NCBI RefSeq assembly: GCF_007474545.1
Contig: NZ_VKOG01000001.1
Span: forward strand, 1,178,001-1,242,000
Direction: 5' to 3'
Length of the DNA: 64,000 nucleotides
DNA from: Chryseobacterium binzhouense
Lineage (GTDB): Bacteria > Bacteroidota > Bacteroidia > Flavobacteriales > Weeksellaceae
The position numbers were made by a program, and so were the translations under genes. Positions 1-64,000 of the stretch are shown one piece after another (position 1 is the stretch's first letter; every line of letters starts with the position of its first letter). The notes under the pieces were generated by a model. That model saw only the letters and a program-made list of their open reading frames with translations. It had not been told where the DNA came from and made no database searches.

Positions 1-681
1 AGTTTTCTAAAACATTTTGAAACCAAAAACTTTGAGAAGTATTACAGATTTTCTGTTCAGCCCAACATGATTTTAAACATCAGGAAAGAATGGAAGAGCA
101 TAGAAAATTATTCTCTTGATTTTTCTAAAAAGTATAGAGCAAGATTTAAATCTGCCAAAAAAAAGCTGGACGGCATTCATAGAAATGAATTGATTATTGA
201 AGAGATTAAAAAATATCAGCATGATATGAATGCTCTTTATCAGAATGTAGCTGAAAATGCACCATTCAACACTTTTTTTCTTCGTGAAAATCATTTTGAA
301 TCCATGAAGTTTCATCTGGGTCACAAATTCAGGGTATTCGGGTATTTTTTAGAAGGAAAACTGATTGGTTTTTATACTTTAATCATCAATAATAAAGATG
401 TTGATACTTATTTTCTTGGGTACGATAAAGAAATTCAGAAGGAAAAACAAATTTATCTGAATATGCTTTTTGATATGGTAGAATTTGGCATCGAAAACCG
501 TTTTGAAAGAATAATTTTTGGCAGAACGGCTTTAGAAATAAAGTCTACGATTGGTGCAGAACCTGTTGAAATTTTTGGATTAATCCGGCATAAAAACAAA
601 TGGGTTAATTTCCTGATGGAAAAGATTTTTACTTCAGTTAATCCAAAAACCGAATGGATTCAGCGCAAACCGTTTAAATAA
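1..681 (+). CDS. FemAB/GNAT-like acyltransferase, C-terminal part (truncated by window edge)
   Basis: The reading frame is open from the first base, so the gene begins outside the window and about 226 codons of its C-terminal part are visible. An internal ATG at 67 could be mistaken for the start, but in-frame codons before it read through without a stop. The visible part has the pattern of an acyltransferase fold of the FemAB/GNAT type: a basic helical stretch rich in Lys and Arg, then alternating strands with a 'GYFLEGKLIGFYTLI' segment typical of the central sheet, and a final 'ERIIFGRTALEIKSTIG' segment. Such proteins move an acyl or amino-acyl group to cell-envelope or small-molecule substrates. 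The substrate cannot be read from the sequence. Assignment is by fold pattern only. Confidence 0.6.
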   Translation, partial: SFLKHFETKNFEKYYRFSVQPNMILNIRKEWKSIENYSLDFSKKYRARFKSAKKKLDGIHRNELIIEEIKKYQHDMNALYQNVAENAPFNTFFLRENHFESMKFHLGHKFRVFGYFLEGKLIGFYTLIINNKDVDTYFLGYDKEIQKEKQIYLNMLFDMVEFGIENRFERIIFGRTALEIKSTIGAEPVEIFGLIRHKNKWVNFLMEKIFTSVNPKTEWIQRKPFK

Positions 682-776
682 AAATATTTCTAAATTTGGT
701 TAAAAAGGTTTTAAGCTTTCAAATTTCTTATCAATGATAATGAATATTAATTCAGAAATATCATAAAACTTCTAAA

Positions 777-2393
777 TTATTCTTTGATAAATTTTTCATA
801 GTAAATATTGTTCTTGGTTTTTACTTTCAGATAATAGGTGCCTTTTGCAAAGTCTTCCACCTGAACAGATTTTTGAACAGATTTTATAATAAATTTACCC
901 AGATTATCATAGATTTCGACAGCCGTTACTTCTTCTACAGTTGCAATATTCAGGATGGTTTTTACAGGATTCGGAAAAATTGCAATTTTATTTCTTTTTA
1001 CAAGTTCAGAAGTATTTAATGTTGAATTATAAAAATTTCCAAAATTTAAAATTCCGTATCCCATCTGATCAGTATGAGTGGGATAGAGTGAAGCAGTCTG
1101 CCGGAGTTTGGTTCTCATCAAATCTCTGTTCATGGTAGGAAACGCCTGTATGAGACAGGCAACGCCGCCTGCGGCAACAGGAGTTGAGAGAGAAGTTCCT
1201 GTAGAAGTTGTCACAGAATTGTTGTTAACCGTTACCGTATTGGTACCTCTTGCACTTGCATCTGGTTTTACAGCACCGAGAGAATTGGGTCCGTAGGAAG
1301 AAAATCCTGAAGAATTTCCTGCTGAATCTACGGCTCCTATAGTAAAAACTTTGGTATTATCTGCCGGTGTTGTAAGGTAATGCCACGAATTCTGCCCGGA
1401 ATTGCCTGCTGCAAATAAAACAAAAATGCCTTTGTTGACAGCAATTTCGCTTCCTCTTGCGATGAAGGATGTTGATCCGTTCAGATGAGCATAGGTATAA
1501 TTGTATTTAGGATCATCAAAGATATTGTAGCCCAGAGAAGTCGTAATGATGTCAACTCCTTTTCGGTCGGCTTCTTCAGCGGCTTCAATCCAATATAATT
1601 CTTCTTCCGGAATCTCAACAGCCGCATTTTCGCTTCTGTAAAGATAAAAATCAGCATCAGGAGCAGAACCAACAAACGAATCTGCGATATATCCGCCGAT
1701 TGTTCCTAAAACAATTGTTCCGTGATAATTTAAAGACGGATTGTAAATGTCGGTATTTTTGGCTACAAAATCATAGCCGCCTTTAATTTTATTCTGAGTC
1801 CATAATCTGGAAAATGCAGAACCGGTATTTACGCTAGGAAATCCGGTATCAATGACGGCAATGGTAACGCCCGTTCCCGTATATCCTGCAAGATGAAGAG
1901 GTCTGAGATTGATCTGATCAATCTGTTCGGAACCTGCGCCGTACCCAAAAACAGTTAAGTTTTTTTGTTGAGCTTCAAAATCAGACCATTTATTTGTTGT
2001 CTGATTTTTTAAAACAAGAGAAGAATTTTTAGCAAAACTTTCAACAGACTGCACGAAAGGCTGAGCTTTTATGATATTTACCTGAGCCTGATTGGCATTC
2101 ACTGCAACACCATTCAGCCATTTAGAATAATCGGTAATGGTAAATCCCAGATTTTGTAAATTTTGAATATAAGACTGCTCAATAGGAGCGTCCTGATCGT
2201 TAAGCGGAATTCCCAAGGCAGTTCTTCTGTCAATAGATTTTTGTGAAAGCTCGGAAAGCGGATTGGCATAAAATGCAGCTTTGTTTGGTTTCCCTGTAAA
2301 ATAGACAAATACCAATTCCGATTGTGCATGTGTAATGGAATAACCCGCTAAAAAACAAAAGAGTAAAAACTTTTTCATTTTATAATTTTGCAT
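777..2393 (-). CDS. Secreted S8 (subtilisin-like) serine peptidase with type IX sorting domain
   Basis: An exported subtilase of 538 residues. Order of parts: signal peptide (about 1-24, ending THAQ), an inhibitor-like propeptide (about 26-130), the S8 catalytic domain, and a C-terminal sorting domain of about 70 residues. The triad is visible as Asp182 (IDTG), His224 (NYHGT) and Ser401 (GTSLSTP), with oxyanion Asn331 (AAGNS). The C-terminal part starts with the 'IFPNPVKTILNI' signature of type A domains that direct proteins through the type IX secretion system, so the protease is expected on the surface or outside the cell. A second in-frame ATG five codons later (2378) directly begins the MKK signal sequence and is an equally good start. 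It is monocistronic and divergent from the aminotransferase gene. Confidence 0.93.
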   Translation of the reverse strand: MQNYKMKKFLLFCFLAGYSITHAQSELVFVYFTGKPNKAAFYANPLSELSQKSIDRRTALGIPLNDQDAPIEQSYIQNLQNLGFTITDYSKWLNGVAVNANQAQVNIIKAQPFVQSVESFAKNSSLVLKNQTTNKWSDFEAQQKNLTVFGYGAGSEQIDQINLRPLHLAGYTGTGVTIAVIDTGFPSVNTGSAFSRLWTQNKIKGGYDFVAKNTDIYNPSLNYHGTIVLGTIGGYIADSFVGSAPDADFYLYRSENAAVEIPEEELYWIEAAEEADRKGVDIITTSLGYNIFDDPKYNYTYAHLNGSTSFIARGSEIAVNKGIFVLFAAGNSGQNSWHYLTTPADNTKVFTIGAVDSAGNSSGFSSYGPNSLGAVKPDASARGTNTVTVNNNSVTTSTGTSLSTPVAAGGVACLIQAFPTMNRDLMRTKLRQTASLYPTHTDQMGYGILNFGNFYNSTLNTSELVKRNKIAIFPNPVKTILNIATVEEVTAVEIYDNLGKFIIKSVQKSVQVEDFAKGTYYLKVKTKNNIYYEKFIKE

Positions 2394-2525
2394 AAAGATA
2401 AAACAAAATCAATAAAATTTTTGACAGGATTTTAAATTCCTTATTTTTACACAAATATTTGTTGATAAACCCACACACAATTTAAATTTTAAATGTGACG
2501 GTACTTTCAAAAAAAATTAAAAAAT

Positions 2526-3650
2526 ATGAAGAAAATTCAGATGGTTGACTTACAAAGTCAGTATTACAAAATAAAAAATGATGTAGATAATGCAGTTCTT
2601 AATGTGATGGATTCTGCTGCTTTTATCAACGGACCTGAAGTGAAGCTTTTTCAAAACGAAATGGAAACTTATCTGGATGTAAAACACGTAATTCCTTGTG
2701 CTAACGGAACAGATGCTTTGCAGATTGCTTTGATGGCACTTGATCTGAAGGAAGGCGATGAAATCATTACGTCAGATTTTACTTTTGCTGCAACTGTAGA
2801 AGTAATACACTTATTGAAACTGAAATCGGTTTTAGTAGATGTAGATTACGATACTTTTACCATCTCTACTGAAGCTATTAAAAAAGCGATTACTCCAAAA
2901 ACAAAAGCGATTATTCCCGTACATCTTTTCGGGCAATGTGCCAATATGGAAGAGGTCTTAAAAATAGCTGAAGAAAACAATCTTTTTGTTATTGAAGATA
3001 ATGCACAGGCAATTGGTTCAGAATTTACTTTTTCAGACGGAACGGTAAAAAAAGCGGGAACCATGTCTACTGTAGGAACAACTTCTTTCTTTCCTTCCAA
3101 AAATTTAGGCTGTTATGGAGACGGAGGTGCTATTTTTACCAACAACGATGATTTGGCGCACAGATTAAGAGGAATTGTCAATCATGGGATGTATGAAAGA
3201 TACTACCATGATGAAGTTGGAGTAAATTCCCGATTAGATAGTGTTCAGGCTGCGATTTTAAGAAAAAAACTTCCCCATTTGGATACTTACAATGATGCAA
3301 GAAGAAAAGCGGCAGATTTTTATGATGAAGCTTTTGCAGGGAACGAAAATATACTGACTCCCAAAAGAGCTGAATACTCAACGCATGTATTTCACCAATA
3401 TACTTTGAGAATTCTTAATGGAAAACGTAATGAACTACAGAAGTTTTTAATTGAAAAAGAAATTCCTGCAATGATTTATTATCCTGTAGCTTTAAGAAAG
3501 CAAAAAGCTTATTACCAGGAAAGTAATGATGCTGATTTTGTGAATACAGACAAACTTTTGGATCAGGTAATATCTCTTCCGATGCATACAGAGCTGGATG
3601 AAGAGCAGTTGAAGTATATTACGGATGCTGTGTTGGAATTTATGGGATAA
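2526..3650 (+). CDS. DegT/DnrJ/EryC1/StrS-family sugar aminotransferase
   Basis: A PLP-dependent aminotransferase of 374 residues, the usual length for the family that adds an amino group to keto-sugar nucleotides for surface polysaccharide. The Schiff-base lysine is Lys192 in 'FFPSKNLGCYGDGG', and Asp158 in 'IEDNAQA' is the residue expected to hold the PLP ring nitrogen. 'NGTDALQIALMAL' near residue 60 matches the phosphate-binding part. Its neighbours are a small membrane protein, galE and a nucleotidyltransferase, which fits a role in sugar-nucleotide synthesis. The exact substrate is unknown. The ATG follows an A-rich stretch typical of start sites in this phylum. The next gene starts at the base after the stop codon, so the two are probably co-transcribed. 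Confidence 0.9.
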   Translation: MKKIQMVDLQSQYYKIKNDVDNAVLNVMDSAAFINGPEVKLFQNEMETYLDVKHVIPCANGTDALQIALMALDLKEGDEIITSDFTFAATVEVIHLLKLKSVLVDVDYDTFTISTEAIKKAITPKTKAIIPVHLFGQCANMEEVLKIAEENNLFVIEDNAQAIGSEFTFSDGTVKKAGTMSTVGTTSFFPSKNLGCYGDGGAIFTNNDDLAHRLRGIVNHGMYERYYHDEVGVNSRLDSVQAAILRKKLPHLDTYNDARRKAADFYDEAFAGNENILTPKRAEYSTHVFHQYTLRILNGKRNELQKFLIEKEIPAMIYYPVALRKQKAYYQESNDADFVNTDKLLDQVISLPMHTELDEEQLKYITDAVLEFMG

Positions 3651-4085
3651 ATGAAGAAGAGAGTTTTTAAGTATAGAATTATCGGGATTTTACTATTTTT
3701 AATAGAAGTCTTTATATTTATTTTATTTAGCTTTGGAAGTTATGATAGCTTTGCTAACTTTACTTCACAAGAAATATTTTCACAAGAAAGTTGTCTTTTT
3801 CTGTTTGCTGTTGCAGTAGCTTTTACTTCTTTTTTAAGTTTAATTTCGCTTCTATTTAGATCTAGATATACAATTTTATTTTTAAACATTCACTATTCAA
3901 TTATTTTATTACTTTTTCTAATTGGAATGATGCAATTAATTTACAGAAATGATTACTATAAGGAGGATAATTGGAAATTTATTACAATAATTTCAATTAT
4001 TTTAATTCTCATATTCATGGTGAATTTCTTTAAGATTAAACGTATTGATTTCTTGGAATTAGATGAAATAGGAAAACCAAATTAG
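3651..4085 (+). CDS. Small four-helix membrane protein, unknown function
   Basis: A protein of 144 residues with four hydrophobic segments (about 8-28, 44-68, 74-94 and 108-128) and a short charged tail. I recognise no family. Its ATG is the three bases right after the aminotransferase stop, with no gap, and galE begins 16 bases after its own stop, so it is most likely translated from the same message as both. Base composition is more AT-rich than its neighbours, with many Ile, Leu and Phe codons, as expected for a membrane protein. It could be a polysaccharide-linked membrane factor, but nothing in the sequence proves this. Confidence 0.7.
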   Translation: MKKRVFKYRIIGILLFLIEVFIFILFSFGSYDSFANFTSQEIFSQESCLFLFAVAVAFTSFLSLISLLFRSRYTILFLNIHYSIILLLFLIGMMQLIYRNDYYKEDNWKFITIISIILILIFMVNFFKIKRIDFLELDEIGKPN

Positions 4086-4101
4086 CATTACATATAAGAC
4101 A

Positions 4102-5124
4102 ATGGCAATACTCGTTACAGGCGGACTCGGATATATCGGTTCTCACACGGTTGTAGAACTCATCAATAATAATTTTGAAGTGGTAATCGTAGATGATTTA
4201 TCCAATTCGGAAAAATTTATTTTACACAATATAGAAGAAATTACAGGTAAAAGACCTGTTTTTTACCCTTTCGATTTAAAAAGAAAAGAACTTCTTAATC
4301 AGGTTTTTGAAGCGCATCAGATTGACGGATGCATCAATTTTGCTGCTTTTAAAGCAGTAGGCGAGAGTCAGGAAAAACCAATAGACTATTATGAAAATAA
4401 TTTGTTTTCGTTAATTAACATTCTTCAGGAATTTAAATCAAGAAATATTTCTAACTTTATCTTCAGTTCATCATGCACAGTTTACGGACAGGCAGATGAA
4501 ATGCCGATTGATGAAAACACGCCGCTCAAAATGCCGGAAAGTGTGTATGGGAAAACAAAGCAGATGGGCGAAGAGATTCTGAAAGATTTTGCAGTTGCTT
4601 ATCAGAAAAAGGTATGTCTTTTAAGATATTTTAATCCGATTGGCGCTCATCCTTCTTCATTATTGGGAGAGTTACCGATCGGAATTCCCAATAATCTGGT
4701 TCCTTATGTGATGCAGACAGCAGCCGGAATTCGTGAGAAACTAAGTGTTTGGGGAAATGACTATCCTACGGAAGACGGAACAGCCATCAGAGATTATATT
4801 TATGTAGTAGATCTCGCAAAAGCGCATGTCGCAGCTCTAAAAAATCTGATGAATAAAAATTCAGATGAGACAGTTGTTGATATTTTCAACTTGGGAACAG
4901 GAAAAGGTTCATCGGTTTTGGAAATTGTGCAGGCTTTTGAAAAAGCAAACGGAGTTTCAGTTCCTTATAAGATCTGCGATAGAAGGGAAGGTGATATTAC
5001 CATCGCTTATGCTAATGCAGATAAGGCAGAAAAAGAGTTAAAATGGAAATCTGAAACCTCTTTGGAACAGGCTTTGAAGACAGTATGGGAATGGCAGAAA
5101 TATCTGCAGTCAAGAAACAATTAA
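4102..5124 (+). CDS. galE: UDP-glucose 4-epimerase
   Basis: Interconverts UDP-glucose and UDP-galactose through a bound NAD+. The protein is 340 residues, the normal GalE length. It starts with the Rossmann motif GGLGYIGSHT (residues 7-16) followed by the acidic end of strand 2 (VDDLSNS). The catalytic set of the short-chain dehydrogenase fold is visible: Ser124 in FSSSCTVYG, and Tyr149 and Lys153 in SVYGKTK. 'RYFNPIGAHPSSLLGE' and 'NLGTGKGSSVLE' are also GalE hallmarks. It is third in a run with a sugar aminotransferase and a small membrane protein, which fits supply of sugars for surface glycans. A 12-bp hairpin follows the stop codon. Confidence 0.95.
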   Translation: MAILVTGGLGYIGSHTVVELINNNFEVVIVDDLSNSEKFILHNIEEITGKRPVFYPFDLKRKELLNQVFEAHQIDGCINFAAFKAVGESQEKPIDYYENNLFSLINILQEFKSRNISNFIFSSSCTVYGQADEMPIDENTPLKMPESVYGKTKQMGEEILKDFAVAYQKKVCLLRYFNPIGAHPSSLLGELPIGIPNNLVPYVMQTAAGIREKLSVWGNDYPTEDGTAIRDYIYVVDLAKAHVAALKNLMNKNSDETVVDIFNLGTGKGSSVLEIVQAFEKANGVSVPYKICDRREGDITIAYANADKAEKELKWKSETSLEQALKTVWEWQKYLQSRNN

Positions 5125-5130
5125 CAAAAA

Positions 5131-5164
5131 ATTGCTGAATTTATGTTTTCAAAAATTCAGCAAT
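5131..5164 (+). terminator. Hairpin after galE
   Basis: A perfect 12-bp inverted repeat, ATTGCTGAATTT (5131-5142) and AAATTCAGCAAT (5153-5164), with a 10-base loop, begins a few bases after the galE stop. No strong T run follows, so it may be a weak terminator, an mRNA 3'-end stabiliser or a processing site rather than a full stop. The next gene begins 25 bases later. Confidence 0.55.
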
Positions 5165-5189
5165 TATAAACTTAAAAAAATAACTACTT

Positions 5190-5630
5190 ATGAAAACACA
5201 AAGAATAGGTATTACCTTTTCCTCATTTGATTTGCTGCATGCAGGTCATATCAAGATGCTGGAAGAAGCAAAAACTGTTTGCGATTACCTTATTGTAGGT
5301 CTTCAGATAGATCCTTCGCATGATCGCCCCAATAAAAACAAACCTACTCAGACGATTGTAGAAAGATATATCCAGCTAAAAGCAGTGAATGCAGTAGATG
5401 AGATCATTCCGTATTATACAGAAGAGGATTTGGAAGATATTCTGAAGTCTTTTGTAATTGATGTAAGAATTATTGGTGATGATTATTTAAACCGAGATTT
5501 TACAGGAAAAAAATATTGTGAAGAAAAAGGAATTGAAATTTTTTACAACAAAAGAGATCACCGTTTTTCTTCCAGCGATTTAAGGCGAAGAATCTACGAA
5601 GCCGAAATGGCAAAAGAATTATTAAAATAA
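5190..5630 (+). CDS. Cytidylyltransferase-like nucleotidyltransferase
   Basis: A protein of 146 residues with the nucleotidyltransferase HxGH motif (His17-Ala-Gly-His20 in 'FDLLHAGH') near the N-terminus and the matching C-terminal motif 'RFSSSDLRRRI' that closes over the nucleotide phosphates. Length and layout are those of the TagD/glycerol-3-phosphate cytidylyltransferase group, which activates an alcohol phosphate with CTP, but related enzymes use other substrates. Next to sugar-nucleotide genes it may prepare a precursor for surface polymers. It is separated from galE by a hairpin, so it may also have its own message. A bidirectional terminator follows. Confidence 0.85.
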   Translation: MKTQRIGITFSSFDLLHAGHIKMLEEAKTVCDYLIVGLQIDPSHDRPNKNKPTQTIVERYIQLKAVNAVDEIIPYYTEEDLEDILKSFVIDVRIIGDDYLNRDFTGKKYCEEKGIEIFYNKRDHRFSSSDLRRRIYEAEMAKELLK

Positions 5631-5634
5631 AAAA

Positions 5635-5666
5635 AAAATCCGAAAATTAATTTTTCGGAATTTTTT
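5635..5666. terminator. Bidirectional terminator between convergent genes
   Basis: TCCGAAAA (5639-5646) pairs with TTTTCGGA (5652-5659) around the loop TTAAT. An A run precedes the left arm and a T run follows the right arm, so the hairpin can end transcripts from the cytidylyltransferase gene on the left and the TonB-family receptor on the right. Confidence 0.85.
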
Positions 5667-5680
5667 GTTTGTAGTACCAT

Positions 5681-8242
5681 TTACATCGGACCTTGCTGAT
5701 CGTCTCCGGAAGCATTTGAATTCACATCCTTTTTACGTTTAGGTTGTTCAACCTTTTCTCCTTGTTTAAATCTGTAAGTAAGAGAAACAGCAAACTGTCT
5801 TGGCTGCCACTGCATATAAGAATCTCTAACAAAGTTTTGCCCGAAGGTAGTTGATTCCATCGCTCTGGTATTGAAAATATCCTGAATATTGAACGATATT
5901 GTTCCGTCACCTTTCCAAATCGTCTTAGAAGCTCCAAAATTTAATGCATACATATCTTTTCTATCCTGAAAAGCTGTTTTTTGCCCACCTCTGTAAAAAC
6001 CTTGCAATTGGAAGCTAAAGGTTTTATCAACTTTAAAGGTTGTCGTAAGTCTGGATCTTGCAGCAAAACCGCTTCCGTTAAAATTTGCAGTTGCAACGAT
6101 AGGGTCTCCGTTGTTATCTAATGTGTCATATAAGGTACTTCCTTTAGTTTTATATCCAAACAAATCAATATTTCCAAGAAACTTAAGCCAAGGTGTAGCA
6201 TCCCAACTGAAATTCAGATCTAAACCGTAACGATCATCAGTTCCTAAGTTGATTGGTTTGGTATGAAAAACTATTCGGTCTTCTTTTTTACCAAGACTAT
6301 TAGTAAATGTTTCCTTTTCATTATAAACCAGCATCTTTGTGTCATCTGTCTGGTGTCTGAAATATAGTGTCGGATTAATAGTAAGCTTCTTTTTAGAAAT
6401 ACTGTATCCAAGCTCAAAAGAATCTACATAAGAAGGATTTAAATCAATATTTCCATCGAAGATATTCTGGTTGTCATTGTAGCTTGGATTGGGAATAAGA
6501 AACCACGATCTTGGTCTGTCAATTCTTCTGGAATAATTGAGCAACAGCTGATTGTCTTTTGAAAACTCATAGCTCAAAAATACGCTTGGAAATAAGTTGT
6601 TGTAGGATTTTCTTCTTATAAGCGGTGCTTCATCTGGTACAAGATTAGCATAATCAATATCAATAGTAGAGTGTTCATTTCTTAACCCCAACTGATATCC
6701 AATCTTACCGATTTTACTTTTAAACTGTATGTAGCCTGCATTGAACATCTCTCTGTACAATGCATCATAAGTATATAAAGGTAGAAATCTTAATGTTTGA
6801 ATAGCAACAGTGCTTTCTCTTACATCATTATTATAGTTATTTTCATTAATGTCTAATCGGTAACCTGCTTCTATTTTAGAATTTTCACCAATTGGAAGTT
6901 CATAATCAGCTTTTCCGACTAAAGTTTTATTCTTTGTTTGCTGATTAATAATATTTTGTAATTCAAAATTTCCATTTTTGGTTTCATCAATATAAGTATC
7001 ATTGTAAGAACGGTTACTTTGTAAACTTAATGACAAAGCAAGATTTTGTCCTTTATCATCAAATTTATGATCCAAACCAAAATCGCCCTGAAAAGCGAGA
7101 TTGTCATTCACTCCTGTAGTAATCCTATTTCTAAAAATATCTGCAGCGTTTAATAATTTATTGTCATAAGTTACGTTTCCGTTACTTGTATTGTTGAATG
7201 TTCTTACAGTTCCTGATGCATTAACAGAAGTTTTATCGGTAATATCATAAACAATACCGGTCGAGAAATTATAATTATTATTCTGGCTGTCATTGATGTT
7301 TTCCTGATTAGTTCTCAGGATAGATTCATCTTTTGTAACATTATTGAAAACGCTATTTGTTCTATTCGTATTTCTGGATTCTCTGTAACCGCCGCCACCG
7401 TTTAAAAACCACGTTAAATTACCCTTTCTCCAGCTTAAATTAGTATTCAAATTGGTTTGTGGTAAATAGCCTAAAGTTCCGATAACACTACCATTAAAAC
7501 CTGTTTTCTTTGATTTTTTTAAAATGATATTTAAAATACCTGCGGTTCCGCTTGCCTCAAATTTTGATGAAGGATTGGTAATTACTTCTATTCTTTCAAT
7601 CTGATCTGCCGGAATACTTTGCAGGGCATTGGCTCCGTCATCAATTCCTAAAAGCGCAGAAGGCTTACCATTGATTAAAAAACGTACATTAGAACTTCCT
7701 CTCATAGAAACAGTTCCGTCTGTATCAACAGAAACCGAAGGTACATTAGACAAGACATCCTGAAGATTTCCGCCTTTACTTACGATGTCCTGAGAAGGAT
7801 CATAAGTTCTTTTGTCTAATTCAACTTTGTATGGCTTTGTAGTAGCTGTAATTGTTACTCCCTGAATATCCTGAGTTTTCACATTCGTTGCAGAAGATTC
7901 TGCCTCAATAGAAAGGGCTCCAATATTTCCGGGTCTGCTGATTTGCTTATTGATCACACTTTTTTTATAATCTATAGCTTCAACTGAAATGTCGTAATTT
8001 CCCGGAGTAAGATCTAGTTTATAATTACCTTTTTCGTCAGTAAGAGTAGCGTCACTGAAGAGCTTATTCTGTTTGTGGCTGAATGTTACTGATGCATAAG
8101 GTACAGGCTGATTACTCTTGTCTACAACTGTTCCCGAGATTCCCACTTTTTCCTGTGCAAATGCTAAAGCTGCTGCTGAAAGTACAAAAGTAAGTCCTAA
8201 GGTTTTTCTGGTGAAAATACTGATTATTTCCGTTTGATTCAT
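5681..8242 (-). CDS. TonB-dependent outer-membrane receptor-like protein with carboxypeptidase-like N-domain
   Basis: An outer-membrane protein of 853 residues. A signal sequence (about 1-29, ending LAFAQ) is followed by a carboxypeptidase-regulatory-like beta-sandwich (about 33-115, 'GISGTVVDKSNQPVPYASV'), a plug domain (about 145-245, with 'MRGSSNVRFLINGKPSALLG' and 'IERIEVITNPSSKFEASG'), and a long C-terminal barrel rich in alternating aromatic residues. This is the layout of the outer-membrane beta-barrel family related to TonB-dependent transporters. No SusD-like partner is adjacent, so it is not part of a standard glycan-uptake pair. The hydrophilic tail ends in GDDQQGPM rather than an aromatic residue. 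The ligand is unknown. It is monocistronic. Confidence 0.9.
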   Translation of the reverse strand: MNQTEIISIFTRKTLGLTFVLSAAALAFAQEKVGISGTVVDKSNQPVPYASVTFSHKQNKLFSDATLTDEKGNYKLDLTPGNYDISVEAIDYKKSVINKQISRPGNIGALSIEAESSATNVKTQDIQGVTITATTKPYKVELDKRTYDPSQDIVSKGGNLQDVLSNVPSVSVDTDGTVSMRGSSNVRFLINGKPSALLGIDDGANALQSIPADQIERIEVITNPSSKFEASGTAGILNIILKKSKKTGFNGSVIGTLGYLPQTNLNTNLSWRKGNLTWFLNGGGGYRESRNTNRTNSVFNNVTKDESILRTNQENINDSQNNNYNFSTGIVYDITDKTSVNASGTVRTFNNTSNGNVTYDNKLLNAADIFRNRITTGVNDNLAFQGDFGLDHKFDDKGQNLALSLSLQSNRSYNDTYIDETKNGNFELQNIINQQTKNKTLVGKADYELPIGENSKIEAGYRLDINENNYNNDVRESTVAIQTLRFLPLYTYDALYREMFNAGYIQFKSKIGKIGYQLGLRNEHSTIDIDYANLVPDEAPLIRRKSYNNLFPSVFLSYEFSKDNQLLLNYSRRIDRPRSWFLIPNPSYNDNQNIFDGNIDLNPSYVDSFELGYSISKKKLTINPTLYFRHQTDDTKMLVYNEKETFTNSLGKKEDRIVFHTKPINLGTDDRYGLDLNFSWDATPWLKFLGNIDLFGYKTKGSTLYDTLDNNGDPIVATANFNGSGFAARSRLTTTFKVDKTFSFQLQGFYRGGQKTAFQDRKDMYALNFGASKTIWKGDGTISFNIQDIFNTRAMESTTFGQNFVRDSYMQWQPRQFAVSLTYRFKQGEKVEQPKRKKDVNSNASGDDQQGPM

Positions 8243-8407
8243 AGATATTCTTTTTATGAAATTGTAACAATAATGCTTTATGATTAAATTCTAACTAAAA
8301 CATAAATTGAGCCAATTTCATGGTTTGTTTAATGTTTATAATTTATATGTCGATTAATAATAATAAATGTTAATTACAAACTTGTTAAAAAAAGTTAAAT
8401 ATTTTTA

Positions 8408-9433
8408 TTATTTGATATTTTTAGAATTCAGCCAGTCCTGATAGGCTTTCGCATTCACTGCATGTTCCTCTGCACTTGCTGTGAATTTGTGATATCCTAA
8501 TCTCGCAGGATCTGCACACATAAATATATAATTGTTGTTTTCTGCATTCAGAACAGCATCTACAGAATTTTTATCTACCACACAAATTGGTCCTGGTGGG
8601 ATGCCTTTATTTGCGTAAGTATTATAAGGAGATGGTGTTGTAAGATGTTTATAAAAAACTCTTTTTATAGATTCTTTAAAGTTTGTCTGTTTATTGATGG
8701 CGTAGATTACGGTAGGATCAGACTGCAGTTTCATGTCTTTTTTATAACGGTTAAGATAAAGACCTGCAATGGTTTTCATTTCATCTGGCTTTCCTCCGGA
8801 TTCTTTATACACTATCGAAGCCAAAGCGTAGATTTGATCTCTCGTTAGTCCCGACTGTTGTTCTTTAGATTTTCTTTCCTCGTTCCAGAATTTTTGGTAC
8901 TGATCATCAAATTTTGTGAAAAACTCCTGCGGAGTTACCGTCCAAAAGAACTGATAAGTATCTATGAAAAAATATTTTTTAAGATCTTCTGCATTTTTAT
9001 AACCCTTTTCGGTAGCTATTTTATTCAAATCATTTACAAATCTCAGCGAATCCAGCTCTGTTTTTCGGCTCACTTTTCCAACCATCTGATAAATATCTCC
9101 AAAATCCCCGATTCTGAAAGAGTTCGCGGTCTGGTTACCTGCCTTTATCATATTTACCAATGAGGTATTATTGGCTCCTTTTTGAAAATGATAACGACCA
9201 GGCTTAAAGTAGTTGTCCATATCTTTATCTTCTGCTACTTGTTCAAAAGATTCCTTATTTTTAATATATTGGCTTGCAGAATCTAAAATCTGTTTAAAGT
9301 TGGCACCGTGAGGAATAAGCACATATCCTTCTTTTGCCACATTGCTGCCATAATATTTTTTATAAAATTTAAAACCAAAAAATCCTGCAACAGCAAGAAT
9401 TAAAAGGATAATAATAAGAATAGCTTTTTTCAT
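8408..9433 (-). CDS. mltG: Endolytic peptidoglycan transglycosylase MltG
   Basis: Cuts nascent glycan strands at the inner membrane and so sets glycan chain length. The protein is 341 residues with one N-terminal membrane segment (about 4-22), a LysM-like region and the YceG catalytic domain. The likely catalytic Glu211 lies in 'ASIVYKESGGKPDEM', followed by the conserved 'IAGLYLNRYKKDMKLQSDP' and 'SPYNTYANKGIPPGPI' stretches. It lies 37 bases downstream of dapF on the same strand, which joins a diaminopimelate enzyme and a peptidoglycan enzyme in one unit. Confidence 0.94.
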   Translation of the reverse strand: MKKAILIIILLILAVAGFFGFKFYKKYYGSNVAKEGYVLIPHGANFKQILDSASQYIKNKESFEQVAEDKDMDNYFKPGRYHFQKGANNTSLVNMIKAGNQTANSFRIGDFGDIYQMVGKVSRKTELDSLRFVNDLNKIATEKGYKNAEDLKKYFFIDTYQFFWTVTPQEFFTKFDDQYQKFWNEERKSKEQQSGLTRDQIYALASIVYKESGGKPDEMKTIAGLYLNRYKKDMKLQSDPTVIYAINKQTNFKESIKRVFYKHLTTPSPYNTYANKGIPPGPICVVDKNSVDAVLNAENNNYIFMCADPARLGYHKFTASAEEHAVNAKAYQDWLNSKNIK

Positions 9434-9470
9434 TCCTGAAATAAGATTAATAGTTTTTAAAGTAAAAAAA

Positions 9471-10238
9471 TTAAATGAGATCTATTTTGCCTCTGAAAAC
9501 CTGTTTAGCAGGACCTTCCAGCCATATTTTTTGAAATTTACCTTCATTTTTTTCTGCATAAACTTTCAGGTTGCCTCCTAAAGTTTTTACTTTGATGGAG
9601 GTTAGATTGTTTTTTTGCAGAAAAGTTAAAGCAGAAGCTGTAACTCCTGTGCCACAACTGTAAGTTTCATCTTCAACGCCTCGTTCATAGGTTCTTACAA
9701 ATATTTCGTTATCAGAAATTTTTTCTACAAAATTGACATTAATGCCTTTTTCACAATAATTTTCGGAGTTTCTAATCCTATTTCCTTCAGCAAAAACATT
9801 GTAGTTGGCAATATCTTCAACGTATTTCACGTAATGAGGGGATCCTGTATTCAAAACAAAATCTTCTCCGTCAGAAGAAATGCTTTCAACATCAATCATT
9901 TTTAGTTTGACAACTCCGTTATGTATTTCGGCTTCATGTTCCCCGTCAATAGCTATGAAAGTGCATTTTTCCTCGAAAATATCCAGAAAAAAAGCAAATG
10001 CGACCAAGCATCTGCCACCATTTCCGCACATGGTGCTTTCTCCGCCATCCGAGTTATAGTAAACCATTTTAAAATCGTACCGGTCATCATTTTCTAAAAG
10101 AATGAGACCGTCTGCGCCAATTCCGAATCTTCTGTCACAAAGTTTTTCAATTGTTTTTTGATCTTTAGGAAACTGTAGATCCCGGTTGTCAATCATTACA
10201 AAGTCGTTTCCGGTTCCCTGATATTTATAGAATTCCAT
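9471..10238 (-). CDS. dapF: Diaminopimelate epimerase
   Basis: Converts LL-diaminopimelate to the meso form used for lysine and peptidoglycan. The protein is 255 residues, slightly short but within the family range. Both active-site cysteines are present: Cys71 in 'STMCGNGGRC' and Cys195 in 'ETYSCGTGVTASAL'. The N-terminal 'YQGTGNDFVMIDN' is the standard opening. The gene is preceded by an exact TAnnTTTG box 29 bases before the start and is followed by mltG, so a dapF-mltG operon is likely. Confidence 0.96.
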   Translation of the reverse strand: MEFYKYQGTGNDFVMIDNRDLQFPKDQKTIEKLCDRRFGIGADGLILLENDDRYDFKMVYYNSDGGESTMCGNGGRCLVAFAFFLDIFEEKCTFIAIDGEHEAEIHNGVVKLKMIDVESISSDGEDFVLNTGSPHYVKYVEDIANYNVFAEGNRIRNSENYCEKGINVNFVEKISDNEIFVRTYERGVEDETYSCGTGVTASALTFLQKNNLTSIKVKTLGGNLKVYAEKNEGKFQKIWLEGPAKQVFRGKIDLI

Positions 10239-10266
10239 TACACTTGAATTTTGTTATAAAAACCTG

Positions 10267-10274
10267 CAAAATTA
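10267..10274 (-). promoter_or_regulatory. Predicted -7 box for dapF-mltG
   Basis: On the minus strand the bases read TAATTTTG, an exact match to the Bacteroidetes -7 consensus TAnnTTTG, 28 bases before the dapF ATG. I did not find a clear -33 TTG at ideal spacing, so the assignment rests on the -7 element and its position. Confidence 0.5.
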
Positions 10275-10286
10275 CTTTATTTTATA

Positions 10287-10316
10287 TGAAAAAACGAACA
10301 GCAGATCTGTTCGTTT
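10287..10316 (-). terminator. Terminator of the pnuC-lipoprotein unit
   Basis: AAACGAACAG (10292-10301) and CTGTTCGTTT (10307-10316) form a perfect 10-bp stem with a five-base loop. Read on the minus strand the stem is followed by a run of six T, as expected for an intrinsic terminator after the lipoprotein gene. Confidence 0.85.
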
Positions 10317-10335
10317 ATTTATTATTTGATGAATG

Positions 10336-10881
10336 CTATCTTCTGAATCCGCCATTTTGATTATTTTGATTATTTTGGTTGGTGTTTTGCGGTGCTTCTG
10401 ATCTGTTTCCTGCCGGATTGCTGTTTCTAAAACCGCTTCCATTGCTGTTTCTCGGTGCCTGTTGCGGAGGCTTTTGAGGAGATTGATTTCTGTAGCCGCT
10501 GTTTCCCTGTGTATTTCTGTTAGGGTTTCTGAATCCGCTGTTGTTGGTATTATTTCTTGGGTTGTTATTATTGGGGACATTTCTGAAACCACTATTTTCC
10601 CGAGGTATATTGGAGTTTTGACGTTCAAGATATATTCTTGTTCTGTTGTTCCCATAATAATAAGGAATGCCGTTATCATAATAGTATCTCATGTCATTAC
10701 GATAATAATAACCATCATTTCCAAAATATCCGCCGTTGCCGTAATATCCTTGCGGAGCGTAATAATATCCGTTATCATAGTAAGGTTCTCCGTAAGTTGC
10801 ATAACCTGTATTGTAAGCGGAGCATGCCGTGAGACTTGCGGTAAGACTTAATCCTAAAACTATTTTTATTATATTTTTCAT
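10336..10881 (-). CDS. Putative lipoprotein with Tyr/Gly-rich and GFRN-repeat regions
   Basis: A protein of 181 residues. A lipoprotein signal ends in LTAC with Cys20 as the acylation site. It has no DEK-type lipoprotein export signal that I can identify after the cysteine. Residues 22-80 are very rich in Tyr and Gly (YYDNGYYYAPQGYYGNGG type). The C-terminal half is an Asn/Pro/Gln-rich linker in which a short tag recurs at residues 98-101, 116-119, 129-132, 150-153 and 178-181 as GFRN, GFRN, GYRN, GFRN and GFRR. I recognise no enzyme domain. Its start overlaps the pnuC stop by four bases, so the two are probably co-translated. It may be a surface or periplasmic structural protein, but this is a guess. 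Confidence 0.75.
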   Translation of the reverse strand: MKNIIKIVLGLSLTASLTACSAYNTGYATYGEPYYDNGYYYAPQGYYGNGGYFGNDGYYYRNDMRYYYDNGIPYYYGNNRTRIYLERQNSNIPRENSGFRNVPNNNNPRNNTNNSGFRNPNRNTQGNSGYRNQSPQKPPQQAPRNSNGSGFRNSNPAGNRSEAPQNTNQNNQNNQNGGFRR

Positions 10882-11555
10882 AACTGTATTGTTCTTTTAT
10901 TAGTATAACTATTCTTCCAGGCAACAAATCCTACGATTGCCATAACAGTAAATACCAAATATTGAACCGAAGTGATTCCGTACCCTTTATAAATATACAT
11001 AGGGATAGATGCAAGATCTCCTACAATCCAGAAAATCCAGCTCTCAATACGTCTTCTCGCCATAAGCCACATTCCCACCAAAAAAATGGAGGTAATAAAT
11101 ATATCCAGCCAGTTTGCCCAGTCAAGATGATGAACTCCTACTGTGACCTTATCAATAGAAAAGCCGTTTTCAATAAAAGGCTTATAATAATAAATGAGAG
11201 TTATTAAAATTAAGCTCACCATAAAAAGAGCAAAAGATAAAATCCATTCTTTTTTTGAAGCCCAGTCTACGGTTACATGAATCTGATCCTCAGAATTTTT
11301 AGCCCACAAAATCCAGCCGTAAATACTCATTACCGTATAATAGATGTTGATAATGCAGTCACCAATCAATCCGGCGATATATAAAAGATAAACATAAATA
11401 ACGGTGGAAACAATTCCCGTAGGATAAACCCAGATATTTTTTTTAATAGAAAAAAATACACTCAAAATTCCCAATAGAGTTCCTGTAATTTCAAGAGTGA
11501 TTTGCAAAATGTCTGCAGTTTCATAAGGCTTTATGAAAAAATCATATAAATTCAT
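10878..11555 (-). CDS. pnuC: PnuC-family nicotinamide riboside transporter
   Basis: A membrane protein of 225 residues with about seven hydrophobic segments. The C-terminal part shows the PnuC pattern 'GMWLMARRRIESWIFWIVGD' and then a short helix, with the Trp and Asn residues that bind the pyridine nucleoside expected in 'DWANWLD'. The family imports nicotinamide riboside for NAD synthesis by facilitated diffusion. No NadR-type kinase is next to it. The gene is immediately upstream of, and overlaps, a lipoprotein gene. I see no riboswitch-like structure in the 100 bases before it. Confidence 0.88.
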   Translation of the reverse strand: MNLYDFFIKPYETADILQITLEITGTLLGILSVFFSIKKNIWVYPTGIVSTVIYVYLLYIAGLIGDCIINIYYTVMSIYGWILWAKNSEDQIHVTVDWASKKEWILSFALFMVSLILITLIYYYKPFIENGFSIDKVTVGVHHLDWANWLDIFITSIFLVGMWLMARRRIESWIFWIVGDLASIPMYIYKGYGITSVQYLVFTVMAIVGFVAWKNSYTNKRTIQL

Positions 11556-11716
11556 GGTTTAAAAATAACTAAAAAAACAGATAATTAAAATGAATAGAAA
11601 TGGGTGTAAATCAGTTTTTTATATTTTTAAAGTTAAATTAATTTGCGAAAATCAGTCATTAAATGTTAATATCTCTAAATTTTTTATATTTTCGTAAATC
11701 TTTAATAAATAGAAAC

Positions 11717-13225
11717 ATGTCGAATATTTGGAAAACTAAACCACTCGGAGCCTATGAGGCGGATATGAAAAAAAGTGAACTCAAACGAGTTCTGGGCAAG
11801 TGGAGTTTAACTGCCATAGGTATTGGAGCAATCATTGGAGGCGGTATTTTTGTACTTACGGGAACGGGAGCTTATTATCATGCAGGTCCCGCATTAGCAT
11901 TGTCTTTTGTAGTTGCAGGTATTGCCTGTATTTTTGCTGCGTTGTGTTATGCAGAATTTGCAGCATTATTGCCTGTTGAAGGTTCTGCTTATGCGTATGC
12001 TTATGGTACAGTGGGTGAAGTTTTTGCATGGCTGATTGGATGGGGATTAGTTCTCGAATATGCAATGGGCTCTATGACGGTTGCTGTTTCATGGTCGGGA
12101 TATTTTAATAAATTCCTGAAAATTATCAATGTTGAACTGCCGTATTATCTTACCAATGACTTTGCTACTGCAAAACAATATGCGGTGAGTCATGGTCTTA
12201 CGGAACCTTCATTTGCATTCAACCTTCCTGCGTTTCTGATTGTTTTGATCGTGACGTCTATATTGGTAAAAGGCACAAAAGAAGCTGCAGGAGCAAATAA
12301 TATGATTGTAATTCTGAAAACTTCTGTTGTAGTTTTTGTAATTGTTGTAGGTGCACTTTTCATCAATATGGATAATCTTACACCATTTATTCCGGACGAG
12401 AAAATGATCATTCAGTCTGATGGTAAATTAGGACCGGCTTACGGTTTTAATGGTATTATTGCCGGTGCAGCTGCTGTATTTTTTGCTTATATAGGCTTTG
12501 ATGCTGTTTCAACTCAGGCTGCGGAAGCAAAAAATCCAAGAAAAGATATACCATTTGCGATTATTGTTTCGTTATTAGTATGTACAGCTTTATATATTCT
12601 TATGTCTCTTGTACTTACGGGGATGATGAGTTACAAAGATTTCGGAATTGTACCGGATGCGTTAACAGCTCCTGTTGCTGTTGCTTTTGAAAAAGCTACC
12701 GGAATGGATTGGGCAGTAATATTGATTACAGTTGCTGCTACGATTGGATTAATTTCTGTGCTTCTTGTAATGATGTTGGGACAGTCAAGAATATTTTTAG
12801 GAATGGCTAAAGACGGTTTGTTGCCGAAAATGTTCAAAGAAATTCACCCGGTGAGAAAAACTCCTTATAAAAATACTATACTATTAGGAATTATTGTAGC
12901 TACTGTGGCAGCCCTTACACCTATCAGTACATTAGTTCATATGTGTAGTTTCGGAACTCTTTTCGCATTCACAATGGTTTGCTTTGCTGTTTGGTTGCTT
13001 AGAGTAAAAAAACCTGAATTAAAAAGAGGATTCAAAACTCCGATGCTTCCTGTAGTAGCATCATTGGGAATTTTAATCAACATCTATCTAATTGTCAATC
13101 TGGAAATCACTGCCATTTACATGGCGATAGGCTGGCTGGCTTTGGGACTTCTTATTTACTTCTTATACGGAAAACGAAATAGTGTTCTAAACCAGGGTGG
13201 TTATGATGAATTTATAGAAAATTAA
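11717..13225 (+). CDS. APC-superfamily amino acid permease
   Basis: A membrane transporter with about 12-13 helices. The chosen start gives 502 residues. An upstream ATG at 11663 would add 18 residues of poor composition, whereas 'MSNIWKTKPLGAYEADMKKSELKRVLGKW' is the typical start of bacterial cationic amino acid permeases. Diagnostic motifs are 'AIGIGAIIGGGIFVLTG' in helix 1, the substrate-binding unwound segment, and 'YIGFDAVSTQAAEAKNPRKD' in helix 6. The family usually exchanges or takes up amino acids, but the specific substrate is not clear. It is monocistronic and is followed by a strong terminator. Confidence 0.9.
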   Translation: MSNIWKTKPLGAYEADMKKSELKRVLGKWSLTAIGIGAIIGGGIFVLTGTGAYYHAGPALALSFVVAGIACIFAALCYAEFAALLPVEGSAYAYAYGTVGEVFAWLIGWGLVLEYAMGSMTVAVSWSGYFNKFLKIINVELPYYLTNDFATAKQYAVSHGLTEPSFAFNLPAFLIVLIVTSILVKGTKEAAGANNMIVILKTSVVVFVIVVGALFINMDNLTPFIPDEKMIIQSDGKLGPAYGFNGIIAGAAAVFFAYIGFDAVSTQAAEAKNPRKDIPFAIIVSLLVCTALYILMSLVLTGMMSYKDFGIVPDALTAPVAVAFEKATGMDWAVILITVAATIGLISVLLVMMLGQSRIFLGMAKDGLLPKMFKEIHPVRKTPYKNTILLGIIVATVAALTPISTLVHMCSFGTLFAFTMVCFAVWLLRVKKPELKRGFKTPMLPVVASLGILINIYLIVNLEITAIYMAIGWLALGLLIYFLYGKRNSVLNQGGYDEFIEN

Positions 13226-13245
13226 ATTATCAATATACATATATA

Positions 13246-13278
13246 ATCCGCAGTTATTTCTGCGGATTTTTTATTTTT
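13246..13278 (+). terminator. Terminator after the amino acid permease
   Basis: ATCCGCAG (13246-13253) and CTGCGGAT (13260-13267) form an 8-bp GC-rich stem with a TTATTT loop, followed by TTTTTATTTTT. This is a classic intrinsic terminator. Confidence 0.9.
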
Positions 13279-13284
13279 ACAGAT

Positions 13285-14319
13285 ATGAAAAAAATAATAA
13301 TTCTTTTTTGTCTGACTTTAAATCTCTTTTTGTTTTCTCAGAAAATTGAAAGTTTTAAAACTATATTCAATGACAAGATAAGCATCAGAGCCATTGAACT
13401 ATACGATAACAAAATTTGGTATAGCGGAACAGATTCTAAATTTGGGTATGTTGACTTAAAAAAGCCGCAGAACCAAAAACAGATCAGACTTTCTGAAAAG
13501 AAACTTCAATTTAGAACTCTGGCTCAGGATATAACATCATTTTATGCTGTCAATATTGAAAGTCCTGCTTATTTTTTCAAGATCAATAAGAAAACACTTA
13601 CTTCGGAAATCATTTATACAGATACAACGAAAACAGCTTTTTATGATGCTTTACATTTTGTAAGTGATGACTTGGCTTTTTCATTTAGTGATACCGATAA
13701 AAGTTTAAAATTGAGATTGCTGGAAATTTTTCCTAAAAAGAATAGTTATAAACCTTCCGGTTTCATATCCCGGAATGGAAAATTAATGATGAATGAAGGT
13801 GAAGCTGCTTTTGCAGCCAGTAATACCAATTTGGCATCTTACAAAGAATATTTATGGCTGGGAACAGGAGGTGGTTCAGCAAGAATTTTTAAATTTAATT
13901 TGAGATCTCAATATGCGGAAATCTTTGAAACTGGATTTATTCAGGATTCAGAATCTCAAGGTATCTATTCCATAGATTTTGCCGATGCAAACTTCGGAAT
14001 TGCTGTAGGAGGCGATTATACAAAACAGGAGGCAAATGTTAATAATATTGCCACTACGCAAAATGGCGGTAAAAGCTGGAAGATTCAAGCATCAGGAAAT
14101 AATGCAGGTTACACTACTTGTGTGAAAATAAAACCCGGATCAAAAGGTAAAGACATCATTTCTGTCGGAGATCAGCATATCAGTTATTCATCGGATTATG
14201 GAAAAACATGGCAGAAAATTTCTGATGAAAAAGGTTTTTACGTCTGCCGTTGGATTGATCAAAACACAGTAGCTTTTGCAGGAAAAAATAAAATTTCTAT
14301 AATGAAGCTTATATTCTAG
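13285..14319 (+). CDS. Exported BNR/beta-propeller-like protein
   Basis: A protein of 344 residues with an N-terminal signal sequence (about 1-18, ending LFSQK). The body is beta-rich with repeated 'S-x-D-x-G-x-T-W' style Asp-box elements, clearest in 'TTQNGGKSWKI' and 'YSSDYGKTWQKIS', which mark BNR or YCF48-like propeller blades. Proteins of this type are annotated as oxidoreductases or photosystem-stability-like proteins in many Bacteroidetes, but no catalytic residues are evident here. It is expected in the periplasm or at the cell surface. It stands alone, just after a terminator, and has no sorting domain. Confidence 0.75.
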   Translation: MKKIIILFCLTLNLFLFSQKIESFKTIFNDKISIRAIELYDNKIWYSGTDSKFGYVDLKKPQNQKQIRLSEKKLQFRTLAQDITSFYAVNIESPAYFFKINKKTLTSEIIYTDTTKTAFYDALHFVSDDLAFSFSDTDKSLKLRLLEIFPKKNSYKPSGFISRNGKLMMNEGEAAFAASNTNLASYKEYLWLGTGGGSARIFKFNLRSQYAEIFETGFIQDSESQGIYSIDFADANFGIAVGGDYTKQEANVNNIATTQNGGKSWKIQASGNNAGYTTCVKIKPGSKGKDIISVGDQHISYSSDYGKTWQKISDEKGFYVCRWIDQNTVAFAGKNKISIMKLIF

Positions 14320-14367
14320 ATGCTCAAACTCATACGGATTGATAGTCTTTATTTCAGAAGTATTGGT

Positions 14368-14375
14368 TAATTTTG
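14368..14375 (+). promoter_or_regulatory. Predicted -7 box for hemN
   Basis: TAATTTTG is an exact TAnnTTTG match about 48 bases before the hemN ATG. A -33 TTG at the right spacing is not obvious, so confidence is moderate. Confidence 0.4.
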
Positions 14376-14422
14376 CAGGATGAATTTTTTTAATTCATAT
14401 TAATCATTTATTTTAATTCTGC

Positions 14423-15781
14423 ATGAGTTCATTAGTTGATAAATATAATATTCCCGGTCCTCGATACACTTCTTATCCTACTGTTCCTTATTGGGACGAG
14501 TTTACTTTTTCCCGCGAAGAATGGAAATCAAGTGTGATAAAATCTTTTAATGAAAGTAATTCGGAAGAAGGAATTTCAATTTATATCCATCTTCCTTTTT
14601 GTGAAGCACTGTGTACTTTCTGCGCTTGCCACAAAAGAATTACAAAACAGCACAGCGTGGAAATTCCTTATCTGGAAAGTGTTTTGAAAGAATGGACGCT
14701 TTACCTGCAGTTGTTTAGTGAAAAGCCAAAATTAAAAGAGCTTCATTTAGGAGGTGGAACTCCCACTTTTTTTTCACCTCAAAACTTAAAAACTTTGCTG
14801 GAAGGAATTTTTGAAACTGTTGAAATTTCAGACAAGCCAGAATTTTCTTTTGAAGGGCATCCGAATAACACCACAAGAGAACATCTGCAGACTTTGTATG
14901 ATCTTGGTTTCCGAAGAGCAAGTTTCGGCGTTCAGGATTATGATCTGAAAGTACAGAAAGCCATTAACAGGATTCAGCCTTTCGAGAAAGTAAAAGAAGT
15001 TACAGAATTGGCAAGAGAAATTGGATACACGGGAGTGAGCCACGATTTGGTTTTCGGACTTCCGCACCAGCATTGGGATGCAATGGAATATACCATTCGA
15101 AAAACTTTAGAACTGAAGCCAGATCGTCTTGCATTTTACTCTTACGCTCATGTTCCGTGGGTAAAAGGGGTGGGACAGCGTGGTTTTGATGAAAATGACC
15201 TTCCAAGCGGAGAAGAAAAACGCCGTTTATACGAAGATGGTAAAAAGCTTTTGCAGGAATTGGGATATATTGAAGTCGGGATGGATCATTTTTCTCTTGA
15301 ACACGATGATCTTTACCAGTCTTTAATTCAAAAGAAATTACACAGAAATTTCATGGGCTATACGTCAAGTAAAACTCAGCTTATGGTAGGATTGGGTATG
15401 TCATCTATTTCAGATTCATGGTATGCTTTTGCACAAAACGTAAAAACAGTGGAAGAGTATCAGAAGATGGTTGAAGAGGGAGAAATTCCTGTAGTGAAAG
15501 GTCATATACTTAATGATGAAGATTTGCTGATCAGAAGAAATATTTTAAATCTGATGTGTCAGCTGGAAACAACATTTCAAGACATTAATGCAATTCCCGA
15601 ACTTCAGAATGCTTTTGCTATGCTGGATGAAATGCAGCGGGATGAATTGGTGGAAATCAACGGGAATCAGATAAAAATAACAGAAAAAGGCAGAGCTTTT
15701 ACCAGAAATGTTGCAATGGTTTTTGATCTCAGAATGATGAGAAATAAACCGGAAACAAGAATTTTTTCAATGACTATTTAA
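14423..15781 (+). CDS. hemN: Oxygen-independent coproporphyrinogen III oxidase
   Basis: A radical-SAM enzyme that decarboxylates coproporphyrinogen III to protoporphyrinogen IX without oxygen. The protein is 452 residues, the length of true HemN rather than the shorter HemW. The iron-sulphur motif is complete: Cys60, Cys64 and Cys67 in 'FCEALCTFCACHKR', with the extra Cys69 that is typical of HemN. The N-terminal 'YNIPGPRYTSYPT' is a HemN hallmark, and 'LGGGTPTFFSP' is the SAM-contacting part. The gene stands alone. It gives the cell a low-oxygen route for haem synthesis. Confidence 0.95.
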   Translation: MSSLVDKYNIPGPRYTSYPTVPYWDEFTFSREEWKSSVIKSFNESNSEEGISIYIHLPFCEALCTFCACHKRITKQHSVEIPYLESVLKEWTLYLQLFSEKPKLKELHLGGGTPTFFSPQNLKTLLEGIFETVEISDKPEFSFEGHPNNTTREHLQTLYDLGFRRASFGVQDYDLKVQKAINRIQPFEKVKEVTELAREIGYTGVSHDLVFGLPHQHWDAMEYTIRKTLELKPDRLAFYSYAHVPWVKGVGQRGFDENDLPSGEEKRRLYEDGKKLLQELGYIEVGMDHFSLEHDDLYQSLIQKKLHRNFMGYTSSKTQLMVGLGMSSISDSWYAFAQNVKTVEEYQKMVEEGEIPVVKGHILNDEDLLIRRNILNLMCQLETTFQDINAIPELQNAFAMLDEMQRDELVEINGNQIKITEKGRAFTRNVAMVFDLRMMRNKPETRIFSMTI

Positions 15782-16029
15782 TGAATTTAAAATTGATTAA
15801 GAAACATATACAAATTAATTGCTTGGATAATCTCTGAGCAATTTTTTATTTTACGTGCTTAGGTATTCTCTTAAATACAGTTTTGAAAACTGACAATTTA
15901 TATGAAATTTACATTAAGTTTCATTTAAACATCAAAAATACTTTCACATTTTATCAAAAATATGCCTGAATATATCTGAAAATAAACGATTTCTACCGTT
16001 AAAAATTCATAAAATATCAATAAAATCAT

Positions 16030-16037
16030 TATATTTG
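16030..16037 (+). promoter_or_regulatory. Predicted -7 box for secDF
   Basis: TATATTTG, an exact TAnnTTTG match, lies 29 bases before the secDF ATG in a 285-base intergenic stretch that otherwise shows only AT-rich sequence. Confidence 0.55.
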
Positions 16038-16066
16038 CCGACTTAATTTAACGTAGTTATAACAAA

Positions 16067-18961
16067 ATGCAAGGAAAAGGACTTATTACAATTGTTGCTA
16101 TTGTATTAGGGCTAATATGCTTAAATGAGCTATTGCCAACCTGGTACGCAAGCAAAATTGAATCGCAGATTGAAGCTGCGAACGGGAACGAGAAAGAGAT
16201 CAAACGATTAAAAGAAGATACTCTTCATCTGGGTTTTACAGATCTTTATTACTCTAAAGCGAAAGACAAAGAAATGAAACTTGGTCTTGACCTGAAAGGA
16301 GGTATCAATGTACTTTTGGAGATCAATCAGAGAGATTTGGTAAGTGATTTAACCAATTATTCTACCAATCCTGTTCTTATTGAAGCTCTAAACAGAACAG
16401 ATGAAGTACAGAAAAACTCTTCAAAATCATATATAGATAACTTCTTCGTTGAGTTTGATGCAGTAAATAAAGCTAAAGGAGCTAACCTTAAACTTGCGGA
16501 TCCTGAGATTTTCGGAAATACCAATCTTTCTGAAATCAAATTCAATACAACGGATGACCAGGTTAAAAGCATCGTTAAAAAAAGAATTGATCTTTCTGTA
16601 GGTACTGCTTTTGAAGTAATCAGAACCAGAATTGATAAATTAGGAGCTATACAGCCCAATGTACAGAGAGTTCCCGGAACAGCGAGAATTTCTGTAGAAA
16701 TGCCGGGAATGAAAGATATTGATAAGGTGAAAAAAATGCTTCAGACTTCCGCAAAACTTCAGTTTTGGGAAATACAGCAGATCCCGGAAGTGGCACCTTA
16801 TTTCCAGACTATTACCACAACAATTGCCGCAAAAGGAGATTCTATGGGAGTTGCAAAAAATGTAAACTTCATGAATCTTTTGCAGTTGGACAAACTAAAA
16901 ACCAATGGTGTTGCAAGTGTGAAATTATCTGACACTGCAACTGTAAATAAAATCCTTAACAGCAAAGTAGCACAGTCTTTAAGACCGGCAAACATTAAAT
17001 ATACCCAATTTATGTGGGGATATAAGCCGGAAGCTACAGACGAAAACAGTCTTGTTTTATATGCTATCAGAGGAAATATTAATCAAAAAGCACCTGTAGA
17101 CGGAGCAGTAGAGACAGCTAACATCAGCTATGATGAATTGGGCAGAGTAGTTGTAGATATGCAGATGGATTCTAAAGGCGCAAAAGACTGGAAAACGCTT
17201 ACAGAGAAAAACGTAGGAAAACCGGTTGCTGTAACTTTGGACAACAGAGTGTATACTGCACCTAATGTTGTTGGTGCAATTCCTAACGGAAGAACTCAGA
17301 TTTCAGGGAATTTTTCTCAGGATGAGGCGAAAGAATTAGTAGATGTTTTAGGAGCAGGTAAACTTCCTGCAGGAGCAAAAGTAGTTCAGGCAACACAGGT
17401 TGGTCCTTCTTTAGGTCAGGAGTCTATTGATGCCGGTGTGGTTTCATTTGCTATTGCATTCCTTATTATCATTGTTTATATTATTTTCTATTATGGAGGA
17501 GCGGGTGTTTATGCAGTAATTGCAATGATCATCAACTTATTCTACATTTTTGGAATTATGGATTCCGGAGACTTTACATTGACACTTCCTGGTATTGCGG
17601 GTATAGTACTTACTATGGCAATGGCAGTAGATACGAATGTTATTATTTACGAAAGAACAAAAGAGGAACTCTTCGCAGGAAAAAGTATATTTGAGGCATA
17701 TAAAGACGGTTTCAAGCATGCTTTAAATGCAATTATTGATGGTCACCTTACAACTTTATTAACGGCAGTAGTATTATTTTTCTTCGGAACGGGACCTATT
17801 AAAGGTTTTGCATTGACGTTGATGATTGGTATTGTAATGACATTATTTACTTCAGTAGCATTATCAAGAGTAATGATCTTTTCAAGACTGGAAAAAGGAA
17901 AAGGTCTTTCCGTTTGGACAGCTCCTACTAAAAATCTTTTTAGAAATACGTGGATTGACTTCATTGGAAAGAGAAAAATTGCTTACGCTGTTTCAGCTAT
18001 TTTAACCGTAGTTAGCTTAATTTCAATTTTTACAAGCGGTTTCAAATATGGTATTGATTTTACTGGTGGTAGAAATTATATTATAAGATTTGATAAGCCG
18101 GTAAATGCGGAGGATATTGAAAGAAAATTGGTTCCGTTCTTCAAAACTGAAGATGGTAAAAACTCTTCGGTTGAAGTGAAAACTTTTGGTAATGACAATC
18201 AACTGAAAATCTCAACAGATTATCTGATCAATGATGAGTCTTTGAGAGCAGACCAGACTGTTGAGCAAAAATTATTTGAAGGATTAAAAGGTGATTTCTC
18301 ATCATCGACTACTTTGTCAGATTTCAAGAGCGCAGATAAAGGAAATACAGGAATTGTTTCATCAGAAAAAGTAGGACCTACCGTTGCTGATGATATTCAA
18401 AATCATGGTATTTTGGCAGTTGTTGCAGCTTTGGGAGGTATCTTTATTTATATCTTATTCAGATTTAGAAAATGGCAGTTTTCTTTGGGAGCGGTTGCGG
18501 CTTTATTCCACGATGCGATCATCATTTTGGGAGCTTATTCTCTACTTCATAGAATCATGCCTTTCAACATGGAAATCAATCAGGATTTCGTAGCTGCAAT
18601 TCTTACGGTATTGGGTTACTCCATTAATGATACGGTAATTATCTTCGACAGAATCAGGGAATATCTGAGAGAAAAGAAATCTGCAACCTTGGCAGGGCTT
18701 TTTGATGATTCTATCTCAAGCACTTTAGGAAGAACGTTCAATACAACACTTACTGTGTTATTGGTAATTCTTGCGATTTTCATCTTCGGAGGAGACAATT
18801 TAAGAGGATTTATGTTTGCTTTATTAATCGGTATTGGTTTCGGAGCTTACTCGTCTATCTTCATTGCTTCTGCAATTGCTTATGATTTCCTTAAAACAGG
18901 CAAAGAAGAAGAAGTAAAAGGCAGAACAACAACCAACAAAGAAGTTCTTTCTTCAAAATAA
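16067..18961 (+). CDS. secDF: Fused protein translocase subunit SecDF
   Basis: Uses the proton gradient to help pull exported proteins through SecYEG. The protein is 964 residues with SecD and SecF fused in one chain, as is usual in Bacteroidetes. The SecD half has one N-terminal membrane helix, a large periplasmic region with 'GLDLKGGINVLLEI', then five helices with 'AMAVDTNVIIYERTKEEL'. The SecF half begins near residue 630, with 'YGIDFTGGRNYIIRF' and then 'YSINDTVIIFDRIREYLREKK'. The conserved Asp and Arg residues that carry protons are present in both halves. It has its own -7 box and a strong terminator, so it is monocistronic. Confidence 0.97.
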   Translation: MQGKGLITIVAIVLGLICLNELLPTWYASKIESQIEAANGNEKEIKRLKEDTLHLGFTDLYYSKAKDKEMKLGLDLKGGINVLLEINQRDLVSDLTNYSTNPVLIEALNRTDEVQKNSSKSYIDNFFVEFDAVNKAKGANLKLADPEIFGNTNLSEIKFNTTDDQVKSIVKKRIDLSVGTAFEVIRTRIDKLGAIQPNVQRVPGTARISVEMPGMKDIDKVKKMLQTSAKLQFWEIQQIPEVAPYFQTITTTIAAKGDSMGVAKNVNFMNLLQLDKLKTNGVASVKLSDTATVNKILNSKVAQSLRPANIKYTQFMWGYKPEATDENSLVLYAIRGNINQKAPVDGAVETANISYDELGRVVVDMQMDSKGAKDWKTLTEKNVGKPVAVTLDNRVYTAPNVVGAIPNGRTQISGNFSQDEAKELVDVLGAGKLPAGAKVVQATQVGPSLGQESIDAGVVSFAIAFLIIIVYIIFYYGGAGVYAVIAMIINLFYIFGIMDSGDFTLTLPGIAGIVLTMAMAVDTNVIIYERTKEELFAGKSIFEAYKDGFKHALNAIIDGHLTTLLTAVVLFFFGTGPIKGFALTLMIGIVMTLFTSVALSRVMIFSRLEKGKGLSVWTAPTKNLFRNTWIDFIGKRKIAYAVSAILTVVSLISIFTSGFKYGIDFTGGRNYIIRFDKPVNAEDIERKLVPFFKTEDGKNSSVEVKTFGNDNQLKISTDYLINDESLRADQTVEQKLFEGLKGDFSSSTTLSDFKSADKGNTGIVSSEKVGPTVADDIQNHGILAVVAALGGIFIYILFRFRKWQFSLGAVAALFHDAIIILGAYSLLHRIMPFNMEINQDFVAAILTVLGYSINDTVIIFDRIREYLREKKSATLAGLFDDSISSTLGRTFNTTLTVLLVILAIFIFGGDNLRGFMFALLIGIGFGAYSSIFIASAIAYDFLKTGKEEEVKGRTTTNKEVLSSK

Positions 18962-18981
18962 TTTAAACTACATTAAATACT

Positions 18982-19015
18982 AAAAGAGTCTTTCAATTGA
19001 AAGGCTCTTTTTTTA
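18982..19015 (+). terminator. Terminator after secDF
   Basis: AAAAGAGTCTTTC (18982-18994) pairs with GAAAGGCTCTTTT (18999-19011) with one T.G wobble and a four-base loop, and the T run continues past the stem. Confidence 0.9.
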
Positions 19016-19070
19016 TGAGCTATTTATTTTTTAAACGGTAAAGTTTTAAAACAATAATCAAAATATTAAC

Positions 19071-19078
19071 TAATTTTG
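19071..19078 (+). promoter_or_regulatory. Predicted -7 box very close to the MFS gene start
   Basis: TAATTTTG matches TAnnTTTG exactly and ends only eight bases before the ATG at 19087. If used, the transcript would start within a few bases of the start codon, giving a leaderless or nearly leaderless message. Confidence 0.45.
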
Positions 19079-19086
19079 CATCCGCA

Positions 19087-20304
19087 ATGGAAAAATCAAA
19101 AAAGAAAGCAGCAATAGGTTTTATTTTTGTAACGCTTTTGATAGATATTATCGGATTAGGAATTATTATTCCTGTAATCCCGAAACTTATAGAAGAACTT
19201 ATTCACGGAAGTGTAAACGAAGCTGCAAAATATGGCGGATGGCTCGGTTTTGTATATGCTTTTGCGCAATTTATCTTCGCTCCGGTTATTGGCAATCTAA
19301 GTGATAAATATGGAAGAAGACCAATAATTTTAATTTCACTTTTCGGGTTTGCCGTAGATTATATATTTCTTGCCCTGGCTCCTAATATTATGCTTCTTTT
19401 TTTAGGACGAATCATTGCCGGAATTACAGGAGCAAGCTTTACTACAGCCAGTGCATATATCGCCGATATTTCTACAGATGAAGACCGTGCAAAAAACTTC
19501 GGAATGATTGGTGCTGCATTTGGTCTGGGATTTATCATCGGACCTCTTTTGGGTGGCGGCTTAGGATATTTTGGTCCAAGAATACCGTTTTATGCAGCAG
19601 CAGTTTTATGTTTGCTTAATTTTTTATATGGTTATTTTATTCTTCCTGAAAGTTTAGACAAAGATAAAAGACGTGATTTTGACTGGAAAAGAGCAAATCC
19701 TGTAGGTTCATTTAAATTTATTTTGAAACATCCTGAACTTTCCGGGCTCATTGTTTCACTTTTTCTCGTATATATTGCTGGACATGCAGTGCAGACCAAC
19801 TGGAACTATTACACCATGGCTGTTTTCGGATGGGATGAACTTATGGTTGGAATTTCATTAGGAGTAATTGGTATTCTAATAGCTTTGGTTCAGGGCGTTC
19901 TGATCAGATGGACAACGCCGAAATTAGGTGAAAATAAAAGCATCTACGTAGGTTTGTCATTGTATGCATTAGGAATGTTGCTTTTTGCTTTTGCCACAGA
20001 AGGATGGATGATGTTTGCTATTTTAATTCCGTATTGTCTGGGTGGGATTTGCGGACCATCTTTACAATCGGTGATCAGTAAGAATGTTTCGGCAACAGAA
20101 CAGGGAGAGCTTCAGGGTGCACTTACAGGTTTGATGAGTGTAACTTCGTGCATAGGTCCACCTTTGATGACGTATCTTTTTTATCATTACAGTGAAAAAA
20201 GTGCTGTCGTAAAATTTCCGGGAGCTCCTTTTTTTCTGGCATTTATTATGATGTCTGTAAGTGTTGTAATAACGTACTATGCTTTTCAAAAAAAGAAGTC
20301 TTAA
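19087..20304 (+). CDS. MFS drug/metabolite exporter, TetA-like group
   Basis: A 12-helix transporter of 405 residues. The loop between helices 2 and 3 carries the MFS signature 'GNLSDKYGRRPIILISL', and helix 5 carries the antiporter motif 'GAAFGLGFIIGPLLGGG', which marks drug:H+ antiporters such as the TetA group. It is therefore a likely proton-driven exporter. Substrate cannot be deduced, and chromosomal copies of this type in flavobacteria are often intrinsic with no proven resistance. It is monocistronic, with a promoter box very near its start. Confidence 0.85.
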   Translation: MEKSKKKAAIGFIFVTLLIDIIGLGIIIPVIPKLIEELIHGSVNEAAKYGGWLGFVYAFAQFIFAPVIGNLSDKYGRRPIILISLFGFAVDYIFLALAPNIMLLFLGRIIAGITGASFTTASAYIADISTDEDRAKNFGMIGAAFGLGFIIGPLLGGGLGYFGPRIPFYAAAVLCLLNFLYGYFILPESLDKDKRRDFDWKRANPVGSFKFILKHPELSGLIVSLFLVYIAGHAVQTNWNYYTMAVFGWDELMVGISLGVIGILIALVQGVLIRWTTPKLGENKSIYVGLSLYALGMLLFAFATEGWMMFAILIPYCLGGICGPSLQSVISKNVSATEQGELQGALTGLMSVTSCIGPPLMTYLFYHYSEKSAVVKFPGAPFFLAFIMMSVSVVITYYAFQKKKS

Positions 20305-20365
20305 AATTTGTTTAAAAATGCCGCATAATATAATTTGTATGTATAATCTTTTGTAATTTAGCCTT

Positions 20366-20704
20366 ATGGAATTAAGCATTGGAGAAATGGCACTCGTTGC
20401 CATCGCAATAGTAGTTTTGTTCGGTCCCGACAAACTTCCGCAGATTGCCCGAGATTTGGGCTCTGGTGTGAGAAAAATGCGTGGAGCCGTAGAAGATATC
20501 AAAACCGAAATTTTGAAAGAAACCGATAATCCTGTTTCCGAAATAAAACGTGAGATAGAAAAAGTAAAAGATGCTGCCAAAGATTTTAATCCCATGCAGA
20601 ATATTGAAGAAAATATTTCGAAAAAACCTTCTGAATCTGCCCCCCAACAACCTATAATAAAGCCGGCAGATGACGAAGCATACGAAGGTCCTGTAAGCAG
20701 ATAA
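20366..20704 (+). CDS. tatA: Twin-arginine translocase subunit TatA/E
   Basis: Forms the channel-like assembly that exports folded proteins. The protein is 112 residues. It has a short N-terminal membrane helix (about 5-20), the conserved 'LFGPDKLPQIARDLG' hinge with the Phe-Gly pair, then an amphipathic helix and an acidic, Pro/Gln-rich tail. These features define the TatA/E family. No tatC is next to it. The stop codon overlaps the start of the PAP2 phosphatase gene by one base (TAATG), so the two genes are translated from one message. Confidence 0.92.
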   Translation: MELSIGEMALVAIAIVVLFGPDKLPQIARDLGSGVRKMRGAVEDIKTEILKETDNPVSEIKREIEKVKDAAKDFNPMQNIEENISKKPSESAPQQPIIKPADDEAYEGPVSR

Positions 20705-21276
20705 TGATGGAGGAAATTATTCAGGAAGATAAAGAGCTTTTCCTTTATCTAAATAATTTGGGCGATACGCCATTTGATCAGTTCTGGATTATTGTTTCTG
20801 ATAAGTGGATCTGGATCCCGCTTTACGTTATCTTTTTTTATTTTTTATATAAAAATTTCAAGCTGAAATCGCTTTTATATATCTTGATTTTTGCAGCAAT
20901 CGGAATAACAGTTTCAGATCAGGTATCAGGAATTTTTAAATACGGTGTTGCGAGACTTAGACCCTGTAATGATCCTTCTCTTCAAAATTTAATGAGAATT
21001 GTAAAATGTGGCGGACCTTACGGTTTTTATTCCGCTCATGCATCCAACACTTTTTTTTTGGCAACGTATCTTGGCTTACTTTTGAAAGATAAGTTAAAAT
21101 GGTTCCCTTATTTCATTTTTATCTGGGCAATGGTGGTAGCTTACAGCCGTATTTATCTAGGAGTACATTTTCCGATGGATATTCTTGCAGGTGCCGTTGC
21201 AGGAACTGTATTCGGATTGATGTTTTTTCTTTTGGTGAAAAAAGTAATGAGCAGACAAGCAGTTTCCGGAAACTGA
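20704..21276 (+). CDS. PAP2-family membrane phosphatase
   Basis: An integral membrane phosphatase of 190 residues with about six helices. The three PAP2 motifs are visible: 'KYGVARLRPCND' (KxxxxxxRP), 'YGFYSAHASNTF' (in place of PSGH, with the active-site His in SAH) and 'SRIYLGVHFPMDILAG' (SRxxxxxHxxxD). Likely substrates are undecaprenyl pyrophosphate or lipid phosphates at the periplasmic face, so it may recycle the carrier lipid for cell-wall synthesis. Two in-frame ATGs at 20704 and 20707 are possible starts. The first overlaps the tatA stop. Confidence 0.9.
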   Translation: MMEEIIQEDKELFLYLNNLGDTPFDQFWIIVSDKWIWIPLYVIFFYFLYKNFKLKSLLYILIFAAIGITVSDQVSGIFKYGVARLRPCNDPSLQNLMRIVKCGGPYGFYSAHASNTFFLATYLGLLLKDKLKWFPYFIFIWAMVVAYSRIYLGVHFPMDILAGAVAGTVFGLMFFLLVKKVMSRQAVSGN

Positions 21277-21336
21277 TATGATTCCATATTAAAGAAAATA
21301 GTAATTTAGCTTTCAATAAACAACAAAATCCTAAGT

Positions 21337-22152
21337 ATGAAAAAACAACTACTATTTTTTTCTATAGCTTTATCCGCTCTTCATTTTGTATCTGCACAAG
21401 ACAAAAAAACAGCTGAAGAATGCTTTAAAAAAGCTGACTATCAATGTGCAGAAGAGCAGTATTCAAAGCTTGTTTTAACCGAACATATCCAAAGATATCA
21501 ATCCGAATACTACAATCTGCTTGGAACGTCTCAGCGCAGATTAGGAAAAACAGCACAGGCTTTTAAATCTTATGAATCTGCATTAAGATCTGATCCGAAA
21601 TCTGTTTCGGTGTACGAAAATCTGGCATCACTTCATAATCAGAAAGGCAACAGAACAAAGGCGCTGGAATATATTAATACCGGTATCAGAATTGAGCCTG
21701 AAAATGCTGAACTGTATCTCACCCGTTCCAAAATTTACAATAATTTGGGTAAAAAAGATCTGGCAATGGAAGATTTGAAGCATATTCTTACGTTTGCTCC
21801 GGATAATATTTTTGCGAGAACAGGTTTGGCAAACCTCAAAAAAAATAACGGAGATCTGGATGGCGCACTGAAAGATTATAATCAGCTTCTTTCTGAAAAG
21901 CCAGAATCTCTTTTATATAACGGAAGAGCAGATATTTATCTGAAAATGAAAAAAACAAAAGAAGCTCTTGCAGATATTAATAAAGCCATAACTATAGATC
22001 CTAAATTTTCTCAGTCATACGTAACGAAAGCTGCTATTTTGTTTGAAACCGGAAAAGATAAAGAAGCTTGTACTAATTTGGAAAAAGCTGTCGCAGCAGG
22101 TTATGAGAAAGTGCTTTTACAGGAATATAATGCCAAATGTTCTAAAAAATAA
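21337..22152 (+). CDS. Exported TPR-repeat protein
   Basis: A protein of 271 residues with a signal sequence (about 1-20, ending FVSAQ) and a body made of about six tetratricopeptide repeats, seen as a repeated spacing of A/G, L, Y and P residues ('AFKSYESALRSDPKSVSVYENLASLHNQKG' pattern, then 'ALEYINTGIRIEPENAELYL'). TPR domains bind other proteins, and this one is expected in the periplasm. There is a Cys pair near the start of the mature protein (ECFKKADYQCAEE) and another near the end (EACTNLEKA, NAKCSKK). No partner is evident from neighbours. Confidence 0.85.
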   Translation: MKKQLLFFSIALSALHFVSAQDKKTAEECFKKADYQCAEEQYSKLVLTEHIQRYQSEYYNLLGTSQRRLGKTAQAFKSYESALRSDPKSVSVYENLASLHNQKGNRTKALEYINTGIRIEPENAELYLTRSKIYNNLGKKDLAMEDLKHILTFAPDNIFARTGLANLKKNNGDLDGALKDYNQLLSEKPESLLYNGRADIYLKMKKTKEALADINKAITIDPKFSQSYVTKAAILFETGKDKEACTNLEKAVAAGYEKVLLQEYNAKCSKK

Positions 22153-22185
22153 TCAGTTTTAATTAATTAATCATTCAAAATATTC

Positions 22186-22641
22186 ATGTTAAATATCGTT
22201 CTGGTCGAGCCGGAAATCCCAAACAATACCGGAAATATAGGAAGATTGTGTGTGGGGACCGAAAGCAGGCTGCATCTCATTCATCCGCTAGGATTCTTAA
22301 TTGACGATAAAAATTTAAAAAGATCAGGTTTAGATTACTGGGTTCATCTGAACGTTACGGAATACAAAAATGTAGACGAATGGATATCTGCAATTCCTGA
22401 CTTATCAAGAGTATTCTTATTTAGCTCTCATGCTGATAAATCTTACCTCGAAAATGATTTTCAGGAAGGTGATTGGCTTGTTTTCGGAAAGGAAAGCGTG
22501 GGTTTAAGTAAAGATGTTTTAGACCGCTTTGATAATCATTTAACGATTCCGATGTCTAAACTCATCAGAAGCTTCAATATAGCCAATTCTGTTGCTTTTG
22601 TTGTAGGTGAAGCCAAAAGACAGCTTAGTCTGAAAGTTTAA
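22186..22641 (+). CDS. trmL: tRNA (cytidine(34)-2'-O)-methyltransferase
   Basis: A small SPOUT-class methyltransferase of 151 residues that methylates the ribose of the wobble nucleotide in tRNA-Leu isoacceptors. The N-terminal 'VLVEPEIPNNTGNIGRLC' is the TrmL signature, and the knot region shows 'LVFGKESVGLSKDVL' and 'IPMSKLIRSFNIANSVAFV', which bind S-adenosyl-methionine. It is a single-domain protein, as in E. coli. It lies alone between a TPR gene and a broken small gene. Confidence 0.94.
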   Translation: MLNIVLVEPEIPNNTGNIGRLCVGTESRLHLIHPLGFLIDDKNLKRSGLDYWVHLNVTEYKNVDEWISAIPDLSRVFLFSSHADKSYLENDFQEGDWLVFGKESVGLSKDVLDRFDNHLTIPMSKLIRSFNIANSVAFVVGEAKRQLSLKV

Positions 22642-22749
22642 TTCACAGATAAGAAATTCAATCATTATATAAATTAAATAATAAGCTTTAATGATTAGCA
22701 AACAGATTTTGTATATTTCAAAATCACTAATTAAAGATTTATTTAAATT

Positions 22750-23011
22750 ATGAAAATACTTTCCAAATTTTATCAGCAACTGTTGTAATGACTTTGGCAA
22801 ATTCTACCAATGCTTTTGCGCAGAAAACCAAAAACGATCTTGAGATTCAAGCTAATTCATTATTACAAGAAACAATTAAGAGGCATTAAGTGATCTTAAA
22901 GAGTTAAAAGGAAATGATGTAAAAAACGTAAGGGTTTTGATGAATGATTCTGTAAAAAAGAAATACAAAGAAAAAGGGATTAAAGAGTTAATTTCTGTAA
23001 CTACAAAATAA
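22750..23011 (+). pseudogene. Frameshifted gene for a small exported protein
   Basis: No intact reading frame covers this stretch, but three frames join into one sensible protein of 87 residues if one A is restored in each of two A runs. The first is after 'ctttcc' (near 22766), which yields a signal peptide ending NAFAQ. The second is after 'caatt' (near 22879), which links to 'ALSDLKELKGNDVKNV' and a Lys-rich tail ending at the TAA at 23009-23011. Both breaks are single-A losses in short homopolymers. This could be true decay or two sequencing errors. The gene ends exactly where the rlmH stop begins on the other strand. No family is recognised. Confidence 0.6.
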
Positions 23012-23485
23012 TTAATCGTTGTGATAAGGTTTTCCCTGCAAAATCTGATCTGCACGGTAAAGCTGTTCCACAATAAATAGACGAATCATCTGATGGGTAA
23101 ATGTCATTTTAGATAATGACATTTTTTCATTGGCTCTGCTGTAAATTTCGTCTGAAAATCCGTAGGCACCACCAATCAGAATGTGGATCTTTTTTACCGA
23201 AGAATTCATCCAGGTATCTATTTTCTGAGAAAATTCTCTGCTTGTAAACTGTTTTCCTTTTTCGTCTAAAATAGTAACCCAATCATTCTTATCAATATGG
23301 TTGAAAAATAATTTAGCTTCTTCCTTTTTCAAAAGATCCGGAGAAAGATTCTTGGCATTTTTGATGTCGGGAATTTCTGTGATTTCAAAATTCCAGTGTT
23401 TTGGAAGCCGGGCAAGGTAATATTTGATCAAAGAGGTAATTTCTTTATCATCTGTTTTACCGATACAAACTAAACTGATTCGCAT
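23012..23485 (-). CDS. rlmH: 23S rRNA (pseudouridine(1915)-N3)-methyltransferase
   Basis: Methylates pseudouridine 1915 in helix 69 of 23S rRNA, a late step in ribosome assembly. The protein is 157 residues and has the SPOUT knot region with 'ILIGGAYGFSDEIYSRANEKMSLSKMTFTH' and the invariant C-terminal 'QLYRADQILQGKPYHND', which contacts the target. Length and motifs match RlmH throughout. It has an exact TATATTTG promoter box on its strand and shares its upstream region with the oppositely oriented yihY-like gene. Confidence 0.97.
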   Translation of the reverse strand: MRISLVCIGKTDDKEITSLIKYYLARLPKHWNFEITEIPDIKNAKNLSPDLLKKEEAKLFFNHIDKNDWVTILDEKGKQFTSREFSQKIDTWMNSSVKKIHILIGGAYGFSDEIYSRANEKMSLSKMTFTHQMIRLFIVEQLYRADQILQGKPYHND

Positions 23486-23489
23486 TTCT

Positions 23490-23512
23490 TATATTTGCTA
23501 AACACAAATATA
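23490..23512. promoter_or_regulatory. Face-to-face overlapping promoter boxes for yihY-like gene and rlmH
   Basis: TATATTTG on the plus strand (23490-23497) and TATATTTG on the minus strand (23512-23505) form a perfect 8-bp inverted repeat separated by seven bases. Each is an exact TAnnTTTG -7 box at the right distance from a start codon: 19 bases before 23517 and 19 bases before 23485. The two start points would nearly coincide. Confidence 0.6.
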
Positions 23513-23516
23513 CTTT

Positions 23517-24512
23517 ATGGCTATAAAAATTCCTAAATTTATCCTGAAAATTCAAGAGTTTCTTGATGATTTGCATATTCCAGTACTCGGAATATCGCTT
23601 TGGCAGCTGTTTCAGATTTATTTTGCAGGAGTTTTTAAAGGAAAAATAGGGAAGAAGGCAGCTGCAATCTCCTGGAGTTTTACGCTGAGTCTTTTTCCGT
23701 TTCTTCTGTTTCTGCTTTCCGTTTTGCCTTATATGCCGCATTATGATAAACTTCAGTTTTATATTTTTGAAGTTTTGATGAGTAATATTTTTCCGTCTAA
23801 TATTGAGGGAGATGTTAGAGGATATATTCAGGAAAATATTATTCCTAACATGAAGGGAATAAGTAATTTGACTATACTTATTGCTTTGGTTTTTGCCACA
23901 AACGGAACTTTTTCCATCATCAGTGGCTTTAATGAAAATTCTAAGGAGAAATTACCGGACATCAAAGAATTTATTCTTTCATTCTTTATTACGATAGGCT
24001 TTGTAAGTGTTGTTTTTTTATGTCTGTTTGGAGTCTATTATGCTGAAGTTGTTCTCAAACAATTTAAGCCGGCTTATGATTTGTCATGGTTTGTGAAAAA
24101 CCTTTCCAAGCTGATTGGTTTCGTTTCATTTCCTATATTTTTCTTTTTACTCTTAACTTTATTTTACTGGTTAGGAACAGTGAAAATTGCAAGATTCCGA
24201 CAGGCAATTCCGGGAGCGATCCTTACAACTGTTTTGTTTATTCTTACAACCTATCTCTTTACTCTTTATGTAAAAAATGTGGCACGATACAACGTATTAT
24301 ATGGTTCTATTGGAAGTATGATTTTGCTGATGATCTGGATCAATGTAAATGTTTATCTTCTTCTCTTTGGAAATGAACTGAATATGGCACTTCGCAAATT
24401 GAGAATAGAGAAGCTTCTTTCGGATGAGATCAAAAGAAAGACTAAAAGTTATCACGCCGAAACTACCGAGCCAAATCTTGAAAGCGATGAAGAGCACAGG
24501 AGAGAAAAATAG
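23517..24512 (+). CDS. YihY/BrkB-family inner-membrane protein
   Basis: A membrane protein of 331 residues with six predicted helices. The sequence 'GKKAAAISWSFTLSLFPFLLFLLSVLPYMP' near residue 45 and 'FRQAIPGAILTTVLFILTTYLFTLYV' followed by 'YGSIGSMILLMIWINVNVYLLLFGNELN' are the hallmarks of the YihY/BrkB family. The group was once annotated as ribonuclease BN, but that assignment is now known to be wrong for most members, and the function is unknown. The C-terminal tail is charged and cytoplasmic. It ends four bases before the convergent VOC-transglutaminase gene, with no room for a normal terminator. Confidence 0.9.
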   Translation: MAIKIPKFILKIQEFLDDLHIPVLGISLWQLFQIYFAGVFKGKIGKKAAAISWSFTLSLFPFLLFLLSVLPYMPHYDKLQFYIFEVLMSNIFPSNIEGDVRGYIQENIIPNMKGISNLTILIALVFATNGTFSIISGFNENSKEKLPDIKEFILSFFITIGFVSVVFLCLFGVYYAEVVLKQFKPAYDLSWFVKNLSKLIGFVSFPIFFFLLLTLFYWLGTVKIARFRQAIPGAILTTVLFILTTYLFTLYVKNVARYNVLYGSIGSMILLMIWINVNVYLLLFGNELNMALRKLRIEKLLSDEIKRKTKSYHAETTEPNLESDEEHRREK

Positions 24513-24515
24513 CAA

Positions 24516-25445
24516 TTACTCCTGTAAATTTCTGATACATTTTTCCCTTATATCCCATATTTCATCAAAACTTCTGTCTATTTTATTATTGCTTAGCCAG
24601 TCTTTTATAAAACTCTGATGGTATTCAACTTTAAAAATCTCTACTTGTTCAGGTTCAATTTCGATTTCCTGAATGATGTACTTTTTGAGATTGTTAATAT
24701 CAGAATTTTGAGTGGTAACATCAAACCTTTCATTATTGATCATTAAATAGCAATGTGCTTCCGGGATAAAATCCAGATGATGATCCTGTAATATATTTCC
24801 AATTTTAGGAGTATTCAGATGATTCATTTTGTACATTCCTAAAATGAGCTTCACATTATCAATATGATTAAGCTTGGCAATTTTTCGTAAAAAAGCATGT
24901 TTTGAACTGCAGGTTCCTCTGTTCTCTTTTAATACTAATGATAAGTCATATCTGTTTGAATTTCTACCGTAGGGAAGCTGTTTTATAAAGTTAACTGCTT
25001 CGCTCCAAGTTCTGATGTTTTTTTGTAATATTAAGCTTGTCAGTTCATCATCAGAAAATAAAGCAATTTGTTTAGTAGAAATAATGATTTTGTATCCATC
25101 AGGATCAGAAAATAATATTCCGTTATTTTCCCAATAAGGATTTCTTGGTTTTTCCTGCTGAATATGATTGCTTTTTAATTTTCCTATAAAATTTTGATAT
25201 TCCAAGTCCGAATTTACATAAAACACCAAAGCATCGTCTTGATCAAAAACACTTTTGGGTGACTCTTCCGATGCTGTAAACTCTAAATGCCAATCTGTAT
25301 TTTCGAGTCCTAAAAATATACCGTTATATCCGTTATGGTTTTCAAAAGATCCTAGTTTGTTAAGACCAATAATTTTGGTATAAAAAATTTCAATACAATG
25401 AAGATCCCGGGTGTGTCTGGCAAATCTTAATATCATTTTGGACAA
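24516..25445 (-). CDS. Fusion of a VOC/glyoxalase domain and a transglutaminase-like domain
   Basis: A protein of 309 residues in two parts. Residues 1-124 form a VOC (glyoxalase/bleomycin-resistance) unit with 'FYTKIIGLNKLGSF', 'HLEFTAS' (His53, Glu55) and the usual 'FSDPDGYKIIIS' end. Residues 130-309 look like a papain-like transglutaminase core. 'RGTCSSKHAFL' places a candidate nucleophile at Cys179, and 'EAHCYLMINNERFDVTT' gives His231 and Asp242 in the right order and spacing. The two activities, if real, would be a small-molecule-binding domain joined to a thiol hydrolase or acyltransferase. It is the last gene of a relA-nhaA-this unit, two bases after nhaA. The VOC part is firm, and the second domain is inferred from motif order. 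Confidence 0.75.
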   Translation of the reverse strand: MSKMILRFARHTRDLHCIEIFYTKIIGLNKLGSFENHNGYNGIFLGLENTDWHLEFTASEESPKSVFDQDDALVFYVNSDLEYQNFIGKLKSNHIQQEKPRNPYWENNGILFSDPDGYKIIISTKQIALFSDDELTSLILQKNIRTWSEAVNFIKQLPYGRNSNRYDLSLVLKENRGTCSSKHAFLRKIAKLNHIDNVKLILGMYKMNHLNTPKIGNILQDHHLDFIPEAHCYLMINNERFDVTTQNSDINNLKKYIIQEIEIEPEQVEIFKVEYHQSFIKDWLSNNKIDRSFDEIWDIREKCIRNLQE

Positions 25446-25447
25446 AA

Positions 25448-26644
25448 TTAATTTTGAGCCAATTCCATCTCTTCATCATCGTCTTCTTCAATATTTTTTG
25501 ATCTGCTCAGAATAAAATACCCTAAAACAGCTGCCAGAAAAGAGGCTATCAATATCGCAAATTTGGCTTCATCCTGAATGTCAATCTGATGTTTAAATGA
25601 AAGTAGAGCAATAAAAATTGACATCGTAAATCCTATTCCTGCCAAAAGACCTACACCCATCATCTGGCTCCAAGAACTATTGTGCGGGAGCGAACTGATT
25701 TTTAATTTAACCGCAATAAAAGAAAGAAGATTAATACCAATCAGTTTACCTAAAACAAGCCCACAAATGATTCCTAATCCCAAACTGCTGAATAAGCCAT
25801 CTGTCATTCCGCTTTTGAATGCTATATTGGTGTTTGTCAACGCAAAAATAGGCATAATGATAAAACTTACCGGAAAATGCAGAGATCGCTCCAGCTTTTC
25901 TAAGGGAGAAATTTTTATGTTGGAAACATTCGTAGGAATGCTAAACGCCAGCAAAACTCCTGCAATAGTCGCATGAATCCCTGAATGGTGCAGATAATAC
26001 CACAAAAAGATTCCCGGAATAATGTAAAAGATAATTCTTTTAATTTTTAAATAATTAAGTGCAAATAAGAATGCTGTAATGCCCAGCGAAAGCCAGAGGT
26101 TCATCCATTGTATTTCATCAGTATAGAAAATAGCAATAACCAGAATGGCTCCAAGATCATCAACAATTGCCAACGCAGCAAGAAATATTTTCAGCGAAGA
26201 AGGAACTCTTTTTCCCAACATGGAAATAATTGCCAATGAAAATGCAATATCTGTTGCCATAGGAATTCCCCAGCCTTTGCTGTAAGCTGTACCATTATTG
26301 AAAAGACTGTATATCACCGCGGGAACCAGCATTCCGCCAATGGCGGCAAAAATCGGAAGAGAGGCATTTTTAAATGAAGATAATTCGCCTTCTACCAACT
26401 CTCTTTTGATTTCTAATCCTACCAGGAGAAAAAATACAGACATTAAGCCATCATTGATCCAAATACTTATCGGATACTGTAGATGAAGACTTTCTATCCC
26501 GATTTTTGTATCTAAAAATATCTGAAAATGTTCACCTAAACCTGTATTGGCAATGATGAGCGCCAATATTACACAGCAAATAAGCAAAATACCTGATGAC
26601 TGGCTGCTTTGAAAAAATTTTTTGAAATATACAGATAACTTCAT
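25448..26644 (-). CDS. nhaA: Na+/H+ antiporter NhaA
   Basis: Exports sodium in exchange for protons at alkaline pH. The protein is 398 residues with about 12 helices. The ion-binding aspartate pair is in 'LAIVDDLGAILVIAIFY', and the N-terminal helices contain 'NDGLMSVFFLLVGLEIKRELVEGEL', a clear NhaA signature. The acidic tail (EEDDDEEMELAQN) is short. It starts 11 bases after relA/spoT and ends two bases before the VOC fusion, so it belongs to a three-gene unit. Confidence 0.95.
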   Translation of the reverse strand: MKLSVYFKKFFQSSQSSGILLICCVILALIIANTGLGEHFQIFLDTKIGIESLHLQYPISIWINDGLMSVFFLLVGLEIKRELVEGELSSFKNASLPIFAAIGGMLVPAVIYSLFNNGTAYSKGWGIPMATDIAFSLAIISMLGKRVPSSLKIFLAALAIVDDLGAILVIAIFYTDEIQWMNLWLSLGITAFLFALNYLKIKRIIFYIIPGIFLWYYLHHSGIHATIAGVLLAFSIPTNVSNIKISPLEKLERSLHFPVSFIIMPIFALTNTNIAFKSGMTDGLFSSLGLGIICGLVLGKLIGINLLSFIAVKLKISSLPHNSSWSQMMGVGLLAGIGFTMSIFIALLSFKHQIDIQDEAKFAILIASFLAAVLGYFILSRSKNIEEDDDEEMELAQN

Positions 26645-26655
26645 TCTTTATGATT

Positions 26656-28860
26656 TTACAGCCTTCTGATACGGGAAATTCCGTCGATGGCTTTCAATTT
26701 TTTAAAGGTTTCCTCAAGCTGACCTTTGTGTTTTACTTCTAGATTGATGGTTCCGGTAAAAATTCCGTCATTAGACTCTATAGACATACTTTTCATATCC
26801 ATTCCCATTGCGCCGCTGATAACGGTGGTAATGTCATTGATCATTCCCATCCTGTCGAGTCCTTCAATCTCTATTTTGATACGGTTTTTAAAACTTTCCT
26901 CATTTACCCATTTTGCAGGAATTACCCTGTAATCATACTGAGCTCTGAGGTTGATCGCATTCGGGCAGTTGTCATTATGTACCTTAATGCCTTCGGAAAT
27001 GGTAATAAATCCGAAAATTTTATCTCCCGGAATTACCGTACAGCATTTAGCATACGTATAATTGAGTTTTTCTTCATCCTTTCCGAAGACAATCATGTCG
27101 AGATTTATTTCTTTTGAGTCTTCGTAGTTCGGATTTTTGTTGGAAGTTCTCTTGAATCGCGAAAGCAGATTGTTGAATACGTTTTTGCTTTCAATATATT
27201 TTCTCAGACTACTTGCATCAAGCTCATTGGTCTGAAATTTAAGAAATAATTCCTGCGAACTTTTAAGATTAAAGAATTTCTGAAGTTTGTTGATTTCCTC
27301 ATCATTAAAATTAATTTTTGCATGGCGAAGTTTTCTTTGTAAGATTTCTTTCCCTTCTTCTACAAAAGAATTTTTCTGAGAATTAAGGAAACTTTTTATT
27401 TTAGATTTTGCTTTTGAAGTCACCACAAAATCCAGCCAGTCAAATTTTGGTTTTTGATTTTGTGAAGATAAAATATCTACCTGATCTCCATTTTGCAATA
27501 CGTAAGAAATTGGAACAAGCTTTCCGTTGATTTTGGCTCCCAAACATTTCATTCCCAGATCGGTATGTACCGAAAATGCAAAATCAAGCGCTGTTGCATT
27601 GGTCGGAAGAATCTTAATTTCCCCTTTTGGTGTAAAAACAAAAACTTCTTTAGAATAAAGATTTAGTTTTATATTGTCTAATAATTCTGTGGTAGTCAGA
27701 TTTTGCTGCTGTTCAAGAACTTCACGGATCTCTGTTACCCATTTCTCAAAGTTCCTGTCATCATGACTTTGTTTGTAGCCTTCTTTGTATTTGTAATGTG
27801 CGGCAACACCTTTTTCGGCAATATCATCCATTCTTTCCGAACGGATCTGAACCTCAATCCATTTTTTATCAGGACCTAAAACGGTAAGGTGTAAACTTTC
27901 ATATCCTGTGGAACGGGGCTGTGTGATCCAGTCTCTCATTCGGGAGGGATTGCTGTGATATACGTCGGTTACAATAGAATAAATTTTCCAGGCAAGGAAC
28001 TTTTCGTTTTTCGCATCTGATTTGTAAATAATTCTAATGGCGTAATTATCAAAAACTTCCTCAAACGGAACACCCTGTTTCAGCATTTTTCTGTAAATAG
28101 AAGAAATTGCTTTCGCACGGCCTTTAATGCTTACATTCAGACCTTCTTCCTGCAGCCTTTCGGAAACTTCTTTTTTAAATTCTTCAATATATCTTTCCCG
28201 ATTTTCCTTTGCCAGTTCAAGTTTTTCGGTAATTTCGCTGTAAACTTCGGGGTTATTATATTTCAGAGAAAGATCTTCCAGCTCAGATTTTATGTTGTAC
28301 AATCCCAGTCTGTGAGCCATTGGGGCATAAATATACACCGTTTCAGAAGCAATTTTTTTCTGCTTATCGGGTGCCATGCTTTCCAGAGTTCTCATATTAT
28401 GAAGACGGTCTGCAATTTTGATCAGAATTACTCTGAAATCTTCTGAGAGAGTCAGTAAAAGTTTTCTGTAATTTTCAGACTGCACAGAAATATTCTGATG
28501 ATTCATAATAGAAATCTTCGTGAGACCGTTTACAATACCTGCAATTCTCTCTCCGAATATCTTTTTTAAATCTTCATACGTATAATCGGAATCTTCAATC
28601 ACATCATGCAGTAATGCACAGGCAATAGAAGTAGCACCCAGACCGATTTCTTTTGCAACAATTTTTGCAACTGCGATAGGGTGGTATATATAGGGTTCGC
28701 CCGATTTTCTCCTCTGATCTTTGTGCGCATCCAGCGCAATATCAAAAGCCTTACGGATAAGCTTGTTGTTTTCCTCATCCAAAGTCCTATATGTATTAGA
28801 AATCAGGTCTTTATACCGTGCTAAAATTTCTTTGTTTTCTTGCTCCAAATCGTAACTCAT
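26656..28860 (-). CDS. Bifunctional (p)ppGpp synthetase/hydrolase
   Basis: Makes and degrades the alarmone (p)ppGpp. The protein is 734 residues with the complete long RSH layout: an N-terminal HD hydrolase (His85-Asp86 in 'ALLHDVIEDSDY', so hydrolase activity should be intact), the synthetase domain with 'YAIRIIYKSDAK' and 'ITQPRSTGYESLHLTV', the TGS domain ('FVFTPKGEIKILPTNATALDFAFSVHTDLG'), the conserved-Cys region with 'YAKCCTVIPGD', and a C-terminal ACT domain. It is the only such gene in the window and probably the main RSH of the cell. It is first in a unit with nhaA and the VOC fusion. Confidence 0.95.
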   Translation of the reverse strand: MSYDLEQENKEILARYKDLISNTYRTLDEENNKLIRKAFDIALDAHKDQRRKSGEPYIYHPIAVAKIVAKEIGLGATSIACALLHDVIEDSDYTYEDLKKIFGERIAGIVNGLTKISIMNHQNISVQSENYRKLLLTLSEDFRVILIKIADRLHNMRTLESMAPDKQKKIASETVYIYAPMAHRLGLYNIKSELEDLSLKYNNPEVYSEITEKLELAKENRERYIEEFKKEVSERLQEEGLNVSIKGRAKAISSIYRKMLKQGVPFEEVFDNYAIRIIYKSDAKNEKFLAWKIYSIVTDVYHSNPSRMRDWITQPRSTGYESLHLTVLGPDKKWIEVQIRSERMDDIAEKGVAAHYKYKEGYKQSHDDRNFEKWVTEIREVLEQQQNLTTTELLDNIKLNLYSKEVFVFTPKGEIKILPTNATALDFAFSVHTDLGMKCLGAKINGKLVPISYVLQNGDQVDILSSQNQKPKFDWLDFVVTSKAKSKIKSFLNSQKNSFVEEGKEILQRKLRHAKINFNDEEINKLQKFFNLKSSQELFLKFQTNELDASSLRKYIESKNVFNNLLSRFKRTSNKNPNYEDSKEINLDMIVFGKDEEKLNYTYAKCCTVIPGDKIFGFITISEGIKVHNDNCPNAINLRAQYDYRVIPAKWVNEESFKNRIKIEIEGLDRMGMINDITTVISGAMGMDMKSMSIESNDGIFTGTINLEVKHKGQLEETFKKLKAIDGISRIRRL

Positions 28861-28929
28861 CTGTGTAAAAGCTTTATTGGAACGAAAGTACGAAAAAATA
28901 AGGATTTTCCCGGGTTACACAACAAAAAA

Positions 28930-28951
28930 TCCGCAGAAAAATATCTACGGA
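28930..28951 (-). terminator. Terminator after the small stress-type gene
   Basis: TCCGCAGA (28930-28937) and TCTACGGA (28944-28951) form an 8-bp stem with one G.T-type mismatch. On the minus strand it is followed by a T run, as expected for the end of the gene at 28987-29349. Confidence 0.7.
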
Positions 28952-28986
28952 CTCCGGTTAAAAGTTTTTATCTTTTGGTTAGTTTT

Positions 28987-29349
28987 TTAGGCTTTCACTT
29001 CAGAGGTAATTCCATCATGCTGAACTTTTATTCTGACATTCGGGCTGTTGTGAATTTCGGCTTTGCACCGTGCATCTATCAGTTTTTTAAGATGACTGTA
29101 CGAAGCCTGGTTGATACTCATGTTTTCAAATAAATAAGTCTTAAGAACCTGATTCTGATCAAAAATGTGCCTGATTTTTTCGGTCAGATCTCTGTTCTTT
29201 ATTTCTACACTCACCAACAACTGGGAGTTATGATCCTCACTAAGATAAACAATATACTCGGAATCCCGAATGCCTGAACTTTCCAGTTCCAGCTCGAGTT
29301 TTTTGTAATCATTCTGATGGCTGAACATTCCTGCTAAGATACTCGACAT
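28987..29349 (-). CDS. Small cytoplasmic protein of unknown function
   Basis: A soluble protein of 120 residues with no signal or membrane segment. The pattern suggests an alpha/beta fold: an N-terminal helix with 'GMFSHQNDYKKLELELESSGI', strands with 'EYIVYLSEDHNSQLLVSVEI', then a helical middle and a final strand 'NVRIKVQHDGI'. I do not recognise the family with certainty. It stands alone between the relA unit and acs, with its own terminator, so it is probably expressed by itself. The composition resembles its neighbours. Confidence 0.75.
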   Translation of the reverse strand: MSSILAGMFSHQNDYKKLELELESSGIRDSEYIVYLSEDHNSQLLVSVEIKNRDLTEKIRHIFDQNQVLKTYLFENMSINQASYSHLKKLIDARCKAEIHNSPNVRIKVQHDGITSEVKA

Positions 29350-29484
29350 ATTACTTTTGTTTTGGTATCTAAAGGTAGTAATAATTTTAATATCATTAAA
29401 AAATTTTTAATAAAATTTATAATATTTTATTTTATCTATAAAAAATTAATAAAATTTAAGATGTTGTCTATTTTCGCAAATAAA

Positions 29485-29508
29485 AAACTCTGCTCAGCAG
29501 CAGAGTTT
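29485..29508 (-). terminator. Terminator of acs
   Basis: AAACTCTGCT (29485-29494) and AGCAGAGTTT (29499-29508) form a perfect 10-bp stem with a four-base loop. On the minus strand it is followed by TTTTTTATTT. It closes the long minus-strand acetate module. Confidence 0.92.
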
Positions 29509-29530
29509 AATGTTTATATCTGAACGGATT

Positions 29531-31438
29531 TTAAATCCTTTCGTTTTTGATTTCTTCAACGATTTCAGGATTCAACAAAGTGGTGATGTCTCCAAAATTG
29601 CTGAAATCTCCTTCAGCGATTTTTCTTAAGATTCTACGCATAATTTTTCCTGAACGAGTCTTCGGAAGTCCGGAAACAAATTGTATTTTATCAAGCTTAG
29701 CAATCGGACCGATCTGGTCTGAAATCAGTTGATTAATTTCTTTTTTCAGATTGTCCTTATCTCTGCTTTCTCCGGATTCTTTCAGAATAACAAAACCATA
29801 CAGTGCGCTTCCTTTAATATCGTGCGGGAAACCAACAATCGCTGATTCTGCAACTGCAGGATGTTCATTAATGCTGTCTTCAATAGGAGCGGTTCCCAGA
29901 TTATGTCCGGAAACAATCACTACATCATCTACACGACCTGTGATTCTGTAATAGCCAACCTCATCCCGCAAAGCACCGTCTCCTGTGAAATATTTCCCTG
30001 GAAAAGCCGTAAAATACGTTTCCTTGTATCTTTGATGATCTCCCCAAATAGTTCTTGCAATTCCCGGCCACGGAAAACGGATACAAAGATTTCCTGTAAC
30101 CTGATTTCCTGTAATTTCATTGCGTTTATCATCCATCAAGACGGGTTGAATTCCCGGTAAAGGAAGCGTTGCATAGGTTGGTTTTGTAGGCGTAACGAAA
30201 GGGAGAGGAGAGATCATGATTCCTCCGGTTTCTGTCTGCCACCAGGTATCAACAATCGGACATTTTTTGTTACCCACATGATCGTTAAACCAATGCCAAG
30301 CTTCATCATTAATAGGTTCTCCAACAGAACCGATTACTTTTAACGAGCTTAAATCGTGTTTGTCTACCCATTCTGAACTTTCTTTGGCCAGAGAACGGAT
30401 CGCAGTAGGAGCCGTGTAAAATTGTGTAATTTTATGTTTTTCAATCACTTCCCAGAATCTGTCAGGTTCAGGATAGGTAGGAACGCCTTCGAAAATGACC
30501 GTTGTTGCCCCGTTAAGAAGCGGTCCGTAAAGAATGTAGGAATGTCCTGTAATCCAGCCGATATCTGCGGTACACCAATAAATATCATTTTCTTTATAAT
30601 TGAATACATTTTTAAAAGTATACGCGGTGTACACCATATATCCGGCGCAGGTGTGAAGCATTCCTTTAGGTTTTCCCGTAGAACCGGAAGTATACAGGAT
30701 GAACAGCGGATCTTCTGCATCCATAATTACGGTAACGAAATCCGGAGAGGCGTTTTCGTAAAGATCTTTCATCCAGAAATCTCTATGCTCCTTCATTTTT
30801 ACTTCATTATGAGTTCTTTTTACCACTAAAACTTTTTCTACACTTGGTGTTTTTTCCAGAGCTTCGTCTACAATGCTTTTCAGATCCAGAACTTTGTTTC
30901 CTCTGTAACTTCCGTCTGAAGTGATGACCATTTTTGCTCCGCAGTCATTTACCCTTGAAGAAACTGCTGAAGCAGAAAATCCTGCGAAAATAACGGAATG
31001 AACAGCTCCAAGTTTTGCACAAGCGAGCATTGTTATAGCCAGTTCCGGAATCATCGGAAGATAAATGCAGACTCTGTCGCCCTTTTCGATGCCCATTTCA
31101 CGAAGAACATTGGCGGTTTTGTTCACTCTTTTGTAGAGTTCGTTGTAAGAAATATGCTGTGCTTCTTCTTTCGGATCGTTCGGTTCCCAGATGATTGCCA
31201 TTTTATCGCCTCTTACCGCTAAGTGTCTGTCGATGCAGTTTTTGGTAATATTTAATTTTGCATTTTTAAACCACGAAATTTTGGCTTCATTCATATCGTA
31301 TTTTACGACCTTGCTCCATCTCTGGTACCACACGAAATTTTCATCTGCAATTTTGTCCCAGAATTTTTTAGGATTTTTGATCGATTTTTTATACTCTTCA
31401 AAATATTGCGGTAAGTTTTCTATCTGATAGTTTCTCAT
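29531..31438 (-). CDS. acs: Acetyl-CoA synthetase
   Basis: Activates acetate with ATP and CoA through an acetyl-adenylate. The protein is 635 residues. The AMP-binding loop is 'LFILYTSGSTGKPKG', the acyl-pocket segment is 'WWQTETGG', and the catalytic lysine is Lys598 in 'KTRSGKIMRR', a site that acetylation silences in the family. The C-terminal sequence 'GDITTLLNPEIV' is typical of true Acs rather than other acyl-CoA synthetases. It is the last gene of a minus-strand set that includes a second acyl-CoA synthetase, a two-component pair, a transporter and a porin-like protein. Confidence 0.96.
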   Translation of the reverse strand: MRNYQIENLPQYFEEYKKSIKNPKKFWDKIADENFVWYQRWSKVVKYDMNEAKISWFKNAKLNITKNCIDRHLAVRGDKMAIIWEPNDPKEEAQHISYNELYKRVNKTANVLREMGIEKGDRVCIYLPMIPELAITMLACAKLGAVHSVIFAGFSASAVSSRVNDCGAKMVITSDGSYRGNKVLDLKSIVDEALEKTPSVEKVLVVKRTHNEVKMKEHRDFWMKDLYENASPDFVTVIMDAEDPLFILYTSGSTGKPKGMLHTCAGYMVYTAYTFKNVFNYKENDIYWCTADIGWITGHSYILYGPLLNGATTVIFEGVPTYPEPDRFWEVIEKHKITQFYTAPTAIRSLAKESSEWVDKHDLSSLKVIGSVGEPINDEAWHWFNDHVGNKKCPIVDTWWQTETGGIMISPLPFVTPTKPTYATLPLPGIQPVLMDDKRNEITGNQVTGNLCIRFPWPGIARTIWGDHQRYKETYFTAFPGKYFTGDGALRDEVGYYRITGRVDDVVIVSGHNLGTAPIEDSINEHPAVAESAIVGFPHDIKGSALYGFVILKESGESRDKDNLKKEINQLISDQIGPIAKLDKIQFVSGLPKTRSGKIMRRILRKIAEGDFSNFGDITTLLNPEIVEEIKNERI

Positions 31439-31506
31439 ATCCTTTCTTTTTTGAAATTTTATTATTTAAATTTTTAGTCTCTTTTAAAGTCTGTTTAAAC
31501 TTTTAT

Positions 31507-31674
31507 TTAACCGCGAAATTCACAAAAGATGAACTAAACCTTTATTTAAAGTTGATCATTATACATCAAAAAGGTAACAATAGTTTTTAAAAATCTTTGA
31601 TTTTTATTCTTTTGAGCACTTTAATTATTATAGAAATTCACTTTAATACTGTCTTTTGCGACTTTTGTGGTTAA
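31507..31674. repeat. Imperfect inverted repeat between acs and the prpE-like gene
   Basis: Two 23-base arms (31507-31529 and 31652-31674) are inverted copies with four mismatches, the right arm read in reverse being close to TTAACCACAAAAGTCGCAAA. They bracket 122 bases with no gene. The whole 265-base gap between the two synthetase genes holds only this and AT-rich sequence. I did not see a clear promoter box for acs in it. Confidence 0.5.
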
Positions 31675-31703
31675 TCCTGAAATAGTTTAAACAATTTTAT
31701 ATT

Positions 31704-33590
31704 TTATCTCCTGTAGTCTCCAATTTTCTCCTGAATCTCTTCAATAATCTTTTCGTCATCAATCGTTGAAGGAATCTGAAATTCTTTTCCGTCCAGTAAA
31801 GTTCGGATCAGTTTTCTTAAAATTTTTCCCGAACGGGTTTTAGGCAAGCGTTTTACAACCATCACATTTTTAAGACAGGCAACAGCGCCTATTTTTTCAC
31901 GGACTATTTTTACGATGTCTTTTTCTACCTGATCTTCAGAAACAGCAGATCCATTTTTTAAAACAACCGTTGCAAAAGGAATCTGCCCTTTCAGTTCGTC
32001 ATCAATTCCGACTACGGCACATTCTGCAACATCGGGATGAGAGGAAACAATTTCTTCCATTTCGGAAGTGGAAAGGCGGTGTCCTGCAACATTAATGACA
32101 TCATCCACTCTTCCGGTAATGAAAATATAGCCGTCTTCATCTTTTATGGCTCCGTCTCCGGAAAAATAATAGCCTTTGTACTGCGAAAGATAACTTTTCT
32201 CAAAACGGTCATAATCTTTCCAGATTCCCAGCAAAGCTCCGGGAGGAAGCGGTAATTTTATAACTAAATAACCTTCATGATGCGCATCCAGTTCATAACC
32301 GTTTTCATCGAAAATTTTAATATCATAGCCGGGAATTGGTTTTCCTGCGGAAGCTCTTTTGATTTTGTAGTCTTCATTAAAAGTCATTAAACCCAGCATT
32401 GGCGAACCAGATTCTGTCTGCCACCAGTGATCGATTGCCGGAACGCCGATATGTTCAACAAACCAGTCCAGAGTGGCGACATCACATCTTTCTCCTGCTA
32501 AAAACTGTTTTTTGAAGTGGCTTAAATCATACTTTTTCACCAATTCTCCGTTCGGATCTTCTTTTTTGATGGCTCTGATAGCAGTTGGAGCGGTAAACAT
32601 TGCTGCTACTTTGTATTCGGAAATAATTCTCCAGAATGTTCCGGCATCGGGCGTCATAATTGGTTTTCCTTCAAAAATAATAGTGGTATTTCTGTTAATT
32701 AGCGGACCGTAAACGGTATAACTGTGACCAACTGCCCATCCAAAATCGGAAGCTGCCCAAAAAGTTTCTCCCTGTTCGATTCCATAAATATATTTCATCG
32801 AAAACTTCAGCGCAGTTGCATAACCTCCCGTATCTCTTGCAACGCCTTTTGGCTTTCCTGTCGTTCCGGAAGTATACAGCAAATAAAGTGGGTGAGTGGA
32901 TTCTACTGAAACACAACCCTCAGGTTCTGAATTCTGAACCAGATTTTCATAATTAATTAGCCCATCAAACATTTCATGTTGATTGTCAACTAATTTTCTG
33001 TTGTAGACAATAATATGATCCACTTTATCCTGTGCCAGTTCGATCGCTTTTTCTACCAAAGGCAGATACGGAATTCTTTTTGCAATTTCGACTCCTGCGG
33101 TTGCTGTAATTAATGCTTTTGGTTTACAGTCATCAATTCTCACCACCAGTTCATGTGGCGCAAAACCTCCAAAAACCACATTATGAATCACCCCGATTCT
33201 CGCACACGCAAGCATGGAAAATAATGTCTGCGGAATCATCGGCATATAAATAACTGCGGTATCGCCTTTTTTTAAACCTAAAGAAATTAATCCTCCTGCC
33301 AATTTTGAAATTTCCTCTTTGGCTTCATTGAATGTGTAGGTTTGCTTTTGGTTCGTTACCGGAGAATCGTAAAGAACCGCAACCTGATCTCCAAAACCAT
33401 CTTCAATATGTTTATCAATGCATAAATAACACATATTGAGTTTCCCGTCCGGAAACCACTGATTGTATTGGTTTTCATCACTAGAAATAATGGTTTTCGG
33501 GAACTCAAACCAACTGATTTCCTGAGCCTGTTCTTTCCAGAAATTCTCTTTATCTTCTATGCTTTGTTTAAATAAAATATCTGTATTCAT
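31704..33590 (-). CDS. prpE: Propionyl-CoA synthetase-like acyl-CoA synthetase
   Basis: A second AMP-forming acyl-CoA synthetase. Its layout is that of PrpE: 'LLYTSGTTGKPKGVARDTGG' (AMP loop), 'AAMFTAPTAIRAIKKEDPNG' (a PrpE-type stretch), 'DHWWQTESGSP' and the catalytic lysine in 'KTRSGKILRK'. The frame is open back to 33635, but the first 15 residues of that longer form (starting MRKISGTRVSNKK) look like untranslated leader, and the ATG at 33590 gives a normal start and 628 residues. It is expected to activate propionate or another short acid and stands next to acs and a sensor pair. Confidence 0.85.
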   Translation of the reverse strand: MNTDILFKQSIEDKENFWKEQAQEISWFEFPKTIISSDENQYNQWFPDGKLNMCYLCIDKHIEDGFGDQVAVLYDSPVTNQKQTYTFNEAKEEISKLAGGLISLGLKKGDTAVIYMPMIPQTLFSMLACARIGVIHNVVFGGFAPHELVVRIDDCKPKALITATAGVEIAKRIPYLPLVEKAIELAQDKVDHIIVYNRKLVDNQHEMFDGLINYENLVQNSEPEGCVSVESTHPLYLLYTSGTTGKPKGVARDTGGYATALKFSMKYIYGIEQGETFWAASDFGWAVGHSYTVYGPLINRNTTIIFEGKPIMTPDAGTFWRIISEYKVAAMFTAPTAIRAIKKEDPNGELVKKYDLSHFKKQFLAGERCDVATLDWFVEHIGVPAIDHWWQTESGSPMLGLMTFNEDYKIKRASAGKPIPGYDIKIFDENGYELDAHHEGYLVIKLPLPPGALLGIWKDYDRFEKSYLSQYKGYYFSGDGAIKDEDGYIFITGRVDDVINVAGHRLSTSEMEEIVSSHPDVAECAVVGIDDELKGQIPFATVVLKNGSAVSEDQVEKDIVKIVREKIGAVACLKNVMVVKRLPKTRSGKILRKLIRTLLDGKEFQIPSTIDDEKIIEEIQEKIGDYRR

Positions 33591-33691
33591 ATTAGTTTTT
33601 TTGTTTGAAACACGAGTGCCACTAATTTTTCTCACAGTATAAATAATGGTTACGTTATTAGTGTAAATCTGAGTTCTTATTTGTGTTTACA

Positions 33692-34051
33692 TTAAAACAT
33701 TTCTTCTATTTGCTGTATCAGTTTCTTTATCGAGTAAGGTTTTGTAATGTATGCATCGGCTCCCATACTCAGACCTTTTTCAATGTCTTTCGGATTGTTT
33801 TTAGCACTTAGGAAAAGAACTTTTGTGTTTTTTAGTTTTTCATCCTGTTTAATGATTTCTAAAGTGCTGTATCCGTCGAGATTCGGCATCATAATATCCA
33901 GTAAAATGACATCGGGAGTCATTGTTTTCAGAAATTCCAGGACTTCTGTTCCGTCTCTTGCAATAAATACGTCGTATCCGTTTTTCTTAAAGCTGTATTC
34001 CAGCGACATTAATATTTTGTGCTCGTCATCGGCAATGATTATCTTCTTCAT
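33692..34051 (-). CDS. Single-domain response regulator
   Basis: A receiver domain only, 119 residues. The acidic pocket Asp8-Asp9, phospho-acceptor Asp52 ('ILLDIMMPNLDG'), switch Ser82 and Lys104 ('YITKPYS') are all present, so it should be phosphorylated. There is no DNA-binding or enzyme domain. It lies downstream of a symporter-type histidine kinase and directly upstream of the two acyl-CoA synthetase genes, which suggests it takes the kinase's phosphate and passes the signal by protein contact or on to another regulator. Confidence 0.93.
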   Translation of the reverse strand: MKKIIIADDEHKILMSLEYSFKKNGYDVFIARDGTEVLEFLKTMTPDVILLDIMMPNLDGYSTLEIIKQDEKLKNTKVLFLSAKNNPKDIEKGLSMGADAYITKPYSIKKLIQQIEEMF

Positions 34052-34096
34052 ATTGTGGTTGTCTTATTGTTCAACTGCATTGTTTTTGTTTTGGGA

Positions 34097-34141
34097 GAAC
34101 CCGAAGGGTTCAATTTAAATAGCCGTAGGTAAAACCTATGG
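34097..34141. repeat. REP-like palindrome pair with GAA-type loops (left flank of the transposase gene)
   Basis: GAACCC-GAA-GGGTTC (34097-34111) is followed, after AATTTAAATAG, by CCGTAGGT-AAA-ACCTATGG (34123-34141). Each is a short hairpin, and the second pairs fully in RNA with one G.U pair. The same two-hairpin unit occurs twice at 43703-43816. A decayed further hairpin may lie at 34167-34183. Confidence 0.75.
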
Positions 34142-34190
34142 AATGAGGATTGTGATTCGCATCATACCATCCCGTAAGGGTTGAATTTTA

Positions 34191-34628
34191 TTAATTTAAT
34201 TCCGACTCAATTCCATGTTCTGTTAAAAGTCTTTTAAATTCATCATCAAAAGTTTCTGTTTTATGGTGATGTTTTTGATTTTTTATATAATTTATAATAA
34301 TTTCTTTTTCTTTTATTGAGCTGGTAAAGGCTCCATATCCTTCCTGCCACCCTGAGAATTCAGGAAACAGCCCCGTTTCTTTCATCCATAAATTAGAGAC
34401 AACTTTTATATCCTTTACAAGATTGCTGAGAGTGATATTCGGATGAACGTCACAAAAAATATGGATGTGATCAGGCATTCCGTTAATTCTATATAATTTA
34501 CATTTTTTATTTTTTAAAATTCCCCAAATATATTTGTATAACTCTGATTCATTTTCTTCATTAATTGTTTGTTCCCTATGTTTGGTTCCGAAAACAATAT
34601 GATAAAATATTTGTCGATACGTTCCCAT
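34191..34628 (-). CDS. REP-associated tyrosine transposase (RAYT, IS200-like)
   Basis: A Y1/HUH-type transposase of 145 residues from the ATG at 34628. The HUH motif is 'MPDHIHIFCDV', and the candidate nucleophile is the Tyr in 'IINYIKNQKHHH'. 'HIVFGTKHREQTI' and 'GWQEGYGAFTSS' are typical of the REP-associated branch. A longer frame from 34694 exists, but its first 22 residues are encoded by a palindromic repeat and overlap the kinase gene, so I prefer the shorter start. The gene is bracketed by REP-like palindromes and interrupts the kinase/regulator pair. It is a candidate domesticated transposase that moves or maintains the palindromes. Confidence 0.85.
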   Translation of the reverse strand: MGTYRQIFYHIVFGTKHREQTINEENESELYKYIWGILKNKKCKLYRINGMPDHIHIFCDVHPNITLSNLVKDIKVVSNLWMKETGLFPEFSGWQEGYGAFTSSIKEKEIIINYIKNQKHHHKTETFDDEFKRLLTEHGIESELN

Positions 34629-34653
34629 TTTCTCATTTGTGTTTATTTTATTT

Positions 34654-34726
34654 CCATAGGTTTGGCTTCGCCGAATCAAGTTCCTTGATTTCACCTACGG
34701 CTACTGTTATTGAACTCTTCGCGTTC
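34654..34726 (-). repeat. REP-like multi-hairpin element that ends the kinase gene
   Basis: Read on the minus strand: a GAAC-GC-GAA-GA-GTTC hairpin with one mismatch, then AATAACAGTAG, then CCGTAGGT whose partner ACCTATGG lies 40 bases further. Between the two arms are a perfect ATCAAG-GAA-CTTGAT hairpin and a GGC-GAA-GCC hairpin. All loops are GAA. The element encodes the last 13 codons and stop of the histidine kinase gene and lies just upstream of the transposase start. Confidence 0.75.
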
Positions 34727-37396
34727 TCCGCCTTTTGGTAGAGCAATTGTAAAAGTCACACCCAATCCGCTGTTTTCAGCTTTTATGATTCCGGTATGGG
34801 CTTCAATAATTCTTTTTGAAATAGCAAGTCCAAGACCGCTTCCGGAAGGTTTTCTTATGTTTTGGTTCTTTGATTGATAAAACTTATCAAAAATAAGCTC
34901 AAGATCTTCTTCGGGAATAAGTTTCCCGGTATTGAAAATCGTTATGTTCAGATCATTATCTTTCTCAAAAAACTTGGTCTGAATAGTTCCCTGTTCGTCT
35001 GTAAATTTCAAAGCATTTCCTAAAATATTCTGAAATAACTGAATAATTCTTGCTTCATCATATTCAAATAAATACTGATTAAGAAGATTGACTTCACTTA
35101 TATGAATGTTTTTCTGCTTAATAAGATGGATAATTGGATTCAATGCTTTTTTATACGTTTCCAGAATATTATTTTTCTGAATGTGCAAAGCAATTTCGCC
35201 ATGCTGAAGTTTATCCAGATACAGGATATCATTAATAATTTCGCTCAAACGGTCAGATTCAGTGATGATATTGTTTAAAAATTCTCTTTTAATTTCTAAA
35301 GGAATATCGTCGTCATCGGCTAAAATTTCTCCGGCTGATCGAATGGCTGTAATCGGAGTCCGCAATTCGTGGGCAACAGAATCTAAAAAGTCATCTTTCT
35401 GTCGGTCTTTGATGATTAAATTCTCATTGGCTGCAGTAAGATCATGAGAAAGCTGTTTGAGTTCTTCAGATTTTTCGGTCAGTTTTTTATTCAGAATGAT
35501 GTTTTCCTTAGACTCTTCAAGGATATTTAAAACTTCTTTCAGAGAAATTTTATCTTCTTTGGTAACGCCTTCAATTAAAATTTTAGCAGAAGCTGTCCCA
35601 ATTCTTCCTGCCAGAAGATTTTCAGAAAACTTAATAAATCTTGAGTCTGCGGTTTCTTCCTGAGTATCAATATTATATTTGATATTGAAGATCCGCATTG
35701 CCTGTTCGGTCTTCTTTTTACCTAAAAAACGTTCCAGAATATTTTTAATATCAGAAACATAAGCCGTTCCTCTCCAGATAAAAGCATTTTCATGATTTTG
35801 GATGTATTTATCAATGTCAACATATAGTTCGGCAAAATTCCTTTCACGATAGTTTCCTTTCATGCTTACCGACAAAATTGTGAATAAACCTGTGTTTACC
35901 AGAATAGACCAAAAGAAAATTTCCGGAATACGGTCTAAAAATGCAATATCAAAAAACTGGAAAGCATCATACATATCCCGTAAAATTACTTTCAGTTCTT
36001 GATTGTAAGAAAAATAATACTGAGGAATAATTAAGCCGAAATAACAGATAATTAAACCAGCTATAAGTCCGGTAATTGCGCCTTTATAGCTTCCTCTTCT
36101 CCAGAATATCGCACCGAAAAATGCGGGAGCCAACTGTGCGATAACCACAAAAGAAATCAATCCCACAGAATCGAGCGAAGTCTTCAGAATAAAATATTTA
36201 TAAAAAACAAAGGCTAAAATAATTAGTCCAAAAATTGAAAACTTTCGGATATTGGTAATGTTTCGTGTGTTTTGAGTTTCATTTTCTGCTTTAAATTTGC
36301 CTAATAATCCATAAGGAATAATCAGGTTGTTGGAAAGCATGATGGATAATGTAATGGACGAAATAATAATCATCGAAATTGATGAACTTAAACCACCAAG
36401 AAATACCAAAACGGTGATTAAAGTATTATCAAAATATTGCGGAATTAAAATGGAATAAAACTCCGGATTCACATTCTGACCATCAAAAAGCAATCTTCCG
36501 CCCCATGCAATAGGAAAAATAAAAACAGTGAAAACCAATAAATACAATGGGAAAAACCAAATGGCAGTTTTGATGTGTTTTTCCTGTCTGTTTTCTACAA
36601 TAGCCGTATGAAACTGTCTTGGAAGAATACAGATTGCTGTTCCGGAAATCATACAGAGAACCATCCAGTTCATGGCGTCTTCCAGTCCGTTGAAAGTGTT
36701 TTTAGCCTTAAAATCAGGGAATTTACTTGCCTTGCTGTAAAGATCTGAAAATCCGTCAAATGCGAAATAGATCACAAATAAACCTAAAATAATAATGAAA
36801 AACAGTTTAAGAAAGCTTTCTAAAGCTATTGCTGAAATAATTCCTGATCTCTTTTCTGAAGCATCCACATATTTTGTTCCATAATAAGAAGAAAATACCG
36901 CAATTAAAACAACGACAAAAGTTGCGCTGTCATTTAAAATGTTTTTAGATATTGCTGTTTCGGTTACTAAATGAAAGGTTTCGGAAATTGCTCTTATCTG
37001 TAATCCGATATATGGAATAATTGCTAAAATACACACCAAAGTGATAATAGCACTGAAACTTCTGCTATTTCCGTATCGTAAAGAGATAAAATCTGCAAGA
37101 CTGCTTATTTTGTTGATTCTTGAAATACGGACAATCCTTGTGTTGATATAAATCCATGCCGGAATAATGATAACCGGACCAATATAAATAGTAAGGTAAT
37201 TGAGTCCGCTTGTCGCAGCAACGCCAATGCTTCCATAATACGTCCATGCAGTACAGTATACAGCAAGAGACAAAGCGTAGATGTATGGATTATTGATCCA
37301 GAACTTACTTTTTTTCTTCTCAGCAAAATACGCAACAAGAAACAGAAGAGCCAGATAAATAAGAACAACAGTAAATAATGCGAAACTATTCATCAT
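34691..37396 (-). CDS. Histidine kinase with N-terminal sodium:solute symporter domain
   Basis: A hybrid protein of 901 residues. Residues 1-500 form an SSSF/SLC5-type membrane unit with about 13 helices. Then follow a linker with a possible helical dimer segment and a HisKA/HATPase core. The phospho-accepting histidine is His676 in 'DSVAHELRTPITAIRS', and the ATP lid shows 'FDKFYQSKNQ' and 'GSGLGLAISKRI'. This is the layout of CrbS/CbrA-type sensors, which detect the state of a transported solute. The last 13 residues come from a REP-like repeat. The transcript also carries a 64-residue membrane protein that overlaps its start by 11 bases. Confidence 0.92.
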   Translation of the reverse strand: MMNSFALFTVVLIYLALLFLVAYFAEKKKSKFWINNPYIYALSLAVYCTAWTYYGSIGVAATSGLNYLTIYIGPVIIIPAWIYINTRIVRISRINKISSLADFISLRYGNSRSFSAIITLVCILAIIPYIGLQIRAISETFHLVTETAISKNILNDSATFVVVLIAVFSSYYGTKYVDASEKRSGIISAIALESFLKLFFIIILGLFVIYFAFDGFSDLYSKASKFPDFKAKNTFNGLEDAMNWMVLCMISGTAICILPRQFHTAIVENRQEKHIKTAIWFFPLYLLVFTVFIFPIAWGGRLLFDGQNVNPEFYSILIPQYFDNTLITVLVFLGGLSSSISMIIISSITLSIMLSNNLIIPYGLLGKFKAENETQNTRNITNIRKFSIFGLIILAFVFYKYFILKTSLDSVGLISFVVIAQLAPAFFGAIFWRRGSYKGAITGLIAGLIICYFGLIIPQYYFSYNQELKVILRDMYDAFQFFDIAFLDRIPEIFFWSILVNTGLFTILSVSMKGNYRERNFAELYVDIDKYIQNHENAFIWRGTAYVSDIKNILERFLGKKKTEQAMRIFNIKYNIDTQEETADSRFIKFSENLLAGRIGTASAKILIEGVTKEDKISLKEVLNILEESKENIILNKKLTEKSEELKQLSHDLTAANENLIIKDRQKDDFLDSVAHELRTPITAIRSAGEILADDDDIPLEIKREFLNNIITESDRLSEIINDILYLDKLQHGEIALHIQKNNILETYKKALNPIIHLIKQKNIHISEVNLLNQYLFEYDEARIIQLFQNILGNALKFTDEQGTIQTKFFEKDNDLNITIFNTGKLIPEEDLELIFDKFYQSKNQNIRKPSGSGLGLAISKRIIEAHTGIIKAENSGLGVTFTIALPKGGEREEFNNSSRR

Positions 37397-37580
37397 ATTT
37401 TTTTACAATGAAGAAAGAAATCATAATAGAAATCATCCAGACAGAAAAAACATACACCAGAATTCTTGGAAAACCTAAAACCTCTTTCTCGCTGTTGAAA
37501 AGCAGGGAGACAGGAATACTGAAAGCAATCAGCAGACCTATACACAGGATAATCAGTTTTTGTTCGTGACGTTTTTTCAT
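37386..37580 (-). CDS. Small two-helix membrane protein linked to the symporter-kinase
   Basis: A protein of 64 residues with two membrane segments (about 8-27 and 40-59) and Lys/Arg-rich ends. Its last 11 bases overlap the start of the symporter-kinase gene, so they are almost certainly co-translated. The layout, with a short loop and the 'GFPRILVYVFSVWM' second helix, is like the small companion subunits (DUF4212/DUF3311 type) that precede some sodium:solute symporters. I am not sure of the family. It may be the small subunit of the sensor's transporter part. Confidence 0.75.
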   Translation of the reverse strand: MKKRHEQKLIILCIGLLIAFSIPVSLLFNSEKEVLGFPRILVYVFSVWMISIMISFFIVKKYDE

Positions 37581-37675
37581 GATTGAATGATGAATTTATT
37601 ATAATTGGTAAACATTGATTAGAAAGATAATTGATGAATAGAATCATTCATCAATTATCATCTAACATTTATAAT

Positions 37676-37900
37676 TTACTTATCGTCAGAATATTCTCCT
37701 GTCAAAGAGTAATATCCAAAAATTGCCATTCCGCCGGAGACGATAGGAACCAGAATGAAAAGTATAATGATTCCGAATACAAGATCTTCCTGCTTACCCG
37801 ATGTTATTTTTGGGACACCCATTACTGTTATTCCCAGATAAGCTACCGCAAGAGCGATAAGGATCCATACAATGCCTAATATTTTTTTTAATCCGTTCAT
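37676..37900 (-). CDS. Small two-helix membrane protein
   Basis: A protein of 74 residues with two hydrophobic segments (about 8-28 and 42-66) and a short acidic tail (GEYSDDK). It lies 45 bases downstream of the MHS-type transporter gene and upstream of the small symporter partner, on the same strand, so it is part of the acetate/propionate unit. I believe it belongs to a small Bacteroidetes-restricted family found next to MFS transporters (possibly DUF6814), but I cannot check this. Function is unknown. Confidence 0.7.
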   Translation of the reverse strand: MNGLKKILGIVWILIALAVAYLGITVMGVPKITSGKQEDLVFGIIILFILVPIVSGGMAIFGYYSLTGEYSDDK

Positions 37901-37945
37901 TTTAGTTTGATTTAAAATTAGTAATTTTTTTGATGATAATTTCTG

Positions 37946-39526
37946 TTAATCGTGGATATTGCTGTTTTTATTTTTGAGATAAATCAATCCGATGATTAAA
38001 CAGACTCCTGCTACACCGATAGGATACCAAAGTCCTTCAAGATACCATGTTGCATGTCCTGCTTCTTTTCCGGTAGTTACAAGATAAGTGGCAACAGCAG
38101 GAAGCAAGCCCCCAAATACACCATTACCAATGTGGTACGGAAGAGACATCGATGTATAACGAATTCTCACAGGGAACATTTCAACCAGGAATGCCGCAAT
38201 AGGCCCGTAAACCATCGTTACAAAAATCACCTGAATAAAGATAAGGAAAACCAGATACCATTTTGTGCTGTCACTTAAGGTAACGGATTTTGATACTTTA
38301 GGCTCTTCAGCTTTTCCATCCTTCATTACCGGACCGTTGATCGACCAATGAACAATACTGTCTTTTTTAATTAAAGTTCCGTCGGTATAAACTGTTTCTT
38401 TATGGAAAGTGATCAGGCTGTCTGCTGCAATTTCTTTATGAACTTTGGCGGTTCTGTTTTCAGTAATACCATTATCGGCAACTGTTTTTGCTTCTATATT
38501 AATGCTTTTGTACATAGCGTCATAAATCGGTCTGTACGCTAAAATAGCAATCAGCATTCCAGTCATCATGATGGCTTTTCTTCCTACTTTATCAGACAGC
38601 CATCCGAAAAACACAAAAAACGGAGTTCCTAAAAACAATGCGGTTGCCATTAAAGAATCTACCTGTGCAGATTCCACATTCATCACTTTTTGAAGGAAGC
38701 TCATGGCGTAGAATTGTCCGGTGTACCAGATTACTCCCTGTCCCATTGCTGCTCCAAATAAGGCAAGCAAAACAAATTTGAAATTAAATTTATTTCCGAA
38801 GCTTTCTTTTAAAGGGTTTTTTGAAGTTTTCCCTTCACTTTTAGCTTTTGCAAACAAAGGAGATTCTTTCATGTTTTTTCTGATGATATAAGAAACACCC
38901 ACCATAAGAATCGAAATCCAGAACGGAACTCTCCATCCCCAAGTGTCAAATTCTTCTGCTGAAAGTGAACTTTTCGTAACAAGAATAACAATCAGAGAGA
39001 TAAAAAGTCCTGCTGTAGCGGTAGTCTGAATCCACGATGTCCAGTAACCTCTTCTGTGTGGCTGTGCATATTCTGCGACATACGTTGCAGCACCGCCGTA
39101 TTCACCTCCTAAAGCCAGACCTTGTAAAAGTCTTAAAATTAAAACCAAAACAGGTGCTAAAAACCCTATAGTTTCATAGCTGGGAATACACCCGATCAGG
39201 AATGTTGAGAAGCCCATAATTAATAAAGTGACCAGAAAAGTATATTTTCTGCCAATAATATCTCCTAATCTTCCGAAGAATAAAGCTCCGAATGGTCTTA
39301 CGACAAAACCTGCCGCAAAAGTTGCCAATGTAGATAAAAATGCTGCGGTAGGATTGTCTGCAGGGAAAAATTTGGTTGCCAAAACAATGGCAAGACTTCC
39401 GAAAATATAGAAATCATACCATTCTATAAGGGTTCCGAGAGATGACGCTGTAATAACGCTCCAGATGGTGCGGTTTTTCTGCTTTTCAGTCATATTCTCA
39501 TAGCTGTCGTGATGTTGCTGGTTCAT
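37946..39526 (-). CDS. MHS-family MFS transporter (ProP/ShiA-like) with a large periplasmic insert
   Basis: A transporter of 526 residues. Helix 1 and its flank carry 'SSLGTLIEWYDFYIFGSLA', and the first cytoplasmic loop carries 'GALFFGRLGDIIGRKYTFL', both of the metabolite:H+ symporter group that imports small acids and osmolytes. A hydrophilic stretch at about residues 338-421, rich in Lys, Thr and Asp, lies between predicted helices 9 and 10 and so would face the periplasm. Ordinary members lack it. Its position with acs and the prpE-like gene suggests uptake of a carboxylate, but the substrate is not proven. Confidence 0.88.
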   Translation of the reverse strand: MNQQHHDSYENMTEKQKNRTIWSVITASSLGTLIEWYDFYIFGSLAIVLATKFFPADNPTAAFLSTLATFAAGFVVRPFGALFFGRLGDIIGRKYTFLVTLLIMGFSTFLIGCIPSYETIGFLAPVLVLILRLLQGLALGGEYGGAATYVAEYAQPHRRGYWTSWIQTTATAGLFISLIVILVTKSSLSAEEFDTWGWRVPFWISILMVGVSYIIRKNMKESPLFAKAKSEGKTSKNPLKESFGNKFNFKFVLLALFGAAMGQGVIWYTGQFYAMSFLQKVMNVESAQVDSLMATALFLGTPFFVFFGWLSDKVGRKAIMMTGMLIAILAYRPIYDAMYKSINIEAKTVADNGITENRTAKVHKEIAADSLITFHKETVYTDGTLIKKDSIVHWSINGPVMKDGKAEEPKVSKSVTLSDSTKWYLVFLIFIQVIFVTMVYGPIAAFLVEMFPVRIRYTSMSLPYHIGNGVFGGLLPAVATYLVTTGKEAGHATWYLEGLWYPIGVAGVCLIIGLIYLKNKNSNIHD

Positions 39527-39561
39527 ATTACTAGATTTATTTTTTAATTAAGAATGAAATT

Positions 39562-40941
39562 TTAGAGATAAATTTGGAGCTGGATAATAAACTCTCCTTT
39601 AGAAGTCGGGCTTTCAGTCGGACTTGTGAAAACAGGTCTCGTAGAATATTGAGTGGTAACCTTTGCATGATGCCCATCTAAAAACCAGTTGGCTCCTACA
39701 TCAAACTGAGAAGAAGATTTCTCATAAGCATCAAAATTTTTGTGAGTATAAGCTGCGAACGGCTGAATTCTGATTTTTGGCTTTTCTGCCTGACTTGGCA
39801 GTAATAATCCCGCCTGAGCGTAGATGATGTCACCTGTACCTATCATCGGCTGTAGATTTCCCGGTCCGGCTATTGCACGTTGACCGACAAAGTTGGGATC
39901 ATTGGCTGCAACGTTCATGATTCCTAGGTTTCTTACATAATTAGGTCCGAATTGATAGTTAAAATAACCTGCGTATGCAGAAACAGCCATTTTGTTTTTA
40001 GCATTTCCCAAAGGAATATCTGCAAAAGCATCGGCAGAAAGTAAGGTGATATCGTGTTTTTCAATATTGGAATTTACTGAAGTTCTGGTTCCTTCTTTTT
40101 GATGATAAAAGCCGGCACCCAAATTGAAAACTTTTTTGGTTCCCAGATAAGAACCTACTTTATACGGCAGTATATTCGATTCTGAATCTAAGAACTGATA
40201 TTCAAAATAACCTGCTTTAGACCAGTTGGGGTTTCCGTTATTATCAACAGCAACAGCGTTGTTGGGATTTAAAGTGTTGGCTGGAGTAAGATCGGTTGCA
40301 AATGGTTTATTCAAACTCATTCTGTACTCAAATTTTCCGTATTTTCCTTTTGCAAAAATTCCCATTTGTCTTGCAAACTGATCAGAATTATCAATTAAAG
40401 GCCAACTGAAAATAGGGGAGTCTACGGTAAGAAAATTTAATGTTGATCCCATGGTCATACGAGAAAGTCCCATGTAATAGTGAAGTCCACCTCCTAAAGT
40501 GAGACTGAATTTTCCTGCTTCTCCCGGTAAAATAACAGCATATTCATTCCAAGCATCATGAAAGAAAAGCTGGGGTTTTTTACCGTTTCCATAGCTTCCT
40601 GTTCCTGATGTTCCAGTTGCTCCGCCGTTGATAAAGGTTTGGTTGTTGATTCCAAAATGCGTTAAAATCGTATAACGCTTCGTAATTTGAGCGTAAGCCA
40701 ATGCTCTCAGTCTTCGGTTTCCCAAATTCCAGGTGTTGTCAGTAGGTTCGCCACCAACCATACTTCCGGGGTTCATGTCAGAGTTTCTGATCCAAAACTG
40801 ATCCCACAGAATAAAACGTACATATTTATCTCCATTAGGATTGAGATTTATTTTTAAACCACTCCCGTAATCTGGAGAACCTTGTGAATATAAAGAACTG
40901 CTGATTAAAGCTAATCCAATAAAACTTAATATTTTCTTCAT
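39562..40941 (-). CDS. Outer-membrane porin-like protein
   Basis: A protein of 459 residues with a signal sequence (about 1-19, ending SSSLYSQ). The mature part is rich in alternating aromatic and polar residues and Gly/Asn turns, and ends in 'GEFIIQLQIYL', consistent with a beta-barrel that closes with a C-terminal strand. I recognise no named porin family with certainty. It is the first gene of the minus-strand module, 35 bases upstream of the MHS transporter, which suggests that the pair passes a solute across the outer and then the inner membrane. Confidence 0.75.
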   Translation of the reverse strand: MKKILSFIGLALISSSLYSQGSPDYGSGLKINLNPNGDKYVRFILWDQFWIRNSDMNPGSMVGGEPTDNTWNLGNRRLRALAYAQITKRYTILTHFGINNQTFINGGATGTSGTGSYGNGKKPQLFFHDAWNEYAVILPGEAGKFSLTLGGGLHYYMGLSRMTMGSTLNFLTVDSPIFSWPLIDNSDQFARQMGIFAKGKYGKFEYRMSLNKPFATDLTPANTLNPNNAVAVDNNGNPNWSKAGYFEYQFLDSESNILPYKVGSYLGTKKVFNLGAGFYHQKEGTRTSVNSNIEKHDITLLSADAFADIPLGNAKNKMAVSAYAGYFNYQFGPNYVRNLGIMNVAANDPNFVGQRAIAGPGNLQPMIGTGDIIYAQAGLLLPSQAEKPKIRIQPFAAYTHKNFDAYEKSSSQFDVGANWFLDGHHAKVTTQYSTRPVFTSPTESPTSKGEFIIQLQIYL

Positions 40942-41359
40942 AAATTATTAATTTTTTGGCTATTATTTTGTGAAAGCCAAATTGGAATTAATAATTTAGT
41001 TATAAAAATTTAATATATATTTATGCTAATAGTATAGTTTTTAATTTTAAATCATTAATTATGAGCTGAAAAATTGTTCTTATAAATTATCTTTTTAAAT
41101 TAATAAATAAAGATTTTTGAATGTCCGTTTTTAATCATAACGCTAAAATCAGCAGTCATTTTGTCATTCCGGAGGAATCTCAACACACTGAAAATAAAGC
41201 AGTTTAGATTCCTCCGGAATGACAAACAAACTGTTAAAAACTAAATTATTACTAATTACGGACATTCATATAAAGTTTTGATTAATAGTTTTTTAAATGA
41301 ATTAATTCTATTTTAATAGAACTTAAAATTTATACTTAATAACTTATAACTTCTGAAAA
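40942..41359. other. Gene-free 418-base gap
   Basis: It holds a MITE-like palindromic element at 41118-41268 and otherwise AT-rich sequence with no coding frame I can support. It must also contain the promoter for the porin-like gene on the minus strand. No exact TAnnTTTG box is visible there. Confidence 0.6.
41118..41268. repeat. MITE-like nested palindromic element
   Basis: Outer terminal inverted repeats of 11 bases, TGAATGTCCGT (41118-41128) and ACGGACATTCA (41258-41268), enclose a second perfect inverted repeat of 21 bases (41160-41180 and 41206-41226, core CATTCCGGAGGAATCT) with a 25-base spacer. The inner arm is related to the element at 46282-46368. There is no coding capacity. No clear target-site duplication is visible. 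Confidence 0.7.
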
Positions 41360-41776
41360 CTATTTTTTAAATCTCTCCCATTTAATGAGCATATATTTGT
41401 CTGCAAACTGAGTGATAATTAATCCTGAATTTTTCAGATTTTCTTCTTTACTCATATATTCAATCAGCTCATTTTGTTTTAGGATTTTATATACCGGATG
41501 AAATTCAGAATGCGGGGGTCTTGTAATATTGTATTTCTTGATCCACGAACTGACTGTCACATGAGAAACGCCAATAATTCTTTCAATTTCACGAAAACTC
41601 AATCCCTCGAGATAGAGCTGTAAAGCTTTGGTTACGTAGTAATCGTCTATTTGTTTTCCCAGTTTTTTTACCGTGAAATAATAGTTGCAGTCTTTGCATA
41701 GAAAGCGTTGTTTGTTGTTTACAATTCCGCTTTTAACCACTTTGTCTGTGTTGCATTTCGGACAGCGATTTTCCAT
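41360..41776 (-). CDS. InsA-like zinc-ribbon/HTH DNA-binding protein
   Basis: A protein of 138 residues. The N-terminal zinc ribbon has four cysteines, Cys5 and Cys8 in 'CPKC' and Cys27 and Cys30 in 'CKDC'. It is followed by a helix-turn-helix with 'LSFREIERIIGVSHVTVSSWIKKY'. This is the DNA-binding part of IS1-type InsA. No transposase catalytic domain (DDE) follows, and no terminal repeats of an insertion sequence are seen, so it may be a domesticated DNA-binding protein. It is divergent from the arginine genes, with 160 bases between the two starts, and could regulate them. Confidence 0.8.
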   Translation of the reverse strand: MENRCPKCNTDKVVKSGIVNNKQRFLCKDCNYYFTVKKLGKQIDDYYVTKALQLYLEGLSFREIERIIGVSHVTVSSWIKKYNITRPPHSEFHPVYKILKQNELIEYMSKEENLKNSGLIITQFADKYMLIKWERFKK

Positions 41777-41936
41777 AGCTATATCTTTTTAGCAAATATA
41801 TAATAATTTAGCAAAATATTAATTTCATGTAAAGATAAAATTACCTGTTTATTAACTTTATTCAATAAAATTATCTTTTTTATTTGTTTTTTATAGAAAT
41901 TATATTTTAAATTTACCAAAAAATTTAGATAAATAA

Positions 41937-42533
41937 ATGGAAATAGAAGTTTCCTCATCCATACATCTGAAGTATGTGAGTGAAATACAGCAGGAAATGT
42001 ACGATTCTGCACAGCGCAGAGGAACGGGGATTGCCAAACGTTCCATCAAGTATCTCAGTAAAAAAATTACTGAAGGTAACGCTGTAGTTGCCACTGATAA
42101 AGGAAAGTGGGTAGGTTTCTGTTATATAGAAACATGGTCTCACGGACAGTTTGTTGCTAATTCCGGGCTTATTGTCTCACCGGAATTCAGGCATTTGGGA
42201 GTGGCGACCTTAATCAAGGACAAAGTATTCGCTTTATCCCGAAATAAATATCCGGATGCTAAAATTTTCGGTTTAACTACAGGTTTGGCGGTTATGAAGA
42301 TCAACAGCGATTTAGGATATAAACCCGTTATTTATTCTGAACTTACTCAGGATGAAGAATTCTGGAACGGCTGCAAAAGCTGCGTGAATTATGATATTTT
42401 AATGAAAAAAGAACGGAAAAACTGCCTTTGTACAGCAATGCTTTTCGTTCCCGATAATACAAAAAACAGCACTGAAAATAATCAGTCTGAAAACAGATAC
42501 AATAATGAGCAAGAAAGTAGTTTTAGCATTTAG
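41937..42533 (+). CDS. argA: GNAT-family N-acyltransferase, probable first enzyme of arginine synthesis
   Basis: A GNAT-fold protein of 198 residues at the head of the arginine operon. The acyl-CoA binding loop is seen as 'SPEFRHLGVATLIKDKVFALS' and the glutamate site is likely in the preceding strands. The position suggests it makes N-acyl-glutamate (acetyl or succinyl). The C-terminal part has a Cys cluster, 'GCKSC' and 'NCLC', about 20 residues apart, which looks like a metal site and is not usual for GNAT enzymes. The stop overlaps the argG gene by 29 bases, in another frame, so translation is coupled. The symbol is inferred from context, not from direct homology. Confidence 0.75.
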   Translation: MEIEVSSSIHLKYVSEIQQEMYDSAQRRGTGIAKRSIKYLSKKITEGNAVVATDKGKWVGFCYIETWSHGQFVANSGLIVSPEFRHLGVATLIKDKVFALSRNKYPDAKIFGLTTGLAVMKINSDLGYKPVIYSELTQDEEFWNGCKSCVNYDILMKKERKNCLCTAMLFVPDNTKNSTENNQSENRYNNEQESSFSI

Positions 42534-43698
42534 CGGAGGTCTTGATACCTCTTACTGCGCCAAATATCTCAGCGAAACACTGGGATATGATGTGTATGCA
42601 GTTACTGTAAACACCGGAGGTTTTTCCAAAGATGAAGAGAAAGAACTGGAGAAAAAAGCCCTGAATCTTGGGGTAAAAGAATACAGGTGCGTTGATGCTC
42701 AGGAAGATTATTACAATTCTTGCGTAAAATATCTGATTTTCGGAAATGTTCTGAAAAACAACACCTATCCTTTGTCTGTAAGTGCAGAGCGTACCATTCA
42801 GGCGCAGGAAATTGCAAAATATGCGATCGAAATCGGAGCGGATGCAATTGCCCATGGAAGTACGGGAGCGGGAAATGATCAGGTTCGTTTTGATCTCATT
42901 TTTCAGGTAATGTGTCCGAATGTTGAGATCATTACGCCGATTCGTGATATGGCTCTTTCCCGTGAAGAGGAAATTGAGTTTTTGAAAAGCCACGGTTATG
43001 AAATGGAATTTCAGAAAGCACAATATTCTGTCAATAAAGGACTTTGGGGAACTTCAGTTGGCGGAAAGGAAACGCTGACTTCAAGAAATTATCTTCCTGA
43101 AGAAGCTTTTCCTTCACAAATTAAAGAAAATCAACCTTCCGAAATGGAAATTGAATTTAAAAATGGTGAAGTTGTAGCAGTGAATGGCGAAAAATTTGAA
43201 CATTCGGTTTACGCAATTCAGAAAATCGAAAAATTGGCTTCTGCTTACGGAATCGGTCGTGATGTTCATGTGGGAGACACCATTGTCGGAATCAAAGGAA
43301 GAGTAGGTTTCGAGGCTGCAGCAGCTTCAGTGATTATTAAAGCGCATCATTTATTAGAAAAGCATACGCTTTCAAAATATCAGCAGATGATGAAATCCCA
43401 ATTATCAGACTGGTACGGAAACTGGCTTCACGAAGCGCTTTTCTTAGATCCTGTGATGAGAAATATCGAGTCTTTTCTTATTGATTCTCAAAAAACAGTC
43501 AGCGGAAAAGTATTTGTAACCCTTCATCCTTATCGATTTATTTTAAACGGAATTGAATCTGAACATGATTTGATGTCAGACAAATTCGGAAGCTACGGAG
43601 AAGCAAACAGGGCATGGACAGGCGAAGATGTGAAAGGCTACACAAAGATTGTTAGCAATTCCCTGAATATATATCATCAGATTAATTCAGCATTATGA
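42505..43698 (+). CDS. argG: Argininosuccinate synthase
   Basis: Joins citrulline and aspartate with ATP. The protein is 397 residues. The pyrophosphate loop is 'LAFSGGLDTSYCAKYL', and 'AHGSTGAGNDQVRFDL' is the aspartate/citrulline segment. Its start lies 29 bases inside the upstream GNAT gene. The stop TGA is followed after four bases by two copies of a REP-like palindrome, then argC. Confidence 0.97.
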   Translation: MSKKVVLAFSGGLDTSYCAKYLSETLGYDVYAVTVNTGGFSKDEEKELEKKALNLGVKEYRCVDAQEDYYNSCVKYLIFGNVLKNNTYPLSVSAERTIQAQEIAKYAIEIGADAIAHGSTGAGNDQVRFDLIFQVMCPNVEIITPIRDMALSREEEIEFLKSHGYEMEFQKAQYSVNKGLWGTSVGGKETLTSRNYLPEEAFPSQIKENQPSEMEIEFKNGEVVAVNGEKFEHSVYAIQKIEKLASAYGIGRDVHVGDTIVGIKGRVGFEAAAASVIIKAHHLLEKHTLSKYQQMMKSQLSDWYGNWLHEALFLDPVMRNIESFLIDSQKTVSGKVFVTLHPYRFILNGIESEHDLMSDKFGSYGEANRAWTGEDVKGYTKIVSNSLNIYHQINSAL

Positions 43699-43702
43699 TG
43701 AT

Positions 43703-43746
43703 GAACCCGAAGGGTTCAATATGAGTAGCCATAGGTGAAACCTATG
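43703..43746. repeat. REP-like palindrome pair, copy 1, between argG and argC
   Basis: GAACCC-GAA-GGGTTC (43703-43717), then AATATGAGTAGC, then CATAGGT-GAA-ACCTATG (43730-43746). Both hairpins have a GAA loop. The unit matches the copies at 34097-34141 and 43772-43816. Confidence 0.8.
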
Positions 43747-43771
43747 TATTAAAAAGATCAACATAAACAAA

Positions 43772-43816
43772 GAACCCGAAGGGTTCAATAGCAGTAGCCG
43801 TAGGTGAAACCTATGG
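43772..43816. repeat. REP-like palindrome pair, copy 2, between argG and argC
   Basis: GAACCC-GAA-GGGTTC (43772-43786), AATAGCAGTAG, then CCGTAGGT-GAA-ACCTATGG (43798-43816). It ends at the start of the argC frame, and an in-frame ATG at 43813 lies inside the second hairpin. With copy 1 it makes a tandem pair 69 bases apart. Confidence 0.8.
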
Positions 43817-43827
43817 CAAAAATAAAA

Positions 43828-44802
43828 ATGATTGAAATTAACAAAACAGCAGGAATCATCGGAGCCAACGGTTACACAGGAAGCGAACTGGTTCGTCTGC
43901 TGGCTTTTCATCCCAATGTATCATTGAGCTTTTTATATAGCCGTTCAAATTCAGGAACAAAAATTTCAGATTTGTACCCGGATTTAACGATGGTTTGTGA
44001 AATGATTTTGACTGATCAGTCTGAAGAAGTCGATATTTTGTTTCTATGCCTTCCTCACAGAGAAAGTCAGAATTGGCTGATTCAGAATTCCGTAAAAGAT
44101 GAAACATTGGTGATTGATTTAGGAAACGATTTTCGCCTCGATGGAAACTTTGGAAACAGAAATTTTATCTACGGATTGCCTGAAATCAATAAAAAACAAC
44201 TTTCAGGAGCAAAAAGTATTGCCAATCCGGGATGTTTTGCCACAGCAATTCAGCTCGCTCTACTTCCTTTAGCTAAAAAAGGTTTGTTGAATGAAGTCTA
44301 CACAACGGGAATCACAGGTTCCACAGGTGCAGGTCAGTCTTTACAGGCAACCACGCATTTTACTTGGAGGAACGATAATATTTCAGCGTATAAAACTTTA
44401 ACACACCAACATGTGGATGAGATTTTACAGCAATTAATTTCTTTTAATAACCAGAAAATTAGTCTCAATTTTATTCCATGGAGAGGAGATTTTGCCAGAG
44501 GAATTTTTACGAGTTCTACAATAAAGACAGATTTAGAACTTTCACAGATCTATCAGTTGTTCGAGGATTTTTATGCAGATGAGCCTTTTGTACAGGTAAG
44601 CGAAAAAGCAATTGATTTAAAGCAGGTTGTCAATACCAATCGCTGTGTGATACAGGTTGAAAAATGTGGGAATGTTGCGGTCATTCACTCAGCGATTGAC
44701 AATTTGTTGAAAGGCGCTTCCGGACAGGCAGTTCAAAACATGAATATTGCCATGGGTTGGGAAGAAAATTTAGGATTAAACTTAAAACCAATTGCGTTTT
44801 AA
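43828..44802 (+). CDS. argC: N-acetyl(acyl)-gamma-glutamyl-phosphate reductase
   Basis: Reduces acyl-glutamyl phosphate to the semialdehyde. The protein is 325 residues from the ATG at 43828. Possible earlier in-frame starts are an ATG at 43813 and a GTG at 43804, both inside the REP-like repeat. The later ATG has an A-rich upstream context and gives the usual short lead to 'GIIGANGYTGSELVRLL' (NADP loop). The catalytic Cys is in 'SIANPGCFATAIQL'. A gap of 319 bases follows before argD. Confidence 0.92.
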   Translation: MIEINKTAGIIGANGYTGSELVRLLAFHPNVSLSFLYSRSNSGTKISDLYPDLTMVCEMILTDQSEEVDILFLCLPHRESQNWLIQNSVKDETLVIDLGNDFRLDGNFGNRNFIYGLPEINKKQLSGAKSIANPGCFATAIQLALLPLAKKGLLNEVYTTGITGSTGAGQSLQATTHFTWRNDNISAYKTLTHQHVDEILQQLISFNNQKISLNFIPWRGDFARGIFTSSTIKTDLELSQIYQLFEDFYADEPFVQVSEKAIDLKQVVNTNRCVIQVEKCGNVAVIHSAIDNLLKGASGQAVQNMNIAMGWEENLGLNLKPIAF

Positions 44803-45121
44803 AAGAAAACTTTAAAAGTCAATTGTCAAATGGTCAATCGTAAATTTTTTGCAATTCGAGTTAAACTGACTTAGGAAAATGGAGCGTTAAGAAAATTTAA
44901 ATTTAATCCGTTAAGAAATTCCCACTGTTTGGTTTTGGGAATTTTAGGATTCAATTTAAATTTTTAGCGAAAGTTTCCAAGTCTTGAACTTTTGTTTCTT
45001 TTGCTTCAAGGCAAAAGAAATTAATTAAAAATAAAGATGAAGCTGTCAATAAGTCAATAATGAATTTTAAAAAATTCGAATTGCAAAACCAGCAGCTGTC
45101 AACCAAAAACCATCAACTAAG
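44803..45121. other. Gene-free 319-base gap before argD
   Basis: It holds one copy of the hairpin-bearing dispersed repeat (44872-45020). I see no coding frame in the rest. The final 100 bases before argD are A-rich without a clear TAnnTTTG box. Confidence 0.6.
44872..45020. repeat. Dispersed two-hairpin repeat, copy A
   Basis: Shares five segments with 49468-49713, including TAGGAAAATG, GCGTTAAGAAAA and TTTTTAGCGAAAGTTTCC. Hairpin 1: AAATTCCCA (44916-44924) with TGGGAATTT (44936-44944). Hairpin 2: TTTCTTTTGC (44995-45004) with GCAAAAGAAA (45011-45020). Compared with copy B, each stem differs by one base pair, changed on both sides. Confidence 0.8.
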
Positions 45122-46261
45122 ATGAATTTATTCAACGTATACCCATTATTCAACATCAATCCGGTAAAAGCGCAGGGATCATTTCTCTGGGACGATAAAG
45201 GAGAAAAATATCTTGATTTTTACGGAGGTCACGCGGTGATTTCTATCGGACACAACCATCCGCATTATAAAGCTCAGTTAAAAAATCAATTAGATAAAAT
45301 ATCTTTCTATTCAAATTCAGTTCAGAATGAATTGCAAACTGAATTGGCTGAAAAATTGGGAAAACTTTCAGGTTTGGAAGATTACAATTTGTTTTTATGT
45401 AATTCAGGAGCAGAAGCGAACGAAAATGCTTTAAAACTGGCTTCTTTCCACAATGGAAAAAATAATGTGCTGTATTTTTCCGGTTCATTTCACGGAAGAA
45501 CTTCGGCAGCAGTTTCGGTAACGGACAATCCCAAAATTGTAGCTCCGGTGAATTATGATGAAAGATTCATTAAATCTGAATGGAACAATATAGAACAGCT
45601 TGAAGAAGTTTTTGAAAAATGTGGAAATGAAATTTCATCCGTCATTATTGAAGGAATTCAAGGGGTTGGCGGAATTATGATTCCAACGGTTAAATTTTTA
45701 ACTAAAATCAAAGAATTGTGCGAAAAATACAATGCTGTTTTGATTTTGGATGAAGTTCAGTCAGGATACGGAAGAAGTGGCTATTTCTTTGCCCATCAGG
45801 AATTTGGAATTGAAGCAGATATCATCACCACGGCAAAAGGAATGGGAAATGGTTTCCCGATTGGCGGCGTTTTGATTCACCCGAAGTTTCAGGCAAATAA
45901 TGGTTTATTGGGAACGACTTTTGGCGGAAATCATTTAGCCTGTGTTGCGGCAATTGCGGTTTTAGACGTCATGAAAGATGAAAATCTTATCGAAAATGCT
46001 CAGAAAATGGGCGAATATATTGAAAATGAAATTAAGAATTTTTTACATATCAAAAACATCCGAAGGAAAGGCTTGATGATTGGGATTGAACTCGACAGAG
46101 ACTGCTCGGAAGTGAGGAACAGCCTCTTGTACAATCATCATATTTTCACAGGAAACTCTAATGATAAAGCGGTCTTAAGGATTCTTCCGGCGCTTAACAT
46201 TAAGAAAGAAGAAACGGATCTTTTTATTAATGCTTTGAAAGAAGTATTGGAGAATATTTAA
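45122..46261 (+). CDS. argD: Acyl-ornithine aminotransferase
   Basis: Converts N-acyl-glutamate semialdehyde to N-acyl-ornithine with PLP. The protein is 379 residues, on the short side for the class III aminotransferases. 'GGHAVISIGHNHP' and 'NSGAEANENALKLA' are the early motifs, 'LDEVQSGYGRSGYFFAH' holds the PLP aspartate, and the Schiff-base lysine is in 'TTAKGMGNGFPIGG'. The mid-operon place confirms the arginine role over ornithine catabolism. Confidence 0.93.
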   Translation: MNLFNVYPLFNINPVKAQGSFLWDDKGEKYLDFYGGHAVISIGHNHPHYKAQLKNQLDKISFYSNSVQNELQTELAEKLGKLSGLEDYNLFLCNSGAEANENALKLASFHNGKNNVLYFSGSFHGRTSAAVSVTDNPKIVAPVNYDERFIKSEWNNIEQLEEVFEKCGNEISSVIIEGIQGVGGIMIPTVKFLTKIKELCEKYNAVLILDEVQSGYGRSGYFFAHQEFGIEADIITTAKGMGNGFPIGGVLIHPKFQANNGLLGTTFGGNHLACVAAIAVLDVMKDENLIENAQKMGEYIENEIKNFLHIKNIRRKGLMIGIELDRDCSEVRNSLLYNHHIFTGNSNDKAVLRILPALNIKKEETDLFINALKEVLENI

Positions 46262-46281
46262 GCTGTGAAAATTTTACGAGA

Positions 46282-46368
46282 TGTCATTCTGACAAAGGAA
46301 GAATCTGTTAATATTATAAATTATCAAAAAGAGATTCCTCACTACAATTTGTTTCGTTCAGAATGGCA
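46282..46368. repeat. Palindromic repeat between argD and argF'
   Basis: TGTCATTCTGA (46282-46292) pairs with TCAGAATGGCA (46358-46368) with one wobble, enclosing GAATCT (46301-46306) and AGATTC (46332-46337). The arms resemble those of the MITE-like element at 41160-41226 (TGTCATTC...GGAATCT). The remaining 180 bases of the gap before argF' show no gene. Confidence 0.6.
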
Positions 46369-46549
46369 AACACAACTATCATTAGCCGAGTGAAACGCCC
46401 TTGCGAACGAAAATGTTTTTATTTAATAAAACAAAGCTTTGCGACCATAGCGTTAAAAACTCCGAATAATAGATAAGAAAAAAAATCCTTAAAAACAATT
46501 CAAAATAAAATGGATATTCCATTTTTCCATTGAAAAAAGAAATTATCAA

Positions 46550-47506
46550 ATGAAAAAATTCACCTCTGTAAGTGACGTTGAAAACTTACAGCAAATCATA
46601 AAAAAAGCTTTACAAATTAAAGAAAATCCTCTTTCAGAACCCGAAAAAGGAAAAGGAAAAACAATAGGACTTGTCTTTTTAAATTCAAGTTTGAGAACCC
46701 GTTTAAGCAGTCAGATTGCGGCTCAGAATTTAGGATTAAATGTTTTAACCTTAAATGCAGCACAGGAAGCATGGAATCTGGAATTTGCAGACGGCGCAGT
46801 AATGAATGGCGATACAGTTGAACATATCAAAGATGCAATTGAAGTTTTAAATCAGTATTGCGATATTATTGCAGTTCGTTGTTTTGCAGGAATGAAAAGC
46901 AAGGAAGATGATGTGAATGAAAGCATTCTCAGCCAGTTCGAGCAACATGCAAAAGTCCCAGTTATTTCTCTTGAATCTGCGACACGTCACCCTTTACAAA
47001 GTCTGGCAGATTGCATCACCATTACTGAAAACTGGCAGGAAAAGCGTAAACCGAAAGTAGTTTTAACCTGGGCGCCTCACATCAAGCCCATTGCTCATGC
47101 GGTGGGAAACTCTTTCGCTGAATGGATGCAGGGAATGGATGTGGAATTGGTAATCGCTAATCCTGAAGGATATGATTTAGATAAAAACTTCACAAAAGAT
47201 GTAAAAGTAATCCATAATCAGGAAGAAGCATTGAAAGATGCCGATTTTATCTATGTTAAAAACTGGTCGTCTTTTGATGATTATGCTAAAATGCCTGAAG
47301 TGAAAGAAAACTGGATGCTGACGAATGAAAAATTAGTAAATACCAATCAGGCAAAGGTAATGCACTGTCTTCCGGTTCGCCGTAATGTAGAGTTGAGTGA
47401 TGAGGTGATGGATGGTGAAAATTCAATCATTTATCAGCAGGCAAAAAACCGAATTTTCTCTGCACAGGCTGTTTTTTCTGAAATTTTAGATGAATTGAAT
47501 TCTTAA
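46550..47506 (+). CDS. argF': N-acyl-ornithine carbamoyltransferase (ArgF')
   Basis: Transfers the carbamoyl group to N-acetyl- or N-succinyl-ornithine in place of ornithine. The protein is 318 residues. 'NSSLRTRLSSQIA' holds the carbamoyl-phosphate loop (SxRTR) and 'VMHCLPVRRN' is the second substrate loop, as in the N-acyl-ornithine branch. 'WAPHIKPIAHAV' is also typical of that branch. At position 90, within 'NGDTVEH', there is Val, whereas the acetyl-specific enzyme has Glu and the Bacteroides succinyl enzyme has Pro90. This suggests the succinyl form. A 16-bp palindrome follows. Confidence 0.9.
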   Translation: MKKFTSVSDVENLQQIIKKALQIKENPLSEPEKGKGKTIGLVFLNSSLRTRLSSQIAAQNLGLNVLTLNAAQEAWNLEFADGAVMNGDTVEHIKDAIEVLNQYCDIIAVRCFAGMKSKEDDVNESILSQFEQHAKVPVISLESATRHPLQSLADCITITENWQEKRKPKVVLTWAPHIKPIAHAVGNSFAEWMQGMDVELVIANPEGYDLDKNFTKDVKVIHNQEEALKDADFIYVKNWSSFDDYAKMPEVKENWMLTNEKLVNTNQAKVMHCLPVRRNVELSDEVMDGENSIIYQQAKNRIFSAQAVFSEILDELNS

Positions 47507-47512
47507 TAAATC

Positions 47513-47545
47513 AAACCTCATAGGTTTTTAAAACCTATGAGGTTT
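47513..47545. repeat. Perfect 16-bp palindrome between argF' and argB
   Basis: AAACCTCATAGGTTTT (47513-47528) and AAAACCTATGAGGTTT (47530-47545) are exact inverse copies with one central base. There is no T run after it, so a full terminator is unlikely. It resembles the terminator hairpin of carB at 57687-57723 (AACCTTACAGA type). Confidence 0.75.
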
Positions 47546-47561
47546 CCAAAAAAGATTTGTA

Positions 47562-48356
47562 ATGAAAGAAAAGTTATACATCATAAAAATTGGCGGGGCA
47601 TTAATTGATGACGAGGAGTTGTTAGAACAATTTTTAGAGCAATTTGCAGAAATTCAGGAAAAGAAAATCCTGGTACATGGAGGAGGAAAACTGGCAACAA
47701 CTTTAGCCGATAAACTGGGAATTGAACAGAAGCTCATAAACGGAAGAAGAATAACCGATAAAGATACGTTGGATATTGTTGCAATGGTGTATGCGGGAGG
47801 AATCAACAAAAATATTGTAGCAAAACTTCAGCAGAAAAAATGCAAAGCCATTGGATTTTCTGGTGCGGATGCGAATTTAATTAAAGCCAAAAAAAGAGAA
47901 CACGCCGAAATAGATTTCGGATTTGTGGGAGATATCACAGAGAAAAGCGTGAACAGAAAATTAATTTCAAAATTGCTGAAACTGGAACTTGTTCCTGTAT
48001 TTTCGGCAATTACCCACGATAAAAAAGGACACCTTTTCAATACCAATGCAGATACAATCGCTTCGGTAATTGCACAGGCTTTATCTGTAAAGTATGATGT
48101 GGAATTGTTATACTGCTTTGATAAAGAAGGTGTTTTAGAAGATGTAAACAATCCTGAATCTGTTATTAAAAATATTTCCGAAGTAGAATTTTCAGCCCTA
48201 AAAGAGGACGGAAAACTTCATAAAGGAATTCTTCCCAAACTTGAAAATGCTTTAGGAGCGGTGAAAAATAATGTCAATAAGGTATTCTTAATTAAAGACA
48301 CCGAACTAAAAAACCATATAGAAAACGATCATGCAGGAACTGAAATCTGTTTATAG
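47562..48356 (+). CDS. argB: Acetyl(acyl)glutamate kinase
   Basis: Phosphorylates N-acyl-glutamate, the second step of the pathway. The protein is 264 residues. 'IIKIGGALIDDEE' is the start of the amino acid kinase fold, 'LVHGGGKLATTLADKLG' holds the Gly-rich phosphate loop, and 'FNTNADTIASVIAQAL' and 'GVLEDVNNPES' are the later motifs. There is no N-terminal arginine-sensing helix, so feedback inhibition by the hexameric type is not expected. Its stop overlaps the start of argE by 26 bases. Confidence 0.95.
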   Translation: MKEKLYIIKIGGALIDDEELLEQFLEQFAEIQEKKILVHGGGKLATTLADKLGIEQKLINGRRITDKDTLDIVAMVYAGGINKNIVAKLQQKKCKAIGFSGADANLIKAKKREHAEIDFGFVGDITEKSVNRKLISKLLKLELVPVFSAITHDKKGHLFNTNADTIASVIAQALSVKYDVELLYCFDKEGVLEDVNNPESVIKNISEVEFSALKEDGKLHKGILPKLENALGAVKNNVNKVFLIKDTELKNHIENDHAGTEICL

Positions 48357-49413
48357 CAAAGAAGAATTGCGGGATAATGCCATTGAATTTTTAAAAAAGC
48401 TGATTGAGATTCCGTCATTCAGCAAAGATGAATACAATACGTCAGTGGAAATTGAAAATTTTTTCAAAAAACATCAGATTCCTACAAAACGTTTTAAAAA
48501 TAACGTTTGGGCGGTAAATAAAAATTTTGATGTCTTCAAACCGTCAATTTTGCTGAACACGCATCACGATACCGTAAAACCCAACAAAGCATATACTTTG
48601 GATCCGTTTGTTCCGATCGAAAAAGACGGAAAATTATTCGGACTGGGAAGTAATGATGCGGGAGCTTCTCTGGTTTCTATGGCGCAGGTTTTTTTACATT
48701 TTTATCATCAGGAAAATTTACAATATAACTTAATTATTGCTTTGACGGCAGAGGAGGAGATTTCAGGTTTTGACGGGATTGAAGCCTTATTTCCCCAATT
48801 ACCCAATATCGAATTCGCCATTGTAGGGGAACCCACGCAGATGAATCTGGCGATTGCAGAAAAAGGACTTTTGGTAATTGATGGTGAAATGAAAGGCACT
48901 CCTTCTCACGCCGCTCATCCAAACAATGATAATTCTATTGTGAAATGCATGGAAGATTTGCAGAATATTCTGAATTTCAGATTTCCAAAAGTTTCAGATT
49001 ATTTGGGTGAGATTAAAGTGACATTGTCAGGAATTCATGCCGGAGTTCAGCATAATGTCGTTCCGGAATCCTGTACTTTCACTTTGGATGTAAGAGTTAC
49101 AGACGAATATTCCAATAAAGAGGTATTCGAAATCATCCAGTCGCAGATGAAATCTACTTTAACGGCAAGATCTTTCCGATTAAATTCTTCTAAAATTGAA
49201 ATGGATCATCCTTTTGTAAAAGCAGGTTTGGAAATCGGGAGGACAACGTATGGTTCGCCAACCTCATCGGATCAGGCAATCATTCCCTGCACTTCCGTAA
49301 AGCTCGGTCCCGGTGATAGTACCCGTTCTCACACCGCTGATGAATACATTTATATAAAGGAAATTGAGGAGGGAATTGAGATTTATATTCAGATTTTGGA
49401 AAAGATTTTATAG
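48331..49413 (+). CDS. argE: M20-family deacylase of arginine synthesis
   Basis: Releases ornithine or citrulline from its N-acyl form. In this pathway the substrate is N-acyl-citrulline, since the carbamoyl transfer precedes deacylation. The protein is 360 residues with M20 metal ligands: 'LLNTHHDTVKPNK' (His and Asp), 'ALTAEEEISGFDG' (Glu-Glu) and 'GEPTQMNLAIAEKG'. The lid domain has 'GIHAGVQHNVVPESC'. The last His ligand is likely in 'SRSHTADEY' or 'TRSHTADEY' near the C-terminus. It overlaps argB by 26 bases, so translation is coupled. Confidence 0.9.
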   Translation: MQELKSVYSKEELRDNAIEFLKKLIEIPSFSKDEYNTSVEIENFFKKHQIPTKRFKNNVWAVNKNFDVFKPSILLNTHHDTVKPNKAYTLDPFVPIEKDGKLFGLGSNDAGASLVSMAQVFLHFYHQENLQYNLIIALTAEEEISGFDGIEALFPQLPNIEFAIVGEPTQMNLAIAEKGLLVIDGEMKGTPSHAAHPNNDNSIVKCMEDLQNILNFRFPKVSDYLGEIKVTLSGIHAGVQHNVVPESCTFTLDVRVTDEYSNKEVFEIIQSQMKSTLTARSFRLNSSKIEMDHPFVKAGLEIGRTTYGSPTSSDQAIIPCTSVKLGPGDSTRSHTADEYIYIKEIEEGIEIYIQILEKIL

Positions 49414-49738
49414 GCTGGAAGCGGGAAGATTGATGATGGAAGTCTATGAAGCATAAAAATATCAACCTAGGAAAATGAAGCGTTAAGAAAAATAGTTTTA
49501 TGAACGTTAAGAAAATCCCACTGTTTGAGTGCGACGGAAATATCGAATCGAAGAACCAATATTCAATTCGCACGAGTTTTGGGATTTTTAGAGAATAAAA
49601 ATATTTTTTAGCGAAAGTTTCCAGTCTTGAAATAACATTCGCCGAATTTATGGAGGCAATTTTTGTTTCTTTTGTTTGACTACGTCGAATCTTCGATTTC
49701 AAGACAAAAGAAAATTTTAAAATCAAAAAAGAAATTTT
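49414..49738. other. Gene-free 325-base gap before argH
   Basis: Mostly occupied by copy B of the hairpin-bearing dispersed repeat (49468-49713). A 158-residue frame on the minus strand runs through it, but its sequence is repeat-derived and I reject it. Confidence 0.6.
49468..49713. repeat. Dispersed two-hairpin repeat, copy B
   Basis: Hairpin 1: AAAATCCCA (49512-49520) with TGGGATTTT (49580-49588), with a second inner pair GTGCGA (49529-49534) and TCGCAC (49568-49573). Hairpin 2: TTTCTTTTGT (49666-49675) with ACAAAAGAAA (49704-49713). It carries two insertions relative to copy A, one in each hairpin loop. The insertion in loop 2 has its own small palindrome (TCGAA...TTCGA). Confidence 0.8.
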
Positions 49739-51043
49739 ATGAAAAAAATATGGCAAAAAGACGATAACGCCACTAATATATTAGTCAACACATTCACAGT
49801 TGGAAAAGATCTTGATTTTGATGAACGTTTGGCAAAATACGATGTCAAAGGTTCAATGGCGCATTGCAAAATGTTGTCGGAAGTCGGGATTATTTCTGTT
49901 GAAGAATCAGAGCAAATGTTATTTGTTTTAAAAGAAATTTTAGACGATATCGAAAACGGAATCTTTCAAATCGATAAGAATGCAGAAGATATTCATTCTC
50001 AGATTGAATCAATTTTAATTGAAAAATTAGGCGATATCGGAAAGAAAATTCACACGGCGCGATCTAGAAACGATCAGGTTTTACTGGATATTAAATTGTA
50101 TTTATTAGATGAAATTCGTGAGATTACATTATTAACAGACGAATTCTTTCAGATATTAATCAAACTGGCGGAACAGCATAAGAATGTTTTGCTTCCGGGA
50201 TACACGCATTTACAGATTGCGATGCCTTCTTCATTCGGATTGTGGTTTGGAGCTTATGCAGAAGCATTTTTAGATGATATAGAAATGTTGTTTTCGGTTA
50301 AAAATATCATCAATAAAAATCCTTTGGGCTCTGCGGCAGGTTACGGTTCATCGTTCCCGATTGACCGTGAAAGCACAACATATAATTTAGGCTTTCAGTC
50401 GATGAATTACAATTCGGTTTACGCTCAGATGACGCGTGGAAAGTCTGAGAAAATGCTGTCGATGGCAATGGCGACTTTAGCCGGAACATTAGGGAAATTT
50501 TCTTACGATGTTTGTCTGTATTTAAGTCAGAACTTTGATTTCATCAGCTTTCCGAAGAAATTTACCACAGGAAGCAGCATTATGCCTCACAAGAAAAATC
50601 CGGATATTTTTGAGTTGGTTCGTGCGCGCTGCAACAGAATACAGTCTTTGCCGAATGAGTTTATTTTGCTCACAAATAACCTTCCTTCAGGCTATCACAG
50701 AGATATGCAGCTTACAAAAGAAATTCTTTTCCCTGCGATTGATTCTTTAAAAGAATGTCTGGAGATTTTAAATTATACGTTGCCTAATATTCAGGTGAAA
50801 GACGGCATTTTGGAAGATGAAAAGTACAAATATCTTTTCAGCGTAGAGAAAATCAATGAAGAAGTAAAAAACGGGAGTTCATTCCGTGATGCCTATGTAA
50901 AAGTAGGGCAGGAGATTGAAAATAATGCGTTCGATTTTGAAATTGGAAATTTAAATCATACACATCAGGGAAGTATCGGAAATCTTTGTTTGGATAAGAT
51001 TGAATATCAGTTTAATAAATGGAAAAATAAATTGTTGAGTTGA
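49739..51043 (+). CDS. argH: Argininosuccinate lyase
   Basis: Splits argininosuccinate to arginine and fumarate, the last step. The protein is 434 residues. The family signature is 'TGSSIMPHKKNPDIFELVRA'. 'KIHTARSRNDQV' and 'LPGYTHLQIAMPSSFG' hold active-site residues. It is the last gene of the arginine cluster. A long nested inverted repeat separates it from the convergent Lrp gene. Confidence 0.96.
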   Translation: MKKIWQKDDNATNILVNTFTVGKDLDFDERLAKYDVKGSMAHCKMLSEVGIISVEESEQMLFVLKEILDDIENGIFQIDKNAEDIHSQIESILIEKLGDIGKKIHTARSRNDQVLLDIKLYLLDEIREITLLTDEFFQILIKLAEQHKNVLLPGYTHLQIAMPSSFGLWFGAYAEAFLDDIEMLFSVKNIINKNPLGSAAGYGSSFPIDRESTTYNLGFQSMNYNSVYAQMTRGKSEKMLSMAMATLAGTLGKFSYDVCLYLSQNFDFISFPKKFTTGSSIMPHKKNPDIFELVRARCNRIQSLPNEFILLTNNLPSGYHRDMQLTKEILFPAIDSLKECLEILNYTLPNIQVKDGILEDEKYKYLFSVEKINEEVKNGSSFRDAYVKVGQEIENNAFDFEIGNLNHTHQGSIGNLCLDKIEYQFNKWKNKLLS

Positions 51044-51052
51044 TTTATTTTA

Positions 51053-51154
51053 AACCATTAAGATTCATTTAAGGAGTTAAAAAAATTAAGAGATATAGGA
51101 TTTTTGATATAATTCGCTTAAAAATTTAATTTCTTAATTAAAATCTTAATGGTT
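51053..51154. repeat. Nested inverted repeat between argH and the Lrp gene
   Basis: AACCATTAAGATT (51053-51065) pairs perfectly with AATCTTAATGGTT (51142-51154). Inside, AATTAAGA (51084-51091) pairs with TCTTAATT (51132-51139). The element fills nearly the whole gap between the convergent genes and may terminate both. Confidence 0.7.
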
Positions 51155-51158
51155 CAAT

Positions 51159-51620
51159 TTAACCCAAATCAATCTTAAACTTAGTAGACTTCTTCACCTC
51201 ATGAAGCACAATAGAACTGTGATATTGCCCAATACTCGGAATATTAGAAATGACATTTACGGTAAACTCGTTATAAGAGTTGATGTCTTTGGCAATAATT
51301 TTTAGCATATAATCGTATTCGCCGGAAAGACTAATGATTTCCTGAACTTCATCATGCTGCATAATGTTTTTCTCAAAAGTCTCTAAAACTTTTTTAGACT
51401 GTTCTTTAAGACGGACATTACAGTAAACGACAATATTTAAGCCCAGTTTTTCACGGTTGAGAAGACCCACATATTTTTCGATGATTCCCTGTTTCTCCAG
51501 CTGTTTAATGCGTTCGTAAGTCGGCGTAAAGGTGAGACCGATTTTTTCTGAAATTTCCTTAACAGAATGCGTAGAGTCTTCCTGAATGATGCTGAGAATC
51601 ATTTTGTCTTTTAAATCCAT
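51159..51620 (-). CDS. Lrp/AsnC-family transcription regulator
   Basis: A protein of 153 residues with an N-terminal winged helix-turn-helix ('DKMILSIIQEDSTHSVKEISEKIGLTFTPTYERI') and a C-terminal RAM/ligand domain ('VLETFEKNIMQHDEVQEIISLSGEYDYMLKI'). This is the standard Lrp/AsnC layout, which senses amino acids and forms octamers. It lies between argH and pyrB and is divergent from pyrB, so it is a candidate for local control, but its ligand is unknown. Confidence 0.92.
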   Translation of the reverse strand: MDLKDKMILSIIQEDSTHSVKEISEKIGLTFTPTYERIKQLEKQGIIEKYVGLLNREKLGLNIVVYCNVRLKEQSKKVLETFEKNIMQHDEVQEIISLSGEYDYMLKIIAKDINSYNEFTVNVISNIPSIGQYHSSIVLHEVKKSTKFKIDLG

Positions 51621-51706
51621 ATATAATGAAGGTTGAATGGTAACAAAAATAATATATAAAAATGAAATAGGAAAAAGAATATTCTAATTAAATCCACTTT
51701 AGAGTT

Positions 51707-51736
51707 TTGTCATTTTACAGAATTGTTATATCTTTG
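51707..51736 (+). promoter_or_regulatory. Promoter of the pyrB leader
   Basis: TTG (51707-51709) and TATCTTTG (51729-51736) match the Bacteroidetes -33 and -7 elements with a 19-base spacer. Transcription would begin within about ten bases of the -7 box, near the leader ATG at 51743. This is the best complete promoter in the window. Confidence 0.75.
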
Positions 51737-51742
51737 CACCTA

Positions 51743-51814
51743 ATGAATAACACAGTATTTATATCATTAGAATTACCGGGCGTAGACGCCCTTTACGATA
51801 TTTATTTATTTTAA
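51743..51814 (+). CDS. Putative pyrB leader peptide (23 residues)
   Basis: ATG at 51743 opens a 23-codon frame that ends with TAA at 51812-51814, inside the base of a terminator stem. Its last eight codons read Leu-Tyr-Asp-Ile-Tyr-Leu-Phe before the stop and are very U-rich. A strong hairpin, GGGCG-UAGA-CGCCC (51778-51791), is within the coding part, just before the U-rich stretch. This is the arrangement of a leader peptide used for attenuation, as in enterobacterial pyrBI. No ribosome-binding site is visible, which is common here. Translation is inferred. Confidence 0.55.
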
Positions 51815-51843
51815 GCGAAGATATTTTCTTCGCTTTTTTTTTT
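51813..51843 (+). terminator. Attenuator terminator before pyrB
   Basis: AAGCGAAGA (51813-51821) and TCTTCGCTT (51827-51835) form a perfect 9-bp stem with a five-base loop, ending in ten consecutive T. It lies 21 bases before the pyrB ATG, downstream of a promoter and a leader frame. A terminator placed inside the leader like this would stop most transcripts before pyrB unless something blocks it. Confidence 0.88.
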
Positions 51844-51863
51844 GTAAAAAATTTAAAGACAAT

Positions 51864-52754
51864 ATGTTTACGATTACAGAACTAAGCAACGAGAGAATCA
51901 ACAGTATAGTAACAGAAGCTTTGGCTTTTGCGAACGGAAAAACTGCCAAAATTGATGGAGAAGTTTTCTGTTCCAATCTTTTCTTCGAAGACAGTACCAG
52001 AACGAAAACAAGTTTTGATATTGCCGAAAGAAAATTAGGATTGCAGGTCGTTCCTTTTGATGCATCAAACAGTTCTGTGAATAAAGGGGAAAGTCTTTAT
52101 GATACAGTAAGAACAATTGAAAGTCTTGGAGTAAATCTGGTGGTGATCAGAGATAAAAAAGACCGATATTTTGATGAATTAAATGATATTAAAATTCCCA
52201 TAATCAACGGGGGAGACGGAACGGGAAATCACCCTTCACAATGTATGTTGGATTTGATGACGATTTATCAGGAATTCGGAAAATTCGAAGGGTTGAAAAT
52301 AGGAATTGTCGGAGACGTTAAACACAGCAGAGTTGCCAATTCCAATGCCGAAGCTTTAAGAAGACTGGGCGCAAAAGTTTACTTTTCAGGACCTGAACAA
52401 TGGTTTGATGAAGGTGCTTTAATCAACGGAACCTACTTATCTGTTGATGAAATGATAAAAGATGTTGATGTGTTGATGCTATTGAGAATTCAGCATGAAA
52501 GACACGATGCAAAAATGAGTTTTTCTGCTTCGGAATATCACAGAAAATATGGTTTAACAAAAGAAAGAGAAAGAGCCATGAAAAAAGAAGCTATTATTAT
52601 GCATCCTGCACCGATTAACAGAGGAGTTGAAATTGATGATGATTTAGTAGAATGTGAACGTTCAAGAGTTTTCAAGCAAATGCAGAACGGTGTTTTCGCA
52701 AGAATGGCAATTTTAAAAGAAGCTTTGGAAAAAGAAGGCTATACTTTTAAATAA
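51864..52754 (+). CDS. pyrB: Aspartate carbamoyltransferase catalytic subunit
   Basis: First committed step of pyrimidine synthesis. The protein is 296 residues. The carbamoyl-phosphate loop is '[20 protein letters not shown]', '[20 protein letters not shown]' holds the catalytic His, and '[13 protein letters not shown]' is the Leu-Pro type aspartate segment. No pyrI regulatory subunit is next to it, so control probably acts on expression through the leader. It lies before carA, which makes its substrate. Confidence 0.96.
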
Positions 52755-52790
52755 ACGAGATTCACGATACGAGTTTCAAGTGTAAATAAA

Positions 52791-52857
52791 ACCGACCACA
52801 AATTCCCATCCAAAGGAGGGGGGCGGAAATTCAGAATGAATTTTTGACGGGGTAGCT
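52791..52857. repeat. Dispersed repeat with a GAA-loop hairpin, pyrB-carA gap
   Basis: AAATTCA-GAA-TGAATTT (52827-52843) is a perfect 7-bp hairpin with a GAA loop. It is preceded by CCCATCCAAAGGAGGGG, itself a near-palindrome, and ends in TTTTTGACGGGG. The type of sequence is unlike coding DNA here. No second copy is in this window. Confidence 0.55.
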
Positions 52858-52941
52858 TAAAAGTAAAATAGAAAGAAATAAAAATAACAGAATGATGAAG
52901 TCTAACTTCTAATTTCTAAAATCTAATATCTAATTTAAAAA

Positions 52942-54015
52942 ATGAAGAAAAAGTTAATACTGGAGTCCGGTGAAGTGTTTCATGGAGAAGGTTTCGGAGC
53001 AGACTTGGAAACTGCAGGAGAAGTAGTTTTCAATACCGGAATGACAGGGTATCAGGAACTGATCTCAGATCCGTCTTATTGTGGTCAGATTGTTTGTATG
53101 ACTTACCCGCTGATTGGAAACTATGGGATTAATAGAGATGATTACGAGAGTATTGAGCCGGCTATTAAAGGTCTTATCGTAAAAGAACTTTGTGATCTGC
53201 CATCTAATTTCCGTACTCAGATTACTTTAGATGAATTATTTAAAAAGAAAAACCTTTCAGGAATTTCAGGAATTGATACAAGAAGACTGACAAGAATTCT
53301 TCGTAATTCCGGAGTGGTGAAAGGAAAAATTGTAAATGCTGATGCCGCCGCAAATACTGTTGTAGCAGAATTAAAAGGAACAACGTTCCCAACTAATCAG
53401 GTGGAACAGGTTTCAACAAAAACATCTTATGCAAATCCGGGAAGAGGTTTAAAAGTTGTTTTAGTGGATTTTGGATCAAAATTGGGGATTATCAGAGAAT
53501 TATCTCAAAGAAACTGTGATATTACAGTGGTTTCTCATGATACAACGGCGGAAGAAATTCTATTGATGCATCCAGACGGAATCATGCTTTCAAACGGTCC
53601 CGGAGATCCTGAAGATAACCAACCTGCTTTAGAAATGATTCGAGGTTTATTAGGGAAAGTTCCAATTTTCGGAATCTGTTTAGGGCATCAATTGATCGGT
53701 TTGGCTTGTGGAGCGAAAACTTTTAAGTTGAAATTCGGACATAGAGGTGGAAATCACCCGGTTTTAGATTTAGTAAAAAACAAAGTAGCAATTACTTCTC
53801 AGAATCACGGTTATGCCGTTGATCAGGAAAGTTTGAAAGATACAGAATTAATCGAAACGCATATCGCACTGAACGACAGAACAAACGAAGGTCTGAAACA
53901 CAAAATTCACCCGTGCTTCTCAGTTCAGTATCACCCTGAAGCAAGTCCGGGTCCTGAAGATGCGAATTATTTGTTTGATGATTTCATTACTTTGATGGAA
54001 GATTTTAAAAAATAA
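52942..54015 (+). CDS. carA: Carbamoyl-phosphate synthase small subunit
   Basis: Splits glutamine to give ammonia for carbamoyl phosphate. The protein is 357 residues. The N-terminal domain opens with 'LESGEVFHGEGFGA' and the class I amidotransferase domain has its catalytic Cys in 'FGICLGHQLIGLACG' and the His-Glu pair in 'QYHPEASPGPEDA'. Its partner carB is separated from it by a four-helix-bundle gene. The product serves both arginine (ArgF') and pyrimidines (PyrB), both encoded nearby. Confidence 0.96.
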   Translation: MKKKLILESGEVFHGEGFGADLETAGEVVFNTGMTGYQELISDPSYCGQIVCMTYPLIGNYGINRDDYESIEPAIKGLIVKELCDLPSNFRTQITLDELFKKKNLSGISGIDTRRLTRILRNSGVVKGKIVNADAAANTVVAELKGTTFPTNQVEQVSTKTSYANPGRGLKVVLVDFGSKLGIIRELSQRNCDITVVSHDTTAEEILLMHPDGIMLSNGPGDPEDNQPALEMIRGLLGKVPIFGICLGHQLIGLACGAKTFKLKFGHRGGNHPVLDLVKNKVAITSQNHGYAVDQESLKDTELIETHIALNDRTNEGLKHKIHPCFSVQYHPEASPGPEDANYLFDDFITLMEDFKK

Positions 54016-54462
54016 TTTAGATTTCAGACATTAGACATCAGATAACAGACTTTTTATATGCATAATTTTGAGAGATTAATTTTTTGGCAGAAATCAATAG
54101 AACTTGCAAAAGAGGTCTATATTATTTGTGCTGATTTACCAAGAGATGAAAAATTTGGTTTGATTTCTCAGATTAAAAGATCAGTTGTTTCTATTCCGTC
54201 AAATATTGCGGAAGGAGCAGGAAGAAACAATGATAGAGAATTTTACCATTTCCTTGGAATTGCAAATGCTTCCTCTTTTGAATTGCAGACACAATTAATA
54301 TTAACAAGAGAATTGGGTTTACTTAATGCAGAAAAAGTCAACAGTTTAATATCAGATCTGAATGAAATTCAACGAATGATTTATACATTTAAATCTAATC
54401 TTAAAAAGTAAACACAATATTGGAAGTCTAAAATCTGAAATCTGACTTCTAATATCTAAAAA
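54016..54462. repeat. Inverted flanks around the four-helix-bundle gene
   Basis: AGATTTCAGA (54019-54028) and TCTGAAATCT (54434-54443) are a perfect 10-bp inverted pair. Each lies in a longer AT-rich tract of TCTAA/AGA type: 54016-54050 on the left and 54423-54462 on the right. A similar tract, GTCTAACTTCTAATTTCTAA, lies just before carA at 52900. Confidence 0.6.
54058..54411 (+). CDS. Four-helix-bundle protein (S23/Avd-like)
   Basis: A protein of 117 residues of the four-helix-bundle family seen in 23S rRNA intervening sequences and as accessory (Avd) proteins of diversity-generating retroelements. The signature is 'NFERLIFWQKSIELAKEVY' at the start, 'PRDEKFGLISQIKRSVVSIPSNIAEGAGR' in the middle and 'FYHFLGIANASSFELQTQLI' near residue 70. 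It sits between carA and carB, where nothing links it to carbamoyl phosphate. Inverted sequence (AGATTTCAGA at 54019 and TCTGAAATCT at 54434) brackets it, so it may have arrived as a mobile cassette. Function is unknown. Confidence 0.88.
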   Translation: MHNFERLIFWQKSIELAKEVYIICADLPRDEKFGLISQIKRSVVSIPSNIAEGAGRNNDREFYHFLGIANASSFELQTQLILTRELGLLNAEKVNSLISDLNEIQRMIYTFKSNLKK

Positions 54463-54470
54463 CAAAAAAA

Positions 54471-57400
54471 ATGGCAAAACGTAACGACATAAAAACAATT
54501 TTAGTAATCGGTTCAGGACCCATCATCATTGGTCAGGCGGCGGAATTTGATTACGCAGGAACGCAAGCTTGTCTGTCTTTGAGAGAAGAAGGCTACAAGG
54601 TAATTTTGATCAATTCAAACCCTGCAACGATTATGACAGATGTCGAAATCGCGGATAAAGTATATATTGAGCCGATTTCATTTCAGTTTGTAAGTCACAT
54701 CATCAGAAAAGAACGTCCCGATGCACTTTTACCAACGCTTGGCGGACAAACCGGTCTGAATATGGCGGTAGAACTGGAAAAATCAGGGATTCTTGAAGAA
54801 TGTAAAGTTGAGGTTTTGGGAACAAAACTTTCAGCCATCAACAGAGCGGAAGACAGAGATTTGTTCCGTGAATTGATGAGAGAACTCAATGAACCGGTTC
54901 CGGAATCTGATATTGTAAACACAGTAGAAGGAGCATTAAGATTTGCTGAAGAAATTGGTTATCCTGTAATTGTTCGTCCTGCCTTCACGATGGGTGGAAC
55001 AGGTGGAGGAATTGCTGCCAACGAAACAGAATTAAAAGAAATTGCCGAATTAGGATTGAAGCATAGTCCTGTTACCCAATGTTTAATTGAAAGATCAATC
55101 GCGGGTTTCAAAGAAATAGAATATGAAGTAATGCGTGATGCAAATGACAATGCGATTGTAGTTTGTAACATGGAAAATATAGATCCTGTAGGAGTTCACA
55201 CAGGAGATTCAATTGTTGTTGCACCATCTCAAACGCTTTCAGACAGAGAATATCAATTGTTGAGAAACGCTTCTTTGAAGATCATCAGAGCTTTAGGAAT
55301 CGAAGGTGGATGCAACGTACAGCTGGCTTTAGACCCGCATTCATTCGATTATTATATCATTGAGGTGAATCCGAGAGTTTCCCGTTCATCAGCTTTAGCA
55401 TCAAAAGCAACAGGGTATCCGATTGCTAAAATTGCGGCTAAAATTGCAGTAGGATTGACTTTAGATGAAATCATGAACCCAGTTACGGGGAAAACATATG
55501 CTTGTTTTGAGCCTGCTTTGGATTATGTAGTCACTAAATTCCCAAGATTCCCTTTCGATAAATTTGAAACAGCGGACAGAAGATTGTCAACACAAATGAA
55601 AGCAACAGGTGAAGTGATGGCAATCGGAAGAAATTTCGAGGAATCTTTACAGAAAGCAATTCGCTCATTAGAAACAGGAATCAGACATTTAGGTTTAAAG
55701 AAAAAACAGGCAGAAGCTTTAACAGACGAAGAAATCGAAAGAAGAATCAGAGTTTGTGATGACGAAAGATTATTCATCATCGGTGATGCTTTAAGAAAAG
55801 GGTACGATTGGGAACAGATCGTAGAATGGAGCAAAATAGATAAGTTTTTCATCTGGAAAATCAAAAAATTAATTGATTTTGAAAAAACAATTGCTGATAA
55901 TAAATTTGATGTTAAAACTTTAATTGAAGCTAAAAAATTAGGTTTTGCAGACTTAAATATTGCTCATCTTTGGGAAGTTTCTCAGAGAGAAGTATTCAAC
56001 TTCAGAAAAGAAAACGGAATTATGCCGGTGTACAAAATGGTAGATACCTGCGCCGCAGAATTCGAGTCTGAAACTCCTTATTTTTATGGAACTTACGAAG
56101 AAGAAAACGAATCTGTAGTTTCAAATAAAGACAAAATTATCGTTCTGGGTTCTGGTCCGATCAGAATCGGGCAGGGTGTTGAGTTTGATTACGCAACGGT
56201 TCATTCAGTTTGGGCAATCAAAGAAATGGGTTATGAGGCAATTATCATCAACAATAACCCCGAAACAGTTTCAACTGACTTCTCGATTTCAGATAAATTA
56301 TACTTCGAACCTTTAACGGAAGAAGACGTAATGAACATCATTGAGTTGGAAAAACCAAAAGGTGTTGTGGTACAATTCGGAGGACAGACAGCGATCAATT
56401 TAGCAGATAAATTAGCCGCTCACGGAGTACAGATTTTAGGAACTTCTCTGGAGGATCTAGACAGAGCGGAAAACAGAGATAAGTTTGAAAAAGCACTTCA
56501 GGAAATGCAGATTCCGCAGCCGTTAGGAAAAACGTCCACTTCAAAAGAAGAAGCGATAAAAATTGCCAACGAGATCGGTTATCCGGTATTAGTTCGTCCG
56601 AGCTATGTTTTAGGAGGAAGAGCAATGGAAATTGTGTACACGGAAACAGAACTGGCGCACTACATGGAAAATGCAGTTGAAGCAAGTCCTGAACATCCTG
56701 TCTTGGTCGACAAATATATGGTTGGAAAAGAAGTAGAAATTGATGCGATCTGCGACGGTGAAACGGTAATCATTCCGGGAATTATGGAACATATCGAAAG
56801 AGCGGGCGTTCACTCCGGAGACTCAATTGCAGTATATCCTCCACAGAATATTTCACAAAGCGAGATCGAAACTTTGGTTGACTATACAAAGAGATTGGCA
56901 AAAGGATTAAACGTGATCGGATTGATGAACATACAATACGTTCTTTTCGAAGGAAACGTTTATGTGATCGAGGTAAACCCAAGATCATCGAGAACCGTTC
57001 CTTTCTTATCTAAAATAACGGAAGTTCCGATGGCAAATTTAGCTACCAAAGCGATCTTAGGTCAGAAACTGAAAGATTTAGGCTACGAAAGCGGACTGGT
57101 TCCAAATAAAGAAGGTGTTTTTGTGAAAGTTCCGGTATTCTCTTTCTCAAAATTAACAAAAGTAGATATCTCTTTAGGACCTGAAATGAAGTCTACAGGA
57201 GAAGTTATGGGGAAAGACACGACTCTGGAAAAAGCTTTATACAAAGGATTGGTTGCAGCAGGAAGAAAAGTTCCGATGCACGGTTCAATCTTGTTCACAG
57301 TTGCAGATAAACATAAGCAGGAAGCAGCGGATCTGGCAGCAAGATTCCACGAAGTTGGTTTCAGAATCTGGGCAACGGAAGGAACGGCAAAATTCTTTGA

Positions 57401-57653
57401 AGAAAAAGGAATTCCTTGCAAAATAGGATACAAAATCGGGGAGGAGAGTGTCAACCTGATCGACCTGATCCAAAAAGGAAAAGTACAATATGTTGTCAAT
57501 ACCATGACGAAAGGAAAACAGTCGGAAAGAGACGGTTTCCAGATCAGAAGAATGAGTGTGGAAAACGGTGTTCCTTGTTTAACGTCTATGGACACGGTTG
57601 AAGCCATCTTAAAAGTAATCGAAAGCATGAGTTTTAAAATGGAGACGATGTAA
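54471..57653 (+). CDS. carB: Carbamoyl-phosphate synthase large subunit
   Basis: Makes carbamoyl phosphate from bicarbonate, ammonia and two ATP. The protein is 1060 residues with the two repeated ATP-grasp halves: '[21 protein letters not shown]' near the N-terminus and '[21 protein letters not shown]' in the second half. A regulatory MGS domain forms the last 130 residues ('[33 protein letters not shown]'). Both halves show '[11 protein letters not shown]' or '[11 protein letters not shown]'. A terminator follows 34 bases after the stop. Confidence 0.97.
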
Positions 57654-57980
57654 TTGTCGGAAATTTTAATGATTTACCATAAATCAACCTTACAGATTTT
57701 TAAAGTCTGTGAGGTTTTTTTATTTGAATTACCGAAAATTCTGAAAAAGGAATACAAATTATTTTTGATTCTGAAAAAGGAATTCATTGATGTCTCGGAA
57801 GAAGATAATCAACAAGCATCAAAATATCACACAAAAGTGCTATTTTTTACAAAGTTGATATTGAATAACTTCGGATAAATATTTCAGGAAAATGTTGTGA
57901 ATTATTTTAAATTACAGTAACTTTTTTTCTGTAATTTATAAGTGACTTTTTATTGACTAATAACCTTTAAAACTTATATT
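57654..57980. other. Gene-free 327-base gap after carB
   Basis: It holds the carB terminator and 250 bases of AT-rich sequence. A 74-codon frame starts at 57654 but runs through the terminator and is not credible. No clear -7 box lies before the double-protease gene at 57981. Confidence 0.6.
57687..57723 (+). terminator. Terminator after carB
   Basis: AACCTTACAGATTTT (57687-57701) pairs with AAAGTCTGTGAGGTT (57703-57717) with two G.U pairs, and is followed by six T, then ATTTG. The arm sequence is related to the palindrome at 47513-47545. Confidence 0.8.
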
Positions 57981-60731
57981 ATGTTTAACTCTTTTAATGC
58001 TGCCGAAACAAAAGCAATTATTGTTGATAAGCTTGTGAATCAATACGGTCAGATTATCAAAGATCAAAGCAAGCTAGAAGAAGCAAGGCTGCTGAATCAC
58101 CCGCTTATTGATCTTGAAGATAATCAGAAGCGTGTAGAAACCAGAATAGCTCGTGAGAATCTTAATTTCAATCTTGGAATTGAAAGGATTATTGAAGAAA
58201 ATGATTTGGTTGACATTGTCAATCTTTCTAAAATACTAAAAATATCTCAGTCTGTCTGCCGAATTTTACATAATAACAAACCTGTGGGAACGGGTTTTTT
58301 AATCAACGGAAATATTTTAGTTACCAACAATCATGTGATTTCCAGTGAAGTAGAGTGTACAAATATTAAGGCTGAATTTTTCTATGAACTTGATGAGGAA
58401 GGTAGAATACTGAATCCGGTACAGTTCAGACCAGAACCTAAAGCTTTCTTTTTTACTTCACACATCAAAAAGAGTCCTGAAGATGAATTTTCCGGACTAG
58501 ATTTTACCATGGTTGCGCTTGAAGAAATTAATCTTAGAGGAAAAAAAATTACAGATATTCCTTCTTTAGAACTGGATGGAAATATTGGTAAAATTATCAA
58601 AGGTGAAACCTGCATAATCATTCAGCATCCTAATGGTCAGCCAAAAAAGATTTCGCTAAACAATAATTCTTTCTTTTCTGAAAATCAGGATCAGATTATT
58701 TATGAAACCGATTCTTTGCCGGGTTCATCAGGTTCACCGGTTTTAGCATTAGGAACGTGCGAAGTGGTAGCACTACATCAGACCGGGGTTCCAAAAATGG
58801 ATGAAAACGGAAATCCTCTTACCAAATACGGAACTGTTGCCAACTCAGAAACTCCTGATGAGGATATTGAATGGGTAGGAAATGCCGGAATCAGAATCAG
58901 CAGAATACTGGAGTTTCTTCAAAAGAAAAATTTTGATAAGCCGGCTCATAATACTAAAAAAAATGAAATTCTTGCAAGAACCAATAAAGCTAAAAAAGAG
59001 TTGGACGAAGTAGTAGAAAATCAGCCTGAAATATCTCTTACAGATGTTAAGAATGAAGCACAGAAGCTAAAAAATTCTGCATCAGATGCTAAATTGAAAG
59101 ATGAAAATAAATCTGCAGCCGCTTTTGAAAAATTTCCGTTTATTATCCTGGCAAAAAACAACCCTGAAAATTTCGAAAATCTTGAAGCTGAACTGAAACT
59201 TAATTATGGTAATGACTTTAGTCTTTACCTTGCAACTCCTGTCTCTGCAAAAGAAAATGAAGAAGAACTTTTTGTATTGAATATTTCTTCTGAAGGCAAA
59301 AATCCAAACGAATTTGCCAGAGAATTACTTTCATTAAAAGAGATTATTCATGCAGAATATGATAGTGAGATTTATCTCAACATGGAAGTAACGTATGACA
59401 ATGATTTGAAAGCTTTTGAAAGCTCTGGTTCTAAAGATTTTAATAATGAACAGCATTTTCTTGAGCTGTATAGCCAAACCAGCAAATATGTAAAAGGTAA
59501 AACCAAAGAACAGTACAGACAATGGAACTGGAAAGCTGTGAATTATAACTCAGCGATTACCGATACTATAGGAGATTCCATAAAAATTGTTCAGTTTGAT
59601 ACCGGATATTCTCATCATCCGAAAAATCATGGTGCTTTTAATCTTTCAGAAGATTTTGATTTTGTAGACGATGATGATAATTCCAGAGAAGAGGAGCATC
59701 GCAAGATTACTTTGGCAGATTACGGTCACGGAGCCCGTACAGGAAGCATTATTATAGGAAATCTTTATTCTGATGCAGAGGAAAACGGCAATTGCGGATT
59801 ACTGCAGCAAAACGGAATAAAACTTATCCCTTATCGTGTTGCCCAGGATGTCCTGATTTTAGGAAGACAGGCAGAACTGGCAAAAGCTGTAGATGCTGCT
59901 ATTGCCACGGGCGCAAAAGTAATTACCACGAGTATGGGACTTCCTCCAACGATGACAACATACAATCTGGCAAAAAAAGTTTATGAGAAAGGAATTATAT
60001 GGTGCTGTGCTGCAGGAAATGAAGTAAGAGAAGTGGTAGCACCGGCAGTACATCCCGGAACTATTGCAGTCGCCGCCTCAAATCCGGATGATAAAGAATG
60101 GAAAGGCTCTTCAAGAGGGAAAATGGTTGATATTACAGCACCGGGAATGCATATGTATGTTCCGAAGTTTTTAAAAGAAAGCACAGGCTTATTCCGCTAC
60201 GGAATGGGGTATGGTCACGGTACAAGTTATGCAACACCTCACGTTTCATCTGCAGCTGTTCTCTGGCTTTACAAAAACAGAGAAAAACTGAAAAACTATC
60301 ATGGCTTTCAGATTATTGAAGCTTTCAGAACTTGTCTGAAAAGTTCGGCAAGAACACAGCATCATCTTCCTGTAAATTTTGGAGCAGGTATTTTAGATAT
60401 TGATAAACTTTTAAAAACAGAACTCCCGGATAGCTCAGACTTGATTGATGCTTACATAGATGAAGACATCAGCAGAGTTGCGATGACATTCAGAACCGTA
60501 GGAGAAAGCCTTAAAATGTTATGGAATGGAATTTTGAGAGGAATCAAAAAAGGAATTACTAAGGAAGAAAGCCTTATTGCCGAAGAATATGAAATGTCTG
60601 ATCATGCTAAAAAAATTATTGAGCAGAATTCACCAACAGGATATTCAGCAAAGGAAAGCATAACAAATCCTAATGTAAACAGAACTCTTGAAACATTCAA
60701 CCTGATAAGAGAAAAAGTAGTTAATTCTTAA
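57981..60731 (+). CDS. Cytoplasmic double protease: trypsin-like domain fused to subtilisin-like domain
   Basis: A protein of 916 residues with no signal peptide. After a helical N-terminal region with 'GIERIIEENDLVDIVNLSK' (about 65-85), residues 90-315 form a trypsin-like (S1/HtrA-type) domain with His118 ('VTNNHVIS'), Asp174 ('SGLDFTMV') and Ser250 ('LPGSSGSPVL'). A charged linker of about 60 residues and an alpha/beta region (380-475) lead to an S8 subtilisin-like domain at about 525-790, with Asp540 ('VQFDTGY'), His583 ('YGHGARTG'), Asn680 ('AAGNE') and Ser749 ('GHGTSYATP'). Both triads appear complete. It lies 11 bases before the M19-like gene, so they form a unit. Function is unknown. 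Proteases with this trypsin-plus-effector build occur in bacterial conflict systems. Confidence 0.9.
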   Translation: MFNSFNAAETKAIIVDKLVNQYGQIIKDQSKLEEARLLNHPLIDLEDNQKRVETRIARENLNFNLGIERIIEENDLVDIVNLSKILKISQSVCRILHNNKPVGTGFLINGNILVTNNHVISSEVECTNIKAEFFYELDEEGRILNPVQFRPEPKAFFFTSHIKKSPEDEFSGLDFTMVALEEINLRGKKITDIPSLELDGNIGKIIKGETCIIIQHPNGQPKKISLNNNSFFSENQDQIIYETDSLPGSSGSPVLALGTCEVVALHQTGVPKMDENGNPLTKYGTVANSETPDEDIEWVGNAGIRISRILEFLQKKNFDKPAHNTKKNEILARTNKAKKELDEVVENQPEISLTDVKNEAQKLKNSASDAKLKDENKSAAAFEKFPFIILAKNNPENFENLEAELKLNYGNDFSLYLATPVSAKENEEELFVLNISSEGKNPNEFARELLSLKEIIHAEYDSEIYLNMEVTYDNDLKAFESSGSKDFNNEQHFLELYSQTSKYVKGKTKEQYRQWNWKAVNYNSAITDTIGDSIKIVQFDTGYSHHPKNHGAFNLSEDFDFVDDDDNSREEEHRKITLADYGHGARTGSIIIGNLYSDAEENGNCGLLQQNGIKLIPYRVAQDVLILGRQAELAKAVDAAIATGAKVITTSMGLPPTMTTYNLAKKVYEKGIIWCCAAGNEVREVVAPAVHPGTIAVAASNPDDKEWKGSSRGKMVDITAPGMHMYVPKFLKESTGLFRYGMGYGHGTSYATPHVSSAAVLWLYKNREKLKNYHGFQIIEAFRTCLKSSARTQHHLPVNFGAGILDIDKLLKTELPDSSDLIDAYIDEDISRVAMTFRTVGESLKMLWNGILRGIKKGITKEESLIAEEYEMSDHAKKIIEQNSPTGYSAKESITNPNVNRTLETFNLIREKVVNS

Positions 60732-60742
60732 AAAATACAGAT

Positions 60743-62395
60743 ATGAAAAATATTTTTGATTTTCATTTTCATTTGTTATTCAAGCATTTGATCAGTATAA
60801 AAGATAATGGTCGTCTTCCTCTTGATTCCAACTTCAAAACAAAAGGATTGATGAGTGCGATAGATGAGTTTATGGGAAATGCATTCGACAGTCAGTCATC
60901 ACCTCAGATGGTAAAAAACAGCCAGCTCGGATATGGAGTAACAGCACTGATGGCGATGGAATATGCTTTTGCAGAAAATATCAATGGCTTTTTCAAAGGG
61001 TTCAGTCCGTCAAAACTTCCCATCAACTGGAGTTTTATAGACCGAGTAAAAAACAGGGAAACCACCTATTTTGATTTATTTAAAGAAGAAATTGCTTATT
61101 ATCAATCAAATTTTACCAATTTAGAAAAAGATTTCAATATCCGCTTTATCAGCAGGAAACAAAAACCGGCAGAAGATATTTTCAGCAACCAGCAATATAC
61201 TTACCTTGCGTTTTCTGTAGAAGGAGCACACAATTTTTCTGATGCAAGAATCAGAGAGTCTGGAGCTGTTACAGATCCCGGAAAATGTTATCGTGAGATT
61301 CAGGATGATAAAAATAATGTAGATTTATTCAGTATCAATCTTGTTCATCTCAGCGAAATTCCCGAGCAGCATATGTGTGGTTTTGCTCAGGCTCTCAACG
61401 GAACAGCTCAAACAGCATTCCGGAGCGAAGATTTTATCCCGAAATCCGGCTTTGGAATTTCAGATAAAGGTAAAGATTTTATCCGTTCAGTTTTTCTGCA
61501 TCCTTATCCTTCTCTTATTGATGTAAAACATATGAGTGTATTTTCCCGCCACAAATTTTATCAGTTTCGCGAAGAATTGGGAGAAGAACATCCCGAAACG
61601 CTCAGACTTCCGATTATTTCATCGCATACAGGTTTTACATTTTCCTCGATCAAAGATTTTGTAGAGCAGAAAAATTACCGTTCAGGTTTCAGGTATGTTC
61701 AGGGCAAAACAATTTGTGAAATTCAGGCTAAAAACAGATTTATCGGTAAAACAGATTTTCTGCTGAATAATAAACTGTTTGCCAATCCCTGGACCATTAA
61801 TTTATTTGATGAAGAGATAATAGAAATTATGCGCAGCAACGGACTCATCGGAATTTCGATGGATCAGCGTATTCTGGGTGCAGCCAAAGGTACTGCAGAT
61901 GGAATAAGACCTGAATATTTTAAAGATCCTGAAGCTATCCCGCTCTACGAATGGCGAAAATGGTTCAAAGAGGGAACTTTTGACCTGAAAGAATCTATGA
62001 CAGCCACTCAGGGATATAAAACCGACCGTCAGATAAGACATATTTATCTTTTATGTGCACATATTATTTATGCAGTACGGTTGGGATATGCTGAGATGAA
62101 TTGGGTGGGAGAGCGTAGTCCGTGGGATCACATCTGTATAGGTTCTGATTATGACGGATTGATTAATCCCATAAATCCGTATGATGATATTACCAATATC
62201 GGAAAACTAAGAAATGATCTGCTGGTTTATTTGCCAGTTGTCGATAAACGTCTGGAGCCTCTTAGCGAAATAAAAGTTTTTAAAAATACAGGTTCAGAAT
62301 CAATTCAGGACAGTTATCTTGAGGAATGTGTTGACAAATTTCTTTCTGAAAATGGCAAAAAGTTTTTGAAAAGATACCTCAATAACTGGTATTAA
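60743..62395 (+). CDS. M19-like membrane dipeptidase/amidohydrolase
   Basis: A metal-dependent hydrolase of 550 residues, longer than typical M19 dipeptidases (about 400). The N-terminal metal motif is His8-x-His10 ('FDFHFHLLF'), where classical members have HxD. Later likely ligands are the Glu in 'FSVEGAHNFSD', the His in 'PIISSHTGFTFS', and the Asp in 'ICIGSDYDGLINP', which close the TIM barrel as in M19. No signal peptide is visible, so it is cytoplasmic. It starts 11 bases after the double-protease gene and ends at a strong terminator. The substrate could be a peptide or an amide. It is not a standard dipeptidase. Confidence 0.8.
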   Translation: MKNIFDFHFHLLFKHLISIKDNGRLPLDSNFKTKGLMSAIDEFMGNAFDSQSSPQMVKNSQLGYGVTALMAMEYAFAENINGFFKGFSPSKLPINWSFIDRVKNRETTYFDLFKEEIAYYQSNFTNLEKDFNIRFISRKQKPAEDIFSNQQYTYLAFSVEGAHNFSDARIRESGAVTDPGKCYREIQDDKNNVDLFSINLVHLSEIPEQHMCGFAQALNGTAQTAFRSEDFIPKSGFGISDKGKDFIRSVFLHPYPSLIDVKHMSVFSRHKFYQFREELGEEHPETLRLPIISSHTGFTFSSIKDFVEQKNYRSGFRYVQGKTICEIQAKNRFIGKTDFLLNNKLFANPWTINLFDEEIIEIMRSNGLIGISMDQRILGAAKGTADGIRPEYFKDPEAIPLYEWRKWFKEGTFDLKESMTATQGYKTDRQIRHIYLLCAHIIYAVRLGYAEMNWVGERSPWDHICIGSDYDGLINPINPYDDITNIGKLRNDLLVYLPVVDKRLEPLSEIKVFKNTGSESIQDSYLEECVDKFLSENGKKFLKRYLNNWY

Positions 62396-62461
62396 TATTA
62401 AAAATGAATTTAATCTGATGTTTAATTGAAAACTTATGTTAACTCCCAACCAATATTTTTT

Positions 62462-62492
62462 AGCCCTGTGATTATATTACAGGGCTTATTTT
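62462..62492 (+). terminator. Terminator after the M19-like gene
   Basis: AGCCCTGT (62462-62469) and ACAGGGCT (62479-62486), with one additional G.T pair, form a stem followed by TATTTTTT. This ends the double-protease unit, so the next gene has its own message. Confidence 0.85.
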
Positions 62493-62527
62493 TTATAAAT
62501 CTGACGAAATTTAACTAAATTGGTGTT

Positions 62528-63013
62528 ATGGAATATAATGCAATATCTCAGAATACATCATTTGAAATTAAAGCAGGCAGCCAGATTCTTGGTAAGCTCA
62601 CTTATGGTAATTGGTTTAAATTTAATGCAGAAATGGAAATTGCCGGTGAAAAATATGATGTTGAACCGAAAGGCTTCTGGAAAAAGAATATTGAAATAAA
62701 AAATGATGCAGAAATTATCGCTGATATAAAGATGAACTGGGACGGAGATTTAATCATAAGAATGAAATCATCAGGTAAAGAGGAGGAATTTGTATTAAAA
62801 CACTCGGGCTTTTTTAAGGAGAAGTTCATTCTGACCAATGATCAAAACGAAGATTTACTCATCTTTAAAGCATCCTATCGTTGGGTAGACATGATCTATA
62901 ACTATCACATCACCAGTTCAGAAAATTTTGAGGCTATTCCGGGTAAAACTTTATTGCTTTTCATCACTTTATATGCTGCCAATTATTTTATGTGGATCTC
63001 TGCATCAATTTAA
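62528..63013 (+). CDS. Tubby/LURP-one-like protein with C-terminal membrane helix
   Basis: A protein of 161 residues of alternating beta strands typical of the tubby-C/LURP-one fold: 'SFEIKAGSQILGKLTYGNWFKFNAEMEI' then 'EIKNDAEIIADIKMNWDGDLIIRM' and 'KHSGFFKEKFILTNDQNEDLLIFK'. The last 20 residues (KTLLLFITLYAANYFMWISA) form one membrane segment, so it is probably anchored. In other proteins this fold binds phospholipids or joins membrane and nuclear signals. Function here is unknown. It is 132 bases downstream of the M19-like gene, across a terminator. Confidence 0.7.
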   Translation: MEYNAISQNTSFEIKAGSQILGKLTYGNWFKFNAEMEIAGEKYDVEPKGFWKKNIEIKNDAEIIADIKMNWDGDLIIRMKSSGKEEEFVLKHSGFFKEKFILTNDQNEDLLIFKASYRWVDMIYNYHITSSENFEAIPGKTLLLFITLYAANYFMWISASI

Positions 63014-63092
63014 TTGTGACTACACTAAAAATATTAATTTTCTCTCACATTTGAATTAAAATAATTATCTTCGGATCATCAAATAAAACCTA

Positions 63093-64000
63093 ATGACGAA
63101 ACACCAACAGCGGGTCGTTGAAGTGAAGCATTTTTTCGACAATAAAGATACTGTTCTCGGGTTCAGAAAACTGATGGATTGTGCCATGGATACCCAAAAC
63201 ATGGACATCTACAAAGAAGCAATTGAGCTTACAGACTGGAAGGAAAAATATCCTGACTATACCGAAGAACTTATTCAGAAATCAAACGATCTGCTTCTCA
63301 AAATTGAAAAAATCCCTGTTCAGGAGCATCCGTTGGAACCCTCTGTTCTTCGGGCAAGAAACATTATGAAATCTTACGGAAGCAACCGCTTTTCGCTGGG
63401 ACCGGTTTCTGTAGAAATCAACAAAGGTCAGGTATACGGTTTGGTAGGGGAGAACGGTAATGGCAAGACGACACTTTTGAGAATTTTAGCCAAAGAAATT
63501 TCTTACAATGAAGGCGAACTCAATTATTCATTTAATAATCAGCCCGAAAATGATTTCGATCTTCGTACGAAACTGGTCTATATTCCGCAGCGAACAGAAA
63601 AATGGTATGGAAGCCTGAAAGACAATTTGAAATTTGTACTTTCCAATTACGGAATTTCTCCTGAAGAAAATGAAACCAGAACTCTGATGATGATTGCCCG
63701 TCTTGGTTTGTGGAATTATAAACATTTGAAATGGAGCGAGCTTTCTTCCGGTTATAAAATGCGGTTTGAGCTAGCAAGGACGCTGTTGAGAAAGCCCGAG
63801 ATTCTTTTGCTGGATGAGCCTTTGGCAAATTTGGATGTTTTGGCGCAGCAGGTCATTCTGGAAGATTTAAAATCAATTGCCAATTCTGTAAATAATCCCA
63901 TTGCTTTGATTCTCAGTTCGCAGCAGCTGTATGAGGTGGAGAAGATTTCAGATAAAGTCATTTTCCTGAAAAATGGGCAGTACAAAGATAATTCTGAACT
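63093..64000 (+). CDS. ABC transporter ATP-binding protein (truncated by window edge)
   Basis: The frame begins at 63093 and is open to the last base, so the C-terminus is missing. About 302 codons are visible. An N-terminal extension of about 95 residues, helical and charged ('KEAIELTDWKEKYPDYTEELI'), precedes a standard nucleotide-binding domain: Walker A 'GLVGENGNGKTTLL', Q loop 'YIPQRTEKWYG', signature 'SELSSGYKMR' (in place of LSGGQ) and Walker B 'ILLLDEPLANLD'. No permease is visible in the window. The promoter is not evident. Confidence 0.88.
   Translation, partial: MTKHQQRVVEVKHFFDNKDTVLGFRKLMDCAMDTQNMDIYKEAIELTDWKEKYPDYTEELIQKSNDLLLKIEKIPVQEHPLEPSVLRARNIMKSYGSNRFSLGPVSVEINKGQVYGLVGENGNGKTTLLRILAKEISYNEGELNYSFNNQPENDFDLRTKLVYIPQRTEKWYGSLKDNLKFVLSNYGISPEENETRTLMMIARLGLWNYKHLKWSELSSGYKMRFELARTLLRKPEILLLDEPLANLDVLAQQVILEDLKSIANSVNNPIALILSSQQLYEVEKISDKVIFLKNGQYKDNSE

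Follow-up and report, generated by a model that had tools for sequence, protein, structure and literature searches.

The pyrB leader region

The window, by which we mean the whole 64,000-nucleotide stretch that was analyzed, comes from contig NZ_VKOG01000001.1 of Chryseobacterium binzhouense, a member of the Weeksellaceae. Below, the genus of this organism is called the source genus and the Weeksellaceae the family; other genera carry labels (g2, g3 and so on). The pyrB gene is preceded by a compact leader, the parts of which are listed in Table 1. A first-pass annotation had described a promoter box, a 23-codon leader frame, a mid-leader hairpin, a U-tract and a terminator in front of pyrB, and all of these were found where they had been placed. 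That pyrB follows the terminator also held, but the gap between the T run and the pyrB ATG, given as 21 bases, counts as 20 nt. The terminator stem starts at the second base of the leader stop codon.

Table 1. Features of the pyrB leader region, with positions numbered from the first base of the window
Feature	Position	Strand	Remarks
Promoter of the Bacteroidota sigma-A type	51706..51736	+	TTTG (-33) at 51706-51709, TTG being 51707-51709; -7 box TATCTTTG at 51729-51736
P1, predicted 5'-terminal hairpin CUAAUGA...UCAUUAG enclosing the leader start codon	51740..51770	+	Predicted fold; lineage-specific
Putative leader peptide frame, 23 codons + stop	51743..51814	+	Read in the sequence
P2, mid-leader hairpin GGGCG-UAGA-CGCCC, candidate pause hairpin	51778..51791	+	Fold, shuffles, covariation
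U-tract, candidate UTP-dependent pause region	51801..51812	+	Starts ~10 nt past P2
Intrinsic terminator	51813..51843	+	Stem 51813-51835; T run 51834-51843 (ten T, two within the stem)
pyrB, aspartate carbamoyltransferase catalytic chain, Bacilli-like	51864..52754	+	Structure-database matches

The RNA from 51737 to 51900 folds more stably than 200 of 200 dinucleotide shuffles (z -4.34), and the terminator has a mean dG of -11.7 kcal/mol in the source genus. A plain consensus scan, on the other hand, gave no excess over chance for either promoter-like sites (6 against 13.4 expected) or terminator-like sites (3 against 2.3), and the case therefore rests on comparison with relatives.

Downstream, the interval between pyrB and a carA-like gene (52754-52942) holds a repeat-like stretch; a similar sequence (CCACCCCGTCAAAA...CCCCTCC) lies 3' of pyrB in six source-genus loci (L004, L012, L015, L021, L024 and L027). 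A 117-aa frame (54058-54411) sits between the carA-like and carB-like genes, and we take it to encode a four-helix-bundle protein of the 23S intervening-sequence type.

Distribution of the layout

PyrB was matched in all 149 of 149 source-genus genomes, and the 99-nt leader was matched once in each of 174 of 174, with 86-100% identity among the matches listed. The C. binzhouense genome has no second copy of the leader; the next matches within it are short, the best being 27 nt long and falling on the terminator part (E 4e-5). In one source-genus genome (G063, C1:527121-527845) the pyrB match is broken into pieces and interrupted by several in-frame stops, and the leader is matched at full length.

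Among 120 genomes drawn from the family, 93 gave PyrB matches. Setting aside the 12 of the source genus, four of g21 (E about 1e-4, and by match position other carbamoyltransferases) and one fragment without the 5' end (G203) left 76 other genomes with 77 distinct pyrB loci. The layout is present at 68 of these 77 (58 + 10 loci, ten of the 68 not being among the 82 distinct leaders analyzed below) and, with the source genus included, in 25 of the 26 genera that carry this PyrB. Aligning the pyrB upstream regions of relatives had been proposed as a check on the first-pass annotation, and the outcome was favorable: promoter box, frame, hairpin, U-tract and terminator occur jointly in 25 genera. 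The nine loci without the ATG/-7 layout all belong to g17 (L166-L174), and their terminator differs. In this divergent relative a long open frame runs across the terminator at eight of the nine loci, with a possible TTG start.

A layout pattern, which does not itself fit the source genus, was also run against a collection of species genomes. Of its 27 matches, 26 lie 13-24 nt 5' of pyrB, and these come from records of Elizabethkingia, Kaistella, Chryseobacterium, Cloacibacterium, Cruoricaptor, Amniculibacterium, one Weeksellaceae MAG and one Flavobacteriia MAG. The 27th match is to a locus of Clostridium saudiense without pyrB. Inspection by eye of 20 regions 5' of pyrB from other Bacteroidota families found no such layout (terminator-like sites occur in five of them), nor was the leader-terminator layout seen in 20 regions before pyrR outside the family. 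Searches of open-licence PMC papers turned up no account of pyrB attenuation in Bacteroidota, in line with the earlier remark that none was known from flavobacteria.

The leader frame and its stop codon

Leaders were retained if the gap between box and ATG was 5-7 nt and the terminator stem began 55-100 nt after the AUG; none of the 117 loci was lost by these limits. A few genomes had been entered twice, but each of the 82 distinct leaders was counted once. Is the leader frame really kept? Frame 0 stays open up to a point 9 nt short of the terminator in 81 of the 82 (24 genera), the sole exception being L093 of g4, and frames +1 and +2 are open in 2 and 18 of them. In the 23 genera outside the source genus, the openness expected by chance from mononucleotide shuffles is 0.11-0.26 per genus. 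The distance from AUG to terminator, taken as the majority value of each genus, leaves a remainder of 1 on division by 3 in 19 of 24 genera and of 2 in the other five.

The encoded peptides differ widely between genera when taken whole. They nevertheless have some stretches in common: one resembling LDD, SLDL or FDD in 12 of 24 genera, and (N/D)I(Y/F), which is encoded by the U-tract, in 16 of 24. Because of these stretches, and because the genera are related by descent, the genera are not fully independent tests. The substitution pattern is likewise mixed. The pN/pS ratio of the leader is below 1 in g26 (0.70), g2 (0.65), g11 (0.25) and g9 (0.59) and above 1 in the source genus (1.76) and g5 (2.67). 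The expectation that relatives would keep the frame through synonymous changes is thus borne out by the open frame but only in part by the substitutions, which go against it in the source genus and g5.

The stop codon lies 1-16 nt before the terminator stem in 71 of the 82 distinct leaders and inside or beyond the stem in the other 11; it is never found more than 16 nt upstream. According to excerpts of PMC4824070, amino-acid attenuators keep the stop codon more than 20 bp from the terminator, and moving an E. coli stop codon from 28 to 5 bp before the terminator lowered termination from ~90% to <10%. Judged from sequence, the spacing in the present leaders is at the pyrBI end of this scale.

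This bears on the possibility that the leader is an amino-acid attenuator of the trp/his type, in which stalling of the ribosome at regulatory codons allows an antiterminator to fold. Such an attenuator would have an identical parts list (leader peptide, mid-leader hairpin and terminator), trp, his and leu attenuators being similar to the present leader in combining a leader peptide with a terminator, and the excerpted text of PMC9723704 gives clues to leader-peptide attenuation before amino-acid operons in a flavobacterium. Against it stands the stop codon, which here adjoins or enters the terminator. Moreover, pairing of upstream RNA with the 5' arm of the terminator exceeded shuffles at p <= 0.05 in only one of 24 genera, g24, which has a possible strong upstream partner (-9.7 kcal/mol); g3, g7 and g16 come near it (p 0.07-0.08). 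Finally, there is no run of a single amino acid common to the peptides listed, and among these no common codon run of the kind found in trp, his and leu leaders. The pooled composition is led by F, I, N and L, a dominance expected from A/U-rich RNA. We consider an amino-acid attenuator most unlikely.

The P2 hairpin and the U-tract

The best hairpin between leader start and terminator begins 28-52 nt after the AUG, and at 32-37 nt in 71 of the 82 leaders. At p <= 0.05, P2 stands out from shuffles in 62 of the 82 distinct leaders and, counted by genus, in 16 of 24; it does not in the remaining 20 leaders and eight genera. Covariation was scored on 27 distinct 14-mers, all of them hairpins with a 4-nt loop. 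The score was 0.563 as against 0.167 for shuffled sets (reached by none of 500) and at most 0.142 when the hairpin position was slid; 96.3% of the cells were paired and there were 28 both-side changes.

P2 is followed by about nine A-rich bases and then by the U-tract, at offsets 10-19 (U 51-81%, genus-weighted). In all 24 genera the U-tract is richer in U than the 9 nt that precede it. An AUAUU motif is present in 76 of the 82 leaders and, relative to the leader frame, is found in each of the three phases, indicating that it is kept as nucleic acid.

These dimensions can be compared with those of the E. coli K-12 pyrL leader, in which the hairpin GCGUCU-gaaaaa-AGACGC (about +33 to +50, counted from the AUG) is separated by ten bases from UUUUUC. 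The order of hairpin, 10 nt and U-tract is common to both, and 10 nt is also the spacer between structure and pause site in one pausing study (excerpts of PMC9291695). The same excerpts report for E. coli pyrL that NusA and compensatory mutants argue against a hairpin-stabilized pause at the site studied, and that the pause seen there probably does not depend on a hairpin, which leaves the role of P2 unsure.

Could the leader nevertheless be unregulated, with a terminator that is always partly read through and a short frame that only loads ribosomes? The layout extends over 25 genera, the hairpin covaries and the spacing is steady. Upkeep of such an arrangement without regulation would be hard to explain, which makes an unregulated leader extremely improbable.

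The promoter, the predicted start site and P1

A TAnnTTTG box lies 5-7 nt 5' of the leader ATG at all 117 loci, and the -7 box of the source locus matches it. A TTG 14-28 nt before the box is present at 59 of 59 source-genus loci (shuffle expectation 42.7) and at 33 of 58 loci outside the source genus (expectation 18.0). In Flavobacterium psychrophilum, the sigma-A box of flavobacteria, TAnnTTTG, occupies -12 to -5 (excerpts of PMC9723704). Transferring this position to the present locus predicts a start at about 51741 and a 5' UTR of about 2 nt. The best reading of this predicted start is that the leader mRNA would be almost leaderless. Leaderless mRNAs make up 5.5% in F. psychrophilum and 5' UTRs shorter than 10 nt about 3.7% in Bacteroides thetaiotaomicron, as given in the portions of PMC9723704 and PMC7366714, respectively, that were consulted.

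The very short predicted 5' UTR, like the position of the AUG inside the predicted P1, is absent from the first-pass annotation. P1 has a median dG of -1 kcal/mol or lower in 13 of 24 genera and a median p of 0.05 or lower in seven of 24; the combined p over genera is 4e-4. With 13 of 24 genera only, it was rejected as a universal part of the layout.

In pyrC-like control, the start nucleotide governs formation of a 5'-terminal hairpin. Applied to the present leader, the +1 nucleotide would decide whether P1 hides the leader AUG. The source-genus AUG, which P1 encloses and which follows the predicted start by about 2 nt, is suitably placed for this, and the energies and combined p given above fit. 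P1 is, however, weak or missing in 11 of 24 genera that still keep frame and terminator, and the start site is a predicted one. Start-site control in place of attenuation seems highly improbable to us; it could, though, act on top of attenuation.

An ultraconserved leader in the source genus

Across 39 source-genus loci the leader has pS 0.026 and pN 0.063, and pyrB has pS 0.596 and pN 0.032; synonymous sites are thus about 23 times less changed in the leader than in pyrB. An alignment of 55 source-genus loci (4 of 59 were omitted as repeats, although one of these, L054, is no repeat) gave segment means of 0.975-0.998 for the majority base between -14 and +62 relative to the AUG. The P2 loop (0.67) and individual sites at +8, +10, +13 and +29 depart from this; the flanks have 0.75-0.80. 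The conserved block (51729-51805 in the window) ends abruptly on both sides, at the -7 box and near the terminator.

Selection at the peptide level was rejected as the cause of this conservation since pN exceeds pS. The constancy of synonymous sites indicates that more than the frame and a hairpin is conserved in this genus. P1 around the AUG explains part of it. The ultraconserved leader of the source genus is a separate puzzle.

A sensor in the leader itself offers another way to read this conservation: the nascent peptide might arrest the ribosome, or the leader RNA might be a riboswitch-like pyrimidine aptamer. Conservation from -14 to +62, the P2 loop excepted, exceeds what a frame and one hairpin need, and the peptide stretches common to many genera would also be accommodated. 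An arrest peptide is hard to reconcile with whole peptides that differ widely between genera and with a source-genus pN above pS. Further evidence against a sensor is that AUAUU is read in three phases and that no Rfam family reached its gathering score: a search of 51000-53000 with E up to 1 gave three matches, every one under its gathering score, and no PyrR element among them. We judge a sensor of either type quite improbable.

PyrR, PyrB and the history of the locus

PyrR-type attenuation, as known from Bacilli, also acts before pyrimidine genes, and the PyrB encoded here is Bacilli-like. In contrast to that system, none of 120 family genomes gave a match at E <= 1e-8 to a single PyrR query from another family, a search in which a very divergent PyrR could be missed. 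At E <= 0.001 the query matched none of five family genomes and all 25 genomes chosen from 128 of other families. Taken with the Rfam result, this agrees with the earlier statement that the locus has no PyrR-type element. In the other families, among the matches listed, PyrR is encoded upstream of pyrB on the same strand, at most about 600 nt away. A PyrR-like frame stands directly 5' of pyrB in all ten other-family loci that were read, and one was recognized by eye in 12 of the 20 pre-pyrB regions from other families of the phylum.

The PyrB proteins of the family are about 34-46% identical to their best matches in other families. The closest structures are 3r7d (E 5.7e-104), 2at2 (1.7e-103) and 6pnz (2.9e-95), presumably Bacillus subtilis and Staphylococcus aureus entries; the 1at1/1d09 structure group matches at about 1e-36. 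The simplest history, a putative one, has pyrR lost, a foreign pyrB acquired and an attenuator newly evolved. The attenuator is probably an independent invention, convergent with that of enterobacterial pyrBI.

A ribosome-coupled attenuator as the proposed mechanism

We think it likely that the pyrB leader is a ribosome-coupled transcription attenuator that works like that of enterobacterial pyrBI. This is the reading that the first-pass annotation had put forward, and it gains support from the jointly kept layout, the absence of a PyrR match and a predicted geometry that matches E. coli pyrL. The open frame, the covarying hairpin, the spacing of the U-tract, the stop codon at or in the terminator and the lack, in 23 of 24 genera, of an antiterminator above shuffles also speak for it. 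In E. coli, when UTP is abundant, polymerase runs into the terminator; when UTP is low, it pauses and the coupled ribosome prevents the terminator hairpin (excerpts of PMC10135430).

Applied to the present leader, the mechanism would be as follows. Transcription would start some 2 nt upstream of the leader AUG, and a ribosome would initiate on the short leader frame. RNA polymerase would slow just past P2, within the U-tract about 10 nt downstream. With UTP plentiful, it would escape ahead of the ribosome, the terminator would fold and pyrB would not be transcribed. With UTP scarce, the pause would be long and the ribosome would catch up; having reached the stop codon or its vicinity, where leader and terminator base overlap, it would block the terminator stem, and pyrB would be transcribed. 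Translation of the frame, pausing, UTP as the signal and coupling of transcription with translation in this phylum are all parts that we infer.

Like E. coli pyrL, the leader frame overlaps an intrinsic terminator before pyrB. The two leaders differ in several respects and have no sequence likeness by eye. The E. coli frame has 44 codons, as against 23, and ends beyond the base of the terminator, whereas the leaders of the family mostly end at the base (71 of 82, with 11 inside or beyond). Unlike pyrL, moreover, the present leader has a predicted 5' UTR of about 2 nt, precedes a Bacilli-like pyrB and belongs to a family whose relatives have pyrR near pyrB.

The terminated leader RNA, about 100 nt long, may possibly act in trans as well, as a small regulatory RNA. 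A more far-reaching and in our opinion doubtful proposal would join all of this: loss of pyrR, acquisition of a Bacilli-like pyrB and evolution of the family's own UTP-sensing, ribosome-coupled, near-leaderless attenuator, the leader RNA of which acts in trans, one element being both sensor and signal. If the attenuator reading is true, nucleotides would be sensed by a race between polymerase and ribosome in a phylum from which Shine-Dalgarno sequences are reported to be absent, and the family would have come to such sensing probably independently of the enterobacteria.
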